Positions 1 to 43,772 of a DNA stretch of 43,772 bases are shown here, piece by piece. The position numbers were made by a program, and so were the translations under genes. Within the stretch, counting starts at the first letter, position 1; the number at the start of each line of letters is the position of its first letter. The stretch lies in IMG/VR virus record IMGVR_UViG_3300032284_001401, positions 1-43,772 of that record; one strand, written 5' to 3'. The notes below the pieces were generated by a model, which worked only from the letters and a program-made list of their open reading frames with translations, did no database searches and had not been told where the DNA came from. The DNA comes from a virus.

Positions 1-374
1 CGCTCAACCATCTTCCCGCCGCATCCAGGGCAGCACGCCCTGACCGTCGCTTGCGTGGTCGCACTTGGCAGTATCGCCCGATGATGGTTCTCGAACTGCT
101 GGTACATAGACCATCCGAATGCCTTGACGTACCGATGATTGGCGCGGGCAAACTTGTACTTCCGCGCATCAATCACGAATGACGGATCATCATCAATCGA
201 CACCGCGACGAACGGCAGATTGATCGCCACGACTTCCAGCGGCGTCCCGCACAGATTCAACACCTTGTCAGGCTTCTCGTGAACGTGCGGCCACGGCGGA
301 CATTCGTGGCGCGACTCATTCGCCGGGCCGGTGATGATTATGTACTGGCCGGTTTTTATGTCGTCGATTTGCAT
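1..374 (-). CDS. Hypothetical protein with C-terminal CxxC motif, truncated by the window edge
   Basis: An open frame runs leftward from an ATG at 374 off the left end of the window, so the C-terminus is missing (124 residues seen). The protein starts MQIDDIKTGQYIIITGP and near the visible end has CCPGCGG, which with a second cysteine pair outside the window could form a zinc ribbon. Its start lies inside the last codons of the preceding gene (19-base overlap), so it is the fourth gene of the leftward operon that starts at 964. I do not recognise the family. The frame is long and coupled to its neighbour, which supports a real gene. Confidence 0.6.
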   Translation of the reverse strand, partial: MQIDDIKTGQYIIITGPANESRHECPPWPHVHEKPDKVLNLCGTPLEVVAINLPFVAVSIDDDPSFVIDARKYKFARANHRYVKAFGWSMYQQFENHHRAILPSATTQATVRACCPGCGGKMVE

Positions 375-562
375 AGCGATTCGTTCGATGGAACCATATC
401 GTCGTCATGTTGCGTTTGGCACTCCCGGCACCGATCCGCGATGATTTCCTCGTAGGTCAGGCACGCATCGCACTTCATTCCTGCGCAGAAATTACAGATG
501 TGCAAGACCTCGGCGGCAGTGCCGCATACTTCGCATCGGGGGATGTGCGCCTGAATCTTCAT
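356..562 (-). CDS. Small cysteine-rich (zinc-binding) protein
   Basis: This 68-residue protein has four closely spaced cysteine pairs (CEVC, CNFC, CDAC, CREC), a pattern typical of a double treble-clef or zinc-ribbon fold. That suggests metal binding and perhaps contact with nucleic acid or protein. The ATG at 562 overlaps the TGA of the upstream gene as ATGA, so translation is probably coupled. An upstream in-frame start would lengthen it by 22 residues, but the coupled start is better supported. The exact role is unknown. Confidence 0.6.
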   Translation of the reverse strand: MKIQAHIPRCEVCGTAAEVLHICNFCAGMKCDACLTYEEIIADRCRECQTQHDDDMVPSNESLCKSTT

Positions 563-813
563 GGCAAATTCTTCGCAAGTTCTAGTGCCGCTTCGCAATC
601 CTCTTTCTCCGTGTAACTCAAGTCGCAAAATCCATCGACCGAATAGCCAATCAACTGCGCGAATTGGGAACGATCATTATTGTTGCATTTTATTCTGGCG
701 AGATCATTCATATTGAGGTTGCCGTGGTCCAGAAGAAACCGAACAATCTCGTTTTCCTTAAACCGAATCGTTCCTTCTTCATCCCGATAAATCGGTTGCA
801 TTGGATGTTTCAT
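559..813 (-). CDS. Hypothetical small protein, 84 aa
   Basis: The second gene of the leftward operon starts MKHPMQPIYRDEEGTIRF at an ATG at 813 inside the end of the ribbon-helix-helix gene. The rest reads as a small soluble alpha/beta protein containing FKENEIVRFLLDHGNLNMND and ending in a helical acidic tail. No family is recognised. The gene overlaps both neighbours (35 bases upstream, ATGA downstream), which is normal for a tightly packed phage operon. The frame is open far upstream, but the longer version would run through the promoter at 973-1001 and is unlikely. Confidence 0.6.
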   Translation of the reverse strand: MKHPMQPIYRDEEGTIRFKENEIVRFLLDHGNLNMNDLARIKCNNNDRSQFAQLIGYSVDGFCDLSYTEKEDCEAALELAKNLP

Positions 814-964
814 TCGCGCCTTTCCGTTTTCCGCAATATTGCTCGACCATCGCATCAACGGTCGTCTTGATACTCCACCGCTTTTCCTTCGCCACCGACT
901 CAACCTTCCGGCGAGACTCGGGCGATATGCGGACGGTAAGCGATGCCTTGCTTTTGCTTTGCAC
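779..964 (-). CDS. Ribbon-helix-helix (Arc/CopG-like) DNA-binding protein
   Basis: This 61-residue protein has the layout of a ribbon-helix-helix repressor: a basic N-terminus, a beta strand KASLTVRIS, helix one around PESRRKVESVAKEK and helix two around TVDAMVEQYCGK. Members of this fold dimerise and insert the strand into the major groove at inverted repeats. The start is a GTG at 964, the only start after an in-frame stop, and it lies about 9 bases after the -10 box with no Shine-Dalgarno sequence, so the mRNA may be leaderless. A palindrome at 999-1013 overlaps its own -35 box and is the obvious candidate operator, implying autoregulation and control of the divergent gene at 1053. An antitoxin role is possible, but no toxin is evident next door. 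Confidence 0.65.
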   Translation of the reverse strand: MQSKSKASLTVRISPESRRKVESVAKEKRWSIKTTVDAMVEQYCGKRKGANETSNATDLSG

Positions 965-972
965 GACGGAGA

Positions 973-1001
973 ATCATACGCAGCAATTACAATTGTGTCA
1001 A
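973..1001 (-). promoter_or_regulatory. Sigma70 promoter of the leftward operon
   Basis: The reverse strand has TTGACA (996-1001), a 17-base spacer and TATGAT (973-978), close to ideal. The expected transcription start is near 966, two bases before the GTG of the ribbon-helix-helix gene. The -35 box overlaps the palindrome at 999-1013. Confidence 0.75.
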
Positions 1002-1013
1002 ATGTTACATTTG
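999..1013. promoter_or_regulatory. Candidate operator: 15-bp palindrome
   Basis: CAAATGTTACATTTG is a perfect inverted repeat with 7-base arms around one base. It sits between two divergent promoters and covers part of the leftward -35. A second short dyad, CAATTACAATTG at 984-995, lies in the leftward spacer. The ribbon-helix-helix protein encoded next door is the likely ligand; that is inference. Confidence 0.5.
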
Positions 1014-1016
1014 TGA

Positions 1017-1044
1017 TTGACTTGCGCGGATGGATGGGTATGCT
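1017..1044 (+). promoter_or_regulatory. Sigma70 promoter, rightward
   Basis: TTGACT (1017-1022), a 16-base spacer and TATGCT (1039-1044). The expected start near 1051 is two bases before the ATG at 1053, again suggesting a leaderless transcript. It is divergent from the promoter at 973-1001. Confidence 0.5.
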
Positions 1045-1052
1045 TGGCGGGT

Positions 1053-1379
1053 ATGATTGAATTGAACCGACTGATCGCGGTGTCGGCAAAGCTCGGATGC
1101 CCGCTGTGCCTCGAATATCCGATTCAAGCGAGCCACATAAATCAGGGGTTGCTACTCGCAAATAATGGTATGCGAACAGCCAATGGTGAATTTTGGTTGA
1201 TAGGCTACACGCTATCTACGTCATTCGAGGAAACGGGCCGACGATTCGTGAAATTGCGATTCAAGGTTTTTCCGGCTTTGCCTGATTTGGATTCCCATGA
1301 AATCGAGGAAATGTTCCCTCGCGCCGAAATTTCCGCCGCACTTTCCGGTTACACTCGGGCATGGTTTGGAACCCCGTAA
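1053..1379 (+). CDS. Hypothetical protein, 108 aa
   Basis: The protein starts MIELNRLIAVSAKLGCPLCL and contains one CPLC cysteine pair near the N-terminus. I do not recognise a family. It is the first rightward gene after the divergent promoter region, and its ATG lies 9 bases after the -10 box with no convincing Shine-Dalgarno sequence. A TTG at 1017 would give a longer frame, but that codon is part of the -35 box, so the ATG at 1053 is preferred. Confidence 0.55.
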   Translation: MIELNRLIAVSAKLGCPLCLEYPIQASHINQGLLLANNGMRTANGEFWLIGYTLSTSFEETGRRFVKLRFKVFPALPDLDSHEIEEMFPRAEISAALSGYTRAWFGTP

Positions 1380-1400
1380 ACAATTGAGAACAACAAGCAA

Positions 1401-2222
1401 ATGGAAATGGAATCAGCAACTCCGGTTATCGACGGCAAAAGCCTGATCGTCGAATATGCCGACACGACGATCAACGAGCAATTCGATTCGGTGACAGGAC
1501 ATTTGAACCTGCGCCGCGAATACAAACTGCTGTCGGCCAGCCCGATGGTAGGCAACAACGGTAGTACATATTCTAAGTTGAGGTTGCAGACGTACAACAA
1601 TTCGATGGCGCAATTGCCGGTTTCGGACATTGACGGGCTTATTTCGCTAACGTCCGTGCTGATCGTGGAGAACCGGGTCGTCGATCTAGGATGGCGACTG
1701 CCTTACATGCGCCAGCCAGGCGATCTTGTGCCGCTATGCAAGATGCTTCCTGAAAACTGCGTGATGGCAGAACTCGGCAGTTTTGCGGGTGAGAGTGCGG
1801 CACAGTTCCGGCAATCCGGCAAAGTGGCACATATCATCTGCGTCGATATGTGGGCCGGTGGATATGCTTCTGGCGATGAGGCCAGCATGTCGCCAATGGA
1901 AACCGCGAAAGCGGCGTTCGATCATCGTATGTCCGACCCGCGACTATTGGGACAATGCACGGCACTGAGAATGTCCACCGTGGAAGCGGCGAAAAATATT
2001 AAGGATGGTTCGCTCGATGCGATCTATGTCGATGCGAGCCACGTTTACGATGATGTGGTTGCCGACTTGCGGGCGTGGATACCAAAGGTCAAGATGGGCG
2101 GCATCATCGCCGGGCATGATTGGTCTTTGGCGCACTTCGGCGTTGTCAAAGCCGTGATAGACGTTCTGGAAAAACCGGACTTCGTGTTTCCTGATTCGTC
2201 GTGGATGAAACGAAAGGTGTAA
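1401..2222 (+). CDS. SAM-dependent methyltransferase (Methyltransf_24-like)
   Basis: This 273-residue protein has a class I methyltransferase domain in its C-terminal two thirds. Motif I is seen as MAELGSFAGESAAQF, the acidic end of the second strand as ICVDMW, and motif IV as LDAIYVDASHVYDDV followed by MGGIIAGHDW. This arrangement is typical of the Methyltransf_24 group, which methylates small molecules or sugars and is often found with surface-polysaccharide genes. The roughly 100-residue N-terminal part has no recognised domain. It is separated by one base from the next gene. The substrate is unknown; modification of host surface glycans or of the virion is possible, given the glycosyltransferase-like genes at 14552 and 27314. 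Confidence 0.8.
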   Translation: MEMESATPVIDGKSLIVEYADTTINEQFDSVTGHLNLRREYKLLSASPMVGNNGSTYSKLRLQTYNNSMAQLPVSDIDGLISLTSVLIVENRVVDLGWRLPYMRQPGDLVPLCKMLPENCVMAELGSFAGESAAQFRQSGKVAHIICVDMWAGGYASGDEASMSPMETAKAAFDHRMSDPRLLGQCTALRMSTVEAAKNIKDGSLDAIYVDASHVYDDVVADLRAWIPKVKMGGIIAGHDWSLAHFGVVKAVIDVLEKPDFVFPDSSWMKRKV

Positions 2223-2223
2223 T

Positions 2224-2490
2224 GTGACTCCGACCCAAGCGCAACAATTCTGGCATGAGTGGCAAGCGTTTCGCGCCAAGTGGGGATGCCGGGCGATCCA
2301 TGATGTGTTCGGATTCGCCAGCGTCATGTTCCCCGACGAAAGCATCGTCCGACTGGAATCAGACTCACTGCGCGTTGTGGACTTGAAGCCAGGCGAATTG
2401 AGAACGGAGCCGGACATTGCGCGGCGAACCGCGATAACGGAATGGGGACGAACAAGCATCGGGGGAAGTGACACAACATTGAACATTTGA
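2224..2490 (+). CDS. Hypothetical protein, 88 aa
   Basis: This soluble, aromatic-rich protein starts from a GTG right after the methyltransferase stop, with AAAGG upstream at a workable distance. Its N-terminus, TPTQAQQFWHEWQAFRAKWG, is helical. The family is not recognised. A palindromic repeat follows the stop codon within six bases. Confidence 0.55.
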   Translation: MTPTQAQQFWHEWQAFRAKWGCRAIHDVFGFASVMFPDESIVRLESDSLRVVDLKPGELRTEPDIARRTAITEWGRTSIGGSDTTLNI

Positions 2491-2495
2491 CCCAC

Positions 2496-2511
2496 GCGCC
2501 AAATTTGGCGC
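2496..2511. repeat. Dispersed palindrome, copy 1
   Basis: GCGCCAAATTTGGCGC, perfect, 5 bases after the stop of the 2224-2490 gene. The right arm runs on into AAGG, just ahead of the next start. It belongs to a nine-copy family in this window. Confidence 0.85.
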
Positions 2512-2531
2512 AAGGTTGAAGGAAAGAGAAT

Positions 2532-2762
2532 ATGAACGGAATCGGATCAATCAGCATTCAGAATATGGACCTGCCGCAGATCATGCGGGAACTCGCCCGG
2601 CTCGGCGCGATCAAGCTCGGCATCAGGCGCAAGGCCACTTGGCGATATGGCGAAATGGACGCACCATCCATGGCGCAACTTCGTGGGCCGAACGGAAAGA
2701 TCGACGAAATCAACCGCGAGTTGGCGGTGCGGGAAAAGAACGATTACGCAAACCGGCGATAG
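2532..2762 (+). CDS. Hypothetical protein, 76 aa
   Basis: This small basic protein is preceded by AAGGAAAGAGAAT, a good ribosome-binding site. It starts MNGIGSISIQNMDLPQIMRE and is predicted to be mostly helical. An overlapping frame from 2516 has no comparable start signal and is treated as a shadow. The function is unknown. Confidence 0.55.
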   Translation: MNGIGSISIQNMDLPQIMRELARLGAIKLGIRRKATWRYGEMDAPSMAQLRGPNGKIDEINRELAVREKNDYANRR

Positions 2763-2780
2763 GGATGTGAGGAAAACCCC

Positions 2781-2996
2781 ATGCACAAAATGACAATCGT
2801 AAAGGGAAACGAATCGGTCACGGTTGAATCGCCTACCGCATACGGATGCTGGATTCTTGCATTGGCGAGTTTGATTCGTGACACCGGATCTGTGGCGGAA
2901 AATGAGCGGATGGCCAATCGGTTGAAGGCGATGGATGGTACAGGCATCATTGCGGATGACCAGTACGCGAACGGAATAACTGAGAAGAAAATTTGA
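2781..2996 (+). CDS. Hypothetical protein, 71 aa
   Basis: This small acidic protein follows a GAGGAAAAC ribosome-binding site. It contains GCWILALASLIRDTGSVAEN, a short amphipathic helix followed by a polar stretch. The family is not recognised. It lies in a string of short genes between the methyltransferase and the integrase, a usual place for accessory genes. Confidence 0.5.
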   Translation: MHKMTIVKGNESVTVESPTAYGCWILALASLIRDTGSVAENERMANRLKAMDGTGIIADDQYANGITEKKI

Positions 2997-3007
2997 GGAA
3001 GAAATTC

Positions 3008-3280
3008 ATGAGCGAGCGAATTGACAACTACAATCGTCGGGCGGCTATTTGCATTTCAGAGCAACTGTTAGTTGAAGTCATGAATCTCCCGGAGGGAACG
3101 AGAATCGTTGACGCCAAATACAATAAGATTTTATCAACCATCGAATTGGTTGTGATTCACAAGGACTTGGCGGAAGTCGGCGTTGGCGATTGCGTTCCGG
3201 TAGTCAGTCCATCATTTTCGCGCCAACCGCCTATTCGATTCGATGGATGGGGTCAAAAACGTCACATTGACAATGCGTGA
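3008..3280 (+). CDS. Hypothetical protein, 90 aa
   Basis: The protein starts MSERIDNYNRRAAICISEQL from an ATG preceded by GAGGAAG. It reads as an alpha/beta protein with alternating strands (RIVDAKYNKILSTIELVVIH). The integrase promoter lies inside its last codons (3267-3295). The family is not recognised. Confidence 0.5.
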   Translation: MSERIDNYNRRAAICISEQLLVEVMNLPEGTRIVDAKYNKILSTIELVVIHKDLAEVGVGDCVPVVSPSFSRQPPIRFDGWGQKRHIDNA

Positions 3281-3295
3281 CCACTAACGTATTAT
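3267..3295 (+). promoter_or_regulatory. Sigma70 promoter of the integrase gene, with dyad
   Basis: TTGACA (3267-3272), a 17-base spacer and TATTAT (3290-3295). The -35 is embedded in a near-palindrome at 3261-3281 (GTCACATTG, A, CAATGCGTGAC, one extra base on the right arm), a likely operator. The expected start is near 3302, with the GTG at 3334 preceded by GGAGAAGAG. Confidence 0.7.
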
Positions 3296-3333
3296 TCTGC
3301 ACGGTCCAATTAACCCGTAGCAGGAGAAGAGTC

Positions 3334-4002
3334 GTGAAATATCCCGCAGAAATTTTGGATGATGATGAGGTACGCAGGCTTATCATGGCCCCGAGTACGG
3401 ATTGTCCAACCGGAGTCCGCAACCGCGCATTGCTGGTGCTTTTGTACCGAAGCGGATTGCGTATCAGTGAGGCTCTAGACTTGAAGCCATCGGACTTGGA
3501 CGCCAGCAAGGGAACGATCCGTGTATTGCACGGCAAGGGTGACAAGGCGCGTACGGTCGGCATGGACCCGATGGCGTTCGGCATCGTTCAAAACTGGATG
3601 ACGGTTCGATCTACGCTCGGCTACAACGGGCACAATCCGTTGTTCTGCACACTCAAGGGCGGTCCAATGTCCTACCGGTACATCCGCGCCATGATGAAGC
3701 GGATTGCCAAGCGGGCCAAGATCGAGAAGCGTGTTCACGCGCATGGGTTGCGGCATCAGATGGCTGTCGAAATGGCGCGTGAGGGTCAACCGATTACGAC
3801 GATTCAATTGCAATTGGGGCACGCTCGGGCCAGCACGACGGCGACGTACCTTAGCAGGATTTCGCCACAAGAGGCGATTGACGCGGCACGGGCGCGATCA
3901 TGGTCGGGCGGACCGGAAACCAGCCTGATTGAGCAGATCAGGCAGATGCAGGCACAGTTGAATGATCTGTGTGCGCAGGCGGGAAAGGTCGGTGTGGCGT
4001 GA
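3334..4002 (+). CDS. Tyrosine recombinase / integrase, catalytic domain only
   Basis: This 222-residue protein contains the complete active-site set of the tyrosine recombinase family: R43 (SGLRISE), K68 (HGKGDK), H137 and R140 (HGLRH), H163 (LGHARAS) and Y172 (TYLSR). It would cut and rejoin DNA through a 3'-phosphotyrosine. It begins directly with the catalytic domain; the N-terminal core-binding (SAM-like) domain of XerC/D and phage integrases is missing, and a 40-residue helical tail follows the tyrosine. The GTG at 3334 has a strong GGAGAAGAG site and a promoter 40 bases upstream, so a longer start at 3277 is unlikely. Phage integration, dimer resolution or a defective integrase are all possible. 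No attachment site was identified. Confidence 0.85.
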   Translation: MKYPAEILDDDEVRRLIMAPSTDCPTGVRNRALLVLLYRSGLRISEALDLKPSDLDASKGTIRVLHGKGDKARTVGMDPMAFGIVQNWMTVRSTLGYNGHNPLFCTLKGGPMSYRYIRAMMKRIAKRAKIEKRVHAHGLRHQMAVEMAREGQPITTIQLQLGHARASTTATYLSRISPQEAIDAARARSWSGGPETSLIEQIRQMQAQLNDLCAQAGKVGVA

Positions 4003-4247
4003 ATCAAATTGACGAAATCATATTGGAAGCCGATTGCCAGAAGTTGACCAAGGACTTGGGCATGAGCGAAGAAGAAATAAAGGTTGCCAGCGCAATGTCA
4101 TTAAGCATGGCCGAAATGTCGCTGGCGGCATCGCATATAGCGGTTCATGCCAGAATGATAAACGCCAATCGGCGGCGGTTCGTGGTTAAGTGTGCGTTGG
4201 CTATTTCCCTTCAATGCATGAAAGATATACCGGAGGTTGACGCATGA
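3999..4247 (+). CDS. Hypothetical helical protein, 82 aa
   Basis: The GTG start overlaps the integrase stop as GTGA. The protein starts MNQIDEIILEADCQKLTKDL and is rich in helix-forming residues and methionine (SMSLAEM-type repeats in the middle). It ends in ATGA overlap with the next gene, just upstream of the terminase. A terminase small subunit would be expected near here, but no helix-turn-helix is clear, so that role is only a possibility. Confidence 0.55.
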   Translation: MNQIDEIILEADCQKLTKDLGMSEEEIKVASAMSLSMAEMSLAASHIAVHARMINANRRRFVVKCALAISLQCMKDIPEVDA

Positions 4248-4438
4248 GCGATGAAACCAAAAACCCGCACGCGGTTGCAATCGGCAGGCTTGGCGGATTG
4301 AAGGGTGGACGCATCCGCGCCGCGAACATGACGCCGGAAGAACGAAAGTCCAGCGCATCGGCGGCGGCAAAGGCGCGATGGTCCCCAGAAGCTCGGGCGG
4401 CACGACTGGCGAAGATGAACGAAAGGAAGAATGGCTGA
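4244..4438 (+). CDS. Small basic KGG-like protein upstream of terminase
   Basis: This 64-residue Lys/Arg/Ala-rich protein has GRLGGLKGGRIRAANMTPEE followed by a helical AAAKARWSPEARAARLAKM tail. This GG-x-KGG plus alanine-rich tail layout recurs in small phage and plasmid proteins of unknown function and suggests nucleic-acid binding. It is coupled on both sides: ATGA with the previous gene, and the terminase ATG lies 8 bases before its stop. The gene at 41078 has a similar composition and motif order. Confidence 0.6.
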   Translation: MSDETKNPHAVAIGRLGGLKGGRIRAANMTPEERKSSASAAAKARWSPEARAARLAKMNERKNG

Positions 4439-6467
4439 GCAACCGTCACTACTTGAACTTGCGAAGTTAGCCCAAGCGCTACTGCCGACGATTGAACCGT
4501 TGAAGCAGGCGCAAGAGGCACAGCCGCAAACGCCAGGGGACTTCGCTATTCTGGCGAGTCGCGGACGGTGGAAGATGGCGCGTCACTTGAAGTTGCTTAA
4601 CGATAAGTTGACGGCGTTGGCAGAGGGGAAGATAAAGCGGTTGATCGTTACGATGCCCCCGCGACACGGAAAAAGTGAGTTTTGCTCGAAATACTTTCCC
4701 GCGTGGTACATAGGAAGATACCCGGAAAACCGATTTATTCTTTGTTCGTATCAAGCCGAGTTTGCGGCAACTTGGGGCGAAAAGGCCAGAAACATTCTCG
4801 AAGAATTTGGCGAGCAACATTTTGGAATCAAGGTGAGGGAGGATGCCCGCGCAAGAGATAGCTGGCAAGTTCAAGGCCGTGACGGCGGCATGGTTACGGC
4901 TGGCGTCGGCGGCTCAATTACAGGCCGCGGGGCAAATTTATTATCGGTCGATGATCCCCTTAAAAATTCCGAAGAAGCGAACTCGAAAACCATCCGAGAA
5001 AAGATTGTCCAATGGTGGCAGTCAACAGCACTTACCCGAATCGAACCGAATGGTTCTGCGCTGATTATTCAGACCCGATGGCACGGCGACGATCTTGCCG
5101 GAAACTTGCTTGCGGAAGCGAACGATCCAGATGATCCAGTGGATGAGCAATGGGAATTGATAAATCTTCCCGCACTCGCGGAAGAAAATGATCCGTTGGG
5201 CCGAAAGGTGGGCGAAGCATTGTGGCCGGAACGGTACGATGCATCCAGACTTCATCGCATGAAACGCCGCATGTCGTCGGCAATCTGGAACGCCCTTTAT
5301 CAGCAACGTCCCGTCGCGGCTGGCGGTGAAATCTTCAACCGCAACACGTTCCGATATTACGAAGAATTGTCGATCAACGGCGCGGTCCAGTTCTATAAAC
5401 TATTCAACGCTGCCGGAAACGGCTGGACGGTTAAGGCGTCCGAATGCTTCTATTTTCTCGCGGTTGATCCGGCATCATCCGAGAAAGAGTCCGCCGACTG
5501 GACCGTGGTTACGGTATGGGCTGTGTCACAAAGTTTCGATATGATCTTGGTCGATATGAGCCGGGAGCAGGCCCGAATATCAAAGACGCGGGAAACCATT
5601 GTGCGATTGTATCGACATTGGAAGTGCGAGTTTGCTGTAGTCGAAAAGAACTCGATTGGCTTGCCGTTGCTTCAATCGTTGCGCGATGGTGGATTGACGG
5701 TGCGATCTGCTGAGGCCCGCGTTGACAAAGTATTGCGGGCGCAGGCAGCAGAGATGCGGTTCGCGGCGGGCATGATTCACTTCCCGAAGGTATGCACGTT
5801 TCAAAAGGCGTTGGCGGCACTGATTGATGAATTGGAATCGTTTCCAAAGGGGGCGCACGATGATTGCTGTTTCGTGGCAGGTACGATAGTGGACGGAAAG
5901 CCGATTGAAGAAATTCAGGTTGGCGATTGGGTTACTAGCGCATGCGACTCAAATTACGGTTTCCAAATAGAGAAAAAGCCTGTAACGCGATTATTCAAGA
6001 GAAAGGCAAAGAGGTTGGTGCGCGTTACGACCGCCAACGGGTCACAGGTTGTTTGCACGCCGAATCACTTGTTTTTTTCGGGAACCATTGGCGGTTATGT
6101 CAGGGCTGATATGATTAAGAATCAGCTTGTGCTAACCGCTCCGTCGTTCGATTCGTTGTCGCTTGTGAACAGGGTGGAGGATGTTCCGTGCGAAAACGAA
6201 TGCGACGTTTACAACATCGAAGTCGAGGACAATAACAACTATTTTGCTAATGGCATTTTGGTCCATAACTGCGACTCTCTCGCATGGGGTGCCCATATGG
6301 TCAACTCCCTTGGTGGACCCGTCCGTGACCGCGAAGATCAGGCGTACATCGCCAACGAAGAACTTGAAACAACCGCACTGGCGGTGCGTGCCGCTGCGCC
6401 GGGTGGACAGATCGAATCGAAGTCTGTCGTGGTTGCCGACGCGGACATTGAATGGTTGGAGAATTAA
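4431..6467 (+). CDS. terL: Terminase large subunit interrupted by a mini-intein
   Basis: This is the DNA-packaging motor ATPase-nuclease. The ATPase half shows Walker A at residues 75-83 (MPPRHGKSE) and Walker B at 169-176 (LLSVDDP). The RNase H-like nuclease half shows D346 (FLAVDPASS), E405 (VVEKNS) and the final acidic cluster HDD at 476-478. Right after HDD-C the frame enters a 134-residue intein (residues 480-613) and returns at CDSLAWG. Joining the flanks gives HDDCCDSLAW, matching the usual HDDxxD motif, so splicing is needed to assemble the nuclease site. The mature terminase would be 544 residues, a normal size. The start overlaps the previous gene by 8 bases. Confidence 0.95.
   Translation: MAEQPSLLELAKLAQALLPTIEPLKQAQEAQPQTPGDFAILASRGRWKMARHLKLLNDKLTALAEGKIKRLIVTMPPRHGKSEFCSKYFPAWYIGRYPENRFILCSYQAEFAATWGEKARNILEEFGEQHFGIKVREDARARDSWQVQGRDGGMVTAGVGGSITGRGANLLSVDDPLKNSEEANSKTIREKIVQWWQSTALTRIEPNGSALIIQTRWHGDDLAGNLLAEANDPDDPVDEQWELINLPALAEENDPLGRKVGEALWPERYDASRLHRMKRRMSSAIWNALYQQRPVAAGGEIFNRNTFRYYEELSINGAVQFYKLFNAAGNGWTVKASECFYFLAVDPASSEKESADWTVVTVWAVSQSFDMILVDMSREQARISKTRETIVRLYRHWKCEFAVVEKNSIGLPLLQSLRDGGLTVRSAEARVDKVLRAQAAEMRFAAGMIHFPKVCTFQKALAALIDELESFPKGAHDDCCFVAGTIVDGKPIEEIQVGDWVTSACDSNYGFQIEKKPVTRLFKRKAKRLVRVTTANGSQVVCTPNHLFFSGTIGGYVRADMIKNQLVLTAPSFDSLSLVNRVEDVPCENECDVYNIEVEDNNNYFANGILVHNCDSLAWGAHMVNSLGGPVRDREDQAYIANEELETTALAVRAAAPGGQIESKSVVVADADIEWLEN
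5868..6269 (+). other. Mini-intein inside the terminase (134 aa, no homing endonuclease)
   Basis: Hallmarks of an intein are present. It starts at Cys480 (CFVAGTIVDG, block A), has block B with T543 and H546 (CTPNHLFF), block F (VYNIEVEDNNNYFANG) and ends at His612-Asn613, followed by Cys614 as the +1 nucleophile. The length of 134 residues leaves no room for a homing endonuclease, so it is a minimal Hint domain. Starting at the second of two adjacent cysteines restores the conserved terminase spacing; starting at Cys479 would remove one residue from HDDxxD. Confidence 0.93.
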
Positions 6468-6688
6468 TGCCGCAACCACAAATAATCCTCGGCGAGCATC
6501 GGTTCGCGTCCAACCGCTTGCGCCCCAGCGAGCAAGGCGGCGGATACAAGGTTAGCAGCAATCGGAACAAGATGGTGTTATACTTCATCAATCCAGCCGA
6601 AACGATCCGCATCGAAGGCGCGGAGAACGTGGCGAATGCTCTGCGGGAAATCGAGTACGCTTTTGATGATGAGGACCAGTGGTCATGA
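6467..6688 (+). CDS. Hypothetical protein, 73 aa
   Basis: The ATG overlaps the terminase stop (TAATG), so translation is coupled. The protein starts MPQPQIILGEHRFASNRLRP and has an alternating strand region (NKMVLYFINPAETIRIEG) and an acidic C-terminus. The family is not recognised. An upstream ATG at 6452 lies inside the terminase and is less likely. Confidence 0.55.
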   Translation: MPQPQIILGEHRFASNRLRPSEQGGGYKVSSNRNKMVLYFINPAETIRIEGAENVANALREIEYAFDDEDQWS

Positions 6689-6786
6689 AGAAGAAACCCA
6701 AGCCATCGCCGATTGCTTTAGCCGCCATTCGTGCGTTGAAGTGGCAGAAGAAGATCGTGAAGAAGTCGAGAAAGGTAGGCCGGTGA
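6685..6786 (+). CDS. Small basic peptide, 33 aa
   Basis: The ATG overlaps the previous stop as ATGA. The product, starting MKKKPKPSPIALAAIRALKW, is very rich in lysine and arginine and would be an amphipathic basic helix. Coupling and the lack of another gene here support it, but its short length makes it uncertain. The palindromic repeat follows its stop by 10 bases. Confidence 0.4.
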   Translation: MKKKPKPSPIALAAIRALKWQKKIVKKSRKVGR

Positions 6787-6796
6787 TGCCAGCCAC

Positions 6797-6812
6797 GCGC
6801 CAAATTTGGCGC
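6797..6812. repeat. Dispersed palindrome, copy 2
   Basis: GCGCCAAATTTGGCGC, perfect, between the small basic peptide gene and the minor head gene. The right arm continues as AAGG, 20 bases before the next ATG. Confidence 0.85.
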
Positions 6813-6832
6813 AAGGTATAAAGGATTCCCAT

Positions 6833-7852
6833 ATGAGTACCATCGCCACACCAGTAGGCCAGCCGTCCCGCGTGAAGGGGACGGTTTCTGCCGCCGACGC
6901 CATATCGCTGACCGATGAATCGGCAAAGTGGTCAAAGAACCAATTTGTCGGCGACAAGATTAAAGCGATCAGCAATGGACATGAAACGACCGCCAGTGTA
7001 TTCGGAAACGATGGACAGACACTTGAAATTGATGTTTGGTCAGATGGCGTGCCCGACGTTGGATCGTCGTTCGAGGTAATCGGCAATACGGTGTCATGGG
7101 AAATAACCGACCACGATATTGCGCTGGCCATCATCTTGTTCTATTCCGAAGCCCCCGACCACTTCCGTGGGATCATGGACCTGACGGGCGGATGGAAGTG
7201 GGACGCTACGACGCAACAATTCGTCCAGCCGAACGGCAGGCCATTGGCGTCAACCGATTTGCGCTCACTGGCTATATTGGTGGCATTGGCTATCGAAGAT
7301 GAAATGCGGCAACATGCCAAACGGGTGGCAACGGGAGATATTCCCATCGACCAATTTCAGGATTGGCAAGCCACGAAAACGAAGCAAGTTTACCTGATCA
7401 TGGCAATTCTCGGCGCAGGCGGGGAAGAAAACCTGACACCGGAAATGGTGTCCGTCGTGAGCGGCAAGCCGACACTTCCGTCGGGCGTGACGTTCAGTTT
7501 TGTCCGGTTGGAGAACTTCGCCAATGATATTGCCAGCGGCGAGGATGGGACGGTCGAGGCGATACAGAACCGGGCGTCGGCATACGCGCAAAGCTCCTTG
7601 CCGATGATGGAAACGATTCGGGTGGTGTCGCATCGAAACGCGAAAGACGATCAGGGCAGGCCGTTGTTCTTGTTCTATCGCAACATTCTTATGCCGGGCG
7701 ACAATTGCTCGGACGGAGAGCATACCGAAGGCTGCATTGAGACGACCGCCGCCGGGTGGCAACCGATTGGGACACTTCCCGAAATAGGAGCAAGAACCTG
7801 TAAATTTAATTGTAGGTGTGCATGGAATTTCAGTTTGACGGGGATGGAATAG
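6833..7852 (+). CDS. Putative minor head / head morphogenesis protein
   Basis: The 339-residue product sits between terminase and portal. Its C-terminus carries the Cys-rich ending CKFNCRCAW after a region GDNCSDGEHTEGC, resembling the C-terminal Cys motif of Mu gpF-like minor head proteins. The N-terminal half has alternating strands and helices with no recognised domain. The start ATG at 6833 has AAAGGATTCCCAT upstream. The palindromic repeat lies just before it. Position and the C-terminal motif support a head-assembly role with moderate confidence; the middle of the protein is unfamiliar. Confidence 0.55.
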   Translation: MSTIATPVGQPSRVKGTVSAADAISLTDESAKWSKNQFVGDKIKAISNGHETTASVFGNDGQTLEIDVWSDGVPDVGSSFEVIGNTVSWEITDHDIALAIILFYSEAPDHFRGIMDLTGGWKWDATTQQFVQPNGRPLASTDLRSLAILVALAIEDEMRQHAKRVATGDIPIDQFQDWQATKTKQVYLIMAILGAGGEENLTPEMVSVVSGKPTLPSGVTFSFVRLENFANDIASGEDGTVEAIQNRASAYAQSSLPMMETIRVVSHRNAKDDQGRPLFLFYRNILMPGDNCSDGEHTEGCIETTAAGWQPIGTLPEIGARTCKFNCRCAWNFSLTGME

Positions 7853-7871
7853 GAACTAATGGGAGAGTGTG

Positions 7872-8246
7872 ATGGATTTCATTATTGTTCCCCTGATCGT
7901 ATACGCGGTGGTCGCATTCTCGATTTTCGTCACTTGGGCAGATCAGTCAGATAACCCCGTTGGATTATGCCTAGCGTGGCCAATTGTTTCCTTTAAGCTC
8001 GCATGGAAAGCCGCTTGGGGAACACGCCTATCAAATTCAACGGCAGTATTTGCCAAGCCAATGACGCCAGAGCAGAAGGCCGAATTTCTGCGCAAATGGA
8101 ATGAGGCGTCTAAGGATGGAATGAAACTCCAAGCATGTTCTTCATCCAAAATCTCGTCCACTTACTACTGCCAGCACTGCCACAAAGAGCATCCGGCGAT
8201 AGCCAAGTTTTGCCGATATTGTGGAAGTAAGACATATAGGCCGTGA
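7872..8246 (+). CDS. Membrane-anchored protein with C-terminal zinc ribbon
   Basis: This 124-residue protein has an N-terminal hydrophobic segment (roughly residues 3-22, IIVPLIVYAVVAFSIFV) and a second weaker one. The C-terminus has CQHC and CRYC pairs separated by 12 residues, a zinc ribbon of the type often fused to membrane segments. The likely topology is a membrane anchor with a cytoplasmic ribbon. The role is unknown. A GTG three bases upstream of the chosen ATG is an alternative start. Confidence 0.6.
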   Translation: MDFIIVPLIVYAVVAFSIFVTWADQSDNPVGLCLAWPIVSFKLAWKAAWGTRLSNSTAVFAKPMTPEQKAEFLRKWNEASKDGMKLQACSSSKISSTYYCQHCHKEHPAIAKFCRYCGSKTYRP

Positions 8247-8580
8247 AAGAATCGGCAAATATGTTCTTGACATTGCCGTGGTCGGTTGTACCATCGGTTC
8301 GTCCATACAAGCTATCGGCCTAGTTTACGCCCCAACACCGAAGGGGCAATACCGCTGGTTTGGAGTAAAAGCCATTTCCGAGTCCATTCAATACGCTGTC
8401 GATGTAGTGTGTGGAGCCGCGATAATCATCGCATCCTTGCAACATAATGGCGCGATGGCTTGGTCCGGTTTCTCTATCGGGGCATTCCTGATTCTTCTCC
8501 CGGTCGTTGGTTCAAATGTCGCCGGGTATCTTGCCGCAAAGCGCGGCTTGGTTATCGGTTCTGACGCCGAATCGAAGTAA
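8221..8580 (+). CDS. Small integral membrane protein
   Basis: The frame encodes about three membrane-spanning segments (VLDIAVVGCTIGSSIQAIGL, VVCGAAIIIASLQ, AFLILLPVVGSNVAGYLAA). It begins with a GTG inside the previous gene (26-base overlap); another in-frame GTG at 8278 would remove the first polar residues. Size and topology would fit a class I holin, but it lies between head genes and no endolysin is nearby, so I do not call it a holin. Confidence 0.5.
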   Translation: MEVRHIGRERIGKYVLDIAVVGCTIGSSIQAIGLVYAPTPKGQYRWFGVKAISESIQYAVDVVCGAAIIIASLQHNGAMAWSGFSIGAFLILLPVVGSNVAGYLAAKRGLVIGSDAESK

Positions 8581-8594
8581 AACGAGACTTTCCT

Positions 8595-10166
8595 TTGAAT
8601 CTTTTCTCGCTATCAACCCGGCGTGGTGGCCCGGTCATACCGCGCAAGGGGTTGATCGGTGGTGGTCAGGGGTACGGATCAAACTTTCCTCTTGGCTCGC
8701 CTTATACCGATCGCTGGCGCAAGGATCGTGCCCCAAGTCCGGCGGAATTGATTCAGGAGCTTGTAGGAATTGCCTACGTCTGCGTTGACCTGAATTCCAG
8801 CGCCGTAGCCAGCACAAAGTTTCAATTGTTCATTCGGACTAAGCCGGGCGAAAAGAAAACCCGCTGGCCGACTAAATCGGTTGACCGAAAAACGATGTCG
8901 TGGCTTGCCGCAAACAAGTCCACGACCGCGATGGTGACTTCCGGGGATGTTCAACAAGTCCTGAATCATCCGATTCTTCGGCTCTTGGACATAAACGATC
9001 AGGCACTATCGGTCGATGACTCTGATTACAACGATACCCGACCGGCACTGAGCGGGTTCCAATTGACCCGATTGACTCAGATGTATTTGGAGTCGATTGG
9101 CCGGGCATACTGGATGGTCGAGTTTGATGGATTGGGTTGTCCGTCGAAAGTCTGGCTACTTCGCTCCGCGTTCGTCAAAGAGGTATTCGACCCCGACAAT
9201 TCGGGTCGGATCATGTACTACGAGTACGGTGGTCCGAGTGGCACGATTTACAGCCCGAAGCAAATTTTGCGGTTCGTTTGTCCCGACCCGTACAACCCGT
9301 ACATCGGTGGCTTTTCGCCATTGATGGCCGCTATCGAAAAACTCAGGTTGTATCGCGGTCAGGATGCGAACATCGGGGCTATCCTCGAAAACTCGGCACG
9401 ACCGGAAGCGTTGTGGTCGCCGTCGCCGAATGGAGAATCTGGCGGGATGCTTGGCGCTGCCGAAGCCCGCCGGATGGAAGTTGCCATTAACCAAAAGTAT
9501 CGTGAGGCCGGACGCGGCGGCATCATGATCCAGCCCTATGCTGGAACGCTCACTCCGATCAGTTGGAAGCCCGGCGACATTATCGACCTTGAGCGCAGCA
9601 AACTGCTCAAGGGTGACATCATGGCAATCTTCGGGATTCCCGACGCCATGTATGAACGAAATCAGACGACAGTTGCCGGTGCGAAAACATCTGACTACGC
9701 ACACGCGAAGTATGCAGTGTTGCCGCGCCTGACGAACTACCTGTCCACCTTACGGTCGTTGCTGCGAATGTATGACCCGGATGGGCGGATGTTTTTCTCA
9801 TTCGACAATCCCTTGCCCGAAGATTCGTTGTACGGCCTGGAACAAACCAGAACCGGCGCAACGACGGGCGGCTACGAGGTTGACGAACTTCGCGTTTCGT
9901 TGGGTCTTGATCCGTATGGAACGGAAGCTGGTAGGGTTCGATACATTAACTCTCAATTGTTGCCCGTGGGTCGGGATGGTCAGATTGTCCCGATTGGTAT
10001 TTCGCCGGTCGCAACGAACCAGCAGATTTCGGCGGCGGCGGGCGTCACAGCGAAGCCGGACAAATCGCTTCGGTCGAGATTAAAACAAGCCGGATACAGC
10101 GATCAGGAAATTGTGTCGCTGGTTGCCAAGTCGGCGCAGAGCGAAACAGATACACCCCAATTGTGA
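8595..10166 (+). CDS. HK97-type portal protein
   Basis: This 523-residue protein has the order and motifs of HK97-family portals: an N-terminal AYVCVDLNSSAVASTKFQLF, a central LYRGQDANIGAILENSARPE, and toward the C-terminus LKGDIMAIFGIPDAMYERN and RTGATTGGYEVDELR. Twelve copies normally form the ring through which DNA enters the capsid and to which the tail connectors attach. The start is a TTG at 8595, as no ATG or GTG lies near the beginning of the conserved region. It is followed by the protease and capsid genes in the standard HK97 order. Confidence 0.88.
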   Translation: MNLFSLSTRRGGPVIPRKGLIGGGQGYGSNFPLGSPYTDRWRKDRAPSPAELIQELVGIAYVCVDLNSSAVASTKFQLFIRTKPGEKKTRWPTKSVDRKTMSWLAANKSTTAMVTSGDVQQVLNHPILRLLDINDQALSVDDSDYNDTRPALSGFQLTRLTQMYLESIGRAYWMVEFDGLGCPSKVWLLRSAFVKEVFDPDNSGRIMYYEYGGPSGTIYSPKQILRFVCPDPYNPYIGGFSPLMAAIEKLRLYRGQDANIGAILENSARPEALWSPSPNGESGGMLGAAEARRMEVAINQKYREAGRGGIMIQPYAGTLTPISWKPGDIIDLERSKLLKGDIMAIFGIPDAMYERNQTTVAGAKTSDYAHAKYAVLPRLTNYLSTLRSLLRMYDPDGRMFFSFDNPLPEDSLYGLEQTRTGATTGGYEVDELRVSLGLDPYGTEAGRVRYINSQLLPVGRDGQIVPIGISPVATNQQISAAAGVTAKPDKSLRSRLKQAGYSDQEIVSLVAKSAQSETDTPQL

Positions 10167-10179
10167 CTCGGACCCGGCT

Positions 10180-12219
10180 ATGTCAAACATCCCCAATGAT
10201 GGAATGGTTACAGCGGCCCGGCGAGCATTGGACTGGCATAAAGAGGGTCGTCGCGGTGGAACCCGAGTCGGATTGACGCGAGCCAATCAGATTGTGGCCC
10301 GCGAGAATCTTTCCGATGACACCGTTAAGCGAATGTACTCGTTCTTCTCACGTCACGAAGTTGACAAGAAAGCGACCGGGTTTCGTTCGGGAGAAGAAGG
10401 ATACCCATCGCCCGGTCGAGTTGCTTGGGATTTGTGGGGTGGAGACGCCGGATATTCATGGAGTCGTAAACGCGCGAACGCGATGAAGTCGAGTATCGCC
10501 ACTCCAAAAAACTTTACGATTATGACGCAAGTGCCCATCAAACCATTCTCGAACGTCGTCGAACACGCCGGAACCGGCTTGAAAATGCCGGAGACGATTG
10601 CGCGAAAGATTGAGGCGTTGTCGTCAGGACTTCCGAAAGACTTCGGGTATCGCCGACTTGCCAAGGGCGCAGCTAATCTGCAATGCGATGCGGGCGAACG
10701 TACCGATATTTCGACGATCACGACGAACGAGGTTGACCGCGACGGGGATGTGGTTATCCCGAGCGGCGGCGATTGGAGTCAGTACAATCGAGTGGTTTGC
10801 TTTGCGCATGACTATTCGCAATTGCCAGTCGGTTCTAATTGGTGGATCAAGTCGCGCGGGAATGGCTTGATTGCCAAGACGCACTATCCGACGAAGCCTG
10901 CTGATTGGGGCGATGGGCCGTGGCTTCCGTCTGCAATTCTGCATTTGATGCAACAGCCGGTCCCCACTTGCACGGGAAAGAGCATTGGGTTTCTGCCGCT
11001 GAACATCCGAAGTGCAACACCACAGGAAATCTCAATCAACCCGGAATGGGCAAACTCTCCGATCATCGACAAGTGGATGGGTTTGGAATATTCGTGCTGC
11101 CCCATCGGAAGCAACCCCGGCGCTCTTACCGAAGCCGTTTCCAAAGGTTTCTTTGATCAACGGACAGCGGATGTGATTGATCGGGCATCCAAAATCATCT
11201 TTCCCATGAATGGAGCGATCATGCCCAAGGCAATGAGCGAATCAGCAAATCAATCCGGCGGCGATGTCGTTGACGACACGGCGGATGACGACAACAGCGA
11301 CAATGATCGGTTGCCCGATTGCCCAACTTGCAAATCGCCGGATATGGTGAAGTTGCTTCCACCGCCTCCCGGATCAACGTCGCCTTGCGCCGACTACAAT
11401 TGCATGAAGTGCGGCACGAACTTCACCGTCAAAGACGACGATATGGGCGGAGAAGAAATGGCTAGTGTTTCATCGGCTACGAAAGCAATCGACCTGCAAA
11501 CAACCCTCGGCGACAACAAGCCGACCGTACAAGTTGACGATCCCGATAAGGATGGCGACATTGACGCGGTGGTTACATGCCCGTACTGCCGCAAAGAAGC
11601 CAAGCAAATTGGCAACGTCGAAATCCCCGGCATCGGCCAATTTGACCGATACGAATGTGGAACTTGCAACGCCAGTTTCTTCGCCGAAGAATCGCAGGTT
11701 CCTAACCCGAACACCAACGGGAATAACAACGGGACCGGCACGCAGACCTTCGCCAATTTGCCAACCCCGAAGTCGGCAACCGAAGGCACAAAGAAACTCA
11801 ACGCATCGTGCGAATCTCGCGCCATGGAAGCAGCGAAGTCCGGCAAGGTGAACAACGGCGCATGGGAAGCCCCGAACGGCGGTGACCGCAAACAAGAAGA
11901 TTGCCTCGGCATTCGTGAAGGCGAGAACGTTGAACCGTCGAAGAAATTCACGGACCCGATATTCATGGGTGGCGAACTCTATCGCCGCGCCGTCGCCAAC
12001 GTCGAATCGCGTGAAAGCGGAAACGAAATTGGCGAAGCCGCAAAACGAATCATGGCCGCGATTCAGGACCATACCGACAAGTCGGTTGAACCGTGGTATG
12101 ACCCCGCAGATGTTGCGGCGTACAAGTCGGCAAAGAAGAAGCAAATTGAATCCGCATACTTGGATGCTCTTATTCCAGTGGTCGCGGACATGATCGAAAC
12201 GCGGCTCGGTAGGCCGTAA
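10180..12219 (+). CDS. Multidomain prohead protease with zinc ribbons
   Basis: This 679-residue protein has three regions. Residues 1-110 hold a domain with RRALDWHKEGRRGGTRVGL and WDLWGGDAGYSW, known to me as an N-terminal partner of phage proteases. Residues 165-350 are the HK97/U35-type prohead serine protease, with DRDGDVV, candidate catalytic His210 (FAHDYS) and Ser268 (GKSIGFLPL). The C-terminal half is unusual: two zinc-ribbon-like units (CPTC/CMKC and CPYC/CGTC) followed by a charged helical tail that could act as a scaffold. The protease normally matures the prohead by removing scaffold segments. It lies directly upstream of the capsid gene. Confidence 0.8.
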   Translation: MSNIPNDGMVTAARRALDWHKEGRRGGTRVGLTRANQIVARENLSDDTVKRMYSFFSRHEVDKKATGFRSGEEGYPSPGRVAWDLWGGDAGYSWSRKRANAMKSSIATPKNFTIMTQVPIKPFSNVVEHAGTGLKMPETIARKIEALSSGLPKDFGYRRLAKGAANLQCDAGERTDISTITTNEVDRDGDVVIPSGGDWSQYNRVVCFAHDYSQLPVGSNWWIKSRGNGLIAKTHYPTKPADWGDGPWLPSAILHLMQQPVPTCTGKSIGFLPLNIRSATPQEISINPEWANSPIIDKWMGLEYSCCPIGSNPGALTEAVSKGFFDQRTADVIDRASKIIFPMNGAIMPKAMSESANQSGGDVVDDTADDDNSDNDRLPDCPTCKSPDMVKLLPPPPGSTSPCADYNCMKCGTNFTVKDDDMGGEEMASVSSATKAIDLQTTLGDNKPTVQVDDPDKDGDIDAVVTCPYCRKEAKQIGNVEIPGIGQFDRYECGTCNASFFAEESQVPNPNTNGNNNGTGTQTFANLPTPKSATEGTKKLNASCESRAMEAAKSGKVNNGAWEAPNGGDRKQEDCLGIREGENVEPSKKFTDPIFMGGELYRRAVANVESRESGNEIGEAAKRIMAAIQDHTDKSVEPWYDPADVAAYKSAKKKQIESAYLDALIPVVADMIETRLGRP

Positions 12220-12374
12220 CTCAAACAACAACAACTCGTTCGACGGCTCGGGTGGACATGCCAGCGAGCGTCATTCAAGCTGTCAGCCGCAAGGTGGAGG
12301 CAGATGAGTGGCGATTCGTGGAGGTGATGATCCTGGGTGAAGAACTCAACACTCTTTACAAAGGAAACATCAAC

Positions 12375-13814
12375 ATGAAGTGGATCACTTTTGAAAACCC
12401 CGTTGGTAAGTACACCAAGGGCCAAACCGTTTCTCTCGATGATGGTATCGCTGATGCCTATATCGAAACCAAGTCGGCCAAACTCGGAACCGCCCCGGCG
12501 ACTTCTACGGAAGTCAGTCTGAGCACGACCGAACTCGAAGCGATTGCCGCTAAGGCCGTCGATGGCGTGATTGCCAAGCTCGCCCCGCAAGGCAAGCGGA
12601 TCACGTTCGCCGACATTGAACCGAAGCCCGTAACGAAAGTCTGGGCGCAGGTCCGCAGCGGTCGAATGAAGCATCTTCCAAACACCGATGCCGGGCGCGA
12701 AGTCGCCTTCCGCGTCGGCAACTGGTTCAGCGCCGTCGTGGCCCGTAGCCTTCCCGGATATGCTCACCTACATTCGTCAATCGAATGGTGCGAAAAGAAC
12801 GGACTCGGCTTTGAAACCATCGCCAAGGCCGCTGGCGCACAATCGGAAAGCGTCAATCAGGCTGGCGGATTCTTGGTGCCGACCGAGTTTGACAACCAGA
12901 TCATCGACCTCCGCGAAAAGTACGGCGTCATTCGCCAGAGCATCGCAATGACCCGGATGGCGGGTGACACGCTGCTCATTCCGCGTCGTCTCAATGGTGC
13001 GACCGCATACTTCACGGCGGAAAACTCCGCGATCAGCCAGTCCACCCTCGGCTGGGATCAGGTGCAGTTGGTTGCCAAGAAATTGGCGGCTATCGTGTAC
13101 ACTTCCAGCGAACTGAACGCGGACGCGATGGTGAACATCGGTGACACAATCGCCGGTGAAATCGCTTACGCTTTCGCGCTGAAAGAAGATCAGTGCGGAT
13201 TTATCGGTGATGGCACCGCGACCTACGGCGGTATCACTGGCGTCGGCCCGAAGATTTTCGGCTTGAACGCCACGAAAGCCAACATCCTTGGCTTGCAGGT
13301 TGGTGCGGCTGGAACCGGCGCTGCGTGGAGCGGATTCACTTTGGCCGACTTCAACAGCACCATCGGTCGTCTGCCGCAATACGCCTACACCGGCGGAAAC
13401 GCACGGTGGTACACCAGCCAGCAGTTCTGGGCATCGACGATGCAGCGTCTCGCTACCGCCGCTGGCGGCAACCGGGTCGATAACATCGTCAACGGTGTCC
13501 GGCAGTTGGAATTCCTCGGCGCTCCGGTCACGATCACTCAGGTCATGCCGAGCGTCGCGGCAACCAACTCGGTCGTTGCCTTGTTCGGCGACCTCGGTGA
13601 AGCGGCATCGTTCGGCGACCGCATGATGACCTCCATCATGGTGACGAACACCGGCGGAAACACGTTTGCCAACGATCAGATCGCCGTGCGCGGCACGGAA
13701 CGATTCGATTTCGTCTGCCACGACGTTGGCCAATGCACCGGCGACGTTCCCCGCGATCCGACCGTTGGCTTGCAGGCTGGGCCGATTGTGGCTCTCGCTA
13801 CCGCCGCATCGTAA
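12375..13814 (+). CDS. Major capsid protein, HK97 fold
   Basis: The 479-residue product contains typical HK97-fold segments: GGFLVPTEFDNQIIDLREKY, an E-loop region with TLLIPRRLNGATAYFTAEN, the central KLAAIVYTSSELNADA, and the A-domain helix LADFNSTIGRLPQYAYTGG followed by ARWYTS. The ATG at 12375 has AAAGGAAACATCAAC upstream. The same frame is open to 12252 and reads like coding sequence, so an N-terminal extension cannot be excluded. Residues 1-35 (KGQTVSLDDGIADAYIE) closely resemble the start of the small protein at 17203, and the A-domain resembles the protein at 17440. A terminator follows 10 bases after the stop. Confidence 0.9.
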   Translation: MKWITFENPVGKYTKGQTVSLDDGIADAYIETKSAKLGTAPATSTEVSLSTTELEAIAAKAVDGVIAKLAPQGKRITFADIEPKPVTKVWAQVRSGRMKHLPNTDAGREVAFRVGNWFSAVVARSLPGYAHLHSSIEWCEKNGLGFETIAKAAGAQSESVNQAGGFLVPTEFDNQIIDLREKYGVIRQSIAMTRMAGDTLLIPRRLNGATAYFTAENSAISQSTLGWDQVQLVAKKLAAIVYTSSELNADAMVNIGDTIAGEIAYAFALKEDQCGFIGDGTATYGGITGVGPKIFGLNATKANILGLQVGAAGTGAAWSGFTLADFNSTIGRLPQYAYTGGNARWYTSQQFWASTMQRLATAAGGNRVDNIVNGVRQLEFLGAPVTITQVMPSVAATNSVVALFGDLGEAASFGDRMMTSIMVTNTGGNTFANDQIAVRGTERFDFVCHDVGQCTGDVPRDPTVGLQAGPIVALATAAS

Positions 13815-13824
13815 TGGTCAAGTT

Positions 13825-13855
13825 AGTCGCGCCGATTGAAAGCGGCGCGACTTTC
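13825..13855 (+). terminator. Rho-independent terminator after the capsid gene
   Basis: A 10-base-pair stem AGTCGCGCCG / CGGCGCGACT with an 8-base loop, ending in a short T run (TTT at 13852-13854). The weak T tract may make it a partial terminator, allowing lower expression of downstream genes. Confidence 0.65.
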
Positions 13856-13885
13856 ATCCAACTTTTCAAACAAGGAAACAAAACC

Positions 13886-14365
13886 ATGATTTTCGGTCAA
13901 AATATCTTCAATGCCGCAGTCGTCTCCAACACGACCACCGGCGCAACCCTGTCTGTGACTGCCAGTGCCGTTGGCGCTGACTACATTCAGGCTTATTTCG
14001 ACATTGGGCAGCAGTCCAATGCCACCGCCGTCCCGACCGCCATCGCTTTGCAGAGCGGTACGACTTCGACGGGTCCGTGGACTACGTATACGAATTTTCA
14101 AACGGCCAGCCCTTACACCAATCAGGTGGCTTCGCTGACCAGCACGTACGTAGCAGCGAATACCAACGGCGTGGACTCGCTGACGATGGGTTTTTCCATC
14201 AACAACAACGCCAATCCGTATTGGAAGGCCCTCGTTTCTCCGGGCTATACGCAGGCCATTGGCATCAAAATATTGATGTCTCGGCTTGAACAAGCTCCGT
14301 GGGTTTCGACGGTGCTTACGTCGGCCACGTCGTTTGGCCTCGCTCAGCAACCTCTGTTCGGGTAA
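13886..14365 (+). CDS. Putative capsid-associated or decoration protein
   Basis: This 159-residue Ser/Thr/Ala/Asn-rich protein with little charge resembles phage structural proteins. It starts MIFGQNIFNAAVVSNTTTGA from an ATG with a CAAGGAAACAAAACC site. It lies between the capsid terminator and a second strong terminator, so it is flanked as a separate expression unit. No catalytic motif is seen. A role in capsid decoration is inferred from position and composition only. An alternative start at 13814 overlaps the capsid stop. Confidence 0.5.
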   Translation: MIFGQNIFNAAVVSNTTTGATLSVTASAVGADYIQAYFDIGQQSNATAVPTAIALQSGTTSTGPWTTYTNFQTASPYTNQVASLTSTYVAANTNGVDSLTMGFSINNNANPYWKALVSPGYTQAIGIKILMSRLEQAPWVSTVLTSATSFGLAQQPLFG

Positions 14366-14373
14366 TCAACACA

Positions 14374-14408
14374 ACAATCCCTCATCGAAAGGTGCGGGAT
14401 TGTTTTTC
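14374..14408 (+). terminator. Rho-independent terminator
   Basis: The stem ACAATCCC / GGGATTGT (14374-14381 with 14396-14403) has a 14-base loop and is followed by TTTTCC, the last base of the right arm also being T. It ends the capsid/decoration block ahead of the glycosyltransferase gene. Confidence 0.75.
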
Positions 14409-14457
14409 CTCAAATATCCGCATAAGGATGGTGAACCCGGTTCCTTCCTTTTGCGGT

Positions 14458-14485
14458 CATGCCGTCCAGTTTGGCTGGCGGCATG
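14458..14485. other. Strong hairpin in the leader of the glycosyltransferase gene
   Basis: CATGCCG and CCAG pair with CTGG and CGGCATG around a TTTGG loop, 11 base pairs with one bulged T. No T tract follows, so it is probably not a terminator. It may be an RNA processing site or a translation regulator for the gene starting at 14552. Confidence 0.4.
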
Positions 14486-14551
14486 GCTTGAACACAAGTT
14501 TCTCGCCAATAGCGAGCGGCACCGCAAATGCCGATAAAGGATAGGAAGCCA

Positions 14552-16411
14552 ATGGAATTGAAAACTCGCGGCGCGTTGTGGATCGTGTGGGGTAACTTTG
14601 ATCGGCGCATACTCAATCGGAGTGTTGAGTCGTTCAAGAAGCATCACCCCGATCTTGGGACGCATATTGCCGAACTCCCCGATGACTCGACGTTGCTTGA
14701 TAAGGCAAAGATGTTCGGGTTGTCGCCGTTCGAGGAAACGGTTTTCCTTGATGCTGATACCGTCGTTCTTGGCGACCTGACGTTCGGGTTTACGCAAGCC
14801 TCGATTCACGGACTCGCGTGCTGTATCTGCGAAGCCCCGCACGCGCGACGATATGGCGAAGCAAAACTCGGCGTTGACGCGATTGAATACAATAGTGGTG
14901 TCGTGTTCTGGTCGTCACGCAATCGCCGGTTCGATCAAGGTTTCTTCAATCTGTGGAAAGAAATCGCCGGGTCGATGGACTCGCGCATTCGATTCGTTAG
15001 TGACGGTAAAGATTTGACGATGCAAGTGAACGATCAGGCGTCGTTCAGCGCGGCCATCAGCGAACAATCCAGCCCGCCGTTTGTCCTGCCAATGAACTGG
15101 AACTTGCGCCCCGAATGGCAAAAGTCATGGTTCGGGCCGTTGAAAATCTGGCACGACTACCGCGAAGTTCCACAATCGGTTCTGGACTTCAACGAACAAC
15201 AGTCCAAGCCCGAAGCGATCATCGAATATTTCCCCGGCTTCCAGTGGCCGACCATCGAGGTATCGTCTACGCCCGTCCGCCTCAATATCGGCGACGTTGA
15301 AGTAGAAGGGTATACGAAGGTCGGACTCAATACCGAAGTGCCGGACGGTTCGGTTGACGAAGTTATCGCCGATCATGTTCTGCAACGATTCAGTCACCGC
15401 AAGACGCTCGATGTTCTGCGCAGTTGGGCCAAGGCGCTAAAGCCCGGCGGGTTGCTCAAAGTTTCGGTTCCCGACCACGACAAACTGATTCAACTGTATC
15501 AGGCGCAACAGCATGTAACCGAACTCGAATCGTGGTGGCTCGGAAGCCAGGAAAACGAAGATCAGACCAACCGGGCATTCTTCACCGAGCAGGCACTACG
15601 AAATGGACTTCTGCTGTCGGGGTTGACGGGAATTTCTCGGTGGAAGGGTGAGTCGGGGAAATCGACCAGCGAAATCGCACTGAACTTGCAGGGGCGACGG
15701 CCAAAGGCGGTAAAGATCGAAGGCGTTCACGCTTTCATGAGTGTCCCCCGGTACGGAGCTACGGCAACGCACGATGCGATTACGGTCTCCTTGATTCAGC
15801 TTGGCATTCCGCTGCGAAGCGGGTCGGGCGCGTTTTGGCATGAATCATTGACAAATGTTATCGAAGATGTCATAGAAAATCCGGCGTGTCACTTCAAATA
15901 CATCCTCACGCTCGACTACGATACGATGTTGCAACCGGGCAACGTGATTGAACTTTATCGGTTGATGGAAGAACATCCCGAAGCCGATGCGATTTGCGGG
16001 ACACAGATGCGGCGCGGTCATGAAGCTCCGTTGTTGGTTATCGGCGACAAGGACGGAAACTTTGACCCGAATCCAGATCCCGACATTTTCAAGGGCGAAT
16101 TGACACCGGCGCTAAGTGCACACTTCGGATGTACGATGATCCGAGCAAGTACGATGAAGAAGCTAAGCCGTCCGTGGTTTCAGGCTCAACCGGCAACCAA
16201 TGGATCGTGGAGAGGTGAAAATTATATTGCGGCCGACGTTCACTTTTGGCACAAATTTGCTAAGCAGGGATTTAAGTTATTCCAAGCAAACACCGTCTCG
16301 ATTGCTCATCTTGAAGAGGTTTTGTTTCACGCAAGCCCGGACATGAAGCGGATAACGCAAGATTTGAATGACTATCGGGCCTATGGATTGCCCTTGAGTG
16401 TTGGGCGATAA
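14552..16411 (+). CDS. Three-domain glycosyltransferase / methyltransferase-like / glycosyltransferase protein
   Basis: This 619-residue protein has three parts. Residues 1-220 resemble a GT8-like GT-A glycosyltransferase, with FLDADTVVLG (DAD at 67-69) as the metal and nucleotide-sugar site. Residues 225-390 look like a class I methyltransferase fragment of the Methyltransf_11 type (VPDGSVDEVIADHVLQRF, LKPGGLLKVSVPDHDKL) that lacks an obvious SAM-binding motif I. Residues 400-619 are a second GT-A domain with LTLDYDTMLQPGNV and CGTQMRRGHE. It would transfer sugars from nucleotide donors. Its place directly after the capsid genes suggests it glycosylates the virion or host surface. The ATG at 14552 has AGGAAGCCA upstream; an in-frame ATG at 14528 is an alternative. 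Its 3' end overlaps a convergent HNH gene by 31 bases. Confidence 0.75.
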   Translation: MELKTRGALWIVWGNFDRRILNRSVESFKKHHPDLGTHIAELPDDSTLLDKAKMFGLSPFEETVFLDADTVVLGDLTFGFTQASIHGLACCICEAPHARRYGEAKLGVDAIEYNSGVVFWSSRNRRFDQGFFNLWKEIAGSMDSRIRFVSDGKDLTMQVNDQASFSAAISEQSSPPFVLPMNWNLRPEWQKSWFGPLKIWHDYREVPQSVLDFNEQQSKPEAIIEYFPGFQWPTIEVSSTPVRLNIGDVEVEGYTKVGLNTEVPDGSVDEVIADHVLQRFSHRKTLDVLRSWAKALKPGGLLKVSVPDHDKLIQLYQAQQHVTELESWWLGSQENEDQTNRAFFTEQALRNGLLLSGLTGISRWKGESGKSTSEIALNLQGRRPKAVKIEGVHAFMSVPRYGATATHDAITVSLIQLGIPLRSGSGAFWHESLTNVIEDVIENPACHFKYILTLDYDTMLQPGNVIELYRLMEEHPEADAICGTQMRRGHEAPLLVIGDKDGNFDPNPDPDIFKGELTPALSAHFGCTMIRASTMKKLSRPWFQAQPATNGSWRGENYIAADVHFWHKFAKQGFKLFQANTVSIAHLEEVLFHASPDMKRITQDLNDYRAYGLPLSVGR

Positions 16412-17097
16412 GCGTAGGGTGTTGCTATTGCCCTTTCTGTGCTCCACCCGTGAGTTGCTAGCCTCTTATAAAGAACGTGAACTGGCATGCCGAGCTTTTC
16501 GGCCCAATCCGTCAAAATCATTCGCTGGCCTTCAAATTCAATCCATCTGTTTCGCCTCATATTGTGCATGTTTGCCTTTGCTGTTGTCCATTCACAATTT
16601 GGTTTAAGTGTAAGGCGAATACAGTGCTCGCAATGCCCGCATGAATAATTTCCGTTGTTGTCGATTCGATTGAGTTGGTGCTTTGCTGATGGTCTTTGTC
16701 CCATGTCGGAAATAAAGCTGGCGAACGACAGTCGCCAACCGTCGCACATAAATATTCCGCGACCGCCATAGTCTTTGTATTGCCTAGACTTTGGACTACC
16801 GCATCGGCGAATAGCGTTTTGCCATACACCATATTCTGGTGTGTGCTTTCCTCCATGCGTCGTCGATCTTCTAATTGTTGATTCAAGGGTTAAGCATCCG
16901 CAGCTTTTCGAGGTCCCCATTTTTAAGTGGCCTCCGCAAACGACACGAATAGTCCCCTTCGGGCAACTGCATTGGCAAAGGTATCCGTGCTTATTATTTC
17001 GGATTCCTTCTTGTCGCAACACGGTCCATCGACCGAACACTTGTCCGGTAAGGTCTTTGAATTTTCGTGAATACCCGATAGATTCTGTCTCAGCCAT
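16381..17097 (-). CDS. HNH homing-endonuclease-like protein, opposite strand
   Basis: This 238-residue protein starts with a conserved DLTGQVFGRWTVL region and cysteines typical of a zinc-binding DNA-contact unit. Then come YKDYGGRGIFMCDGW, DMGQRPSAKHQLNRIDNNGN and an asparagine-containing NCEWTTAKANMHNMRRNR. This layout is familiar from free-standing HNH endonucleases in phages. It is the only leftward gene within the 4.2-26.7 kb structural block, and its end overlaps the glycosyltransferase gene by 31 bases. It has its own AAAGGAG site upstream of the ATG at 17097. Such genes are selfish elements that cut unoccupied sites in related phages, so it is probably a recent insertion. Confidence 0.8.
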   Translation of the reverse strand: MAETESIGYSRKFKDLTGQVFGRWTVLRQEGIRNNKHGYLCQCSCPKGTIRVVCGGHLKMGTSKSCGCLTLESTIRRSTTHGGKHTPEYGVWQNAIRRCGSPKSRQYKDYGGRGIFMCDGWRLSFASFISDMGQRPSAKHQLNRIDNNGNYSCGHCEHCIRLTLKPNCEWTTAKANMHNMRRNRWIEFEGQRMILTDWAEKLGMPVHVLYKRLATHGWSTERAIATPYAYRPTLKGNP

Positions 17098-17132
17098 GAC
17101 GCTTGCTCCTTTGAAGCAGGTTAATTGGTTAG

Positions 17133-17165
17133 AGCCAGACCGGATGCTTCAACATCCATCTGGCT
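17133..17165. other. Two-stage hairpin between the HNH gene and the capsid-like gene
   Basis: AGCCAGA pairs with TCTGGCT and, inside it, GGATG pairs with CATCC around CTTCAA. On the + strand it is followed by TGTTTCATT, so it could be a weak terminator upstream of 17203. The nearby GGTTAATTGGTTAGAGCC looks like a tRNA D-arm, but no full cloverleaf forms. Confidence 0.4.
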
Positions 17166-17202
17166 TGTTTCATTATACCATCATCCCAGCAAAAGGATCA
17201 AT

Positions 17203-17430
17203 ATGGCCCGCCTTGTACGATTTAAGGAAGATTGCGACAACTTTCAGGCGAACCAAGTGGTGAGCCTCGATGATGGGGTAGCCGATGCGTATGTCACGTA
17301 TCGACGAACCGCCGTCTACCATCAGGATTCCGTTGCGCCGACAACCGCGAAGCATGTGGAAGCCGTCAGGGGGCGAAAGTTTTCGGCGCTGGATAAAGCG
17401 GTCGATTCGTCCGAAGTGGCAACGAAGTAG
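17203..17430 (+). CDS. Small protein resembling the capsid N-terminus
   Basis: This 75-residue protein contains NQVVSLDDGVADAYV about 18 residues from its start, matching GQTVSLDDGIADAYI at the same distance from the start of the major capsid protein. A strong AAAAGGATCAAT site precedes the ATG. The next gene resembles the capsid A-domain, so the two together look like the split remains, or a rearranged form, of a second capsid gene. It may still be expressed, since both ribosome-binding sites are intact. Confidence 0.6.
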   Translation: MARLVRFKEDCDNFQANQVVSLDDGVADAYVTYRRTAVYHQDSVAPTTAKHVEAVRGRKFSALDKAVDSSEVATK

Positions 17431-17439
17431 GAGGGGCGG

Positions 17440-17952
17440 ATGGATACGGAAATTGAAAAACTCGTCGCTGACGGGACATTTGAACTGTGGGGCGCAGATA
17501 AAATCAATGCGGCACTAAAAACCCGCGTATACAAGCCAGACGCTTACTTCGCATCTGAGTTTGGGTTCAATGAGGCGAAAACGGTTGTTGCATTCAAGGA
17601 TTTGCGATACGCGGAGTTAAGTTTAGCTGACCTGAATGACATGATTGGTATGCTGCCGGAATCGCAATCGAGCAGGTCGATCACTAGGTGGTTCGTCGAT
17701 CCGTCTGTAGCCCGTCGAACCAAAGAGATAATGTGTTTTTCCGGAAGTCCGCATCCGTCTGACGCAGATGCCGCATACATCCTCATGACACTGAATGAGC
17801 CAGATGATGACATTATTGGAATTCCATATGTCATTCGTAAGCTTCCGAAAGACACCCCGATCGCCTTAGGTATTGCTGGCGAGTTTATCGTTTTTCTGCG
17901 AATTAAGTCGGATAGCATAACTCATGGCGATTCAGAATCTAATATCCACTGA
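17440..17952 (+). CDS. Capsid-like protein (HK97 A-domain similarity), truncated
   Basis: The 170-residue product is preceded by AGGAGGGGCGG, one of the best ribosome-binding sites in the window. Its middle, LSLADLNDMIGMLP followed by ITRWFVDPS, aligns by eye with FTLADFNSTIGRLP and NARWYTSQQ of the major capsid protein. Further on, IGIPYVIRKLPK aligns with LGAPVTITQVMP. The N-terminal half of the HK97 fold (E-loop, P-domain helix) is missing. It may be a minor capsid component or a decaying duplicate. Its end overlaps the connector gene by 29 bases. Confidence 0.6.
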   Translation: MDTEIEKLVADGTFELWGADKINAALKTRVYKPDAYFASEFGFNEAKTVVAFKDLRYAELSLADLNDMIGMLPESQSSRSITRWFVDPSVARRTKEIMCFSGSPHPSDADAAYILMTLNEPDDDIIGIPYVIRKLPKDTPIALGIAGEFIVFLRIKSDSITHGDSESNIH

Positions 17953-18859
17953 ACGGGCGATACAGAACGCCACATTGGCCGCATTGAATGCGTCTAATCC
18001 GGCAAGTCTGACAAGCCTGATCGCATCGGCATCGGACGCGATTTGCCGGTACGTCAACCGCGACCTGACACAGCAATCGTATCAGCACTACTACGACGTT
18101 GGGGTATTGCAAAATTCTGTCCCCATACTGTTGCGGCAGTATCCCGTCCAGTCGATTAGCCGCGTCGGGATCGCACAGCAGGCGATTCAGGTACAGAACA
18201 GCGCCAATTCAACAAACCAGCGGGCGACGGCCCAAACCTCATCGACGGCGTTGACGTTGTACACGATTGCCAGCGCAGTCCCGGCAACCAATATTTTAAC
18301 CTACGCTGCCTACCCGACAATCGGGCAACTTGCCGCCGCTATCAACGCGGTTGGCAATGGATGGTCAACAAACATCCAGTCGGGTCCGAATGGAAGTTAT
18401 GCGAACTATCCATCGGCGGATTTGAAACCGCAGCAAGGGGCTGTTAGCGCATTCCTCGGCGGTGCATGGCTGGAAATCTACGATGATATCCTGGTGGCGT
18501 CCGGGCCGCTCGGTTCTTACGGTCAATACGATAGTGCGGGGTATTACGATTGGTCGATGACCGGGCCAGGATGGCGACTACAGCCGGAAACCGGAGAACT
18601 ATACATCAAGGTTCGACGGGGATCACTGATCTTGCGAATCGACTACGTTGCCGGGTACGCGGTTGTACCGCAGTCCGTGCAAGAAGCGTGCGTTCAATTG
18701 ATCCAGTGGACGTACCAAAATTCGACTTTGAATCTGGCGTTGAAGTCGGCAAAGATTGAGCAATATTCCTACACGCTTGGCGATACCGGGAAATGGCCTG
18801 CCAGCGTTCTGCTTGCACTGGAATCAGTGAAGGCCCACGACCGGACGGCGACCTACTAA
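17924..18859 (+). CDS. Head-tail connector (adaptor) protein, gp6-like
   Basis: The N-terminus is a helical bundle typical of adaptor proteins that dock under the portal (LTSLIASASDAICRYVNRDL), and the C-terminus repeats helices with VPQSVQEACVQLIQWTYQN. Between them is a long Ser/Ala/Gly/Tyr-rich insertion of about 130 residues (PSADLKPQQGAVSAFLGGAW and neighbours) not found in the roughly 100-residue HK97 gp6. With 311 residues it is well over the family's usual size. It follows the capsid-like gene and precedes other connector genes, as expected. Confidence 0.65.
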   Translation: MAIQNLISTERAIQNATLAALNASNPASLTSLIASASDAICRYVNRDLTQQSYQHYYDVGVLQNSVPILLRQYPVQSISRVGIAQQAIQVQNSANSTNQRATAQTSSTALTLYTIASAVPATNILTYAAYPTIGQLAAAINAVGNGWSTNIQSGPNGSYANYPSADLKPQQGAVSAFLGGAWLEIYDDILVASGPLGSYGQYDSAGYYDWSMTGPGWRLQPETGELYIKVRRGSLILRIDYVAGYAVVPQSVQEACVQLIQWTYQNSTLNLALKSAKIEQYSYTLGDTGKWPASVLLALESVKAHDRTATY

Positions 18860-18875
18860 CATTCAGGAGCATTCA

Positions 18876-19397
18876 ATGGCAACCCTTCTGTCCTCGACAA
18901 TCTCTTTGCAAGTCAGCAGCGGCGAAAGCGTTACGCAAGGCGCTGTGATAAGCTCGCCAAACTATCAGCACACCAGCGCATCCTCGGCCACGCCGATCAC
19001 GAATGGTTCGGGTTCGGGTCAGGCGCAGGGAACAACCTCGTTCTATTACACCGCATCAACCTCAACGGCGGTTATCGACCTGTCAGCCATCACGCCATCG
19101 TTGTCCGGCAGTACGGCGAACTACACGGCGATCAAAGGGTATTTGTTTGAGAATCTTGACGCCAGCAACAGCATCACGCTGAGCGGTGGAACGAACGGCA
19201 CAAACGCTTGGCAGGGATTCAATGGGTCCACCAACGTCTATAGCGTCCCATTGCAGGCTGGTGGCGCAGTTGCGGCAGTACAGCCGGTCACGGGATTGCT
19301 GGTTGGTGGCACGAATGGCCACTATGTCAGCTACATCGCCAGTGCGGCAAGCCCAGCGATGCGGGTTTCACTCGTCGGAACCGGAAGCGGATTCTAA
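18876..19397 (+). CDS. Putative structural / decoration protein
   Basis: This 173-residue protein is almost entirely small and polar residues (Ser, Thr, Ala, Gly, Asn) with few charges, typical of a beta-rich virion surface or connector component. It starts MATLLSSTISLQVSSGESVT after an AGGAGCATTCA site. No catalytic motif is present. The function is inferred only from composition and its place between two connector genes. Confidence 0.5.
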   Translation: MATLLSSTISLQVSSGESVTQGAVISSPNYQHTSASSATPITNGSGSGQAQGTTSFYYTASTSTAVIDLSAITPSLSGSTANYTAIKGYLFENLDASNSITLSGGTNGTNAWQGFNGSTNVYSVPLQAGGAVAAVQPVTGLLVGGTNGHYVSYIASAASPAMRVSLVGTGSGF

Positions 19398-19735
19398 TGT
19401 CGTTACTCTCGCTGCTCGACAAAATCTGCACGGTTCAAGTCTCGTCACCCAATCCAGACCAGACCGGCGCACCCGATCCAACATGGTCAAACGTCGTTAC
19501 GAATGTTCCGTGCTCGCTTAGCACGGATCGGGAAATTGAACGCCACGACTTCCAACGCGACGACAGTTTGCTCTATTTCAAACTGACGACCGCACAGAAC
19601 ATCAATGCCACGACGGCCAATCGGATTATCATTGCCGGTGTTGTTTACGCGGTTCGGGTTGCGACGACATATGCCAGCAACACGAATATTGACCCAACGG
19701 TTGTGTATTCCACGAAATTAACCCTCCGAAGATAA
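19397..19735 (+). CDS. Head-tail joining protein (stopper-like)
   Basis: A 112-residue protein with the size and beta-barrel-like pattern of the phage head-tail joining family. It starts MSLLSLLDKICTVQV, has NVPCSLSTDREIERHDF in the middle and a final strand pair VVYAVRVAT / YSTKLTLRR. Such proteins seal the portal channel after packaging and accept the tail. The ATG overlaps the previous stop (TAATG). Confidence 0.65.
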   Translation: MSLLSLLDKICTVQVSSPNPDQTGAPDPTWSNVVTNVPCSLSTDREIERHDFQRDDSLLYFKLTTAQNINATTANRIIIAGVVYAVRVATTYASNTNIDPTVVYSTKLTLRR

Positions 19736-19738
19736 AAC

Positions 19739-20692
19739 ATGGCAACAATCATCTGGATTAGCGCAGGAGGGGCTGGGCAAGACGGTTCGTTCAATACCGC
19801 CGCGAACTGGTCAACTGGCGTTGTCCCCGGAACCGCTACATCGGATACCGTTGTTTTTGACGGGACCGGCACTACTGATCTAACGACCGGATTAGATCAA
19901 CATGCACCAGCACACGCATTTGTCGCTTTCGTGGTATATCAAGCAAATACGTGCAACATTGGAACAATATCGGGGAGTACGCGAACGTATTTGCAGCACA
20001 ATGCCCCATCGGTGACAATCGGGCAAAGGCAAGGAAGCGGGTTCCCAACCGGATCGACGTTGCTGATGTTTGATTCTGCGGCAAACGCTTGCACCTATAC
20101 GATTTTCGACAGCGCAAATCAATCCGCCATACTCACGAATCTTCCTCCCATCCAGTTGAAAGGGACCGCACTGACAATTGATTCTAGTGGCGGAAATTTC
20201 GGTGTGTGTTGTGGCGCAGCAGAAACCTCAACGGTCGCGTCATGTACGACGAGCTTGAACGCATCTGGAAATTTGACGACTTCGCCAGCCAATGTTTTTT
20301 TTGGTGCGGGAACGACCTTAACAGTATTATCAATGAATGCTGGAACCTGCCTCGACCAACGAACACATACCGGATCAACCATAACGATTAGCAGTGGGGC
20401 GACCTACACTTATCAAGGAACCGGAGCAACGACCACATTGACGATAAACAATGGCGGATACGTTTACTATTCCGGTACCGGAACAATCACCACGCTTAAT
20501 GAAACCGGAAGATTCGACAGAAGCCAAGATGGCGGCAGTGTGACGATTACCAATTGGAACATCTATTTCGGAGCCAGTATCAATCTCGCCAACGGCGTGT
20601 CAGGAAGCACCATCCGAACCAATTCGCCGTCATTGCTCGGTTGTGCGATGCAAGACATTACCATCCAAACCAATACGGGCGAGTTATTCTAA
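19739..20692 (+). CDS. Beta-rich surface/decoration protein
   Basis: This 317-residue protein opens with WISAGGAGQDGSFNTAANWS and TGVVPGTATSDTVVFDG, a repeat style found in autotransporter-like beta-solenoid proteins. The remainder is a long series of short Thr/Ser/Gly strands (TITISSGATYTYQGTGATTT). There are few charged residues and no catalytic site. It interrupts the connector block, so it is probably a virion decoration or adhesion protein gained by insertion. It is not needed for a standard HK97-type assembly line. Confidence 0.5.
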   Translation: MATIIWISAGGAGQDGSFNTAANWSTGVVPGTATSDTVVFDGTGTTDLTTGLDQHAPAHAFVAFVVYQANTCNIGTISGSTRTYLQHNAPSVTIGQRQGSGFPTGSTLLMFDSAANACTYTIFDSANQSAILTNLPPIQLKGTALTIDSSGGNFGVCCGAAETSTVASCTTSLNASGNLTTSPANVFFGAGTTLTVLSMNAGTCLDQRTHTGSTITISSGATYTYQGTGATTTLTINNGGYVYYSGTGTITTLNETGRFDRSQDGGSVTITNWNIYFGASINLANGVSGSTIRTNSPSLLGCAMQDITIQTNTGELF

Positions 20693-20706
20693 GCAAAAGG
20701 AATCAC

Positions 20707-20955
20707 ATGCCAGCATTTCGATTTACTGTTACGATCCCCGGCCAAAAGCCATTTGAACAACAGACCGGGCCGCACACTTCGGCATATGCGGCTATCACGC
20801 ACCTTCGCCAGATTCACCCCGAAGGCACACCGATTGAAGGCGTCTACGAAACGCGGTCCCCGGACGCGCCGAATGTGGCGTCCGCCGTCACTTCGCCAGA
20901 GTCGCCGGTTGTAATTGAGCCGGGCATCACCGAACACGAAGGAAATGCCGAGTGA
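20707..20955 (+). CDS. Hypothetical protein, 82 aa
   Basis: Small protein starting MPAFRFTVTIPGQKPFEQQT after AAAGGAATCAC. The first half looks like a compact beta-alpha fold and the C-terminus is an acidic, proline-rich tail (PESPVVIEPGITEHEGNAE). Its stop overlaps the GTG of the next gene. The family is not recognised. Confidence 0.5.
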   Translation: MPAFRFTVTIPGQKPFEQQTGPHTSAYAAITHLRQIHPEGTPIEGVYETRSPDAPNVASAVTSPESPVVIEPGITEHEGNAE

Positions 20956-21368
20956 ACGCAGAAACCGAAGAATTCCTATTGAGTCTTCGGGAGCGAATGG
21001 CGGTAGCCGTCGGCGCAATCGGCAATGAAGTTGTTTCGCTGACACAAGAATCAATAAGTGAATGGTGTCCAGAATATCACACGGGAGAGGGAGGGCACAG
21101 CCCAAGAGGTGGGCCACCGTACCTTGAAAGCGGGGACTTGTTTAATGGGATCAGCAGCGATGTATCCGAAACGTCAAACTCAATCAGATTAACAGTTAGG
21201 AGTCGGCGAAGGCCAGGAGATGACGGATTGGATGTCCCTCAATGGCTAGAATCGGAAGCGGAAGGAAACCGCCCGTATATGCGCCCTCAGCTTTATCGCC
21301 TTGAAGAATCATTCGTTGATGACTTGGCTGCGAGATTAACAGGCGGCGGCGAATCTGCGCCGTTTTAA
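20952..21368 (+). CDS. HK97 gp10-like neck/tail completion protein
   Basis: This 138-residue protein has an N-terminal helix, a central GGHSPRGGPPYLESGDLFNGI and a beta-rich end with PYMRPQLYRLEESF. The proline-rich PGGPPYxxTGxL-like centre and the closing RPxLxxxxE are features of the HK97 gp10 family, which sits at the head-tail interface. It starts with GTG and overlaps the previous gene (GTGA). Order before the tail terminator and tail tube genes agrees. Confidence 0.7.
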   Translation: MNAETEEFLLSLRERMAVAVGAIGNEVVSLTQESISEWCPEYHTGEGGHSPRGGPPYLESGDLFNGISSDVSETSNSIRLTVRSRRRPGDDGLDVPQWLESEAEGNRPYMRPQLYRLEESFVDDLAARLTGGGESAPF

Positions 21369-21370
21369 TA

Positions 21371-21796
21371 ATGACAGGACCATTTTTAGCTGGCGTAGAG
21401 TCATGGGCAAAAGGCGCATCGCCGTTCAATGGCGTTGTGGCTGGGCCGTTCTGGCAGCAAGCACCGCCAACGCAATCATTTCCGTATTGCCGTTACATGA
21501 ATGTTGGACCAGCCATTCCAGAATATTTCACGAATCCAAATCAATCAATCGACAATGTTCGTTTGCAATTTTCGTTTTGGGGAAGCAACAACTCTCCAAA
21601 TTACTTGCTTTTCCAATATGCCAACCAACTGATCGTTCGGTTTAAGGCGGCAACGATTCCATTGTCCAGCGGAACAATTTTGGCGAGCCTTCCATCGGCC
21701 ACGCCATACTCAATTCCGGTTGACCCGAGAATGAAGGATTCCAATGGGAATCCGGTGTACCACGTAGCGTGCGATATTCGATTCCGTGTCGCATGA
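21371..21796 (+). CDS. Tail terminator / tail completion protein (DUF3168-like)
   Basis: A 141-residue protein with FPYCRYMNVGPAIPEYFTNP and LQFSFWGSN. This matches the pattern of tail completion proteins (an aromatic strand, then a strand with QFSxW) that cap the tail tube. It lies between the gp10-like gene and the tail tube gene, the expected slot. It overlaps nothing and starts 2 bases after the previous stop. Assignment rests on order plus the short motif. Confidence 0.6.
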   Translation: MTGPFLAGVESWAKGASPFNGVVAGPFWQQAPPTQSFPYCRYMNVGPAIPEYFTNPNQSIDNVRLQFSFWGSNNSPNYLLFQYANQLIVRFKAATIPLSSGTILASLPSATPYSIPVDPRMKDSNGNPVYHVACDIRFRVA

Positions 21797-21824
21797 CCAA
21801 ATCAATAACATTTAGGAGATTACC

Positions 21825-22232
21825 ATGTCAGTTCCAGTTGTAGGTATAACCGGCTCAATCTCATTGCCGTCTGGCTTCAATATCTTGGTCAAGAGTGGAA
21901 CACTCGGAATCAAATTGACTGAAGTTGATACGACCAACACTTCATCGAACGGCTTCTATGAGGGAACCACATCAATTCGTTCTGGAAGTGGAACCGCTGT
22001 CGGGATAGCGCAGAGTGGTGGCGCTGGTACGGCTCCGGGTTTCGCCAACATTCCAACTGGAAACAATGTTCAGGTGGCCGCATCCGGATCATTCAATGTT
22101 GTCGGAAGCAGTTGCAAATACACCGGAAGCATCATTATTACGAACATAAAGCTCGGCTTCAATTACCAAGGATCAAATGCCCTCAGTTTCGATTGGAGAT
22201 TTACTGGAAGTTTCACGGAAGTATGGGCATAA
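21825..22232 (+). CDS. Major tail (tube) protein
   Basis: The 135-residue product is Ser/Gly/Thr-rich and beta-rich, starting MSVPVVGITGSISLPSGFNI after an AGGAGATTACC site. Small tail tube proteins of this size stack as hexameric rings around the tape measure. The gene precedes the frameshifted tail chaperone pair and the tape measure gene, which is the conserved order in siphoviruses. Confidence 0.7.
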   Translation: MSVPVVGITGSISLPSGFNILVKSGTLGIKLTEVDTTNTSSNGFYEGTTSIRSGSGTAVGIAQSGGAGTAPGFANIPTGNNVQVAASGSFNVVGSSCKYTGSIIITNIKLGFNYQGSNALSFDWRFTGSFTEVWA

Positions 22233-22267
22233 TCAGTTGGACGCTTAACCTTCGCAAAAGGAAACCT

Positions 22268-22882
22268 ATGGACCTCGCACCGGCATACGACGCACCGTAT
22301 ACCCTTCGACTCACCAGCGCCGCCTATCAAAAGGCGGCGTCTGACTTTACGGCCGCGAAATCGGCATTGGAATTAGTTAGGGCTACCAGCACCGACAATT
22401 CAGCAAAAGAGGCCGCATTGCAACGATTTATCGACGCAAAATCGGCAATGGATGGATTGGGCGAGTTGGCATACGTGGTATTAGAAATCCCCCGCCTCGA
22501 TTGGGAACAAGTTAAAGCAATGTCCGCTAAGTTGAAGGGGATAAATGAGAAGTCGGTTCTGTCTCGGGCAGAACAATATTCTCTTTCACAGTGGGAAAGG
22601 TATCGCGCATTGCGCGAGATTGACGCGCCGGGAATTAGCATTCAATCCGTGGTTCGCCATGCTACCGTTCCAGAGGGTGCCGAAGATATTTGCAATCAAC
22701 AAATCCCCAAGGCAAAGCAAGTTATGCCCGATGGAAGTCGTATTCCGCTTACGACAGAAGACGCAGCAAAGGTTGCAAGAATCATTGGCGCGGTTGGGCG
22801 GGCAAACTTGGCGGTGGAGTTGATTAGTGCCGCAGACGTGAAACCGCCGTCGCCATCCATATCAACGCCAAACCCTTTGTAG
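22268..22882 (+). CDS. Tail assembly chaperone (lambda G-like), upstream frame
   Basis: This 204-residue mostly helical protein lies between tail tube and tape measure, where siphoviruses encode the G chaperone. It starts MDLAPAYDAPYTLRLTSAAY after an AAAGGAAACCT site. It ends at a TAG at 22880 immediately preceded by the slippery string AAACCCTTTG. A -1 shift there fuses it to the downstream frame ending at 23097, giving a GT-like product, as in lambda. The G and GT forms help fold the tape measure before tube assembly. Confidence 0.75.
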   Translation: MDLAPAYDAPYTLRLTSAAYQKAASDFTAAKSALELVRATSTDNSAKEAALQRFIDAKSAMDGLGELAYVVLEIPRLDWEQVKAMSAKLKGINEKSVLSRAEQYSLSQWERYRALREIDAPGISIQSVVRHATVPEGAEDICNQQIPKAKQVMPDGSRIPLTTEDAAKVARIIGAVGRANLAVELISAADVKPPSPSISTPNPL

Positions 22883-23097
22883 CCGCCGATCCCGATGAGG
22901 GCGGCGGCGGTCCAGACGCATGGGAAGTCGAGTCAGTAATTCGCAAGGCGTTTGAGGGGATTGATGTTAATCGGATGACTTTCAGGAGAGTTTTGAAGAT
23001 GTACGGAAAGGCCGGGTGGTTAATCCGTAGATTGCGTGGCGATCAGATCGACGAACGAGAAATAGTTGAACGAGAGGCCGGATTCATTTCGGCGTAA
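22870..23097 (+). CDS. Tail chaperone T-like extension reached by -1 ribosomal frameshift
   Basis: There is an open frame of 75 codons plus TAA but no start codon of its own. It is entered from the upstream gene by a -1 shift on AAACCCTTTG (22870-22879). Both A AAC CCT and C CCT TTG are read in the zero frame as ideal X XXY YYZ heptamers, and the zero-frame stop follows at once. The extension contains GPDAWEVESVIRKAFEGID and a basic helix GWLIRRLRGDQIDERE. Product: about 276 residues. It ends 3 bases before the tape measure start. Confidence 0.75.
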   Translation, partial: KPFVAADPDEGGGGPDAWEVESVIRKAFEGIDVNRMTFRRVLKMYGKAGWLIRRLRGDQIDEREIVEREAGFISA

Positions 23098-23100
23098 CAA

Positions 23101-24303
23101 ATGAGTGCAGCCGTCGATTTAGGTGGTCTTTTCTATACCGTTGACGGCAATATTACGCCGTTAGAGGAGAAGCTAAAGTCATTAGAAGAACGGTTGACAT
23201 CAATCACCGTTAATCTCGATCTATCGACGACAGCAGCCGAAACGCAATATGACGTATTCGCAACCAGACTAAGATCGGAGCCTATTGTCGTTCCGATTAT
23301 CTTGGATACGACTGGCGCAATGGCGCAGATGGGCGTATTGAATGCTGGTGGTATTGGTGCCGTTGAAGCAAATGTAGGAATCGGCGCTGGCGCAAACGCT
23401 GCAACGGCGGAAGGTGCAGCGTTTGAATCTTTCGCTGCGGGATCGGTTTTGGGAAGTGGTGCCAATACCGCTCAAGCCGCAGAAGAAGAAGTAGAAGAGT
23501 CGGTTGCGGCTAGATCCGCAAGTGTTGGACGATACTCGGGTGGCGGGTATCTTGGCACGCATCTAGGTCTTATGGTCGCGTATCATGGAGTACGTGAAGC
23601 ATTTAATGCATACGAAGATGCGCAAAAGTTCAATGAAATAGGCGATGAGGAAGGCGATACACTCACGAAAGCCAAGAAGGAACTCGCCCAACTAAAGAAA
23701 GAAGAACACAGCGGGTACAACATGCTTAAAACATCCTTGGAGGCGATTGGAGATGCGTTTCAAGGTCCAATGACACCGGAGGAGCAGAAGCGACGAGATG
23801 AGACGGATATTCACGCTCAAGTTATAGAAAAGCAGCGCGAAATAGATTTGGCCGAAATGCAAGAAAAGCATATCCATCAATTGCAAAAGGATGCGAGGGA
23901 TCAGGAAAAAGAGCGAGAGCAGACGGACAGAATTAAAGAAGTACGAGATTCAACCGCCAGAATCATTCGTGGCGATAGGTACGCTTCAGAGGAAGATAAG
24001 GTCGAGTCGATAACCGATCGCGCCGAAGAAGCCATTCAGCGTGGCATAAACGAGGGGGCAAAAACGCATTCGCGTGCCCCGGTCGTAGAGGGCGCGAATT
24101 TGGCGCAGCTTGGCATTGCTGACCTAGAACGGATGCGAGCCATCGTAACATCGCCGCATGGAACAAAAGAATTTGACCCATTGTACACCAATACCGCAGC
24201 GTCCAATGATGATCAGGCCGCGCTACTAAAAAGTATCGACTCGTCAATTAAGGAAATAGTAGACACAATAGGCAAGCTGGAATTGGGCGCGGTAGGATCA
24301 TAG
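23101..24303 (+). CDS. Tape measure protein, short
   Basis: The 400-residue product follows the tail chaperones. It has an N-terminal helix (NITPLEEKLKSLEERLTSIT), a Gly/Ala-rich hydrophobic centre (GVLNAGGIGAVEANVGIGAG) and a long charged coiled coil from about residue 185 to 330. That is the layout of a small tape measure. At about 0.15 nm per residue it would set a tail near 60 nm. An alternative role as a tail assembly factor is possible because it is short, but no larger candidate is present. Confidence 0.7.
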   Translation: MSAAVDLGGLFYTVDGNITPLEEKLKSLEERLTSITVNLDLSTTAAETQYDVFATRLRSEPIVVPIILDTTGAMAQMGVLNAGGIGAVEANVGIGAGANAATAEGAAFESFAAGSVLGSGANTAQAAEEEVEESVAARSASVGRYSGGGYLGTHLGLMVAYHGVREAFNAYEDAQKFNEIGDEEGDTLTKAKKELAQLKKEEHSGYNMLKTSLEAIGDAFQGPMTPEEQKRRDETDIHAQVIEKQREIDLAEMQEKHIHQLQKDARDQEKEREQTDRIKEVRDSTARIIRGDRYASEEDKVESITDRAEEAIQRGINEGAKTHSRAPVVEGANLAQLGIADLERMRAIVTSPHGTKEFDPLYTNTAASNDDQAALLKSIDSSIKEIVDTIGKLELGAVGS

Positions 24304-24309
24304 GTTGCT

Positions 24310-25218
24310 ATGGCAAACACAAAAACCATAACCGTCACATTGGACAGGGTTAAGGGGTCGTCATTCGACTCCGACAGTTCGCAAACAAGCGTAAACAGGG
24401 GGTTTATTGCAACCGGACTTCCGACGAACATTCCAGCCAACACGCTGATTGCTGCAATTCAGGCCAATTTGCCGCAAATCAATAGTCCGCATCCGACCGT
24501 ACAAGGCGTATTTGTCGTTGGCTACAGCATCAAGTTGGATTCTGATTCTGTTTCTTCGGGATACGTAAAATATAAAAGCCAGCATCTTGCCAACGGCGGC
24601 AAGGTTAATCAATGGTATTTTGGACTCCACTCATATCTACAATCAACCGAAACCGAAATTGATCCAGTTTGGCCAGCGCCAGACGGAGGCGAGCAGATAC
24701 ACGTAAGTATTGGAGGCGGCCAAGGAAACGGGCCGATTGCGATTGTTGACGGGAAGCCGATTTACGCAACGCCTGTTACGCAGCCAGGAAAGTTAAAGTA
24801 CCTTCGCCCGATAGCGGTTTTTTCAGCACAAGGGACATTTACCCAGCCAATTCCGATAGCCGCAAGATCTACGCTTGGATGCGTGAATAGCAGGTCATAT
24901 TTAGGATTGGCTCAAGGATTGTGGCTCGTTCACGATATTTCCGAAGCCACGCATGATGGCGGAAACACATACCAATGCTCCATACAAATGATGTCATTTA
25001 GGAATGAGAGTTGGGCATCGTGGCTAATCGCAACCGATTTCAAGGGAAGGCCGCTTAATATTCCCACGGCAACCATTAAGATTGAGCGTGGAAATCCATA
25101 CGGAATAAAGCCACAACACAATCCTGCGGGGTTTTCTCGATACGGATTGTACAATGTAGCCAATTTTCAAAAGACGTTTAATTTCCCTCAGCAAATACTG
25201 AACGCTTTCAGTTTTTGA
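24310..25218 (+). CDS. Putative tail protein downstream of the tape measure
   Basis: This 302-residue mixed alpha/beta protein starts MANTKTITVTLDRVKGSSFD. It contains GYSIKLDSDSVSSGYVKYKS and a C-terminal half with ATDFKGRPLNIPTATIKIER. It sits between tape measure and fibre genes, where distal-tail or baseplate proteins lie. I do not recognise the family, so the role is inferred from order. Confidence 0.55.
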   Translation: MANTKTITVTLDRVKGSSFDSDSSQTSVNRGFIATGLPTNIPANTLIAAIQANLPQINSPHPTVQGVFVVGYSIKLDSDSVSSGYVKYKSQHLANGGKVNQWYFGLHSYLQSTETEIDPVWPAPDGGEQIHVSIGGGQGNGPIAIVDGKPIYATPVTQPGKLKYLRPIAVFSAQGTFTQPIPIAARSTLGCVNSRSYLGLAQGLWLVHDISEATHDGGNTYQCSIQMMSFRNESWASWLIATDFKGRPLNIPTATIKIERGNPYGIKPQHNPAGFSRYGLYNVANFQKTFNFPQQILNAFSF

Positions 25219-25224
25219 TTTTCA

Positions 25225-26712
25225 ATGAACGAGGAAATAAAAGACTGGACGCCGAAAGATTTAGCCAGCGCGCAGCATTTGAATGCGGCGCTGCCAACGG
25301 TTCGTTCCGTTCAATTCATTCAGGGCGGAAGCGGAATAAGCGTAACCCAAACGGAAACGGGGACAACCATTTCCGCCGATCCGCCATTTGTTTTCACTGA
25401 TCACTTCTTGGGGATTGTCACCGATGTTGGCCCCGACGATGAGCCGGATTTGTCTGGTGCGGGAATGTATTGGGTGCAAGTGTCCCGAATACTCGGGCAA
25501 GATTATCCATTCTTTCTAACACAGATACAGGCAAACGGAAGTTGTCCGCCCGTTGGAGATGCGCCGAATTCTTTTCAAGATACCGTCCCTGTCGCCAACG
25601 TAGCAGAAATAATTTGCGGAGAAACAAATAAGGGAACACGACTACTTCCGACAGATGGTAGTAGAGGCGTTCACGTTTTTGTTTTTACGGCTACCGATGG
25701 ATCGACCAGATATGTAATGGACGAAGCGGTCCATTCCGTCACTGTCCGTCTCGGCGTCAACCTGACCGACAACAGCGGAACATACATCGGCACCGCGCCC
25801 GACACCAGTTTCATTCAATCCGGCAGCGTCACCAATGACCGTCTTGCTGGCTTTACCGATGGCACCCCGTGCATCGTCGTGAACACGATCGAGGTGAACT
25901 ATACCCAGCCATACCCGACCGCCAACTCGCCGACGCATCTATTGCCGCTGACGATTGATGGAGAAGATCAATACTACCTCGGACAGATCGTCGGCACGGA
26001 CACTAGCTCGGGAAACCCGTGGAGCGGATGGCCGATTGTGGAAATAACCGTCCCGGTACAACTAGACGTGACGCTGACGGCGCATAGCGGGGGCAGCAAT
26101 GGCATTGTCGTCGGCTCAACCATCACATGTCCGACGTATAAATACGACGGCGTTCACGTCGCCACCGGCAACAAGGTTTTCGATAATGTCGCGCCGACTT
26201 GGAATCGCCCCTGCGCGGTACTGACCGGACCGGCAACGAAGGGTCATATCGGTTTTGACGCCGGCGGGGATTTGGTGTTTGAGGATTGCGATGAGGTGCC
26301 GGACTTCACGAAACTGCCGTGCTGCGATCCGTGCCCGAGTGATTGCACGTCATGCCCGAACACGTACACGTTCACCATTGGCGGAATGGCGGGCAACTAT
26401 GCCTATGCCAACGGCGATTACACGATCACAAAGACCGTCACGACAACCGGGTGCATCTGGCAGTACAACGGCCCGGTCAACGGATACCCGAGCGGATCAA
26501 TGGGCGTGCTAAACATCGACGTTCGTTGCGTTGGCGGTATTTGGCAGCAAAGTGTTGCCGCAACGTGCCTCGGTGGCGTCTGTAGCCAAACGTGGATCGG
26601 GAATCTGCCGGTCGCTGGAACATGCCCGCCGCTCATGACGATTGCGCTACCCATGACAACCGGCGCGTATACGGGTTGCCCGGCGCAAAATATGGTTGTC
26701 GCCATGTCGTGA
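25225..26712 (+). CDS. Tail fibre / tail-tip protein with Cys-rich C-terminal module
   Basis: This 495-residue protein opens with a helix-strand segment common at the start of phage fibre proteins (GGSGISVTQTETGTTISADP). The middle is Thr/Asp-rich beta sequence. Around residues 360-385 is a knot of cysteines (CCDPCPSDCTSCPNTYTFTI) followed by an immunoglobulin-like module with further cysteines to the end. It is the last structural gene before a strong terminator. Receptor binding is the likely role. Sequence composition changes near 25,735, with AT-richer codons before and GC-richer after, suggesting recombination inside the gene. Confidence 0.6.
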   Translation: MNEEIKDWTPKDLASAQHLNAALPTVRSVQFIQGGSGISVTQTETGTTISADPPFVFTDHFLGIVTDVGPDDEPDLSGAGMYWVQVSRILGQDYPFFLTQIQANGSCPPVGDAPNSFQDTVPVANVAEIICGETNKGTRLLPTDGSRGVHVFVFTATDGSTRYVMDEAVHSVTVRLGVNLTDNSGTYIGTAPDTSFIQSGSVTNDRLAGFTDGTPCIVVNTIEVNYTQPYPTANSPTHLLPLTIDGEDQYYLGQIVGTDTSSGNPWSGWPIVEITVPVQLDVTLTAHSGGSNGIVVGSTITCPTYKYDGVHVATGNKVFDNVAPTWNRPCAVLTGPATKGHIGFDAGGDLVFEDCDEVPDFTKLPCCDPCPSDCTSCPNTYTFTIGGMAGNYAYANGDYTITKTVTTTGCIWQYNGPVNGYPSGSMGVLNIDVRCVGGIWQQSVAATCLGGVCSQTWIGNLPVAGTCPPLMTIALPMTTGAYTGCPAQNMVVAMS

Positions 26713-26739
26713 TTGTTCGCCACACCCCAACTTGCTTTG

Positions 26740-26769
26740 CGCCGCCGGTTTATGCCGTGCGGCGTTTTT
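26740..26769 (+). terminator. Rho-independent terminator of the structural operon
   Basis: CGCCGC and CGG pair with CCG and GCGGCG around a TTTATG loop (one bulged T), directly followed by TTTTT. It is the strongest terminator in the window, 28 bases after the fibre gene stop. Confidence 0.85.
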
Positions 26770-26790
26770 GTTGCGCTGGCGTGTATTTTA

Positions 26791-26818
26791 TTGACGCAAT
26801 GGAAGTGTTCGGTATGAT
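26791..26818 (+). promoter_or_regulatory. Sigma70 promoter in the intergenic region
   Basis: TTGACG (26791-26796), a 16-base spacer and TATGAT (26813-26818). It lies just after the terminator of the structural operon and points into a region without a convincing gene. Expected start near 26825. No early-promoter dyad is present. Confidence 0.6.
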
Positions 26819-26824
26819 GCAAGG

Positions 26825-27230
26825 CGCAATAAAATGCTCCGGTCACTGGTGATGACACGGAGCAAGTTTGTTGCCGACCTGCAACGAAGATCATAATACA
26901 CTTCGCGGCAGAAATTGGCAACATTCAAAATGCAAATCACCAGCAGGTTTTTAAGCGTAGCGTCAAGCGGCTTGCACCGGCACACTCAGCAAAGCAACGG
27001 CTAAAAAACGCTCCCACGAGAAACTTACTTATATCCAAAATTACCAAAGGCCAGTGGCCGGTACGGATGAGTGAGAATAGGGCACCCAGCGCCACGATTC
27101 GCTGGATGGGATACAGTTTGGCGACGTTCCATCGGATAACTAAACCTCCGCACTGCCGACCTGCAACGGAGTCCCGACAAGTCCGATGTTTTTGGTATGC
27201 CATTCGGGTTGACCAACAACGGTCAACGAA
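26825..27230 (+). ncRNA. Candidate structured non-coding RNA region
   Basis: The 26713-27313 gap holds no convincing gene; the short frames on both strands lack start signals or recognisable proteins. It begins with a terminator and a strong promoter, then several hairpins. TGCTCCG/CGGAGCA encloses GTCA/TGAC (26835-26864). GTTGC/GCAAC lies at 26870-26885, CCAGCG/CGCTGG at 27086-27105, and GTTGACC/GGTCAAC at 27206-27225. TGCCGACCTGCAACG occurs twice (about 26872 and 27158). This could be a phage RNA or the long leader of the gene at 27314. Ends are approximate and no known RNA family was matched. Confidence 0.3.
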
Positions 27231-27313
27231 ACGCAAAGACGAATCAAGACCTACGAAGGCTGGTGAGTCGGGCGTATGGTAATCGGTGCGCCTCGAATCA
27301 GGGAAAACGTCAA

Positions 27314-28123
27314 ATGTTCGCTACATTTAGCCTTTGCAGTCATGTAACCGACCTCCTTCCTGCCCACATTGCCACCCTCCGGGCGAACCTTCCACCATCA
27401 AAGATAACCCTCGTCATGGGTCCGTTCTCTGCCAATATGGGAGCGGGCGGCGGGAATATCCGATTGACCGATGACGACGCGAAGGCATTGGACGTTGAAA
27501 TCCTCATCGCGCCGGATTGGATTCTCGGCCTCAGTACAATGCTACGGCTCCGGGCGATTGCCGATTGGCTATGGACGGACATTCTCCCGAAACAGACAGA
27601 GGATTACTCCTTGATCTGCCACGGCGACATATTCCCTGTTCGCCGGATGAGTCTGGATGAATTGCTCTCAGGCCAGCCGGTTGCCACATGGGTACAAGCG
27701 GAACGCGGCGCGAAGCTCTGTCCGCTTACGTGGCTTCTGGCGACTCGCAAGGCGTTCGATTTAGGGTGTCTGCCGTCTACGATGGAAAACTGTCCACAAG
27801 TCGCCGGGTACAGCGCAAGACCGGCCAGTCGCGGCGATGTGCCCGGAGGCGAGTACGGCGGCGATCTGAACTTTGAATGGCTGGAACCAGGATGGGTCCA
27901 TTCGTGTCAGCAATCCATGTCTAACGCATGGCCGGACCTGCATCGTCGAAAGATGGCGATGGTATCAACCATGATGCGGGCAATGGGCGTAACCGTGCCG
28001 GACTATGGGGCTATTGGTCAACGGATAGAGGGGTTGCGGCATCATGCCCCACGGGCGGCGAATGGGATACCTTCGCACTTATTGCCTGAAACGGCTTTAG
28101 GGTGTTCCGGTTGTGGTCAGTAG
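27314..28123 (+). CDS. Putative glycosyltransferase-like protein
   Basis: This 269-residue protein is preceded by AGGGAAAACGTCAA. It contains ITLVMGPFSANMGAGGGNIR near the N-terminus and SLICHGDIFPVRRMSLDELL in the middle. The HGDIFP segment is like the HxDxF acidic site in some GT-A glycosyltransferases. It ends GIPSHLLPETALGCSGCGQ with a CSGC pair. The family is not clearly recognised; the glycosyltransferase call is tentative and supported by similar genes at 1401 and 14552. The frame is open to 27197 upstream but that part overlaps the hairpin region. Confidence 0.45.
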   Translation: MFATFSLCSHVTDLLPAHIATLRANLPPSKITLVMGPFSANMGAGGGNIRLTDDDAKALDVEILIAPDWILGLSTMLRLRAIADWLWTDILPKQTEDYSLICHGDIFPVRRMSLDELLSGQPVATWVQAERGAKLCPLTWLLATRKAFDLGCLPSTMENCPQVAGYSARPASRGDVPGGEYGGDLNFEWLEPGWVHSCQQSMSNAWPDLHRRKMAMVSTMMRAMGVTVPDYGAIGQRIEGLRHHAPRAANGIPSHLLPETALGCSGCGQ

Positions 28124-28147
28124 AGGATATGGTGTCCTTTGCCGAGA

Positions 28148-28357
28148 ATGATCCGTTCGATGCGCAGGGGAAGCCATGCCGGGTCGCCGGGCATGAAACT
28201 CATGATCAGGATGAATATTGCGACGGAAGCGACCGTCAGGGCGTCGCACGCGGCGATTACCCTGATCCAAGATGCTGGCGGCATGGACTTGGCATATTCA
28301 AGCGTTCCCATGCCCCCGTTCTATCCCGCCCCTGACACCGGACAATATAACGGATGA
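28148..28357 (+). CDS. Hypothetical small protein
   Basis: A frame of up to 69 residues ends PFYPAPDTGQYNG just before a palindromic repeat. Its middle (NIATEATVRASHAAITLIQD) is helical. Start choice is unclear: ATGs at 28148 and 28199 are possible and neither has a strong ribosome-binding site. A frame on the other strand (28117-28311) encodes a membrane-like segment and competes for the same DNA. The + strand is preferred because the surrounding genes are rightward. Confidence 0.35.
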   Translation: MIRSMRRGSHAGSPGMKLMIRMNIATEATVRASHAAITLIQDAGGMDLAYSSVPMPPFYPAPDTGQYNG

Positions 28358-28365
28358 CTAACAGA

Positions 28366-28389
28366 CCACGCGCCAAATTTGGCGCGTGG
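28366..28389. repeat. Dispersed palindrome, copy 3 (24-bp perfect)
   Basis: The core GCGCCAAATTTGGCGC (28370-28385) is extended by CCAC / GTGG to a perfect 24-bp palindrome. It lies 8 bases after a stop codon. Confidence 0.85.
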
Positions 28390-28464
28390 GTAGATTAACG
28401 AACAATTATGCGAAAAGCGGGACAGAAGTGAATAATTGGATGCTCGCATTAAACTAGCGAGAAA

Positions 28465-28695
28465 ATGGCACAAACTTGTCGAGGGTCCATGCGAACCAAA
28501 ACGAGGAAAAAACGGCCAAAACGCAAGCCATCCAAGCGGATTCATTTCCATTTGATCATTCCGAAGGGGACGCAAATTACGCTGCCATTGCATGAAAAGG
28601 ACCGGGATGAGCTTGGTGACGTTGATTCGTGGGTCAGACCTCCCGTAAACAAAATGGTTACAAGTGTAACCGAAAAGGGTACATGCCAAAATTAG
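28465..28695 (+). CDS. Small basic hypothetical protein, 76 aa
   Basis: The N-terminal third is strongly basic (RTKTRKKRPKRKPSKRIHFH), followed by a strand-rich half with IIPKGTQITLPLHEKD. The ATG at 28465 is preceded by GCGAGAAA, a weak ribosome-binding site; an ATG at 28489 is an alternative. A dyad CTCGC / GCGAG lies just upstream at 28442-28460. The gene overlaps the next one by 13 bases. Nucleic-acid binding is plausible from the charge only. Confidence 0.5.
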   Translation: MAQTCRGSMRTKTRKKRPKRKPSKRIHFHLIIPKGTQITLPLHEKDRDELGDVDSWVRPPVNKMVTSVTEKGTCQN

Positions 28696-29303
28696 TCTAC
28701 ATCGCCGGTCCGTATTCGTCCGATCCTGACCGTAACACGGAGCGGGCGATTCATATAGCCGAAAGTATTTTGTCACATGGGTTCGTCCCATTCATACCCC
28801 ACCTGACCCATCTGTGGGAGAAATACCACCCGCATACCCATGCAGAATGGCTTGAATACGACTTCCATTGGCTGCGCTTATGTGACGCGGTGTTTCGGTT
28901 TCATGGTGAATCCAAGGGCGCGGATATGGAAGTCGCTGAGGCGAAACGTCTCGGCATCCCGGTTTTCACTTCAAACGAGTTATTAACGGAATGGAAAGAA
29001 CTCGGCTGTCACCCGCCAAAGACTGTGACGCAAGAGGCGCATGAGATCGTCAACGGCCAACGCAACTCCGACTATGGGCATCCTCTGGACGACTTTGGGC
29101 GCACCGGAAAGATATGGGCGGCGATCCTCGGTTTACCAGAAGTAACGCCGCAGCAGGTCGCCATGTGCATGGTCGGAATAAAGTTGTCTCGGCAGTGCAA
29201 TCGGGCAAAGCGGGATAACCTGGTGGACGGATGCGGATACCTACAAACCATCGAAATGATCGAGCGTGAACTAGATCGACGGCAACGGGTTTTGTCCATT
29301 TGA
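28683..29303 (+). CDS. Two-domain nucleotide metabolism protein (DUF4406 + DUF6378-like)
   Basis: The N-terminal 100 residues begin MPKLVYIAGPYSSDPDRNTE and resemble the DUF4406/nucleoside 2-deoxyribosyltransferase-like fold (GPYS nucleotide loop, HAEWLEYDF, KGADMEVAEAKRLG). The C-terminal 95 residues, with IVNGQRNSDYGHPLDDFGRT and RAKRDNLVDGCGYLQT, match the phage DUF6378 pattern. The fused protein probably remodels deoxynucleotides or nucleosides in the infected cell, perhaps salvage or modified-base metabolism. The start ATG was chosen at 28683 because the conserved domain begins there. It is followed after 14 bases by a phosphoesterase gene. Confidence 0.7.
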   Translation: MPKLVYIAGPYSSDPDRNTERAIHIAESILSHGFVPFIPHLTHLWEKYHPHTHAEWLEYDFHWLRLCDAVFRFHGESKGADMEVAEAKRLGIPVFTSNELLTEWKELGCHPPKTVTQEAHEIVNGQRNSDYGHPLDDFGRTGKIWAAILGLPEVTPQQVAMCMVGIKLSRQCNRAKRDNLVDGCGYLQTIEMIERELDRRQRVLSI

Positions 29304-29317
29304 AAAGGGAACCGATT

Positions 29318-30316
29318 ATGTCACAAACTGTAACAGCAACGGTCATTCGTGAGGCTTGCCAGAAATTTCCCAATACGCCAACACTGACGCTGGCTCGCAA
29401 GCTGTACAAGGAAAATCCGGCGCTGTGGAAAAGCGTAGATTCATGCCGATCTGGCATACGGTTTCACCGGGGGAACCACGGCTCGAGCAGAAGAAAGACG
29501 GCAAGAAGCAAAGAGTTTCACCGGCCAAATCAGCAACCGCATAACCCTTGCGCTCTTCCCAATCCATCCGAATCTAAGGAATGGTTGCCATTTGTTCTTA
29601 ACTGCCGACGTTTAGGAATAATGTCGGACATTCATATTCCATATCACGATCTTCGGGCGGTAACGGTCGCTATCGACGATCTAGTGCAACACAAGGTGGA
29701 CGCCGTACTGCTCAATGGCGACATTATGGACTGTTACTCTATTTCCCGATGGGAGAAAGACCCTCGGGCGCGAAAGTTTTCGGAGGAAATCGCCGATACT
29801 CGCAAATTCCTTGAATATCTGAAATCGAAACTCCCCAAAGCAAAATTGTTCTGGAAGGACGGCAATCACGAGGAGCGGTATCAGGCGTACATGAAAGCCA
29901 AAGCGCCGGAACTTCTTGATATTGCTTGTTTTGAGTTTTCCGAAGTGATTGGTTTCGCCAACATGGGCATCGAATACATTTCCGACAAGCGGATCGTCAA
30001 CGTAGGAAAATTGCAAATTGTTCATGGCCACGAATGGCCGACAGCGGTAATTTCGCCGGTGAACGCAGCACGCGGCGCATTCCTTCGCGCCAAATCAAAT
30101 GCCTTGTGCGGACACTGGCACAGCACAAGCGAACACGCCGAGCCGACATTGAAGCAAGACTTGATAGCGGCGTATTCGGTCGGATGCTTGTGCAATCTGC
30201 ACCCGGAGTATGCCAGACTGAACCGATGGAACCACGGACACGCTATCGTCGATGTTTCCGCAGACGGTAATTTTCGCGTGAAAAACAAGAAGCAATTTGA
30301 CGGAGAACTGCTGTAA
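29318..30316 (+). CDS. Metallophosphoesterase
   Basis: This 332-residue protein carries all calcineurin-like metal motifs in order: GIMSDIHIPYHD, LLNGDIMD, WKDGNHEE, VHGHEW and CGHWHS. These bind two metal ions and hydrolyse phosphodiesters or phosphomonoesters. The first 90 residues are a separate helical, basic region with PTLTLARKLYKENPALWKSV, often seen in front of phage phosphoesterases and probably used to bind nucleic acid. The ATG at 29318 has AAAAGGGAACCG upstream. It is the last gene of the rightward half. Confidence 0.8.
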   Translation: MSQTVTATVIREACQKFPNTPTLTLARKLYKENPALWKSVDSCRSGIRFHRGNHGSSRRKTARSKEFHRPNQQPHNPCALPNPSESKEWLPFVLNCRRLGIMSDIHIPYHDLRAVTVAIDDLVQHKVDAVLLNGDIMDCYSISRWEKDPRARKFSEEIADTRKFLEYLKSKLPKAKLFWKDGNHEERYQAYMKAKAPELLDIACFEFSEVIGFANMGIEYISDKRIVNVGKLQIVHGHEWPTAVISPVNAARGAFLRAKSNALCGHWHSTSEHAEPTLKQDLIAAYSVGCLCNLHPEYARLNRWNHGHAIVDVSADGNFRVKNKKQFDGELL

Positions 30317-30350
30317 CCTTGCGCCAAATCTGGCGCAAGGTCTAATTTTT
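30316..30350. terminator. Convergent terminator built on palindrome copy 4
   Basis: A 26-bp palindrome at 30316-30341 (core at 30321-30336, one centre mismatch) lies between the stops of the convergent genes at 29318 and 30342. On the + strand it is followed by CTAATTTTTCG, so it should terminate rightward transcription and may do so in both directions. Confidence 0.7.
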
Positions 30351-30521
30351 CGTCGGCTTGGTTTCGTCACGCAACATTTCAATCAATCCGATAATGTAAT
30401 CACGCTGGACGGCCAGCATCATCATTCGCTCATCCAATTCACGGATTTGCGAGGCGACGGCCCGCAGGTCGCTTTCTAGTTTTTTCATCAACGGGGATTG
30501 AGTCACAGTTTTGTTTGCCAT
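30342..30521 (-). CDS. Small coiled-coil protein, 59 aa
   Basis: The product starts MANKTVTQSPLMKKLESDLR and continues as heptad-like helix (ASQIRELDERMMMLAVQRDY). It is the last gene of the leftward series. Its start lies within the previous gene, and GAGGGAGGTGAAGCG-type purine-rich sequence precedes it. Function unknown. Confidence 0.55.
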   Translation of the reverse strand: MANKTVTQSPLMKKLESDLRAVASQIRELDERMMMLAVQRDYIIGLIEMLRDETKPTKN

Positions 30522-30676
30522 AGTCGCTTCACCTCCCTCGCCATGCCGATGATCAGCCTCAACGGCCAGATGGCGGCGCGATAGAACGAGTCGTTTCCGG
30601 ATCGCTCATCGGATATTTTCTGCAACCAGAATCCGATAATGTAAAGACTGACGACGTTTTCGATTATTTGTTGCAC
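30503..30676 (-). CDS. Small membrane-associated protein, 57 aa
   Basis: The frame begins with a GTG preceded by AAGGGATTCAATC. The N-terminal half (IIENVVSLYIIGFWLQKI) is a likely membrane helix, followed by a basic amphipathic stretch (AAIWPLRLIIGMAREVK). The gene overlaps both neighbours. Function unknown. Confidence 0.5.
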   Translation of the reverse strand: MQQIIENVVSLYIIGFWLQKISDERSGNDSFYRAAIWPLRLIIGMAREVKRLWQTKL

Positions 30677-30837
30677 GATTGAATCCCTTCAATCAATTCC
30701 GCGAATGTCCGTCGTTTCTTCACCTTTTCGCCCGTCACCTTGCGGATCAGTTCATCCAGTTTGACCGGGGACATTGCGCCGTTGACGGGTATGCCTAGTC
30801 GCTTCGCCTGATCCATGAGTATCTTCTTGCGGTTCAC
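30664..30837 (-). CDS. Small basic protein, 57 aa
   Basis: It starts with GTG after AAAAGGACTAACC. The sequence (NRKKILMDQAKRLGIPVNGA, then KLDELIRKVTGEKVKKRR) looks like a small helical DNA- or RNA-binding protein and resembles a SAP-like helix pair, though I cannot confirm this. It overlaps the next gene's start. Confidence 0.5.
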   Translation of the reverse strand: MNRKKILMDQAKRLGIPVNGAMSPVKLDELIRKVTGEKVKKRRTFAELIEGIQSCNK

Positions 30838-30839
30838 GG

Positions 30840-31466
30840 TTAGTCCTTTTCTGGTTCGAGAATGTAGCGGTGTCCGGTCATGTCGGGTCCACTATTGAGA
30901 ACCGGAGAATTTCCGCTGGATGTGTTTATGTACCATTCGCCGTTGGATGGCGGTCGATATTCGCCGGTGTACCGAAAGCCTGCCGGAACCGACCAACCAT
31001 ATGAAAGGGGAATCGGGTCATCGGGCTTCTTTGCGCCGTCTCGGGCGACGATATAGGCGGCATGTGCCATATCCAGATCATAGGTGTGCCCCTGACCGAT
31101 TGGCCTGCAATACGCTTCCGCCAACTTCACCGCCGCATCCTTCACCGGATCGGCCACCACGCTCGGGAACGTCTCGCCAGTCACATCCTCCCATAACTTA
31201 CGTGCCGCCGGTTCAGCCACGGCAAGAAATTCGGCGCGGGGAATTTCAGTACATCCATCCCAATCTCCCGAATCATTATACAAATTAAACAATCCGTAAT
31301 CGTCAACACCAATAAATCCATTCTCCGTGGCTATGTATACTTTATCTCCATTCACGGAATCACGATAGCATTTCCCCACCCCCTTCATCCCTTCCAGCCG
31401 CGCAATCTCCGCGTCTGCTTCCGCCCGCCGTGCTTTCGCCGCTTCGATTTGTTTTTCGATGTCCAT
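30840..31466 (-). CDS. Hypothetical protein with N-terminal coiled coil; paralogue of the 39192 gene
   Basis: This 208-residue protein starts MDIEKQIEAAKARRAEADAE, a coiled coil, followed by a central CTEIPRAEFLAVAEPAARKL and a C-terminal GFRYTGEYRPPSNGEWYI module. The same three segments in the same order occur in the protein at 39192. The ATG at 31466 is preceded by AGGA at 6 bases; an ATG two codons upstream overlaps the previous stop. The function is unknown. The closing GEYRPPxxGEWY strand pattern is probably a small beta domain used by several phage proteins. Confidence 0.6.
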   Translation of the reverse strand: MDIEKQIEAAKARRAEADAEIARLEGMKGVGKCYRDSVNGDKVYIATENGFIGVDDYGLFNLYNDSGDWDGCTEIPRAEFLAVAEPAARKLWEDVTGETFPSVVADPVKDAAVKLAEAYCRPIGQGHTYDLDMAHAAYIVARDGAKKPDDPIPLSYGWSVPAGFRYTGEYRPPSNGEWYINTSSGNSPVLNSGPDMTGHRYILEPEKD

Positions 31467-31468
31467 GA

Positions 31469-31678
31469 TCATTCCTGTGGTTTAAGTGGCCCCTGAAATT
31501 GCACTGACATATAACTCGAAAAATCGACCCATAACGAATTCCACCTTACTCGCGGATCGGTCGAAAAATTTCCGGAGTGCATCCAGACCATTTCGTAGAT
31601 AAAATACCGACTCTGCCGCTTTTTCCACCTCATCCAGTACCATCCTTGTTCGCCGGGTTGTTTGGTCCAATTGCTCAT
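31469..31678 (-). CDS. Hypothetical aromatic-rich protein, 69 aa
   Basis: It starts MSNWTKQPGEQGWYWMRWKK after an AAGGAGTCTGGACT site. It is unusually rich in tryptophan and tyrosine and probably forms a small beta domain (GWYWMRWKK, then FIYEMVWMH, then LWVDFSSYM). It ends in ATGA overlap with the next gene. Function unknown. The 90 bases between it and the next upstream gene contain an open frame without a start codon. Confidence 0.55.
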   Translation of the reverse strand: MSNWTKQPGEQGWYWMRWKKRQSRYFIYEMVWMHSGNFSTDPRVRWNSLWVDFSSYMSVQFQGPLKPQE

Positions 31679-31768
31679 AGTCCAGACTCCTTGATGCTTT
31701 CGGATATTTCTTGAATCCCCAATATCAAAGAATCCAAAAGGTTCTTATGTTTCGTCGGCGGGAGAGGA

Positions 31769-32161
31769 TCATTCCTCTACGATTTCTTCGTCAATCTCCC
31801 TTTTCCAATGCTCGGCAATCGCCGGGAGAAGTTCCTTCGCCACTTGTGTCTTAACCTTCGTGGTCGAGTCAATCACCACTGCGCCAGTCACCAGCCGCTC
31901 ATCGTCGCCTTCGGGCGGATAACATTTCTCCGCTGGCCCATCGAACCGCCCTGGATCATCATATCCCGACGACGAGTATTCAATCACCAGTTCTGCCGCG
32001 CCGCCAGCCTCATCGACCTCGGCATAGTCGCCCATTGCCGCTTGAAGTTCGGAGGGGATTGGCTTGTCGCGATCATCGGTCCAGATACCCGTATCGGCGT
32101 GCAAGCCAATGACTACGGGATATTCGCCGCGCCGGTTTTTCCATCGTGTGACATTAGGCAT
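31769..32161 (-). CDS. Hypothetical acidic protein, 130 aa
   Basis: It starts MPNVTRWKNRRGEYPVVIGL within the end of the upstream gene. It is strongly acidic in the second half (EIDEEIVEE at the end) with a beta-rich middle (AELVIEYSSSGYDDPGRFDG). No family is recognised. A longer start at 32182 is less likely as it would overlap the upstream gene more. Confidence 0.5.
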   Translation of the reverse strand: MPNVTRWKNRRGEYPVVIGLHADTGIWTDDRDKPIPSELQAAMGDYAEVDEAGGAAELVIEYSSSGYDDPGRFDGPAEKCYPPEGDDERLVTGAVVIDSTTKVKTQVAKELLPAIAEHWKREIDEEIVEE

Positions 32162-32423
32162 TGGTCGGCTCGTCCTGTTCAAGCATCATCTTATCAAAAA
32201 CCCGATTTGCTTCCGTAACCTCGCGACGCAATGGTTCCATGACTTCACGGTCATATCGCTGCATGGTTTCCATCGTGTAGCACCACAGCTCGGCATCGCC
32301 CCGGCTAACCCGTTCCCGCTCTTGGCATTCACGTTCAAGTTCAGCGCGTTGTGTGCGTCGAATCAGAATCAATTCTTCGATGCGAACGAGGACGGCTTCT
32401 AATGCCTTGATGTCGTCTTTCAT
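32154..32423 (-). CDS. Coiled-coil protein, 89 aa
   Basis: An almost continuous charged helix (EAVLVRIEELILIRRTQRAE) with heptad spacing, starting MKDDIKALEAV. It starts from an ATG at 32423 and overlaps the downstream gene by 8 bases. Such small coiled-coil proteins are common in phage early operons. The function is unknown. Confidence 0.55.
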   Translation of the reverse strand: MKDDIKALEAVLVRIEELILIRRTQRAELERECQERERVSRGDAELWCYTMETMQRYDREVMEPLRREVTEANRVFDKMMLEQDEPTNA

Positions 32424-32428
32424 GACAA

Positions 32429-32596
32429 CTACCGCGTGTTCGGCGTCCTATCGCTGATCTTTTCCAGCGCAACTGCGATTCGCGTGAATGCCGCCGCGAT
32501 CAGCGCTAATGACGCCGCTTGAGACTCTGCCGCGTACGCCATGCGAAGGTTCGCGGGCATTGGTGGCATCTGGTACGGTTGGCTTATGTGACTCAT
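32429..32596 (-). CDS. Hypothetical small protein, 55 aa
   Basis: It starts MSHISQPYQMPPMPANLRMA; AAGGA lies at an ideal 7 bases from this ATG, so a second ATG two codons upstream was not chosen. The C-terminal half is an amphipathic helix (AASLALIAAAFTRIAVALEK). Function unknown. Confidence 0.5.
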   Translation of the reverse strand: MSHISQPYQMPPMPANLRMAYAAESQAASLALIAAAFTRIAVALEKISDRTPNTR

Positions 32597-32619
32597 CTTC
32601 ATTTCCTTTCAAATGGTTT

Positions 32620-32678
32620 TGTAAAACGGGCAGGCCGGTGCATTCCATTGCCGCTTCCCTTGTTCACCCGGCCCGCCC
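32620..32678 (-). terminator. Putative terminator with long loop
   Basis: The arms at 32668-32678 and 32628-32638 pair as CGGGCC-type GC-rich 10-base-pair stem with one mismatch and a 29-base loop. On the leftward strand it is followed by GTTTTAC. It lies just after the stop of the gene at 32684 and would end the short leftward unit from promoter 33214. Confidence 0.5.
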
Positions 32679-32683
32679 ATAGA

Positions 32684-32878
32684 TCACTGGTTCCGCTTCA
32701 ATATCCCAACCTTCTTATACGCTAACTCAAGTTGAGAAAATCCACATTCGCAAGGCCCGTTAATGGTTCGAATTTTGCATGTTTCCGTGTGCCAACACTT
32801 ACCGAGTCGGACACTGAAATATGTCTGGCTAAACGCCGCCAGAAGCAATGACTTCGAATTTAAGTCAATCTTTCCCAT
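32684..32878 (-). CDS. Hypothetical protein with four cysteines, 64 aa
   Basis: It starts MGKIDLNSKSLLLAAFSQTY and contains cysteines at CWHTETC and CECG. These could bind a metal or form a small beta domain. It follows the gene at 32893 with a 14-base gap and precedes a GC-rich terminator hairpin. The family is not recognised. Confidence 0.5.
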   Translation of the reverse strand: MGKIDLNSKSLLLAAFSQTYFSVRLGKCWHTETCKIRTINGPCECGFSQLELAYKKVGILKRNQ

Positions 32879-32892
32879 GATTCACCTGCTGG

Positions 32893-33162
32893 TTAGTCGC
32901 TCGTCGTAATCCGCACCACGAACTCATCGCCGGGCATACCCGCCACGCGCTCGAATTGTTCGTTGTCCTCGGGGTCGCACGGCATCTCGGCTAATACTTC
33001 AATGTCGTCGCGGGTGAAAAACTTGCCGTCGTTTCGGGTAAACGTCTTGAACCATCGGAACCGGCGATGATCATTGATAACGTCAATGCGCAAGTGGCAT
33101 CCGCGTGCAACTTCGTGCATATGCTCAGTCTTGCACATTGGAACTTTTTCAATCGTGTTCAT
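32893..33162 (-). CDS. Hypothetical early protein, 89 aa
   Basis: It is the first gene after the promoter at 33186-33214, with GAAAGGGACGC before the ATG. It starts MNTIEKVPMCKTEHMHEVAR and has a basic middle (HRRFRWFKTFTRNDGKFF) and an acidic end. No family is recognised. First-gene position behind a shared early operator suggests an early role in takeover or regulation, which is inference. Confidence 0.5.
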   Translation of the reverse strand: MNTIEKVPMCKTEHMHEVARGCHLRIDVINDHRRFRWFKTFTRNDGKFFTRDDIEVLAEMPCDPEDNEQFERVAGMPGDEFVVRITTSD

Positions 33163-33185
33163 GCGTCCCTTTCGTTGATTGGCGG

Positions 33186-33218
33186 ATACTATCCGAATAG
33201 GCTTGGCGTGTCAAGCAT
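33186..33218 (-). promoter_or_regulatory. Early promoter with shared dyad operator (copy A)
   Basis: TTGACA (33209-33214), 17 bases, TAGTAT (33186-33191). The dyad GCTTGACACGCCAAGC occupies 33201-33216 and covers the -35. A copy of the dispersed palindrome lies 15 bases upstream. It closely matches the cassette at 41241-41301. Confidence 0.8.
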
Positions 33219-33229
33219 AATCCGAACAT

Positions 33230-33245
33230 GCGCCAGATTTGGCGC
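33230..33245. repeat. Dispersed palindrome, copy 5
   Basis: GCGCCAGATTTGGCGC on the + strand, one mismatch at the centre. It lies 4 bases after the helicase stop and just upstream of an early promoter. Confidence 0.8.
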
Positions 33246-33249
33246 GAGG

Positions 33250-34728
33250 CTATACCATCTTCAACTTCTCGGTCAGTACGTCCGGTATGTCCAGATGGCG
33301 CTTTGCCCGTGTGCAGGCCACGTAGAACAACCGAAGCTCGGCGTCGATGTCTGGTTCGACGTAATCGACGCCTTCCTTTACTGCTTTATCCTTGTCGGCT
33401 TGCAGTTCTGCTGGCGTCTTGACACCTTTCAGGAAATCATCGCACAGCCGCACAGATTCAAATTCCAGCCCCTTGGCCTTGTGCCCGGTACTAAGGATCA
33501 CATCCGCCTTTTCCGGCGTATTAGGAAGCGATTCAAGGGACGAACGCAACTTTGCCGGGCCATGATCGTCAATCAGGTTGACGACGCGCTTCATTTCCTC
33601 GCCTTCATCAGTTTCAACATGCTTTTGCACTTCGGACCAATCCTTGAATCCGAAGAAATCGAGGGGGTAATCGACGGCTTGCCCACGCATCAGCTTCTCC
33701 GCTGCGCCGATCCAGTCGATCAGTTCGCGGACTCCACCGATCACACAAGGCGTAATTCCGCCATCCAAAAACCCGAGCAATCCTTCGATCATTCGCGCAT
33801 TCGTTCGGTACAAGATCGCTTCCGGGTCGCCGCATGGTCCGATGATGCCCGTCTTTTCCGGGTTCCCGGTCAATGGAAGGGTTTCGCCCAACTTGCGAAG
33901 AATCCGGGTGGCATTCTCGGCCAATTTTGGACCGAATCGGAATGACGTTGAAAGGCGCGATTCAAGATCGACGGGAAGTTCGGTCATCGCATTCAAAGCG
34001 CCGCGCCACTCGTAAATTTGCTGGTTCGCGTCGCCCACAGCAATCAATTGCGCTGATTGGTGCCGCATGAGTTCCAGTATCACGCCGGATGAATCTTGCG
34101 CCTCATCCAGCAAGATGAAATCGCCGGGCAATTTAGGCTTGCCCATCGCCCACAGCTTCAAGTAACCGCCATGCCCTAGGGGGATGTCGGACTTACGATC
34201 AACCATTCGTTCCCATAATTCCTTTGCGCGGTCGAGGACGAATGCCCGAATACCATCTTGCGTATCCTTGGACATATCTTCCATCTTGCCAACCATTTTG
34301 ACATCGTATGGTTGCAGTTCGTCGCGGCCCGAGTTGCACCAGCGAGAAATAGCCTTCAGCGCCATAAAACTAACCGTGCGCGGGTTGACGAACGTAAGCG
34401 GGTCAATTTCGTATGTCGGCATCTTCATCTTGGATGCCACGAAACCGGCACTGAGCGAACCGCTCAACTTCTCGAACGAGTAGACGCCACGGAATGACCG
34501 AAACGCCAAAGAGTGCTGCGTAGAGCAAGAGACGGAACCCGGAAATTTGCGACCAGCCTCATCTGCGATGGACTTATTGAAAGCGAGGTAAACACCCCTG
34601 CGGTTCGTTTCCTTTGCCAGCATAGTCAAAACTGTCGTCTTGCCTGTTCCGGCATAGGCTCCAATGCGCAGAGTCTTGCCGGTGAGAAACTTGTCGATGC
34701 AATCCGTTTGTTCTGGTGTAGGTGTCAT
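33250..34728 (-). CDS. UvrD/Rep-type superfamily 1 DNA helicase
   Basis: This 492-residue protein shows the motifs of SF1 helicases in order: motif I AYAGTGKTT, II ILLDEAQD, III AVGDANQQIYEWRG, IV-region STSFRFG, V STGHKAKGLEFESV and VI RLFYVACTRAKRHL. It is shorter than UvrD (about 720 residues), with reduced 1B/2B inserts, as in phage and plasmid helicases. It unwinds DNA using ATP and should serve phage replication or recombination. The ATG lies 8 bases after the -10 box with no Shine-Dalgarno sequence, suggesting a leaderless mRNA. It sits alone behind its own promoter. Confidence 0.85.
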   Translation of the reverse strand: MTPTPEQTDCIDKFLTGKTLRIGAYAGTGKTTVLTMLAKETNRRGVYLAFNKSIADEAGRKFPGSVSCSTQHSLAFRSFRGVYSFEKLSGSLSAGFVASKMKMPTYEIDPLTFVNPRTVSFMALKAISRWCNSGRDELQPYDVKMVGKMEDMSKDTQDGIRAFVLDRAKELWERMVDRKSDIPLGHGGYLKLWAMGKPKLPGDFILLDEAQDSSGVILELMRHQSAQLIAVGDANQQIYEWRGALNAMTELPVDLESRLSTSFRFGPKLAENATRILRKLGETLPLTGNPEKTGIIGPCGDPEAILYRTNARMIEGLLGFLDGGITPCVIGGVRELIDWIGAAEKLMRGQAVDYPLDFFGFKDWSEVQKHVETDEGEEMKRVVNLIDDHGPAKLRSSLESLPNTPEKADVILSTGHKAKGLEFESVRLCDDFLKGVKTPAELQADKDKAVKEGVDYVEPDIDAELRLFYVACTRAKRHLDIPDVLTEKLKMV

Positions 34729-34735
34729 GGGAATG

Positions 34736-34766
34736 AATATATTCCGTCATGCTTAGCACGTCAAGC
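34736..34766 (-). promoter_or_regulatory. Early promoter of the helicase gene (dyad copy B)
   Basis: TTGACG (34759-34764), 17 bases, TATATT (34736-34741). The dyad GCTTGACGTGCTAAGC lies at 34751-34766 and covers the -35. The expected transcription start is next to the helicase ATG. Confidence 0.75.
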
Positions 34767-34783
34767 AGGAAAACAGAAAAAAT

Positions 34784-35197
34784 TCAATCTCGGTCAATTC
34801 TCGCCCGATTCTGCCGATACGTCTTACCCTTGATCCATCGGCCTTGCGGCACAAGTAAACCCAACTTGCTCGACTCGTTCGACGGCTTGATTCCGACCAA
34901 GCGAATGTTGGCGGCTTTGTGTGGCGTCTTGCTTCCATCCTGGTTCCGCTCCGCTTTCCGATGGCAATCATCGCATACGGATATGAGTTTCCCCGGTCGC
35001 TTTCCGAGTAGAACATCTACGTCGTAGCTCAGGTGATGCACCTGCCATGCGCGAAATCCGCATCGGACACAGTTACGGCAGTCCCTTGCGAGGATGGCGT
35101 CCCGTATCCCCTTCCATAGTCCGCTCGACAAGTAACTTTTGTAAGACGTAAATCCGATTGACCGCAAATTGTCGTTACGTTGTTGATAGTTGTTCAT
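34784..35197 (-). CDS. HNH endonuclease
   Basis: This 137-residue protein has an HNH core CVRCGFRAWQVHHLSYDVDV followed by LISVCDDCHRKAE, with paired cysteines for a structural zinc. It overlaps the preceding HNH gene as ATGA. Such HNH enzymes near replication genes either cleave DNA at specific sites (homing or packaging nicking) or process recombination intermediates. The N-terminus (MNNYQQRNDNLRSIGFTSYK) is a small helical part of unknown role. Two HNH genes in a row are notable. Confidence 0.8.
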   Translation of the reverse strand: MNNYQQRNDNLRSIGFTSYKSYLSSGLWKGIRDAILARDCRNCVRCGFRAWQVHHLSYDVDVLLGKRPGKLISVCDDCHRKAERNQDGSKTPHKAANIRLVGIKPSNESSKLGLLVPQGRWIKGKTYRQNRARIDRD

Positions 35198-35916
35198 CGG
35201 AATCCTTTCATGATTTTAGAGATTTCTTCACGAGTGCATTTCCACCGCTTCGCTAGCTTGTTGTAGGATGTCGTGTTGGCGGACTGCCTTATACGGCGAA
35301 TGTCCTCATCCGATAGTGCCGCACGAGTGCCGTCGGTCGTCTTTCGGGGTTCTCTGCGCAGAAGAACCGATGCCTGCTCTGCCAGCAATTCACCCTCATC
35401 AACGAGTAACTCCCGACCGATTGCCCGAGTTTTCCACCCTTGCTTGTACGGCGGCACTTCCCCGATCAATCGCAAACCCGCGTAGCTAATGCCTCCGGCG
35501 CAAGAAATCAGTTTTTCCATGTACTCAGGCGTTACAACCACCGAAATCACGTTGCCGTTCGTCCTATTGCCCTTAGCGGGCCTTCTGCGGGTGCGTTGCT
35601 TTGGTATTTCGGCGGTATCGGTTGGAATTGGTGGCAAAGCAGAGTAGTCTTTCTTTTTCCACTTTTGGACCCACTTCTCATTTTTGTACTTTCGGGCGGT
35701 TCGCTTATCCCGCTTGGCGTGAAAAACGTCATGGCACGTTCCGCAAAGGACAACCAAGTCCTCGGGTAACTCATTGCCAAGCCGTTCGTAGGTGTTGTGG
35801 TGGGTTTCAAGTTTCTTCCGGCAACCGCACAACTGACACTTGCCACCTGCGCGTTCCTTGGCGGCGTCTGACTTGGCTTTCCATTCAACCGATGCAATGT
35901 AAACATCGTAATCCAT
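35194..35916 (-). CDS. HNH endonuclease with C-terminal helix-turn-helix
   Basis: This 240-residue protein has an N-terminal HNH domain (CQLCGCRKKLETHHNTYERL, then VVLCGTCHDVFH), a basic linker (QRTRRRPAKGNRTNG) and a C-terminal helix-turn-helix (LSDEDIRRIRQSANTTSYNK, then KRWKCTREEISKIM). This is the build of a sequence-specific nuclease, as in homing or phage restriction-type enzymes. The ATG at 35916 has AAGGAAACTTT upstream. A short leader peptide gene ends just before that site. Confidence 0.75.
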   Translation of the reverse strand: MDYDVYIASVEWKAKSDAAKERAGGKCQLCGCRKKLETHHNTYERLGNELPEDLVVLCGTCHDVFHAKRDKRTARKYKNEKWVQKWKKKDYSALPPIPTDTAEIPKQRTRRRPAKGNRTNGNVISVVVTPEYMEKLISCAGGISYAGLRLIGEVPPYKQGWKTRAIGRELLVDEGELLAEQASVLLRREPRKTTDGTRAALSDEDIRRIRQSANTTSYNKLAKRWKCTREEISKIMKGFR

Positions 35917-35926
35917 AAAGTTTCCT

Positions 35927-35983
35927 TCAACCTTTCCTTGGCGCAATCACAACAACCTCTACCAGCCACAGTGCGCTATCCAT
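35927..35983 (-). CDS. Possible leader peptide, 18 aa
   Basis: The frame MDSALWLVEVVVIAPRKG has GGAGGGTGTTCT before its ATG, a better ribosome-binding site than most genes here, and stops right before the HNH ribosome-binding site. It could be a translational leader or a hydrophobic micropeptide. Too short to be certain. Confidence 0.35.
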   Translation of the reverse strand: MDSALWLVEVVVIAPRKG

Positions 35984-36037
35984 AGAACACCCTCCATTTA
36001 CCTTCGCGCCGTCTTGTATTTAACTTAGTGTTTAATG

Positions 36038-36168
36038 ACTGGAGCGCACTAGCGCTCCAGTATCATTTCCATACTGGAACCTATATGCGCTCCAGTATAA
36101 AAGTCTGATACTGGAGCGCAGATGGTTCCAGTATCGGTAGATACTACCGCCTCTAATGGTTCCAGTAT
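36038..36168. other. Iteron array and candidate replication origin inside the winged-helix gene
   Basis: Seven copies of GCGCTCCAGTAT or the variant GGTTCCAGTAT occur in 131 bases. Forward copies are at 36052, 36087, 36124 and 36158; reverse copies at 36038, 36071 and 36108. The first two form a 22-bp palindrome (36039-36060). A separate dyad CGGTAGATACTACCG lies at 36135-36149. An AT-rich stretch (36012-36036) follows on the downstream side. The layout mirrors lambda, where iterons lie inside the O gene next to an AT-rich tract. Confidence 0.75.
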
Positions 36169-36516
36169 GACTTCGTTTCGGGACGGACGATGATACTTTT
36201 CGGGCTTATCTGGAAGCGTTACCCGACGCCAAGCCTGACGATGTTTCCCGCCTCCCGCGTGGCCCGCTACGGTTTCCAATAGGCCAGCATTGACCAATTC
36301 GCGTATGACCTTGCTTACGGTCTTAGGGTGCATCCCAATGCGTTTGGCGATGGTTGTAGGCGTAGGCCATCCCACGCCGTCGTCATTGGCGTGTCGGATG
36401 AATACAAGTAGGACTTTGAGCCACGCGGGCGGGAGATTTGCAATGAAACCAGAATCAACCAGATGATTGAGTGACAGGATTGAGTTGAATTTGTCCCTCT
36501 CGTTATCAGCCTGCAT
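36049..36516 (-). CDS. Winged-helix replication initiation protein (lambda O-like)
   Basis: This 155-residue protein has an N-terminal winged helix-turn-helix (AWLKVLLVFIRHANDDGVGW, then TTIAKRIGMHPKTVSKVIRE and a wing GGKHRQAWRRV). The C-terminal 45 residues are encoded by the iteron array, which makes repeated motifs such as VILEP and TGTICAP. Its stop codon lies in the middle of the first iteron palindrome. By analogy with lambda O, it should bind these iterons and open the origin. No helicase loader or DnaB is visible in the window. A longer TTG start at 36525 is possible. Confidence 0.75.
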   Translation of the reverse strand: MQADNERDKFNSILSLNHLVDSGFIANLPPAWLKVLLVFIRHANDDGVGWPTPTTIAKRIGMHPKTVSKVIRELVNAGLLETVAGHAGGGKHRQAWRRVTLPDKPEKYHRPSRNEVILEPLEAVVSTDTGTICAPVSDFYTGAHIGSSMEMILER

Positions 36517-36545
36517 CCGTGCCAATCAATAAAAATGTCGATCAA

Positions 36546-36609
36546 TTAGCCCACCGCGATTTCCGGTGATTCGCAGCCAAGCGGCAAGCTCGGATCACGC
36601 GGGGGCTAA
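36546..36609 (-). promoter_or_regulatory. Long imperfect hairpin in the leader of the replication gene
   Basis: TTAGCCC plus CCGCG pair with CGCGG plus GGGCTAA across 64 bases, with inner stems TGATCCG/CGAATCA and CCGAGC/GCTTGG. It lies in the roughly 165-base leader of the replication mRNA and may control its translation, or terminate transcription from upstream. Confidence 0.45.
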
Positions 36610-36690
36610 AAGATCGACTTGAATGTTTTTGATTGGCCGTTTGCACTTGCGGGAATCACTCCGCAATCACCATTTAAGGCGATGTTCGGT

Positions 36691-36718
36691 ATATTACCGA
36701 CTACTTCCGCCCGGTCAA
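36691..36718 (-). promoter_or_regulatory. Promoter of the replication initiator gene
   Basis: TTGACC (36713-36718), 16 bases, TAATAT (36691-36696). The -10 is inside a palindrome CGGTATATTACCG (36688-36700), similar to CGGTAGATACTACCG in the origin region. It lacks the GCTTGAC dyad of the other early promoters, so it may be regulated differently. Its -35 overlaps the stop of the previous gene. Confidence 0.6.
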
Positions 36719-37050
36719 GAAAATTTATTGGATTTGTGCCAATTCTTGATCAGTCCGTCTAGTTCCCCACAGCCCAAGACCGCGCCAACTGCATCCGCGC
36801 CGTCTACGACCGCCCCGCTGTCGGTGTCTTTAATGCGCGATGATTCGGTGTATGGGTTGTTCAAGTCGTAGGTGCGCCGGGGCTTGATGCCGGGTTTCCC
36901 TTGCAGGCTTATGCCGCTGGCCAGGATCGACCGTAATAGGCGTAGGGCGATAGCCTTGTTTGTCTGGTTAGACTTGTCGGCGGAAACGACGATTTGTTCG
37001 CCGGTAGGCTTGTGGGTAAGGACAACATGTGGTCTGTAGTTTCGGATCAT
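36715..37050 (-). CDS. Peptide chain release factor-like protein lacking the GGQ motif
   Basis: This 111-residue protein contains VVLTHKPTGEQIVVSADKSN followed by NKAIALRLLRSIL, matching the THxPTG...SxxxNKxxAL segment of class I release factors. A later RRTYDLNN, SRIKDTDSG and GELDGLI match the RTY..., RI and LD-LI segments of the same family. The GGQ tripeptide that cleaves peptidyl-tRNA is absent and the N-terminal codon-recognition half is missing. It may bind ribosomes without hydrolysis or have lost that role. The palindromic repeat and AAGG lie just ahead of the ATG. Confidence 0.65.
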   Translation of the reverse strand: MIRNYRPHVVLTHKPTGEQIVVSADKSNQTNKAIALRLLRSILASGISLQGKPGIKPRRTYDLNNPYTESSRIKDTDSGAVVDGADAVGAVLGCGELDGLIKNWHKSNKFS

Positions 37051-37061
37051 TGGGATACCTT

Positions 37062-37077
37062 GCGCCAAATTTGGCGC
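37062..37077. repeat. Dispersed palindrome, copy 6
   Basis: GCGCCAAATTTGGCGC, perfect, between two leftward genes. It is 5 bases after a stop and 11 bases before the start of the release-factor-like gene, and its arm supplies the AAGG before that start. Confidence 0.85.
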
Positions 37078-37082
37078 GTGCC

Positions 37083-37283
37083 CTATTTCGGCCAAACGGC
37101 TTTCGCTTCTTTTGCGCCGCCAACGACCCGCTTCCGATATGCCGCGTATGCCCGGTTCCATCGTTCCAGCGCAATTCCAGCCGACGCCAGATCGCCGGGG
37201 TGTCCATGATCCCGATAGTTTTCGAGGGACCGTGCCATCTGGCAACCGGCAGTCAGAAGTTCATTGCGTTCTTTGGCAGTCAT
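37083..37283 (-). CDS. Hypothetical protein, 66 aa
   Basis: It starts MTAKERNELLTAGCQMARSL and is helical and basic toward the end (AAYRKRVVGGAKEAKAVW). The ATG lies inside the stop of the upstream gene (ATGA). The family is not recognised. Confidence 0.5.
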   Translation of the reverse strand: MTAKERNELLTAGCQMARSLENYRDHGHPGDLASAGIALERWNRAYAAYRKRVVGGAKEAKAVWPK

Positions 37284-37558
37284 TTTACTCTCCTCACCAC
37301 AACCATCTTTCCGCTCTCCGGGTCCGGTATCTCATTCCCACGGGTGATATGGTACGTCATCGTCGTGCGATTCAACCGGAAGAAAGCTGCCGCTAGCTTC
37401 ACACTGGCGAACGTGCGCCCAAGTGTATCCGTGACCGGCTTGCCCTGATAGGGCGGCTTGGGCATCGGCAGGCTCACCAGTTTGCGCCCGCATAGACCCG
37501 GAGGCAATGGTCCGGCCCGCAGGCACGCGGAGGCGATATGGGCGGGGTTTACGGGCAT
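37280..37558 (-). CDS. Small DNA-binding-like protein (NUMOD-like)
   Basis: This 92-residue protein contains VTDTLGRTFASVKLAAAFFR followed by NRTTMTYHITRGNE, the pattern of a NUMOD1-type helix-turn-helix repeat found next to homing endonucleases and in phage regulators. The start is preceded by GAGGATTACTCCC. An internal ATG at 37465 could give a shorter form. DNA binding is likely, target unknown. Confidence 0.5.
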   Translation of the reverse strand: MPVNPAHIASACLRAGPLPPGLCGRKLVSLPMPKPPYQGKPVTDTLGRTFASVKLAAAFFRLNRTTMTYHITRGNEIPDPESGKMVVVRRVK

Positions 37559-38001
37559 GGGAGTAATCCTCGTCGTTCAGCCCCATTCTTGATCTGGTGA
37601 ACCGCCTGACGGGATATGCCAAGTTCCCGCGCAATCTCTGCCTGCGATCTCGACCAGTCAATCGCTTCCACCCGCTTGATAAACTCAATTTCGCTTTGCG
37701 GAATCTGCTTTGGCAATCCCCGGATATGCTCATACACCGACGCCCGGCTTATGCCTAACGTCCACGCGATTTCATTGGCCGATGTGCCTTTCGCGTACAT
37801 CTTGCGGATAAACTCGCCGTTGATCTGAGCCTTGCGCCCGGACCCTGGTTTGCGCGGAACGTCAACGCCAGCATTGACGACTATCACCCGGACATATTCC
37901 GGGCGCATTCCCATAGCGTCGGCGATTCGCTCGTAATGTTCGCCGGACTTGGCTAACTCGATGATCCGTTTGCGCCGGTCTTTGCGTTCAACGTGGGTCA
38001 T
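37549..38001 (-). CDS. Multi-helix-turn-helix DNA-binding protein
   Basis: This 150-residue protein has three helix-turn-helix-like repeats: RKRIIELAKSGEHYERIADA, then FIRKMYAKGTSANEIAWTLG with ISRASVYEHI, then QAEIARELGISRQAVHQIKN. Serial HTHs suggest a regulator or a transposase-like DNA-binding domain that contacts an extended site. It starts from an ATG with GAGAAGGTGAAATA upstream and overlaps the stop of the gene before. It is a candidate for binding the shared early operator, but nothing shows this directly. Confidence 0.65.
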   Translation of the reverse strand: MTHVERKDRRKRIIELAKSGEHYERIADAMGMRPEYVRVIVVNAGVDVPRKPGSGRKAQINGEFIRKMYAKGTSANEIAWTLGISRASVYEHIRGLPKQIPQSEIEFIKRVEAIDWSRSQAEIARELGISRQAVHQIKNGAERRGLLPCP

Positions 38002-38153
38002 TATTTCACCTTCTCCAAAAGCGCGTCCGTAGCCCTTGCCGCTACGGCCCACAAGCATTCGTCGGGCTTCACCCTGACCGTGACGCGGCAATACTGCCTA
38101 TCGTCGGTGTACGTGGCGATCAGGCGCGAAGATGAGGGGATAAAATGGATCAT
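38001..38153 (-). CDS. Hypothetical protein, 50 aa
   Basis: A small frame between csrA-like and HTH genes starts MIHFIPSSSRLIATYTDDRQ and is joined to both neighbours by TAATG overlaps. It looks like a short beta-alpha protein (CRVTVRVKPDE, then a C-terminal helix). Coupling on both sides supports a real gene. Confidence 0.55.
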   Translation of the reverse strand: MIHFIPSSSRLIATYTDDRQYCRVTVRVKPDECLWAVAARATDALLEKVK

Positions 38154-38416
38154 TACCTCGCCTCTACTTCGGACCGTAAAATCTTCAATGTCTTTGGCGC
38201 ATCAATCCCAACATCCAGCTTCTTGCGCCGGGAAATGATCTTGATTGTCCCGCGACTCCGATATGCCTTAATGATCTTTTGGACAACCGATGCGTGATGC
38301 GCGGGATAGATGATTTCTTCAAGGCACTTCACATCCTCCGGTGTAAGTTCCATGAACACCGTGTTGACGGTGCCGAGGATCAGTTGTTCGCCGACGTTTC
38401 TCTGTAGGAAAAGCAT
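38153..38416 (-). CDS. csrA: CsrA-like RNA-binding protein with an internal insertion
   Basis: The first 15 residues (MLFLQRNVGEQLILG) and the last 31 (TIKIISRRKKLDV, then GIDAPKTLKILRSEV) match the start and end of CsrA. That protein is usually about 61 residues and represses translation by binding GGA motifs near ribosome-binding sites. Leu4, Arg6 and the equivalent of Arg44 (Arg81) are kept. A 41-residue segment (residues 16-56, TPEDVKCLEEIIYPAHHASV) sits between the second and third strands. It is downstream of ssb and a palindromic repeat, so it is transcribed with the early operon. It may act on phage or host mRNAs; the insertion's role is unknown. Confidence 0.75.
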   Translation of the reverse strand: MLFLQRNVGEQLILGTVNTVFMELTPEDVKCLEEIIYPAHHASVVQKIIKAYRSRGTIKIISRRKKLDVGIDAPKTLKILRSEVEAR

Positions 38417-38439
38417 GAGAACCTTAGTTAGTGAGCCTT

Positions 38440-38455
38440 GCGCCAAATTTGGCGC
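38440..38455. repeat. Dispersed palindrome, copy 7
   Basis: GCGCCAAATTTGGCGC, perfect, with arms extending to CCTT / AAGG (38436-38459). It lies 4 bases after the ssb stop and 23 bases before the csrA-like start. Confidence 0.85.
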
Positions 38456-38459
38456 AAGG

Positions 38460-38894
38460 TCAGAACGGCACTGAATCGTCGTCGTCAAACGCCGGTTTCG
38501 CTGCACCCTTCGCCGGTGCCGGTTCGCGTTCGTCAGAATCGCCTTCCGACTTGCCGCCGTCGCCACGCGGGAGGAACGTGAATGTCTCGCCGATCAACTT
38601 GTGCTTCGAGCGTTTCGCGCCGCTTTCCTTCTCCGACCAGTTTTCCTGCTTCAATCTCCCGACGACCAAAATCGAATCGCCCTTCTTGAAATACTGCGCG
38701 ATAACCTCGCCAGCCTTTCCGAAGAATGAGACTTCAAGGAACGTCACTTCATCGCGTTGTTCGCCTTGCGCCGTCTTGTAGCGATGGTTGATGGCGATGG
38801 AAAACTCCGTGACGGATGTTCCGCTGGGAAGCGTCTTGCTGGCGCAGTCCTTGGTTAAGTTGCCGATAAATGTACATTGATTGAAACTTGCCAT
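38460..38894 (-). CDS. ssb: Single-stranded DNA-binding protein
   Basis: This 144-residue protein has the OB-fold pattern of bacterial SSB: FNQCTFIGNLTKDCASKTLP, VTEFSIAINHRYKT, TFLEVSFFGKAGEV and GDSILVVGRLKQENW. It ends in an acidic tail DDDDSVPF like the partner-binding tip of host SSB. It coats single-stranded DNA in phage replication and recombination, next to Bet-type annealing. The ATG has AGAGGGCAC upstream, and a 134-base leader with two strong hairpins precedes it. Confidence 0.88.
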   Translation of the reverse strand: MASFNQCTFIGNLTKDCASKTLPSGTSVTEFSIAINHRYKTAQGEQRDEVTFLEVSFFGKAGEVIAQYFKKGDSILVVGRLKQENWSEKESGAKRSKHKLIGETFTFLPRGDGGKSEGDSDEREPAPAKGAAKPAFDDDDSVPF

Positions 38895-38920
38895 GTGCCC
38901 TCTTGTTTGAATGTAACCAT

Positions 38921-38936
38921 GCGCCAAATCTGGCGC
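38921..38936. repeat. Dispersed palindrome, copy 8
   Basis: GCGCCAAATCTGGCGC, one centre mismatch, with arms CCAT / ATGG, in the ssb leader. No coding region ends immediately before it, unlike most copies. Confidence 0.8.
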
Positions 38937-38953
38937 ATGGCTGTCAGTTAAAG

Positions 38954-38981
38954 GCCCGCCACACCGTACGATATGGCGGGC
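38954..38981. promoter_or_regulatory. GC-rich hairpin in the ssb leader
   Basis: GCCCGCCA pairs with TGGCGGGC around a 12-base loop that contains CGTACG. On the leftward strand it is followed by CTTTAACTG. Together with palindrome copy 8 it makes the ssb leader strongly structured, so attenuation or translational control is possible. Confidence 0.45.
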
Positions 38982-39034
38982 TAAGTCCCCATGCGAGCCG
39001 TTCTGCACGGTGCTGGCATGGGTGAGCCGAAAGC

Positions 39035-39065
39035 AATCTAGCGTATCACGCTTGCCGCGTCAAGC
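39035..39065 (-). promoter_or_regulatory. Early promoter of the ssb operon (dyad copy C)
   Basis: TTGACG (39058-39063), 17 bases, TAGATT (39035-39040). The dyad GCTTGACGCGGCAAGC lies at 39050-39065 and covers the -35. The expected start near 39028 gives a 134-base leader before ssb. Confidence 0.75.
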
Positions 39066-39076
39066 ATAAAGTCCAA

Positions 39077-39184
39077 CTATTCGATATTTCCGAATAGTTC
39101 AAAAACCCGTCCGACCTCATCGCGGTCACTGGTCGCGGCGGTCGGCACGCCAGCGGCTCCAGCCAAGCCGTTATTCTGGCGCAC
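39077..39184 (-). CDS. Possible small protein, 35 aa
   Basis: A GTG frame starting RQNNGLAGAAGVPTAATSDR and ending RVFELFGNIE has AAGGA 10 bases upstream and follows the stop of the gene at 39192. Its end forms an inverted repeat (ACTATTCG / CGAATAGT). It may be a real micropeptide or a chance frame. Confidence 0.35.
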   Translation of the reverse strand: MRQNNGLAGAAGVPTAATSDRDEVGRVFELFGNIE

Positions 39185-39191
39185 TTACGGG

Positions 39192-39806
39192 TTATTCCTT
39201 GACGATGATGGGAACGAGTTCGTTAACTTGCCAATATTGAACCAGGCACTCATGGGGCAATCCGTCGTAAAGCGCAAACCATTCACCCTTGCGCGGTGCT
39301 CGAAAATCTCCGTTGTATAGCCATCCTTTCGGCAGAACGTAGCCATCAGGTATACTGTATTCCACCGCGACTCTACGGGGGTCCGCTTTCGACAAGACGA
39401 CAACTCGTTCCAGTTGCTCCCGAAACGCCCCGGTCGCATTGGGCAATACCGCTCCGGTGTCGATTGCGTGGCGCAGCATCACGGCGGCATCTGCAATGGA
39501 AATGTACCCTTCGCCGGGGAAAGCGGATCGGGTAACGTCCTCGCAGAGACGGCGGGCGGTAGGAACGGCAACCGCAAGAAACTCAGATCGGGCGATTTCA
39601 ATGCAATTGTCCCATGTTTCATATTCGGGAATGAAAGCAATATGGTGGTCAGATGCGGTTATGTATCCGGAAGCGAGTGTCCAGAATACTTGCCTATCCT
39701 GTCGATAATATTTCCCCGCCTTCGCCTCTTTCGTCAATCGCTCGATCTCCGCGTCAAGTTCTTTCCGTTTTGCCAACGCCGCTTCTAACTTCTCTTGCGT
39801 ATTCAC
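39192..39806 (-). CDS. Hypothetical protein with N-terminal coiled coil; paralogue of the 30840 gene
   Basis: This 204-residue protein starts with GTG after AAAGGAACGAGATC. It has the same plan as the gene at 30840: coiled coil (LEAALAKRKELDAEIERLTK), central CIEIARSEFLAVAVPTARRL and C-terminal GWLYNGDFRAPRKGEWFALY. Between these, the sequence differs. Two members in one early region suggest a duplication. The function is unknown; the shared C-terminal strand pattern recurs in phage small proteins. Confidence 0.6.
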   Translation of the reverse strand: MNTQEKLEAALAKRKELDAEIERLTKEAKAGKYYRQDRQVFWTLASGYITASDHHIAFIPEYETWDNCIEIARSEFLAVAVPTARRLCEDVTRSAFPGEGYISIADAAVMLRHAIDTGAVLPNATGAFREQLERVVVLSKADPRRVAVEYSIPDGYVLPKGWLYNGDFRAPRKGEWFALYDGLPHECLVQYWQVNELVPIIVKE

Positions 39807-39835
39807 GATCTCGTTCCTTTCGCTTGTTTCTCCCT

Positions 39836-40111
39836 TTACACCGGCCCCGCAAAATACATCGGGAACGTTTCTCCCCTAGAAATCAGCAAAGCCAATTGCT
39901 CCCGAAAACTCCGTTCCGTCCCGTCGTCGTCCTGAAACGTAAGTTCGTCCATTTCCTCGTCGGTCAGTTCCACAATGTCTCGCCTTGCTTCAAATTCGTA
40001 CGCGCCAAGATTGCATTCGTCGATGTACCATTCAAGGCATGATTGCTGATCATGTCCGGCGATATACTCGTAGTCATTCACGGCGAATATTTTGATGGAA
40101 AGTCTGGTCAT
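39836..40111 (-). CDS. Hypothetical protein, 91 aa
   Basis: It starts MTRLSIKIFAVNDYEYIAGH and is acidic in the second half (IVELTDEEMDELTFQDDDGT). The ATG overlaps the stop of the upstream gene (ATGA). The family is not recognised; a small anti-host or regulatory role is possible given the operon. Confidence 0.55.
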   Translation of the reverse strand: MTRLSIKIFAVNDYEYIAGHDQQSCLEWYIDECNLGAYEFEARRDIVELTDEEMDELTFQDDDGTERSFREQLALLISRGETFPMYFAGPV

Positions 40112-40320
40112 GGCGTACCCTCCGGTATCTGGTCCGCTGCTTTGCATATACGTTTCCGTTGGTCTTTCGCCAGCCGCCGAATATCCGACCATTCGTATTC
40201 CATCATTGCCGCAACACGTTCCAGATGTGCCAATCGGTTCGGGTCAACATATGGTTTGCTTACGGCCCACTTCTGTAGATCGCGGGGGGCTTCGTCGATA
40301 CGATCTTTAATACGCGCCAT
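40108..40320 (-). CDS. Hypothetical protein, 70 aa
   Basis: It starts MARIKDRIDEAPRDLQKWAV and is helical and charged (LAHLERVAAMMEYEWSDIRR). It is linked to the next gene by ATGA overlap. Function unknown. Confidence 0.5.
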   Translation of the reverse strand: MARIKDRIDEAPRDLQKWAVSKPYVDPNRLAHLERVAAMMEYEWSDIRRLAKDQRKRICKAADQIPEGTP

Positions 40321-40321
40321 A

Positions 40322-40624
40322 CTAAACCGTCTCCCGCTTTGGTCCCATGCAAATACTGAACATTGCCCGATCGCCGATGATGCCTGATTCAACGATGTAC
40401 AAGTCAAGCGTGCTGGGAATGCCCGGATTTTGTTCTTCCATCAGCGCAGTAACCAACTTAACGGCGTTGATGATTGTCTTGGCAAACGTGGTTGCCGGTA
40501 CGCCGGTTTTGAAACCATCCATCACGAAGGTCATAAATCCGCGACGGAACGATTGCGGTTGGTGGCGTATGTCGGCTTGTGCAACATCGTCGATTGCCGC
40601 CTTGATTTGTTCAATGTCGATCAT
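40322..40624 (-). CDS. Hypothetical protein, 100 aa
   Basis: It starts MIDIEQIKAAIDDVAQADIR and continues with amphipathic helices (AKTIINAVKLVTALMEEQNP). It lies immediately between two other early genes with almost no gaps. The family is not recognised. Confidence 0.55.
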   Translation of the reverse strand: MIDIEQIKAAIDDVAQADIRHQPQSFRRGFMTFVMDGFKTGVPATTFAKTIINAVKLVTALMEEQNPGIPSTLDLYIVESGIIGDRAMFSICMGPKRETV

Positions 40625-40626
40625 GA

Positions 40627-40968
40627 TTATTTCGTCCGCTTCGGTGCCAATATGGCCTTTGCCGGGGTTGCAATGCGAGCGATTCGCTCTTGCCGCCTTG
40701 ATTGCTCATGGCCAAAGGCGTAAGCCGCAAGCATTTCGGATTTCAGTTCGTCCCCGTTGTGCATGACAAGGATTTGGAAAGACTCGTTGCCATCTTCGGC
40801 AATGAACGAAATCCCGACCGATGCCAAAACATCCTGCATACCATGTTTGGCGCGAAGTTCCCGCAAGTCTTTCGCAAATGCTTGCGCTGCATTCTCGGCC
40901 TCATCCACCGATGGGAACGGCTCGGACAACTTCCGGTACAATTTGGGATCGCTTATTCCTTCTGACAT
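40627..40968 (-). CDS. First gene of the leftward early operon, hypothetical, 113 aa
   Basis: It starts MSEGISDPKLYRKLSEPFPS after GAAAGGAAAGATCA. It is helical at the N-terminus (DEAENAAQAFAKDLRELRAK) with a beta-rich middle and a basic end. It lies first behind the promoter at 41003-41031, so it is expressed early. The family is not recognised. Confidence 0.55.
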   Translation of the reverse strand: MSEGISDPKLYRKLSEPFPSVDEAENAAQAFAKDLRELRAKHGMQDVLASVGISFIAEDGNESFQILVMHNGDELKSEMLAAYAFGHEQSRRQERIARIATPAKAILAPKRTK

Positions 40969-41002
40969 TGATCTTTCCTTTCGGTAAAAGTGTTCGACCA
41001 CC

Positions 41003-41033
41003 ATTAAAACATCCAATACTTGACAAGTCAAGC
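41003..41033 (-). promoter_or_regulatory. Early leftward promoter (dyad copy D)
   Basis: TTGACT (41026-41031), 17 bases, TTTAAT (41003-41008). The dyad ACTTGACAAGTCAAGC occupies 41018-41033 on the + strand and covers the -35. It drives the genes from 40968 leftward. Confidence 0.75.
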
Positions 41034-41042
41034 GCATTTTAA

Positions 41043-41071
41043 TTGACGGATCGTACTTATCTCGCTAAGTT
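41043..41071 (+). promoter_or_regulatory. Weak promoter of the small basic gene
   Basis: TTGACG (41043-41048), 17 bases, TAAGTT (41066-41071). The expected start coincides with the ATG at 41078, suggesting a leaderless transcript. It is divergent from the promoter at 41003-41031. Confidence 0.4.
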
Positions 41072-41077
41072 ATAGTC

Positions 41078-41236
41078 ATGGCTAATAAATATCCAGCATG
41101 GTTGACCAAACAGTTGTCGGAAGCGGGGAAGCGCGGCGCGGCAGTCACTAACGCGAATATGTCGGCAGCGGCAAAGCGTCGGCGTGCAAGAGCCGGGGCG
41201 TTGGCGATGCACGCGAAACGCCGGGCGAAAGACTGA
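41078..41236 (+). CDS. Small basic KGG-like protein, 52 aa
   Basis: It starts MANKYPAWLTKQLSEAGKRG and continues NANMSAAAKRRRARAGALAM, very basic and alanine-rich. The layout resembles the small protein at 4244 (GG or RG near the start, Ala-rich basic helix after). No Shine-Dalgarno sequence precedes the ATG. A nucleic-acid-binding role is possible. Confidence 0.5.
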   Translation: MANKYPAWLTKQLSEAGKRGAAVTNANMSAAAKRRRARAGALAMHAKRRAKD

Positions 41237-41240
41237 CCAC

Positions 41241-41256
41241 GCGCCAAATTGTGCGC
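41241..41256. repeat. Dispersed palindrome, copy 9 (degenerate)
   Basis: GCGCCAAATTGTGCGC lies 4 bases after the small basic gene's stop and 16 bases upstream of the bet promoter. The left arm is intact, the right arm has changes, and outer arms GACCA / TGGTC remain complementary. Confidence 0.7.
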
Positions 41257-41270
41257 ATGGTCGGATTTAT

Positions 41271-41301
41271 GCTTGACACGGCAAGCGAAGGGCTGTAGCA
41301 T
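41271..41301 (+). promoter_or_regulatory. Early promoter of the bet gene (dyad copy E)
   Basis: TTGACA (41273-41278), 17 bases, TAGCAT (41296-41301). The dyad GCTTGACACGGCAAGC lies at 41271-41286. The expected start is near 41308, with GGAGAAAGAT before the ATG at 41336. Confidence 0.8.
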
Positions 41302-41335
41302 TCCGGGCGTCCACTAACACATTTTGGAGAAAGAT

Positions 41336-42499
41336 ATGGCAGAAGAAACCACTGCAATTGTATCGCAATCATTGACCGGCGAAAACCTCGACTTGCTCAA
41401 GCGCACAATATGCCGGGGTGCAACCGACGACGAGTTTAAGTTGTTCGTGTACGTGTGCAAGCGTACCGGCCTTGATCCGTTCGTCCGGCAGATTCACGCC
41501 GTCAAGCGATGGCAGGATGGCCGGGAGCAAATGACAATTCAGACCGGGATTGACGGATACCGCTTGATCGCAGAGCGAACCGGGAAATACATGCCGGGCC
41601 GTGAAACGGTGTTTGAATACGACGACAAGGGAAAGATCGTCAAGGCGACGGCATACGTCAAGAAAATGGACTCCGCTGGCGCATGGCATGAGATTTCGGC
41701 GACCGCTCATTTTGCCGAATATTGCAATTACAAAAAAGATGGCAGTATGATGCAAATGTGGCGAACCAAGGGCCATATAATGCTACAAAAATGTGCCGAG
41801 AGTGCCTGCCTGCGCAAAGCCTTTCCTGTTGAACTGTCTGGCCTATACACGGCGGAAGAAATGGATCATGCTGGGCCGATTGTCGGAACGGAAGTAATCG
41901 ACCAAGACGCGGAACCTGTTGAGCAAGATGCAAAGCCGAAGGATTTGTCGGACGACCCGATGTTCTTTGCCGCATGGGACAAGGTAGCGACCGACAAGGG
42001 AATTGCGCCGAAGATCGGCAGGGATTTCCTTAACGCCTTGATGGGAAAGGAGATTCACCGTGCGCAGTGCCATACGGTCGAATGGCGGCAAGGTGCATTG
42101 GACGCATTCGCGGAAGGTAAGTTTGATGCCAAATTTGCCAAAGCCGCTCCGAAGGTCGAGCCGGTTGCCGCTGACGCCTCGAAGGATGAAAAGCTGGCAG
42201 CAGCAAAGGCGATACTTGATCAGGCACAGAGCCGCGAACAAGCCGGTAAAGACCTTGATTCAGTGACGGATGGACCGACCGAGGAAGAAGTGGCAAGCCA
42301 CGACGATTTTATTGCCATGTTGATCGACATTCCATCCATTGCCGAGTCGTATGACATCGACAAACTGAACGCCGCATTGGCGATTCTGGCGAAGGGCAAG
42401 GAAATCGTAAGCCTGTCCGTTGAGAAGCGTATCGCCATCATTAAGGCGGCGAAATCGGGCAAGTTCACGAAGTTGGTTGAGCAGCAAAAGGCGAAGTAA
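41336..42499 (+). CDS. bet: Phage recombination protein Bet (RecT family)
   Basis: This 387-residue protein matches Bet: TGENLDLLKRTICRGATDDE near the N-terminus, VCKRTGLDPFVRQIHAVKRW, TIQTGIDGYRLIAERTGKY and MLQKCAESACLRKAFP. It anneals complementary single strands in recombination together with the exonuclease at 42628. The C-terminal 150 residues are acidic with repeated helical segments and are longer than in lambda Beta (261 residues). The ATG at 41336 is preceded by GGAGAAAGAT. It starts the rightward recombination operon. Confidence 0.9.
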   Translation: MAEETTAIVSQSLTGENLDLLKRTICRGATDDEFKLFVYVCKRTGLDPFVRQIHAVKRWQDGREQMTIQTGIDGYRLIAERTGKYMPGRETVFEYDDKGKIVKATAYVKKMDSAGAWHEISATAHFAEYCNYKKDGSMMQMWRTKGHIMLQKCAESACLRKAFPVELSGLYTAEEMDHAGPIVGTEVIDQDAEPVEQDAKPKDLSDDPMFFAAWDKVATDKGIAPKIGRDFLNALMGKEIHRAQCHTVEWRQGALDAFAEGKFDAKFAKAAPKVEPVAADASKDEKLAAAKAILDQAQSREQAGKDLDSVTDGPTEEEVASHDDFIAMLIDIPSIAESYDIDKLNAALAILAKGKEIVSLSVEKRIAIIKAAKSGKFTKLVEQQKAK

Positions 42500-42562
42500 T
42501 TAGGGAGCGATAATCCGTGAGAGTCGCCGATGGGCAGGTGTGTCTCATAACACCCTCCATAT

Positions 42563-42610
42563 CGTCAGACCGGCTATCCTGACGTAGCCCGCAATCCACG
42601 GAAGATAGCC
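42563..42610 (+). promoter_or_regulatory. H-type pseudoknot in the leader of the exonuclease gene
   Basis: CGTCAG (42563-42568) pairs with CTGACG (42579-42584). The loop contains GGCTATC (42572-42578), fully complementary to GATAGCC (42604-42610). The second stem ends 6 bases before GGGAGAAGG, the ribosome-binding site. It may regulate exonuclease translation; a ligand, if any, is unknown. Confidence 0.5.
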
Positions 42611-42627
42611 ATTTTGGGAGAAGGATC

Positions 42628-43536
42628 ATGGGTTTGTTTGATGAAATTGAAGCGGCGGAAACATCGGACGAAACGGGAATATTCCCGAGCGTTCCGGCAG
42701 AGGAATACCACAAGTGGCCCGGCGCATCGGCAAGTCGATTAAAGGAGTTTGCCCGTTCACCGGCGCATGCTTTGGCGGCGATGAAGTCCAGCAGGCAACC
42801 GACGCCGGAAATGATATTTGGTACGGCGGTTCATGCGCTGGTGCTGGAAGGGTATGAGACGTTTGCTAGGCAGTTTGTCGTATCTGGCCTCTGTTGCGCC
42901 AAGACCGGTAAGGGCGAGTCGTGCGTCAACGGCGGTAAGATGCTGGTTGGTGGCGAATGGCGTTGCGGCGTACATTCCAAGGGCATGACGGACGATGGCG
43001 ACGGTCGGATTTTTTTGACGCAGGATGATGCTGATCGGGCGATGCGTGTACGCGATTCGGTCATGGCGCATGCGGCGGCGAAAGACATCATCGCGGCGGC
43101 AACTTCGATGGAAGTGTCGGCACGATGGAATGATTCATCTGGCGTGCGGTGCAAACTTCGGGCGGATATGGTATCCAGACCCGAACGGATGGTTGCCGAT
43201 CTGAAAACTGCGCAGGATGCAAGCCCCGATGGTTTCATGCGGGCTATTGCTTCCATGCGGTATCACTTTCAAGCGTGCCACTACATGAATGGCTTTGCGG
43301 CACTAGCGGCACCTATGGAGCGATTTGTATTCATCGCGGTCGAGAAGGAAGAACCGTTTGCCGTAGGCGTGTACAGCTTGCGGACGGAAATTATCGAATT
43401 GGTTCGCCCGAAGTTGGATGAAATGTTGAAGCGGTGGAAGGAATGTGAGGATAGCGGCGTGTGGCCTGCGTACTCGCAAGAGATTATCGAGGTCGGGATA
43501 CCGCAATGGAGTGCCAGGCAGTTGGAAACGATCTAA
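42628..43536 (+). CDS. recE: RecE-like exonuclease (PD-(D/E)XK, exodeoxyribonuclease VIII type)
   Basis: This 302-residue protein starts MGLFDEIEAAETSDETGIFP and has the RecE-type sequence HKWPGASASRLKEFARSPAH. The nuclease core follows as MEVSARWNDSSGVRCKLRAD and VADLKTAQDASPDGFMRAI, giving the PD-(D/E)XK residues (Asp of RADMV, Asp and Lys of VADLKTA). It degrades one strand of double-stranded DNA to feed single strands to Bet. An insertion with five cysteines (CCAKTG, GESCVNGG, EWRCGVH) lies near residue 90-115 and may bind metal. The gene follows the pseudoknot leader and a GGGAGAAGG site. Confidence 0.82.
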   Translation: MGLFDEIEAAETSDETGIFPSVPAEEYHKWPGASASRLKEFARSPAHALAAMKSSRQPTPEMIFGTAVHALVLEGYETFARQFVVSGLCCAKTGKGESCVNGGKMLVGGEWRCGVHSKGMTDDGDGRIFLTQDDADRAMRVRDSVMAHAAAKDIIAAATSMEVSARWNDSSGVRCKLRADMVSRPERMVADLKTAQDASPDGFMRAIASMRYHFQACHYMNGFAALAAPMERFVFIAVEKEEPFAVGVYSLRTEIIELVRPKLDEMLKRWKECEDSGVWPAYSQEIIEVGIPQWSARQLETI

Positions 43537-43537
43537 C

Positions 43538-43772
43538 ATGTTGCGCCGCTACACTCCCTTGAAATCTCGCATCCAATTGAAGCGAACGCCGTTAAAGCGT
43601 GTCAGTGCAAAGAAGAGGATTGCCGACGCCGAGTATGCCAAGATTCGGAAGGAAGTTCTGGACGCCTGCAAGCATATCTGTCAGGCGCGGATACCCGGAG
43701 TGTGCATGGTGCGAGCCGTTCACGTTCACCACTTGCGGAATCGGTCACAGATCGGCAAGGGAAAGCATGATC
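43538..43772 (+). CDS. HNH endonuclease, truncated by the window end
   Basis: The visible 78 residues are very basic at the N-terminus (MLRRYTPLKSRIQLKRTPLK) and then have an HNH-like zinc arrangement CKHICQARIPGVC with HVHHLRNRSQIGKG. The start follows one base after the exonuclease stop. Position after RecE and Bet matches the usual place of NinG-like or other recombination nucleases. The C-terminus lies outside the window. Confidence 0.6.
   Translation, partial: MLRRYTPLKSRIQLKRTPLKRVSAKKRIADAEYAKIRKEVLDACKHICQARIPGVCMVRAVHVHHLRNRSQIGKGKHD

Follow-up and report, generated by a model that had tools for sequence, protein, structure and literature searches.

We analysed a csrA-like gene of an uncultured phage within a window of 43,772 bases that covers an entire IMG/VR virus record. 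The gene encodes an 87-aa protein (MLFLQRNVGEQLILGTVNTVFMELTPEDVKCLEEIIYPAHHASVVQKIIKAYRSRGTIKIISRRKKLDVGIDAPKTLKILRSEVEAR). Its own reading frame scored best on phage codon usage (+0.24 bits per codon vs −0.43 and −0.29). On the minus strand, the gene order is ssb, the csrA-like gene, a 50-aa ORF and a helix-turn-helix (HTH) gene (Table 1), with genes for a replication-initiation protein, HNH endonucleases and a helicase farther on. RecT-like and exonuclease VIII genes lie near this operon on the opposite strand. A sequence-only reading of this DNA had placed the gene between ssb and HTH genes, and the Pfam and PHROG matches of the neighbours bear this out. The csrA-like TAA stop overlaps the following start codon (TAATG), and the 50-aa ORF had no family match in Pfam or PHROG searches. 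The compact operon around the csrA-like gene is a replication region, and its expression is probably early. We found no close relative of the right-hand 24 kb of the window among phage records, and kin of the phage sought through the RecT-like protein or through a repeated palindrome were likewise not found.

Table 1. Features at the csrA-like locus (positions in the window).
Feature	Position	Strand	Description and evidence
csrA-like gene, enlarged middle	38153..38416	minus	87 aa + stop; translation, Pfam PF02599 (30.9 bits), codon usage
N-terminal CsrA part	38369..38416	minus	residues 1-16, β1-β2; local profile match 1-16
Inserted segment	38249..38371	minus	residues ~16-56; alignment A6; no family match
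C-terminal CsrA part	38156..38248	minus	residues 57-87; profile match 64-86, Pfam 62-85
ssb gene	38463..38894	minus	upstream of csrA-like gene; Pfam SSB 96.4 bits, PHROG 44
50-aa ORF	38001..38153	minus	downstream of csrA-like gene; its ATG overlaps the csrA-like stop
Helix-turn-helix protein gene	37549..38001	minus	next in operon; HTH Pfam and PHROG matches
Perfect palindrome CCTTGCGCCAAATTTGGCGCAAGG	38436..38460	none	between ssb and csrA-like gene; one of nine intergenic copies

The palindrome occurs in nine copies around GCGCCAAATTTGGCGC (positions 2498, 6799, 28372, 30323, 33232, 37064, 38442, 38923 and 41243), apparently all in gaps between genes. Its core gave 14 matches at ≤2 mismatches in the window compared to 3.5 expected, and the exact 16-mer occurs once in each of six other viral contigs. 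These copies could serve as stoperator-like operators or form RNA hairpins. Near palindrome copies we also observed a repeated TTATGCTTGACACGGCAAGC-like element with a TTGACA box (33201-33220, 39050-39069 and 41267-41286), possibly a shared promoter. A separate small protein (36718-37035, minus strand) has an RF-1-like stretch that falls below the Pfam cut-off (23.8 bits; cut-off 35). Because this match is confined to profile positions 34-75, the protein apparently lacks the GGQ part. It is a second gene near the csrA-like gene that is possibly related to translation.

We assessed CsrA membership with several profiles. The Pfam CsrA family (PF02599) matched the whole protein above its curated cut-off of 27 bits (30.9 bits, E = 2.7e-7), and the score rose to 39.8 bits, covering profile positions 1-48, when the two ends were joined. 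A six-frame genome search with the same family gave 21.1 bits, below the cut-off, and found the C-terminal part only. PHROG 9500 (CsrA-like regulator) also matched. A local CsrA profile built from 13 sequences matched two separate, collinear stretches, one at each end of the protein, and the middle matched nothing. The sequence-only reading had described a split CsrA with CsrA-like ends; in the profile search, which could have spoken against such ends, both matched CsrA. The score with the NCBIfam csrA equivalog TIGR00202 was 24.4 bits (31.3 with the ends joined), under the equivalog cut-off of 70.1. As the protein is below the cut-offs of the NCBI equivalog models, it is a divergent member and not a canonical CsrA orthologue.

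The residues expected to contact RNA, Leu4, Arg6 and the equivalent of Arg44 (here Arg81), are all kept, in agreement with what had been read from the sequence alone. Leu4, Arg6, Gly70, Ala73, Pro74, Arg81 and Glu83, the last being the salt-bridge glutamate, were invariant in our alignments. Arg7 of CsrA is replaced by Asn. The protein shares the N-terminal MLxLxR..GE and C-terminal GIDAPK...R.E patterns with canonical and phage CsrAs. Its C-terminal part would consist of a presumed β3 followed by β4-β5, which carry Arg81. Canonical CsrA/RsmA has a short β2-β3 turn and usually a C-terminal helix; the phage protein has neither, and its chain ends four residues past the presumed β5.

In the best alignment (A6, with the strands in register), the insert spans ~41 residues (16-56) between β2 and β3, a net gain of 37 residues over canonical CsrA spacing. 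Alignments A1 and A6 support the earlier placement of an insertion between strands two and three of an 87-residue protein. Sequence defines the left edge of the insert well but leaves the exact right edge uncertain, as no profile signal comes from the presumed β3 (57-62): 422 of 500 shuffles scored at least equally with the local CsrA profile. The 41-residue insert had no match in a PDB sequence search.

We modelled the monomer with AlphaFold2. From the single sequence, helices were predicted at 26-36 and 42-54 with low confidence (pLDDT 47, pTM 0.30). MAFFT with many CsrAs put β3 wrongly onto the helix, so only the A6 alignment was fed to the second model. This three-sequence model had strands at 2-7, 10-15, 58-61, 66-71 and 78-83 and helices at 26-36 and 42-55, in the order β1-β2-α-α-β3-β4-β5, again at low confidence (pLDDT 41, pTM 0.26). 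Foldseek returned no CsrA match with these models, which are too poor for a meaningful search. Residue propensities were mixed (helix at ~24-36, ambiguous at 43-51), and helical-moment scores were not significant. Given the low-confidence models and mixed propensities, a two-helix insert is a weakly supported guess; the models suggest only that the insert possibly forms two helices. The earlier description of an inserted "domain" is not borne out by the models or by the PDB sequence search.

The closest architectural parallel is RsmN/RsmF of Pseudomonas aeruginosa, which has a 16-residue helical insert between β2 and β3 (PMC3791407). With this insert, RsmN forms two docked monomers instead of a swapped dimer and retains its RNA-binding surface, and RsmN-like proteins end early and have in common a Gly-Ile motif after the inserted helix (PMC3791407). 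We checked the RsmN sequence used for comparison against PDB 4KJI and 4K59 (RsmN structures: 4KJI, 4KRW and 4K59). Both RsmN/RsmF and the phage protein belong to the CsrA family, carry a β2-β3 insert at about the same site, keep the Arg44 equivalent and the Arg-Glu salt-bridge residues, lack the C-terminal helix and end just after β5. They differ in that RsmN is bacterial and its insert is a single helix, whereas the phage-borne protein gains a net 37 residues, more than twice as many, possibly as two helices according to the models. The Gly-Ile motif is absent from the phage protein, which has Gly56-Thr57-Ile58 (Gly-Thr-Ile). BLASTP scores were alike for RsmN (22.7 bits) and CsrA (21.6 bits), and sequence does not place the phage protein nearer to RsmN than to CsrA. 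The likeness to RsmN is thus one of architecture and probably convergent. The sequence-only reading knew of no CsrA with an insertion. That claim was wrong, both because of RsmN/RsmF (PMC3791407) and because we found further enlarged phage CsrAs. In the literature consulted, RsmN is the sole inserted CsrA published so far, and the phage protein adds a variant with an unrelated insert.

Direct searches of viral contigs, genome contigs, phages and plasmids found no relative of the full 87-aa protein, and none of these collections yielded a relative that shares its insert. We also searched with gapped DNA patterns that must begin with ATGCT or ATGTT and end in a G[I/V]xAP[K/R]-like motif; with both ends fixed in this way, they miss variants. 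With the gap length of the window protein, these patterns gave only chance matches interrupted by stops in viral contigs. With other gap lengths or codons, and on genome contigs, they recovered longer CsrAs, to which we added a search among phage records. Some viral CsrAs have 5 to ~13 extra residues in the β2-β3 region, and some of these lack the C-terminal helix. The CsrA of Pseudomonas phage vsMR (L009) has ~40 extra residues, as does that of L090 (2065-2361), which is encoded directly upstream of a terminase and a P22-like portal gene and so lies among phage packaging genes, not in a replication operon. Two planctomycete proteins (L029 and L087) are enlarged CsrAs that look tandem or partly tandem. 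Clear tandem double CsrAs in a single chain were present in four viral contigs (L119, L120, L121 and L123). Among the tandem-looking proteins (L119-L121, L123, L029, L087 and L009), those scanned gave two Pfam CsrA stretches. A literature search on the phrase "tandem CsrA" returned no paper.

The proteins of L119, L120, L121, L123, vsMR and L090 resemble the window protein in having CsrA ends with ~40 extra residues between them, in phages. The window protein might descend from two fused ancestral copies, like those in other phages, whose middle (β3-β4-β1'-β2') diverged past recognition, and it would then fold as a single chain with two CsrA halves. Its Ala-Pro motif has an offset of 72, almost the same as in the tandem viral CsrAs (73-74) and not far from that in other long ones (75-79), which makes this a serious rival; the protein also aligned end to end with the tandem profile with small gaps. 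However, the middle carries no CsrA signal: with the local CsrA profile, 340 of 500 shuffles of residues 16-38 and 500 of 500 shuffles of residues 39-56 scored at least equally. In the middles of L119, vsMR and L090, one or both halves gave a CsrA-repeat signal, and all four positive controls (these three and L029) were positive in one or both middle parts. Scored with the tandem profile, the real middle was equalled or beaten by 479 of 500 shuffled ones, and the weak models put helices in the middle. The shuffle tests and their controls show that no repeat signal is left, though a repeat may have eroded past detection. The shuffle tests did not support the insert as a CsrA repeat, and residue propensities were indecisive on this point. 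We consider a decayed tandem origin unlikely.

We think it fairly probable that the protein is a phage-encoded CsrA-type RNA-binding regulator, probably rearranged like RsmN. It would be made early, probably together with the replication genes. By this account the protein would retain the strands of CsrA and the edge that contacts GGA, ~40 residues, possibly forming two helices, would replace the short β2-β3 turn, and the usual C-terminal helix would be lost. If it acts as in RsmN, the insert would keep β2 and β3 from pairing within one sheet and provide a further face for dimer packing or partner binding, and the dimer would still bind ANGGA sites near ribosome-binding sites. Its most likely use would be to alter how host or phage mRNAs are translated, or to compete with host CsrA for RNAs. 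The Pfam score over the cut-off and its rise with the ends joined, together with the retention of Leu4, Arg6, Arg81 and Glu83, speak for this regulator. So do the insert at about the RsmN site, the end after β5 as in RsmN, the compact replication operon and, at low confidence, the strand and helix order of the second model. Against it stand the poor scores of both models and the missing Foldseek match to CsrA, the change of Arg7 to Asn, Gly-Thr-Ile in place of Gly-Ile, and BLASTP scores about equal for RsmN and CsrA. Loss of the C-terminal helix is also seen in some viral CsrAs that have no long insert.

We examined candidate targets in the phage itself. The leader of the csrA-like gene has no GGA in its last 40 bases. 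A GGA in a hairpin loop was present in 8 of 43 candidate leaders, where random windows would give 3.1. Dinucleotide shuffles of these leaders gave 5.6, and 10 of 40 shuffle sets reached 8, so the GGA loops are not enriched over shuffles, and we dropped the idea of such an enrichment. The leader scan thus points to no particular targets. This result also counts against the favoured regulator.

To our knowledge, what csrA genes do in phages has barely been tested. Phage-carried homologues include PTXU04_00028, RsmM of P. aeruginosa phages and Vibrio phage CsrAs. According to a 2020 survey, csrA genes occur in 30 of 2,517 phage genomes (PMC7366521). Knock-down of PTXU04_00028 led to smaller plaques (PMC11879866), so a phage CsrA can be relevant to infection; this effect is in line with the regulator proposed above. 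In the phage csrA literature consulted, no inserted phage CsrA is described (PMC7366521, PMC11879866).

The protein might instead keep the CsrA dimer surface without useful RNA binding and disable or redirect the host regulator, either by pairing with host CsrA or through a partner bound by the insert. The change of Arg7 to Asn at the RNA edge, the availability of a new segment as a partner-binding site and the phage leaders without target enrichment are consistent with such interference. However, Leu4, Arg6 and the Arg44 equivalent are kept and would be dispensable for a pure decoy, and, according to the 2020 survey, mixed dimers of CsrA paralogues have yet to be demonstrated (PMC7366521). 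We regard interference as rather improbable. That the CsrA resemblance arose by chance, or that the gene is non-functional, is very improbable: no relative with the same insert was found and the models are poor, but the Pfam E-value of 2.7e-7, the two collinear ends, the in-frame coding signal and the start/stop overlap within the operon all argue against it.

CsrA is a tiny, strongly constrained dimer. RsmN carries the only published insert that rebuilds its topology in the literature consulted. The phage-borne insert lies at about the site used in RsmN but has no sequence kinship to that of RsmN, and this second case suggests that the β2-β3 junction tolerates rebuilding. As a doubtful further step, an independently acquired helical module at this junction might give rise to a new type of dimer without strand swapping and to a face for binding partners, with the CsrA core serving as a scaffold that redirects host translation or the host CsrA network; the junction would then be a general site at which phages rebuild CsrA. 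Together with the tandem and otherwise enlarged phage CsrAs, the insert variant described here provides a natural variant set for testing the limits of the CsrA fold.
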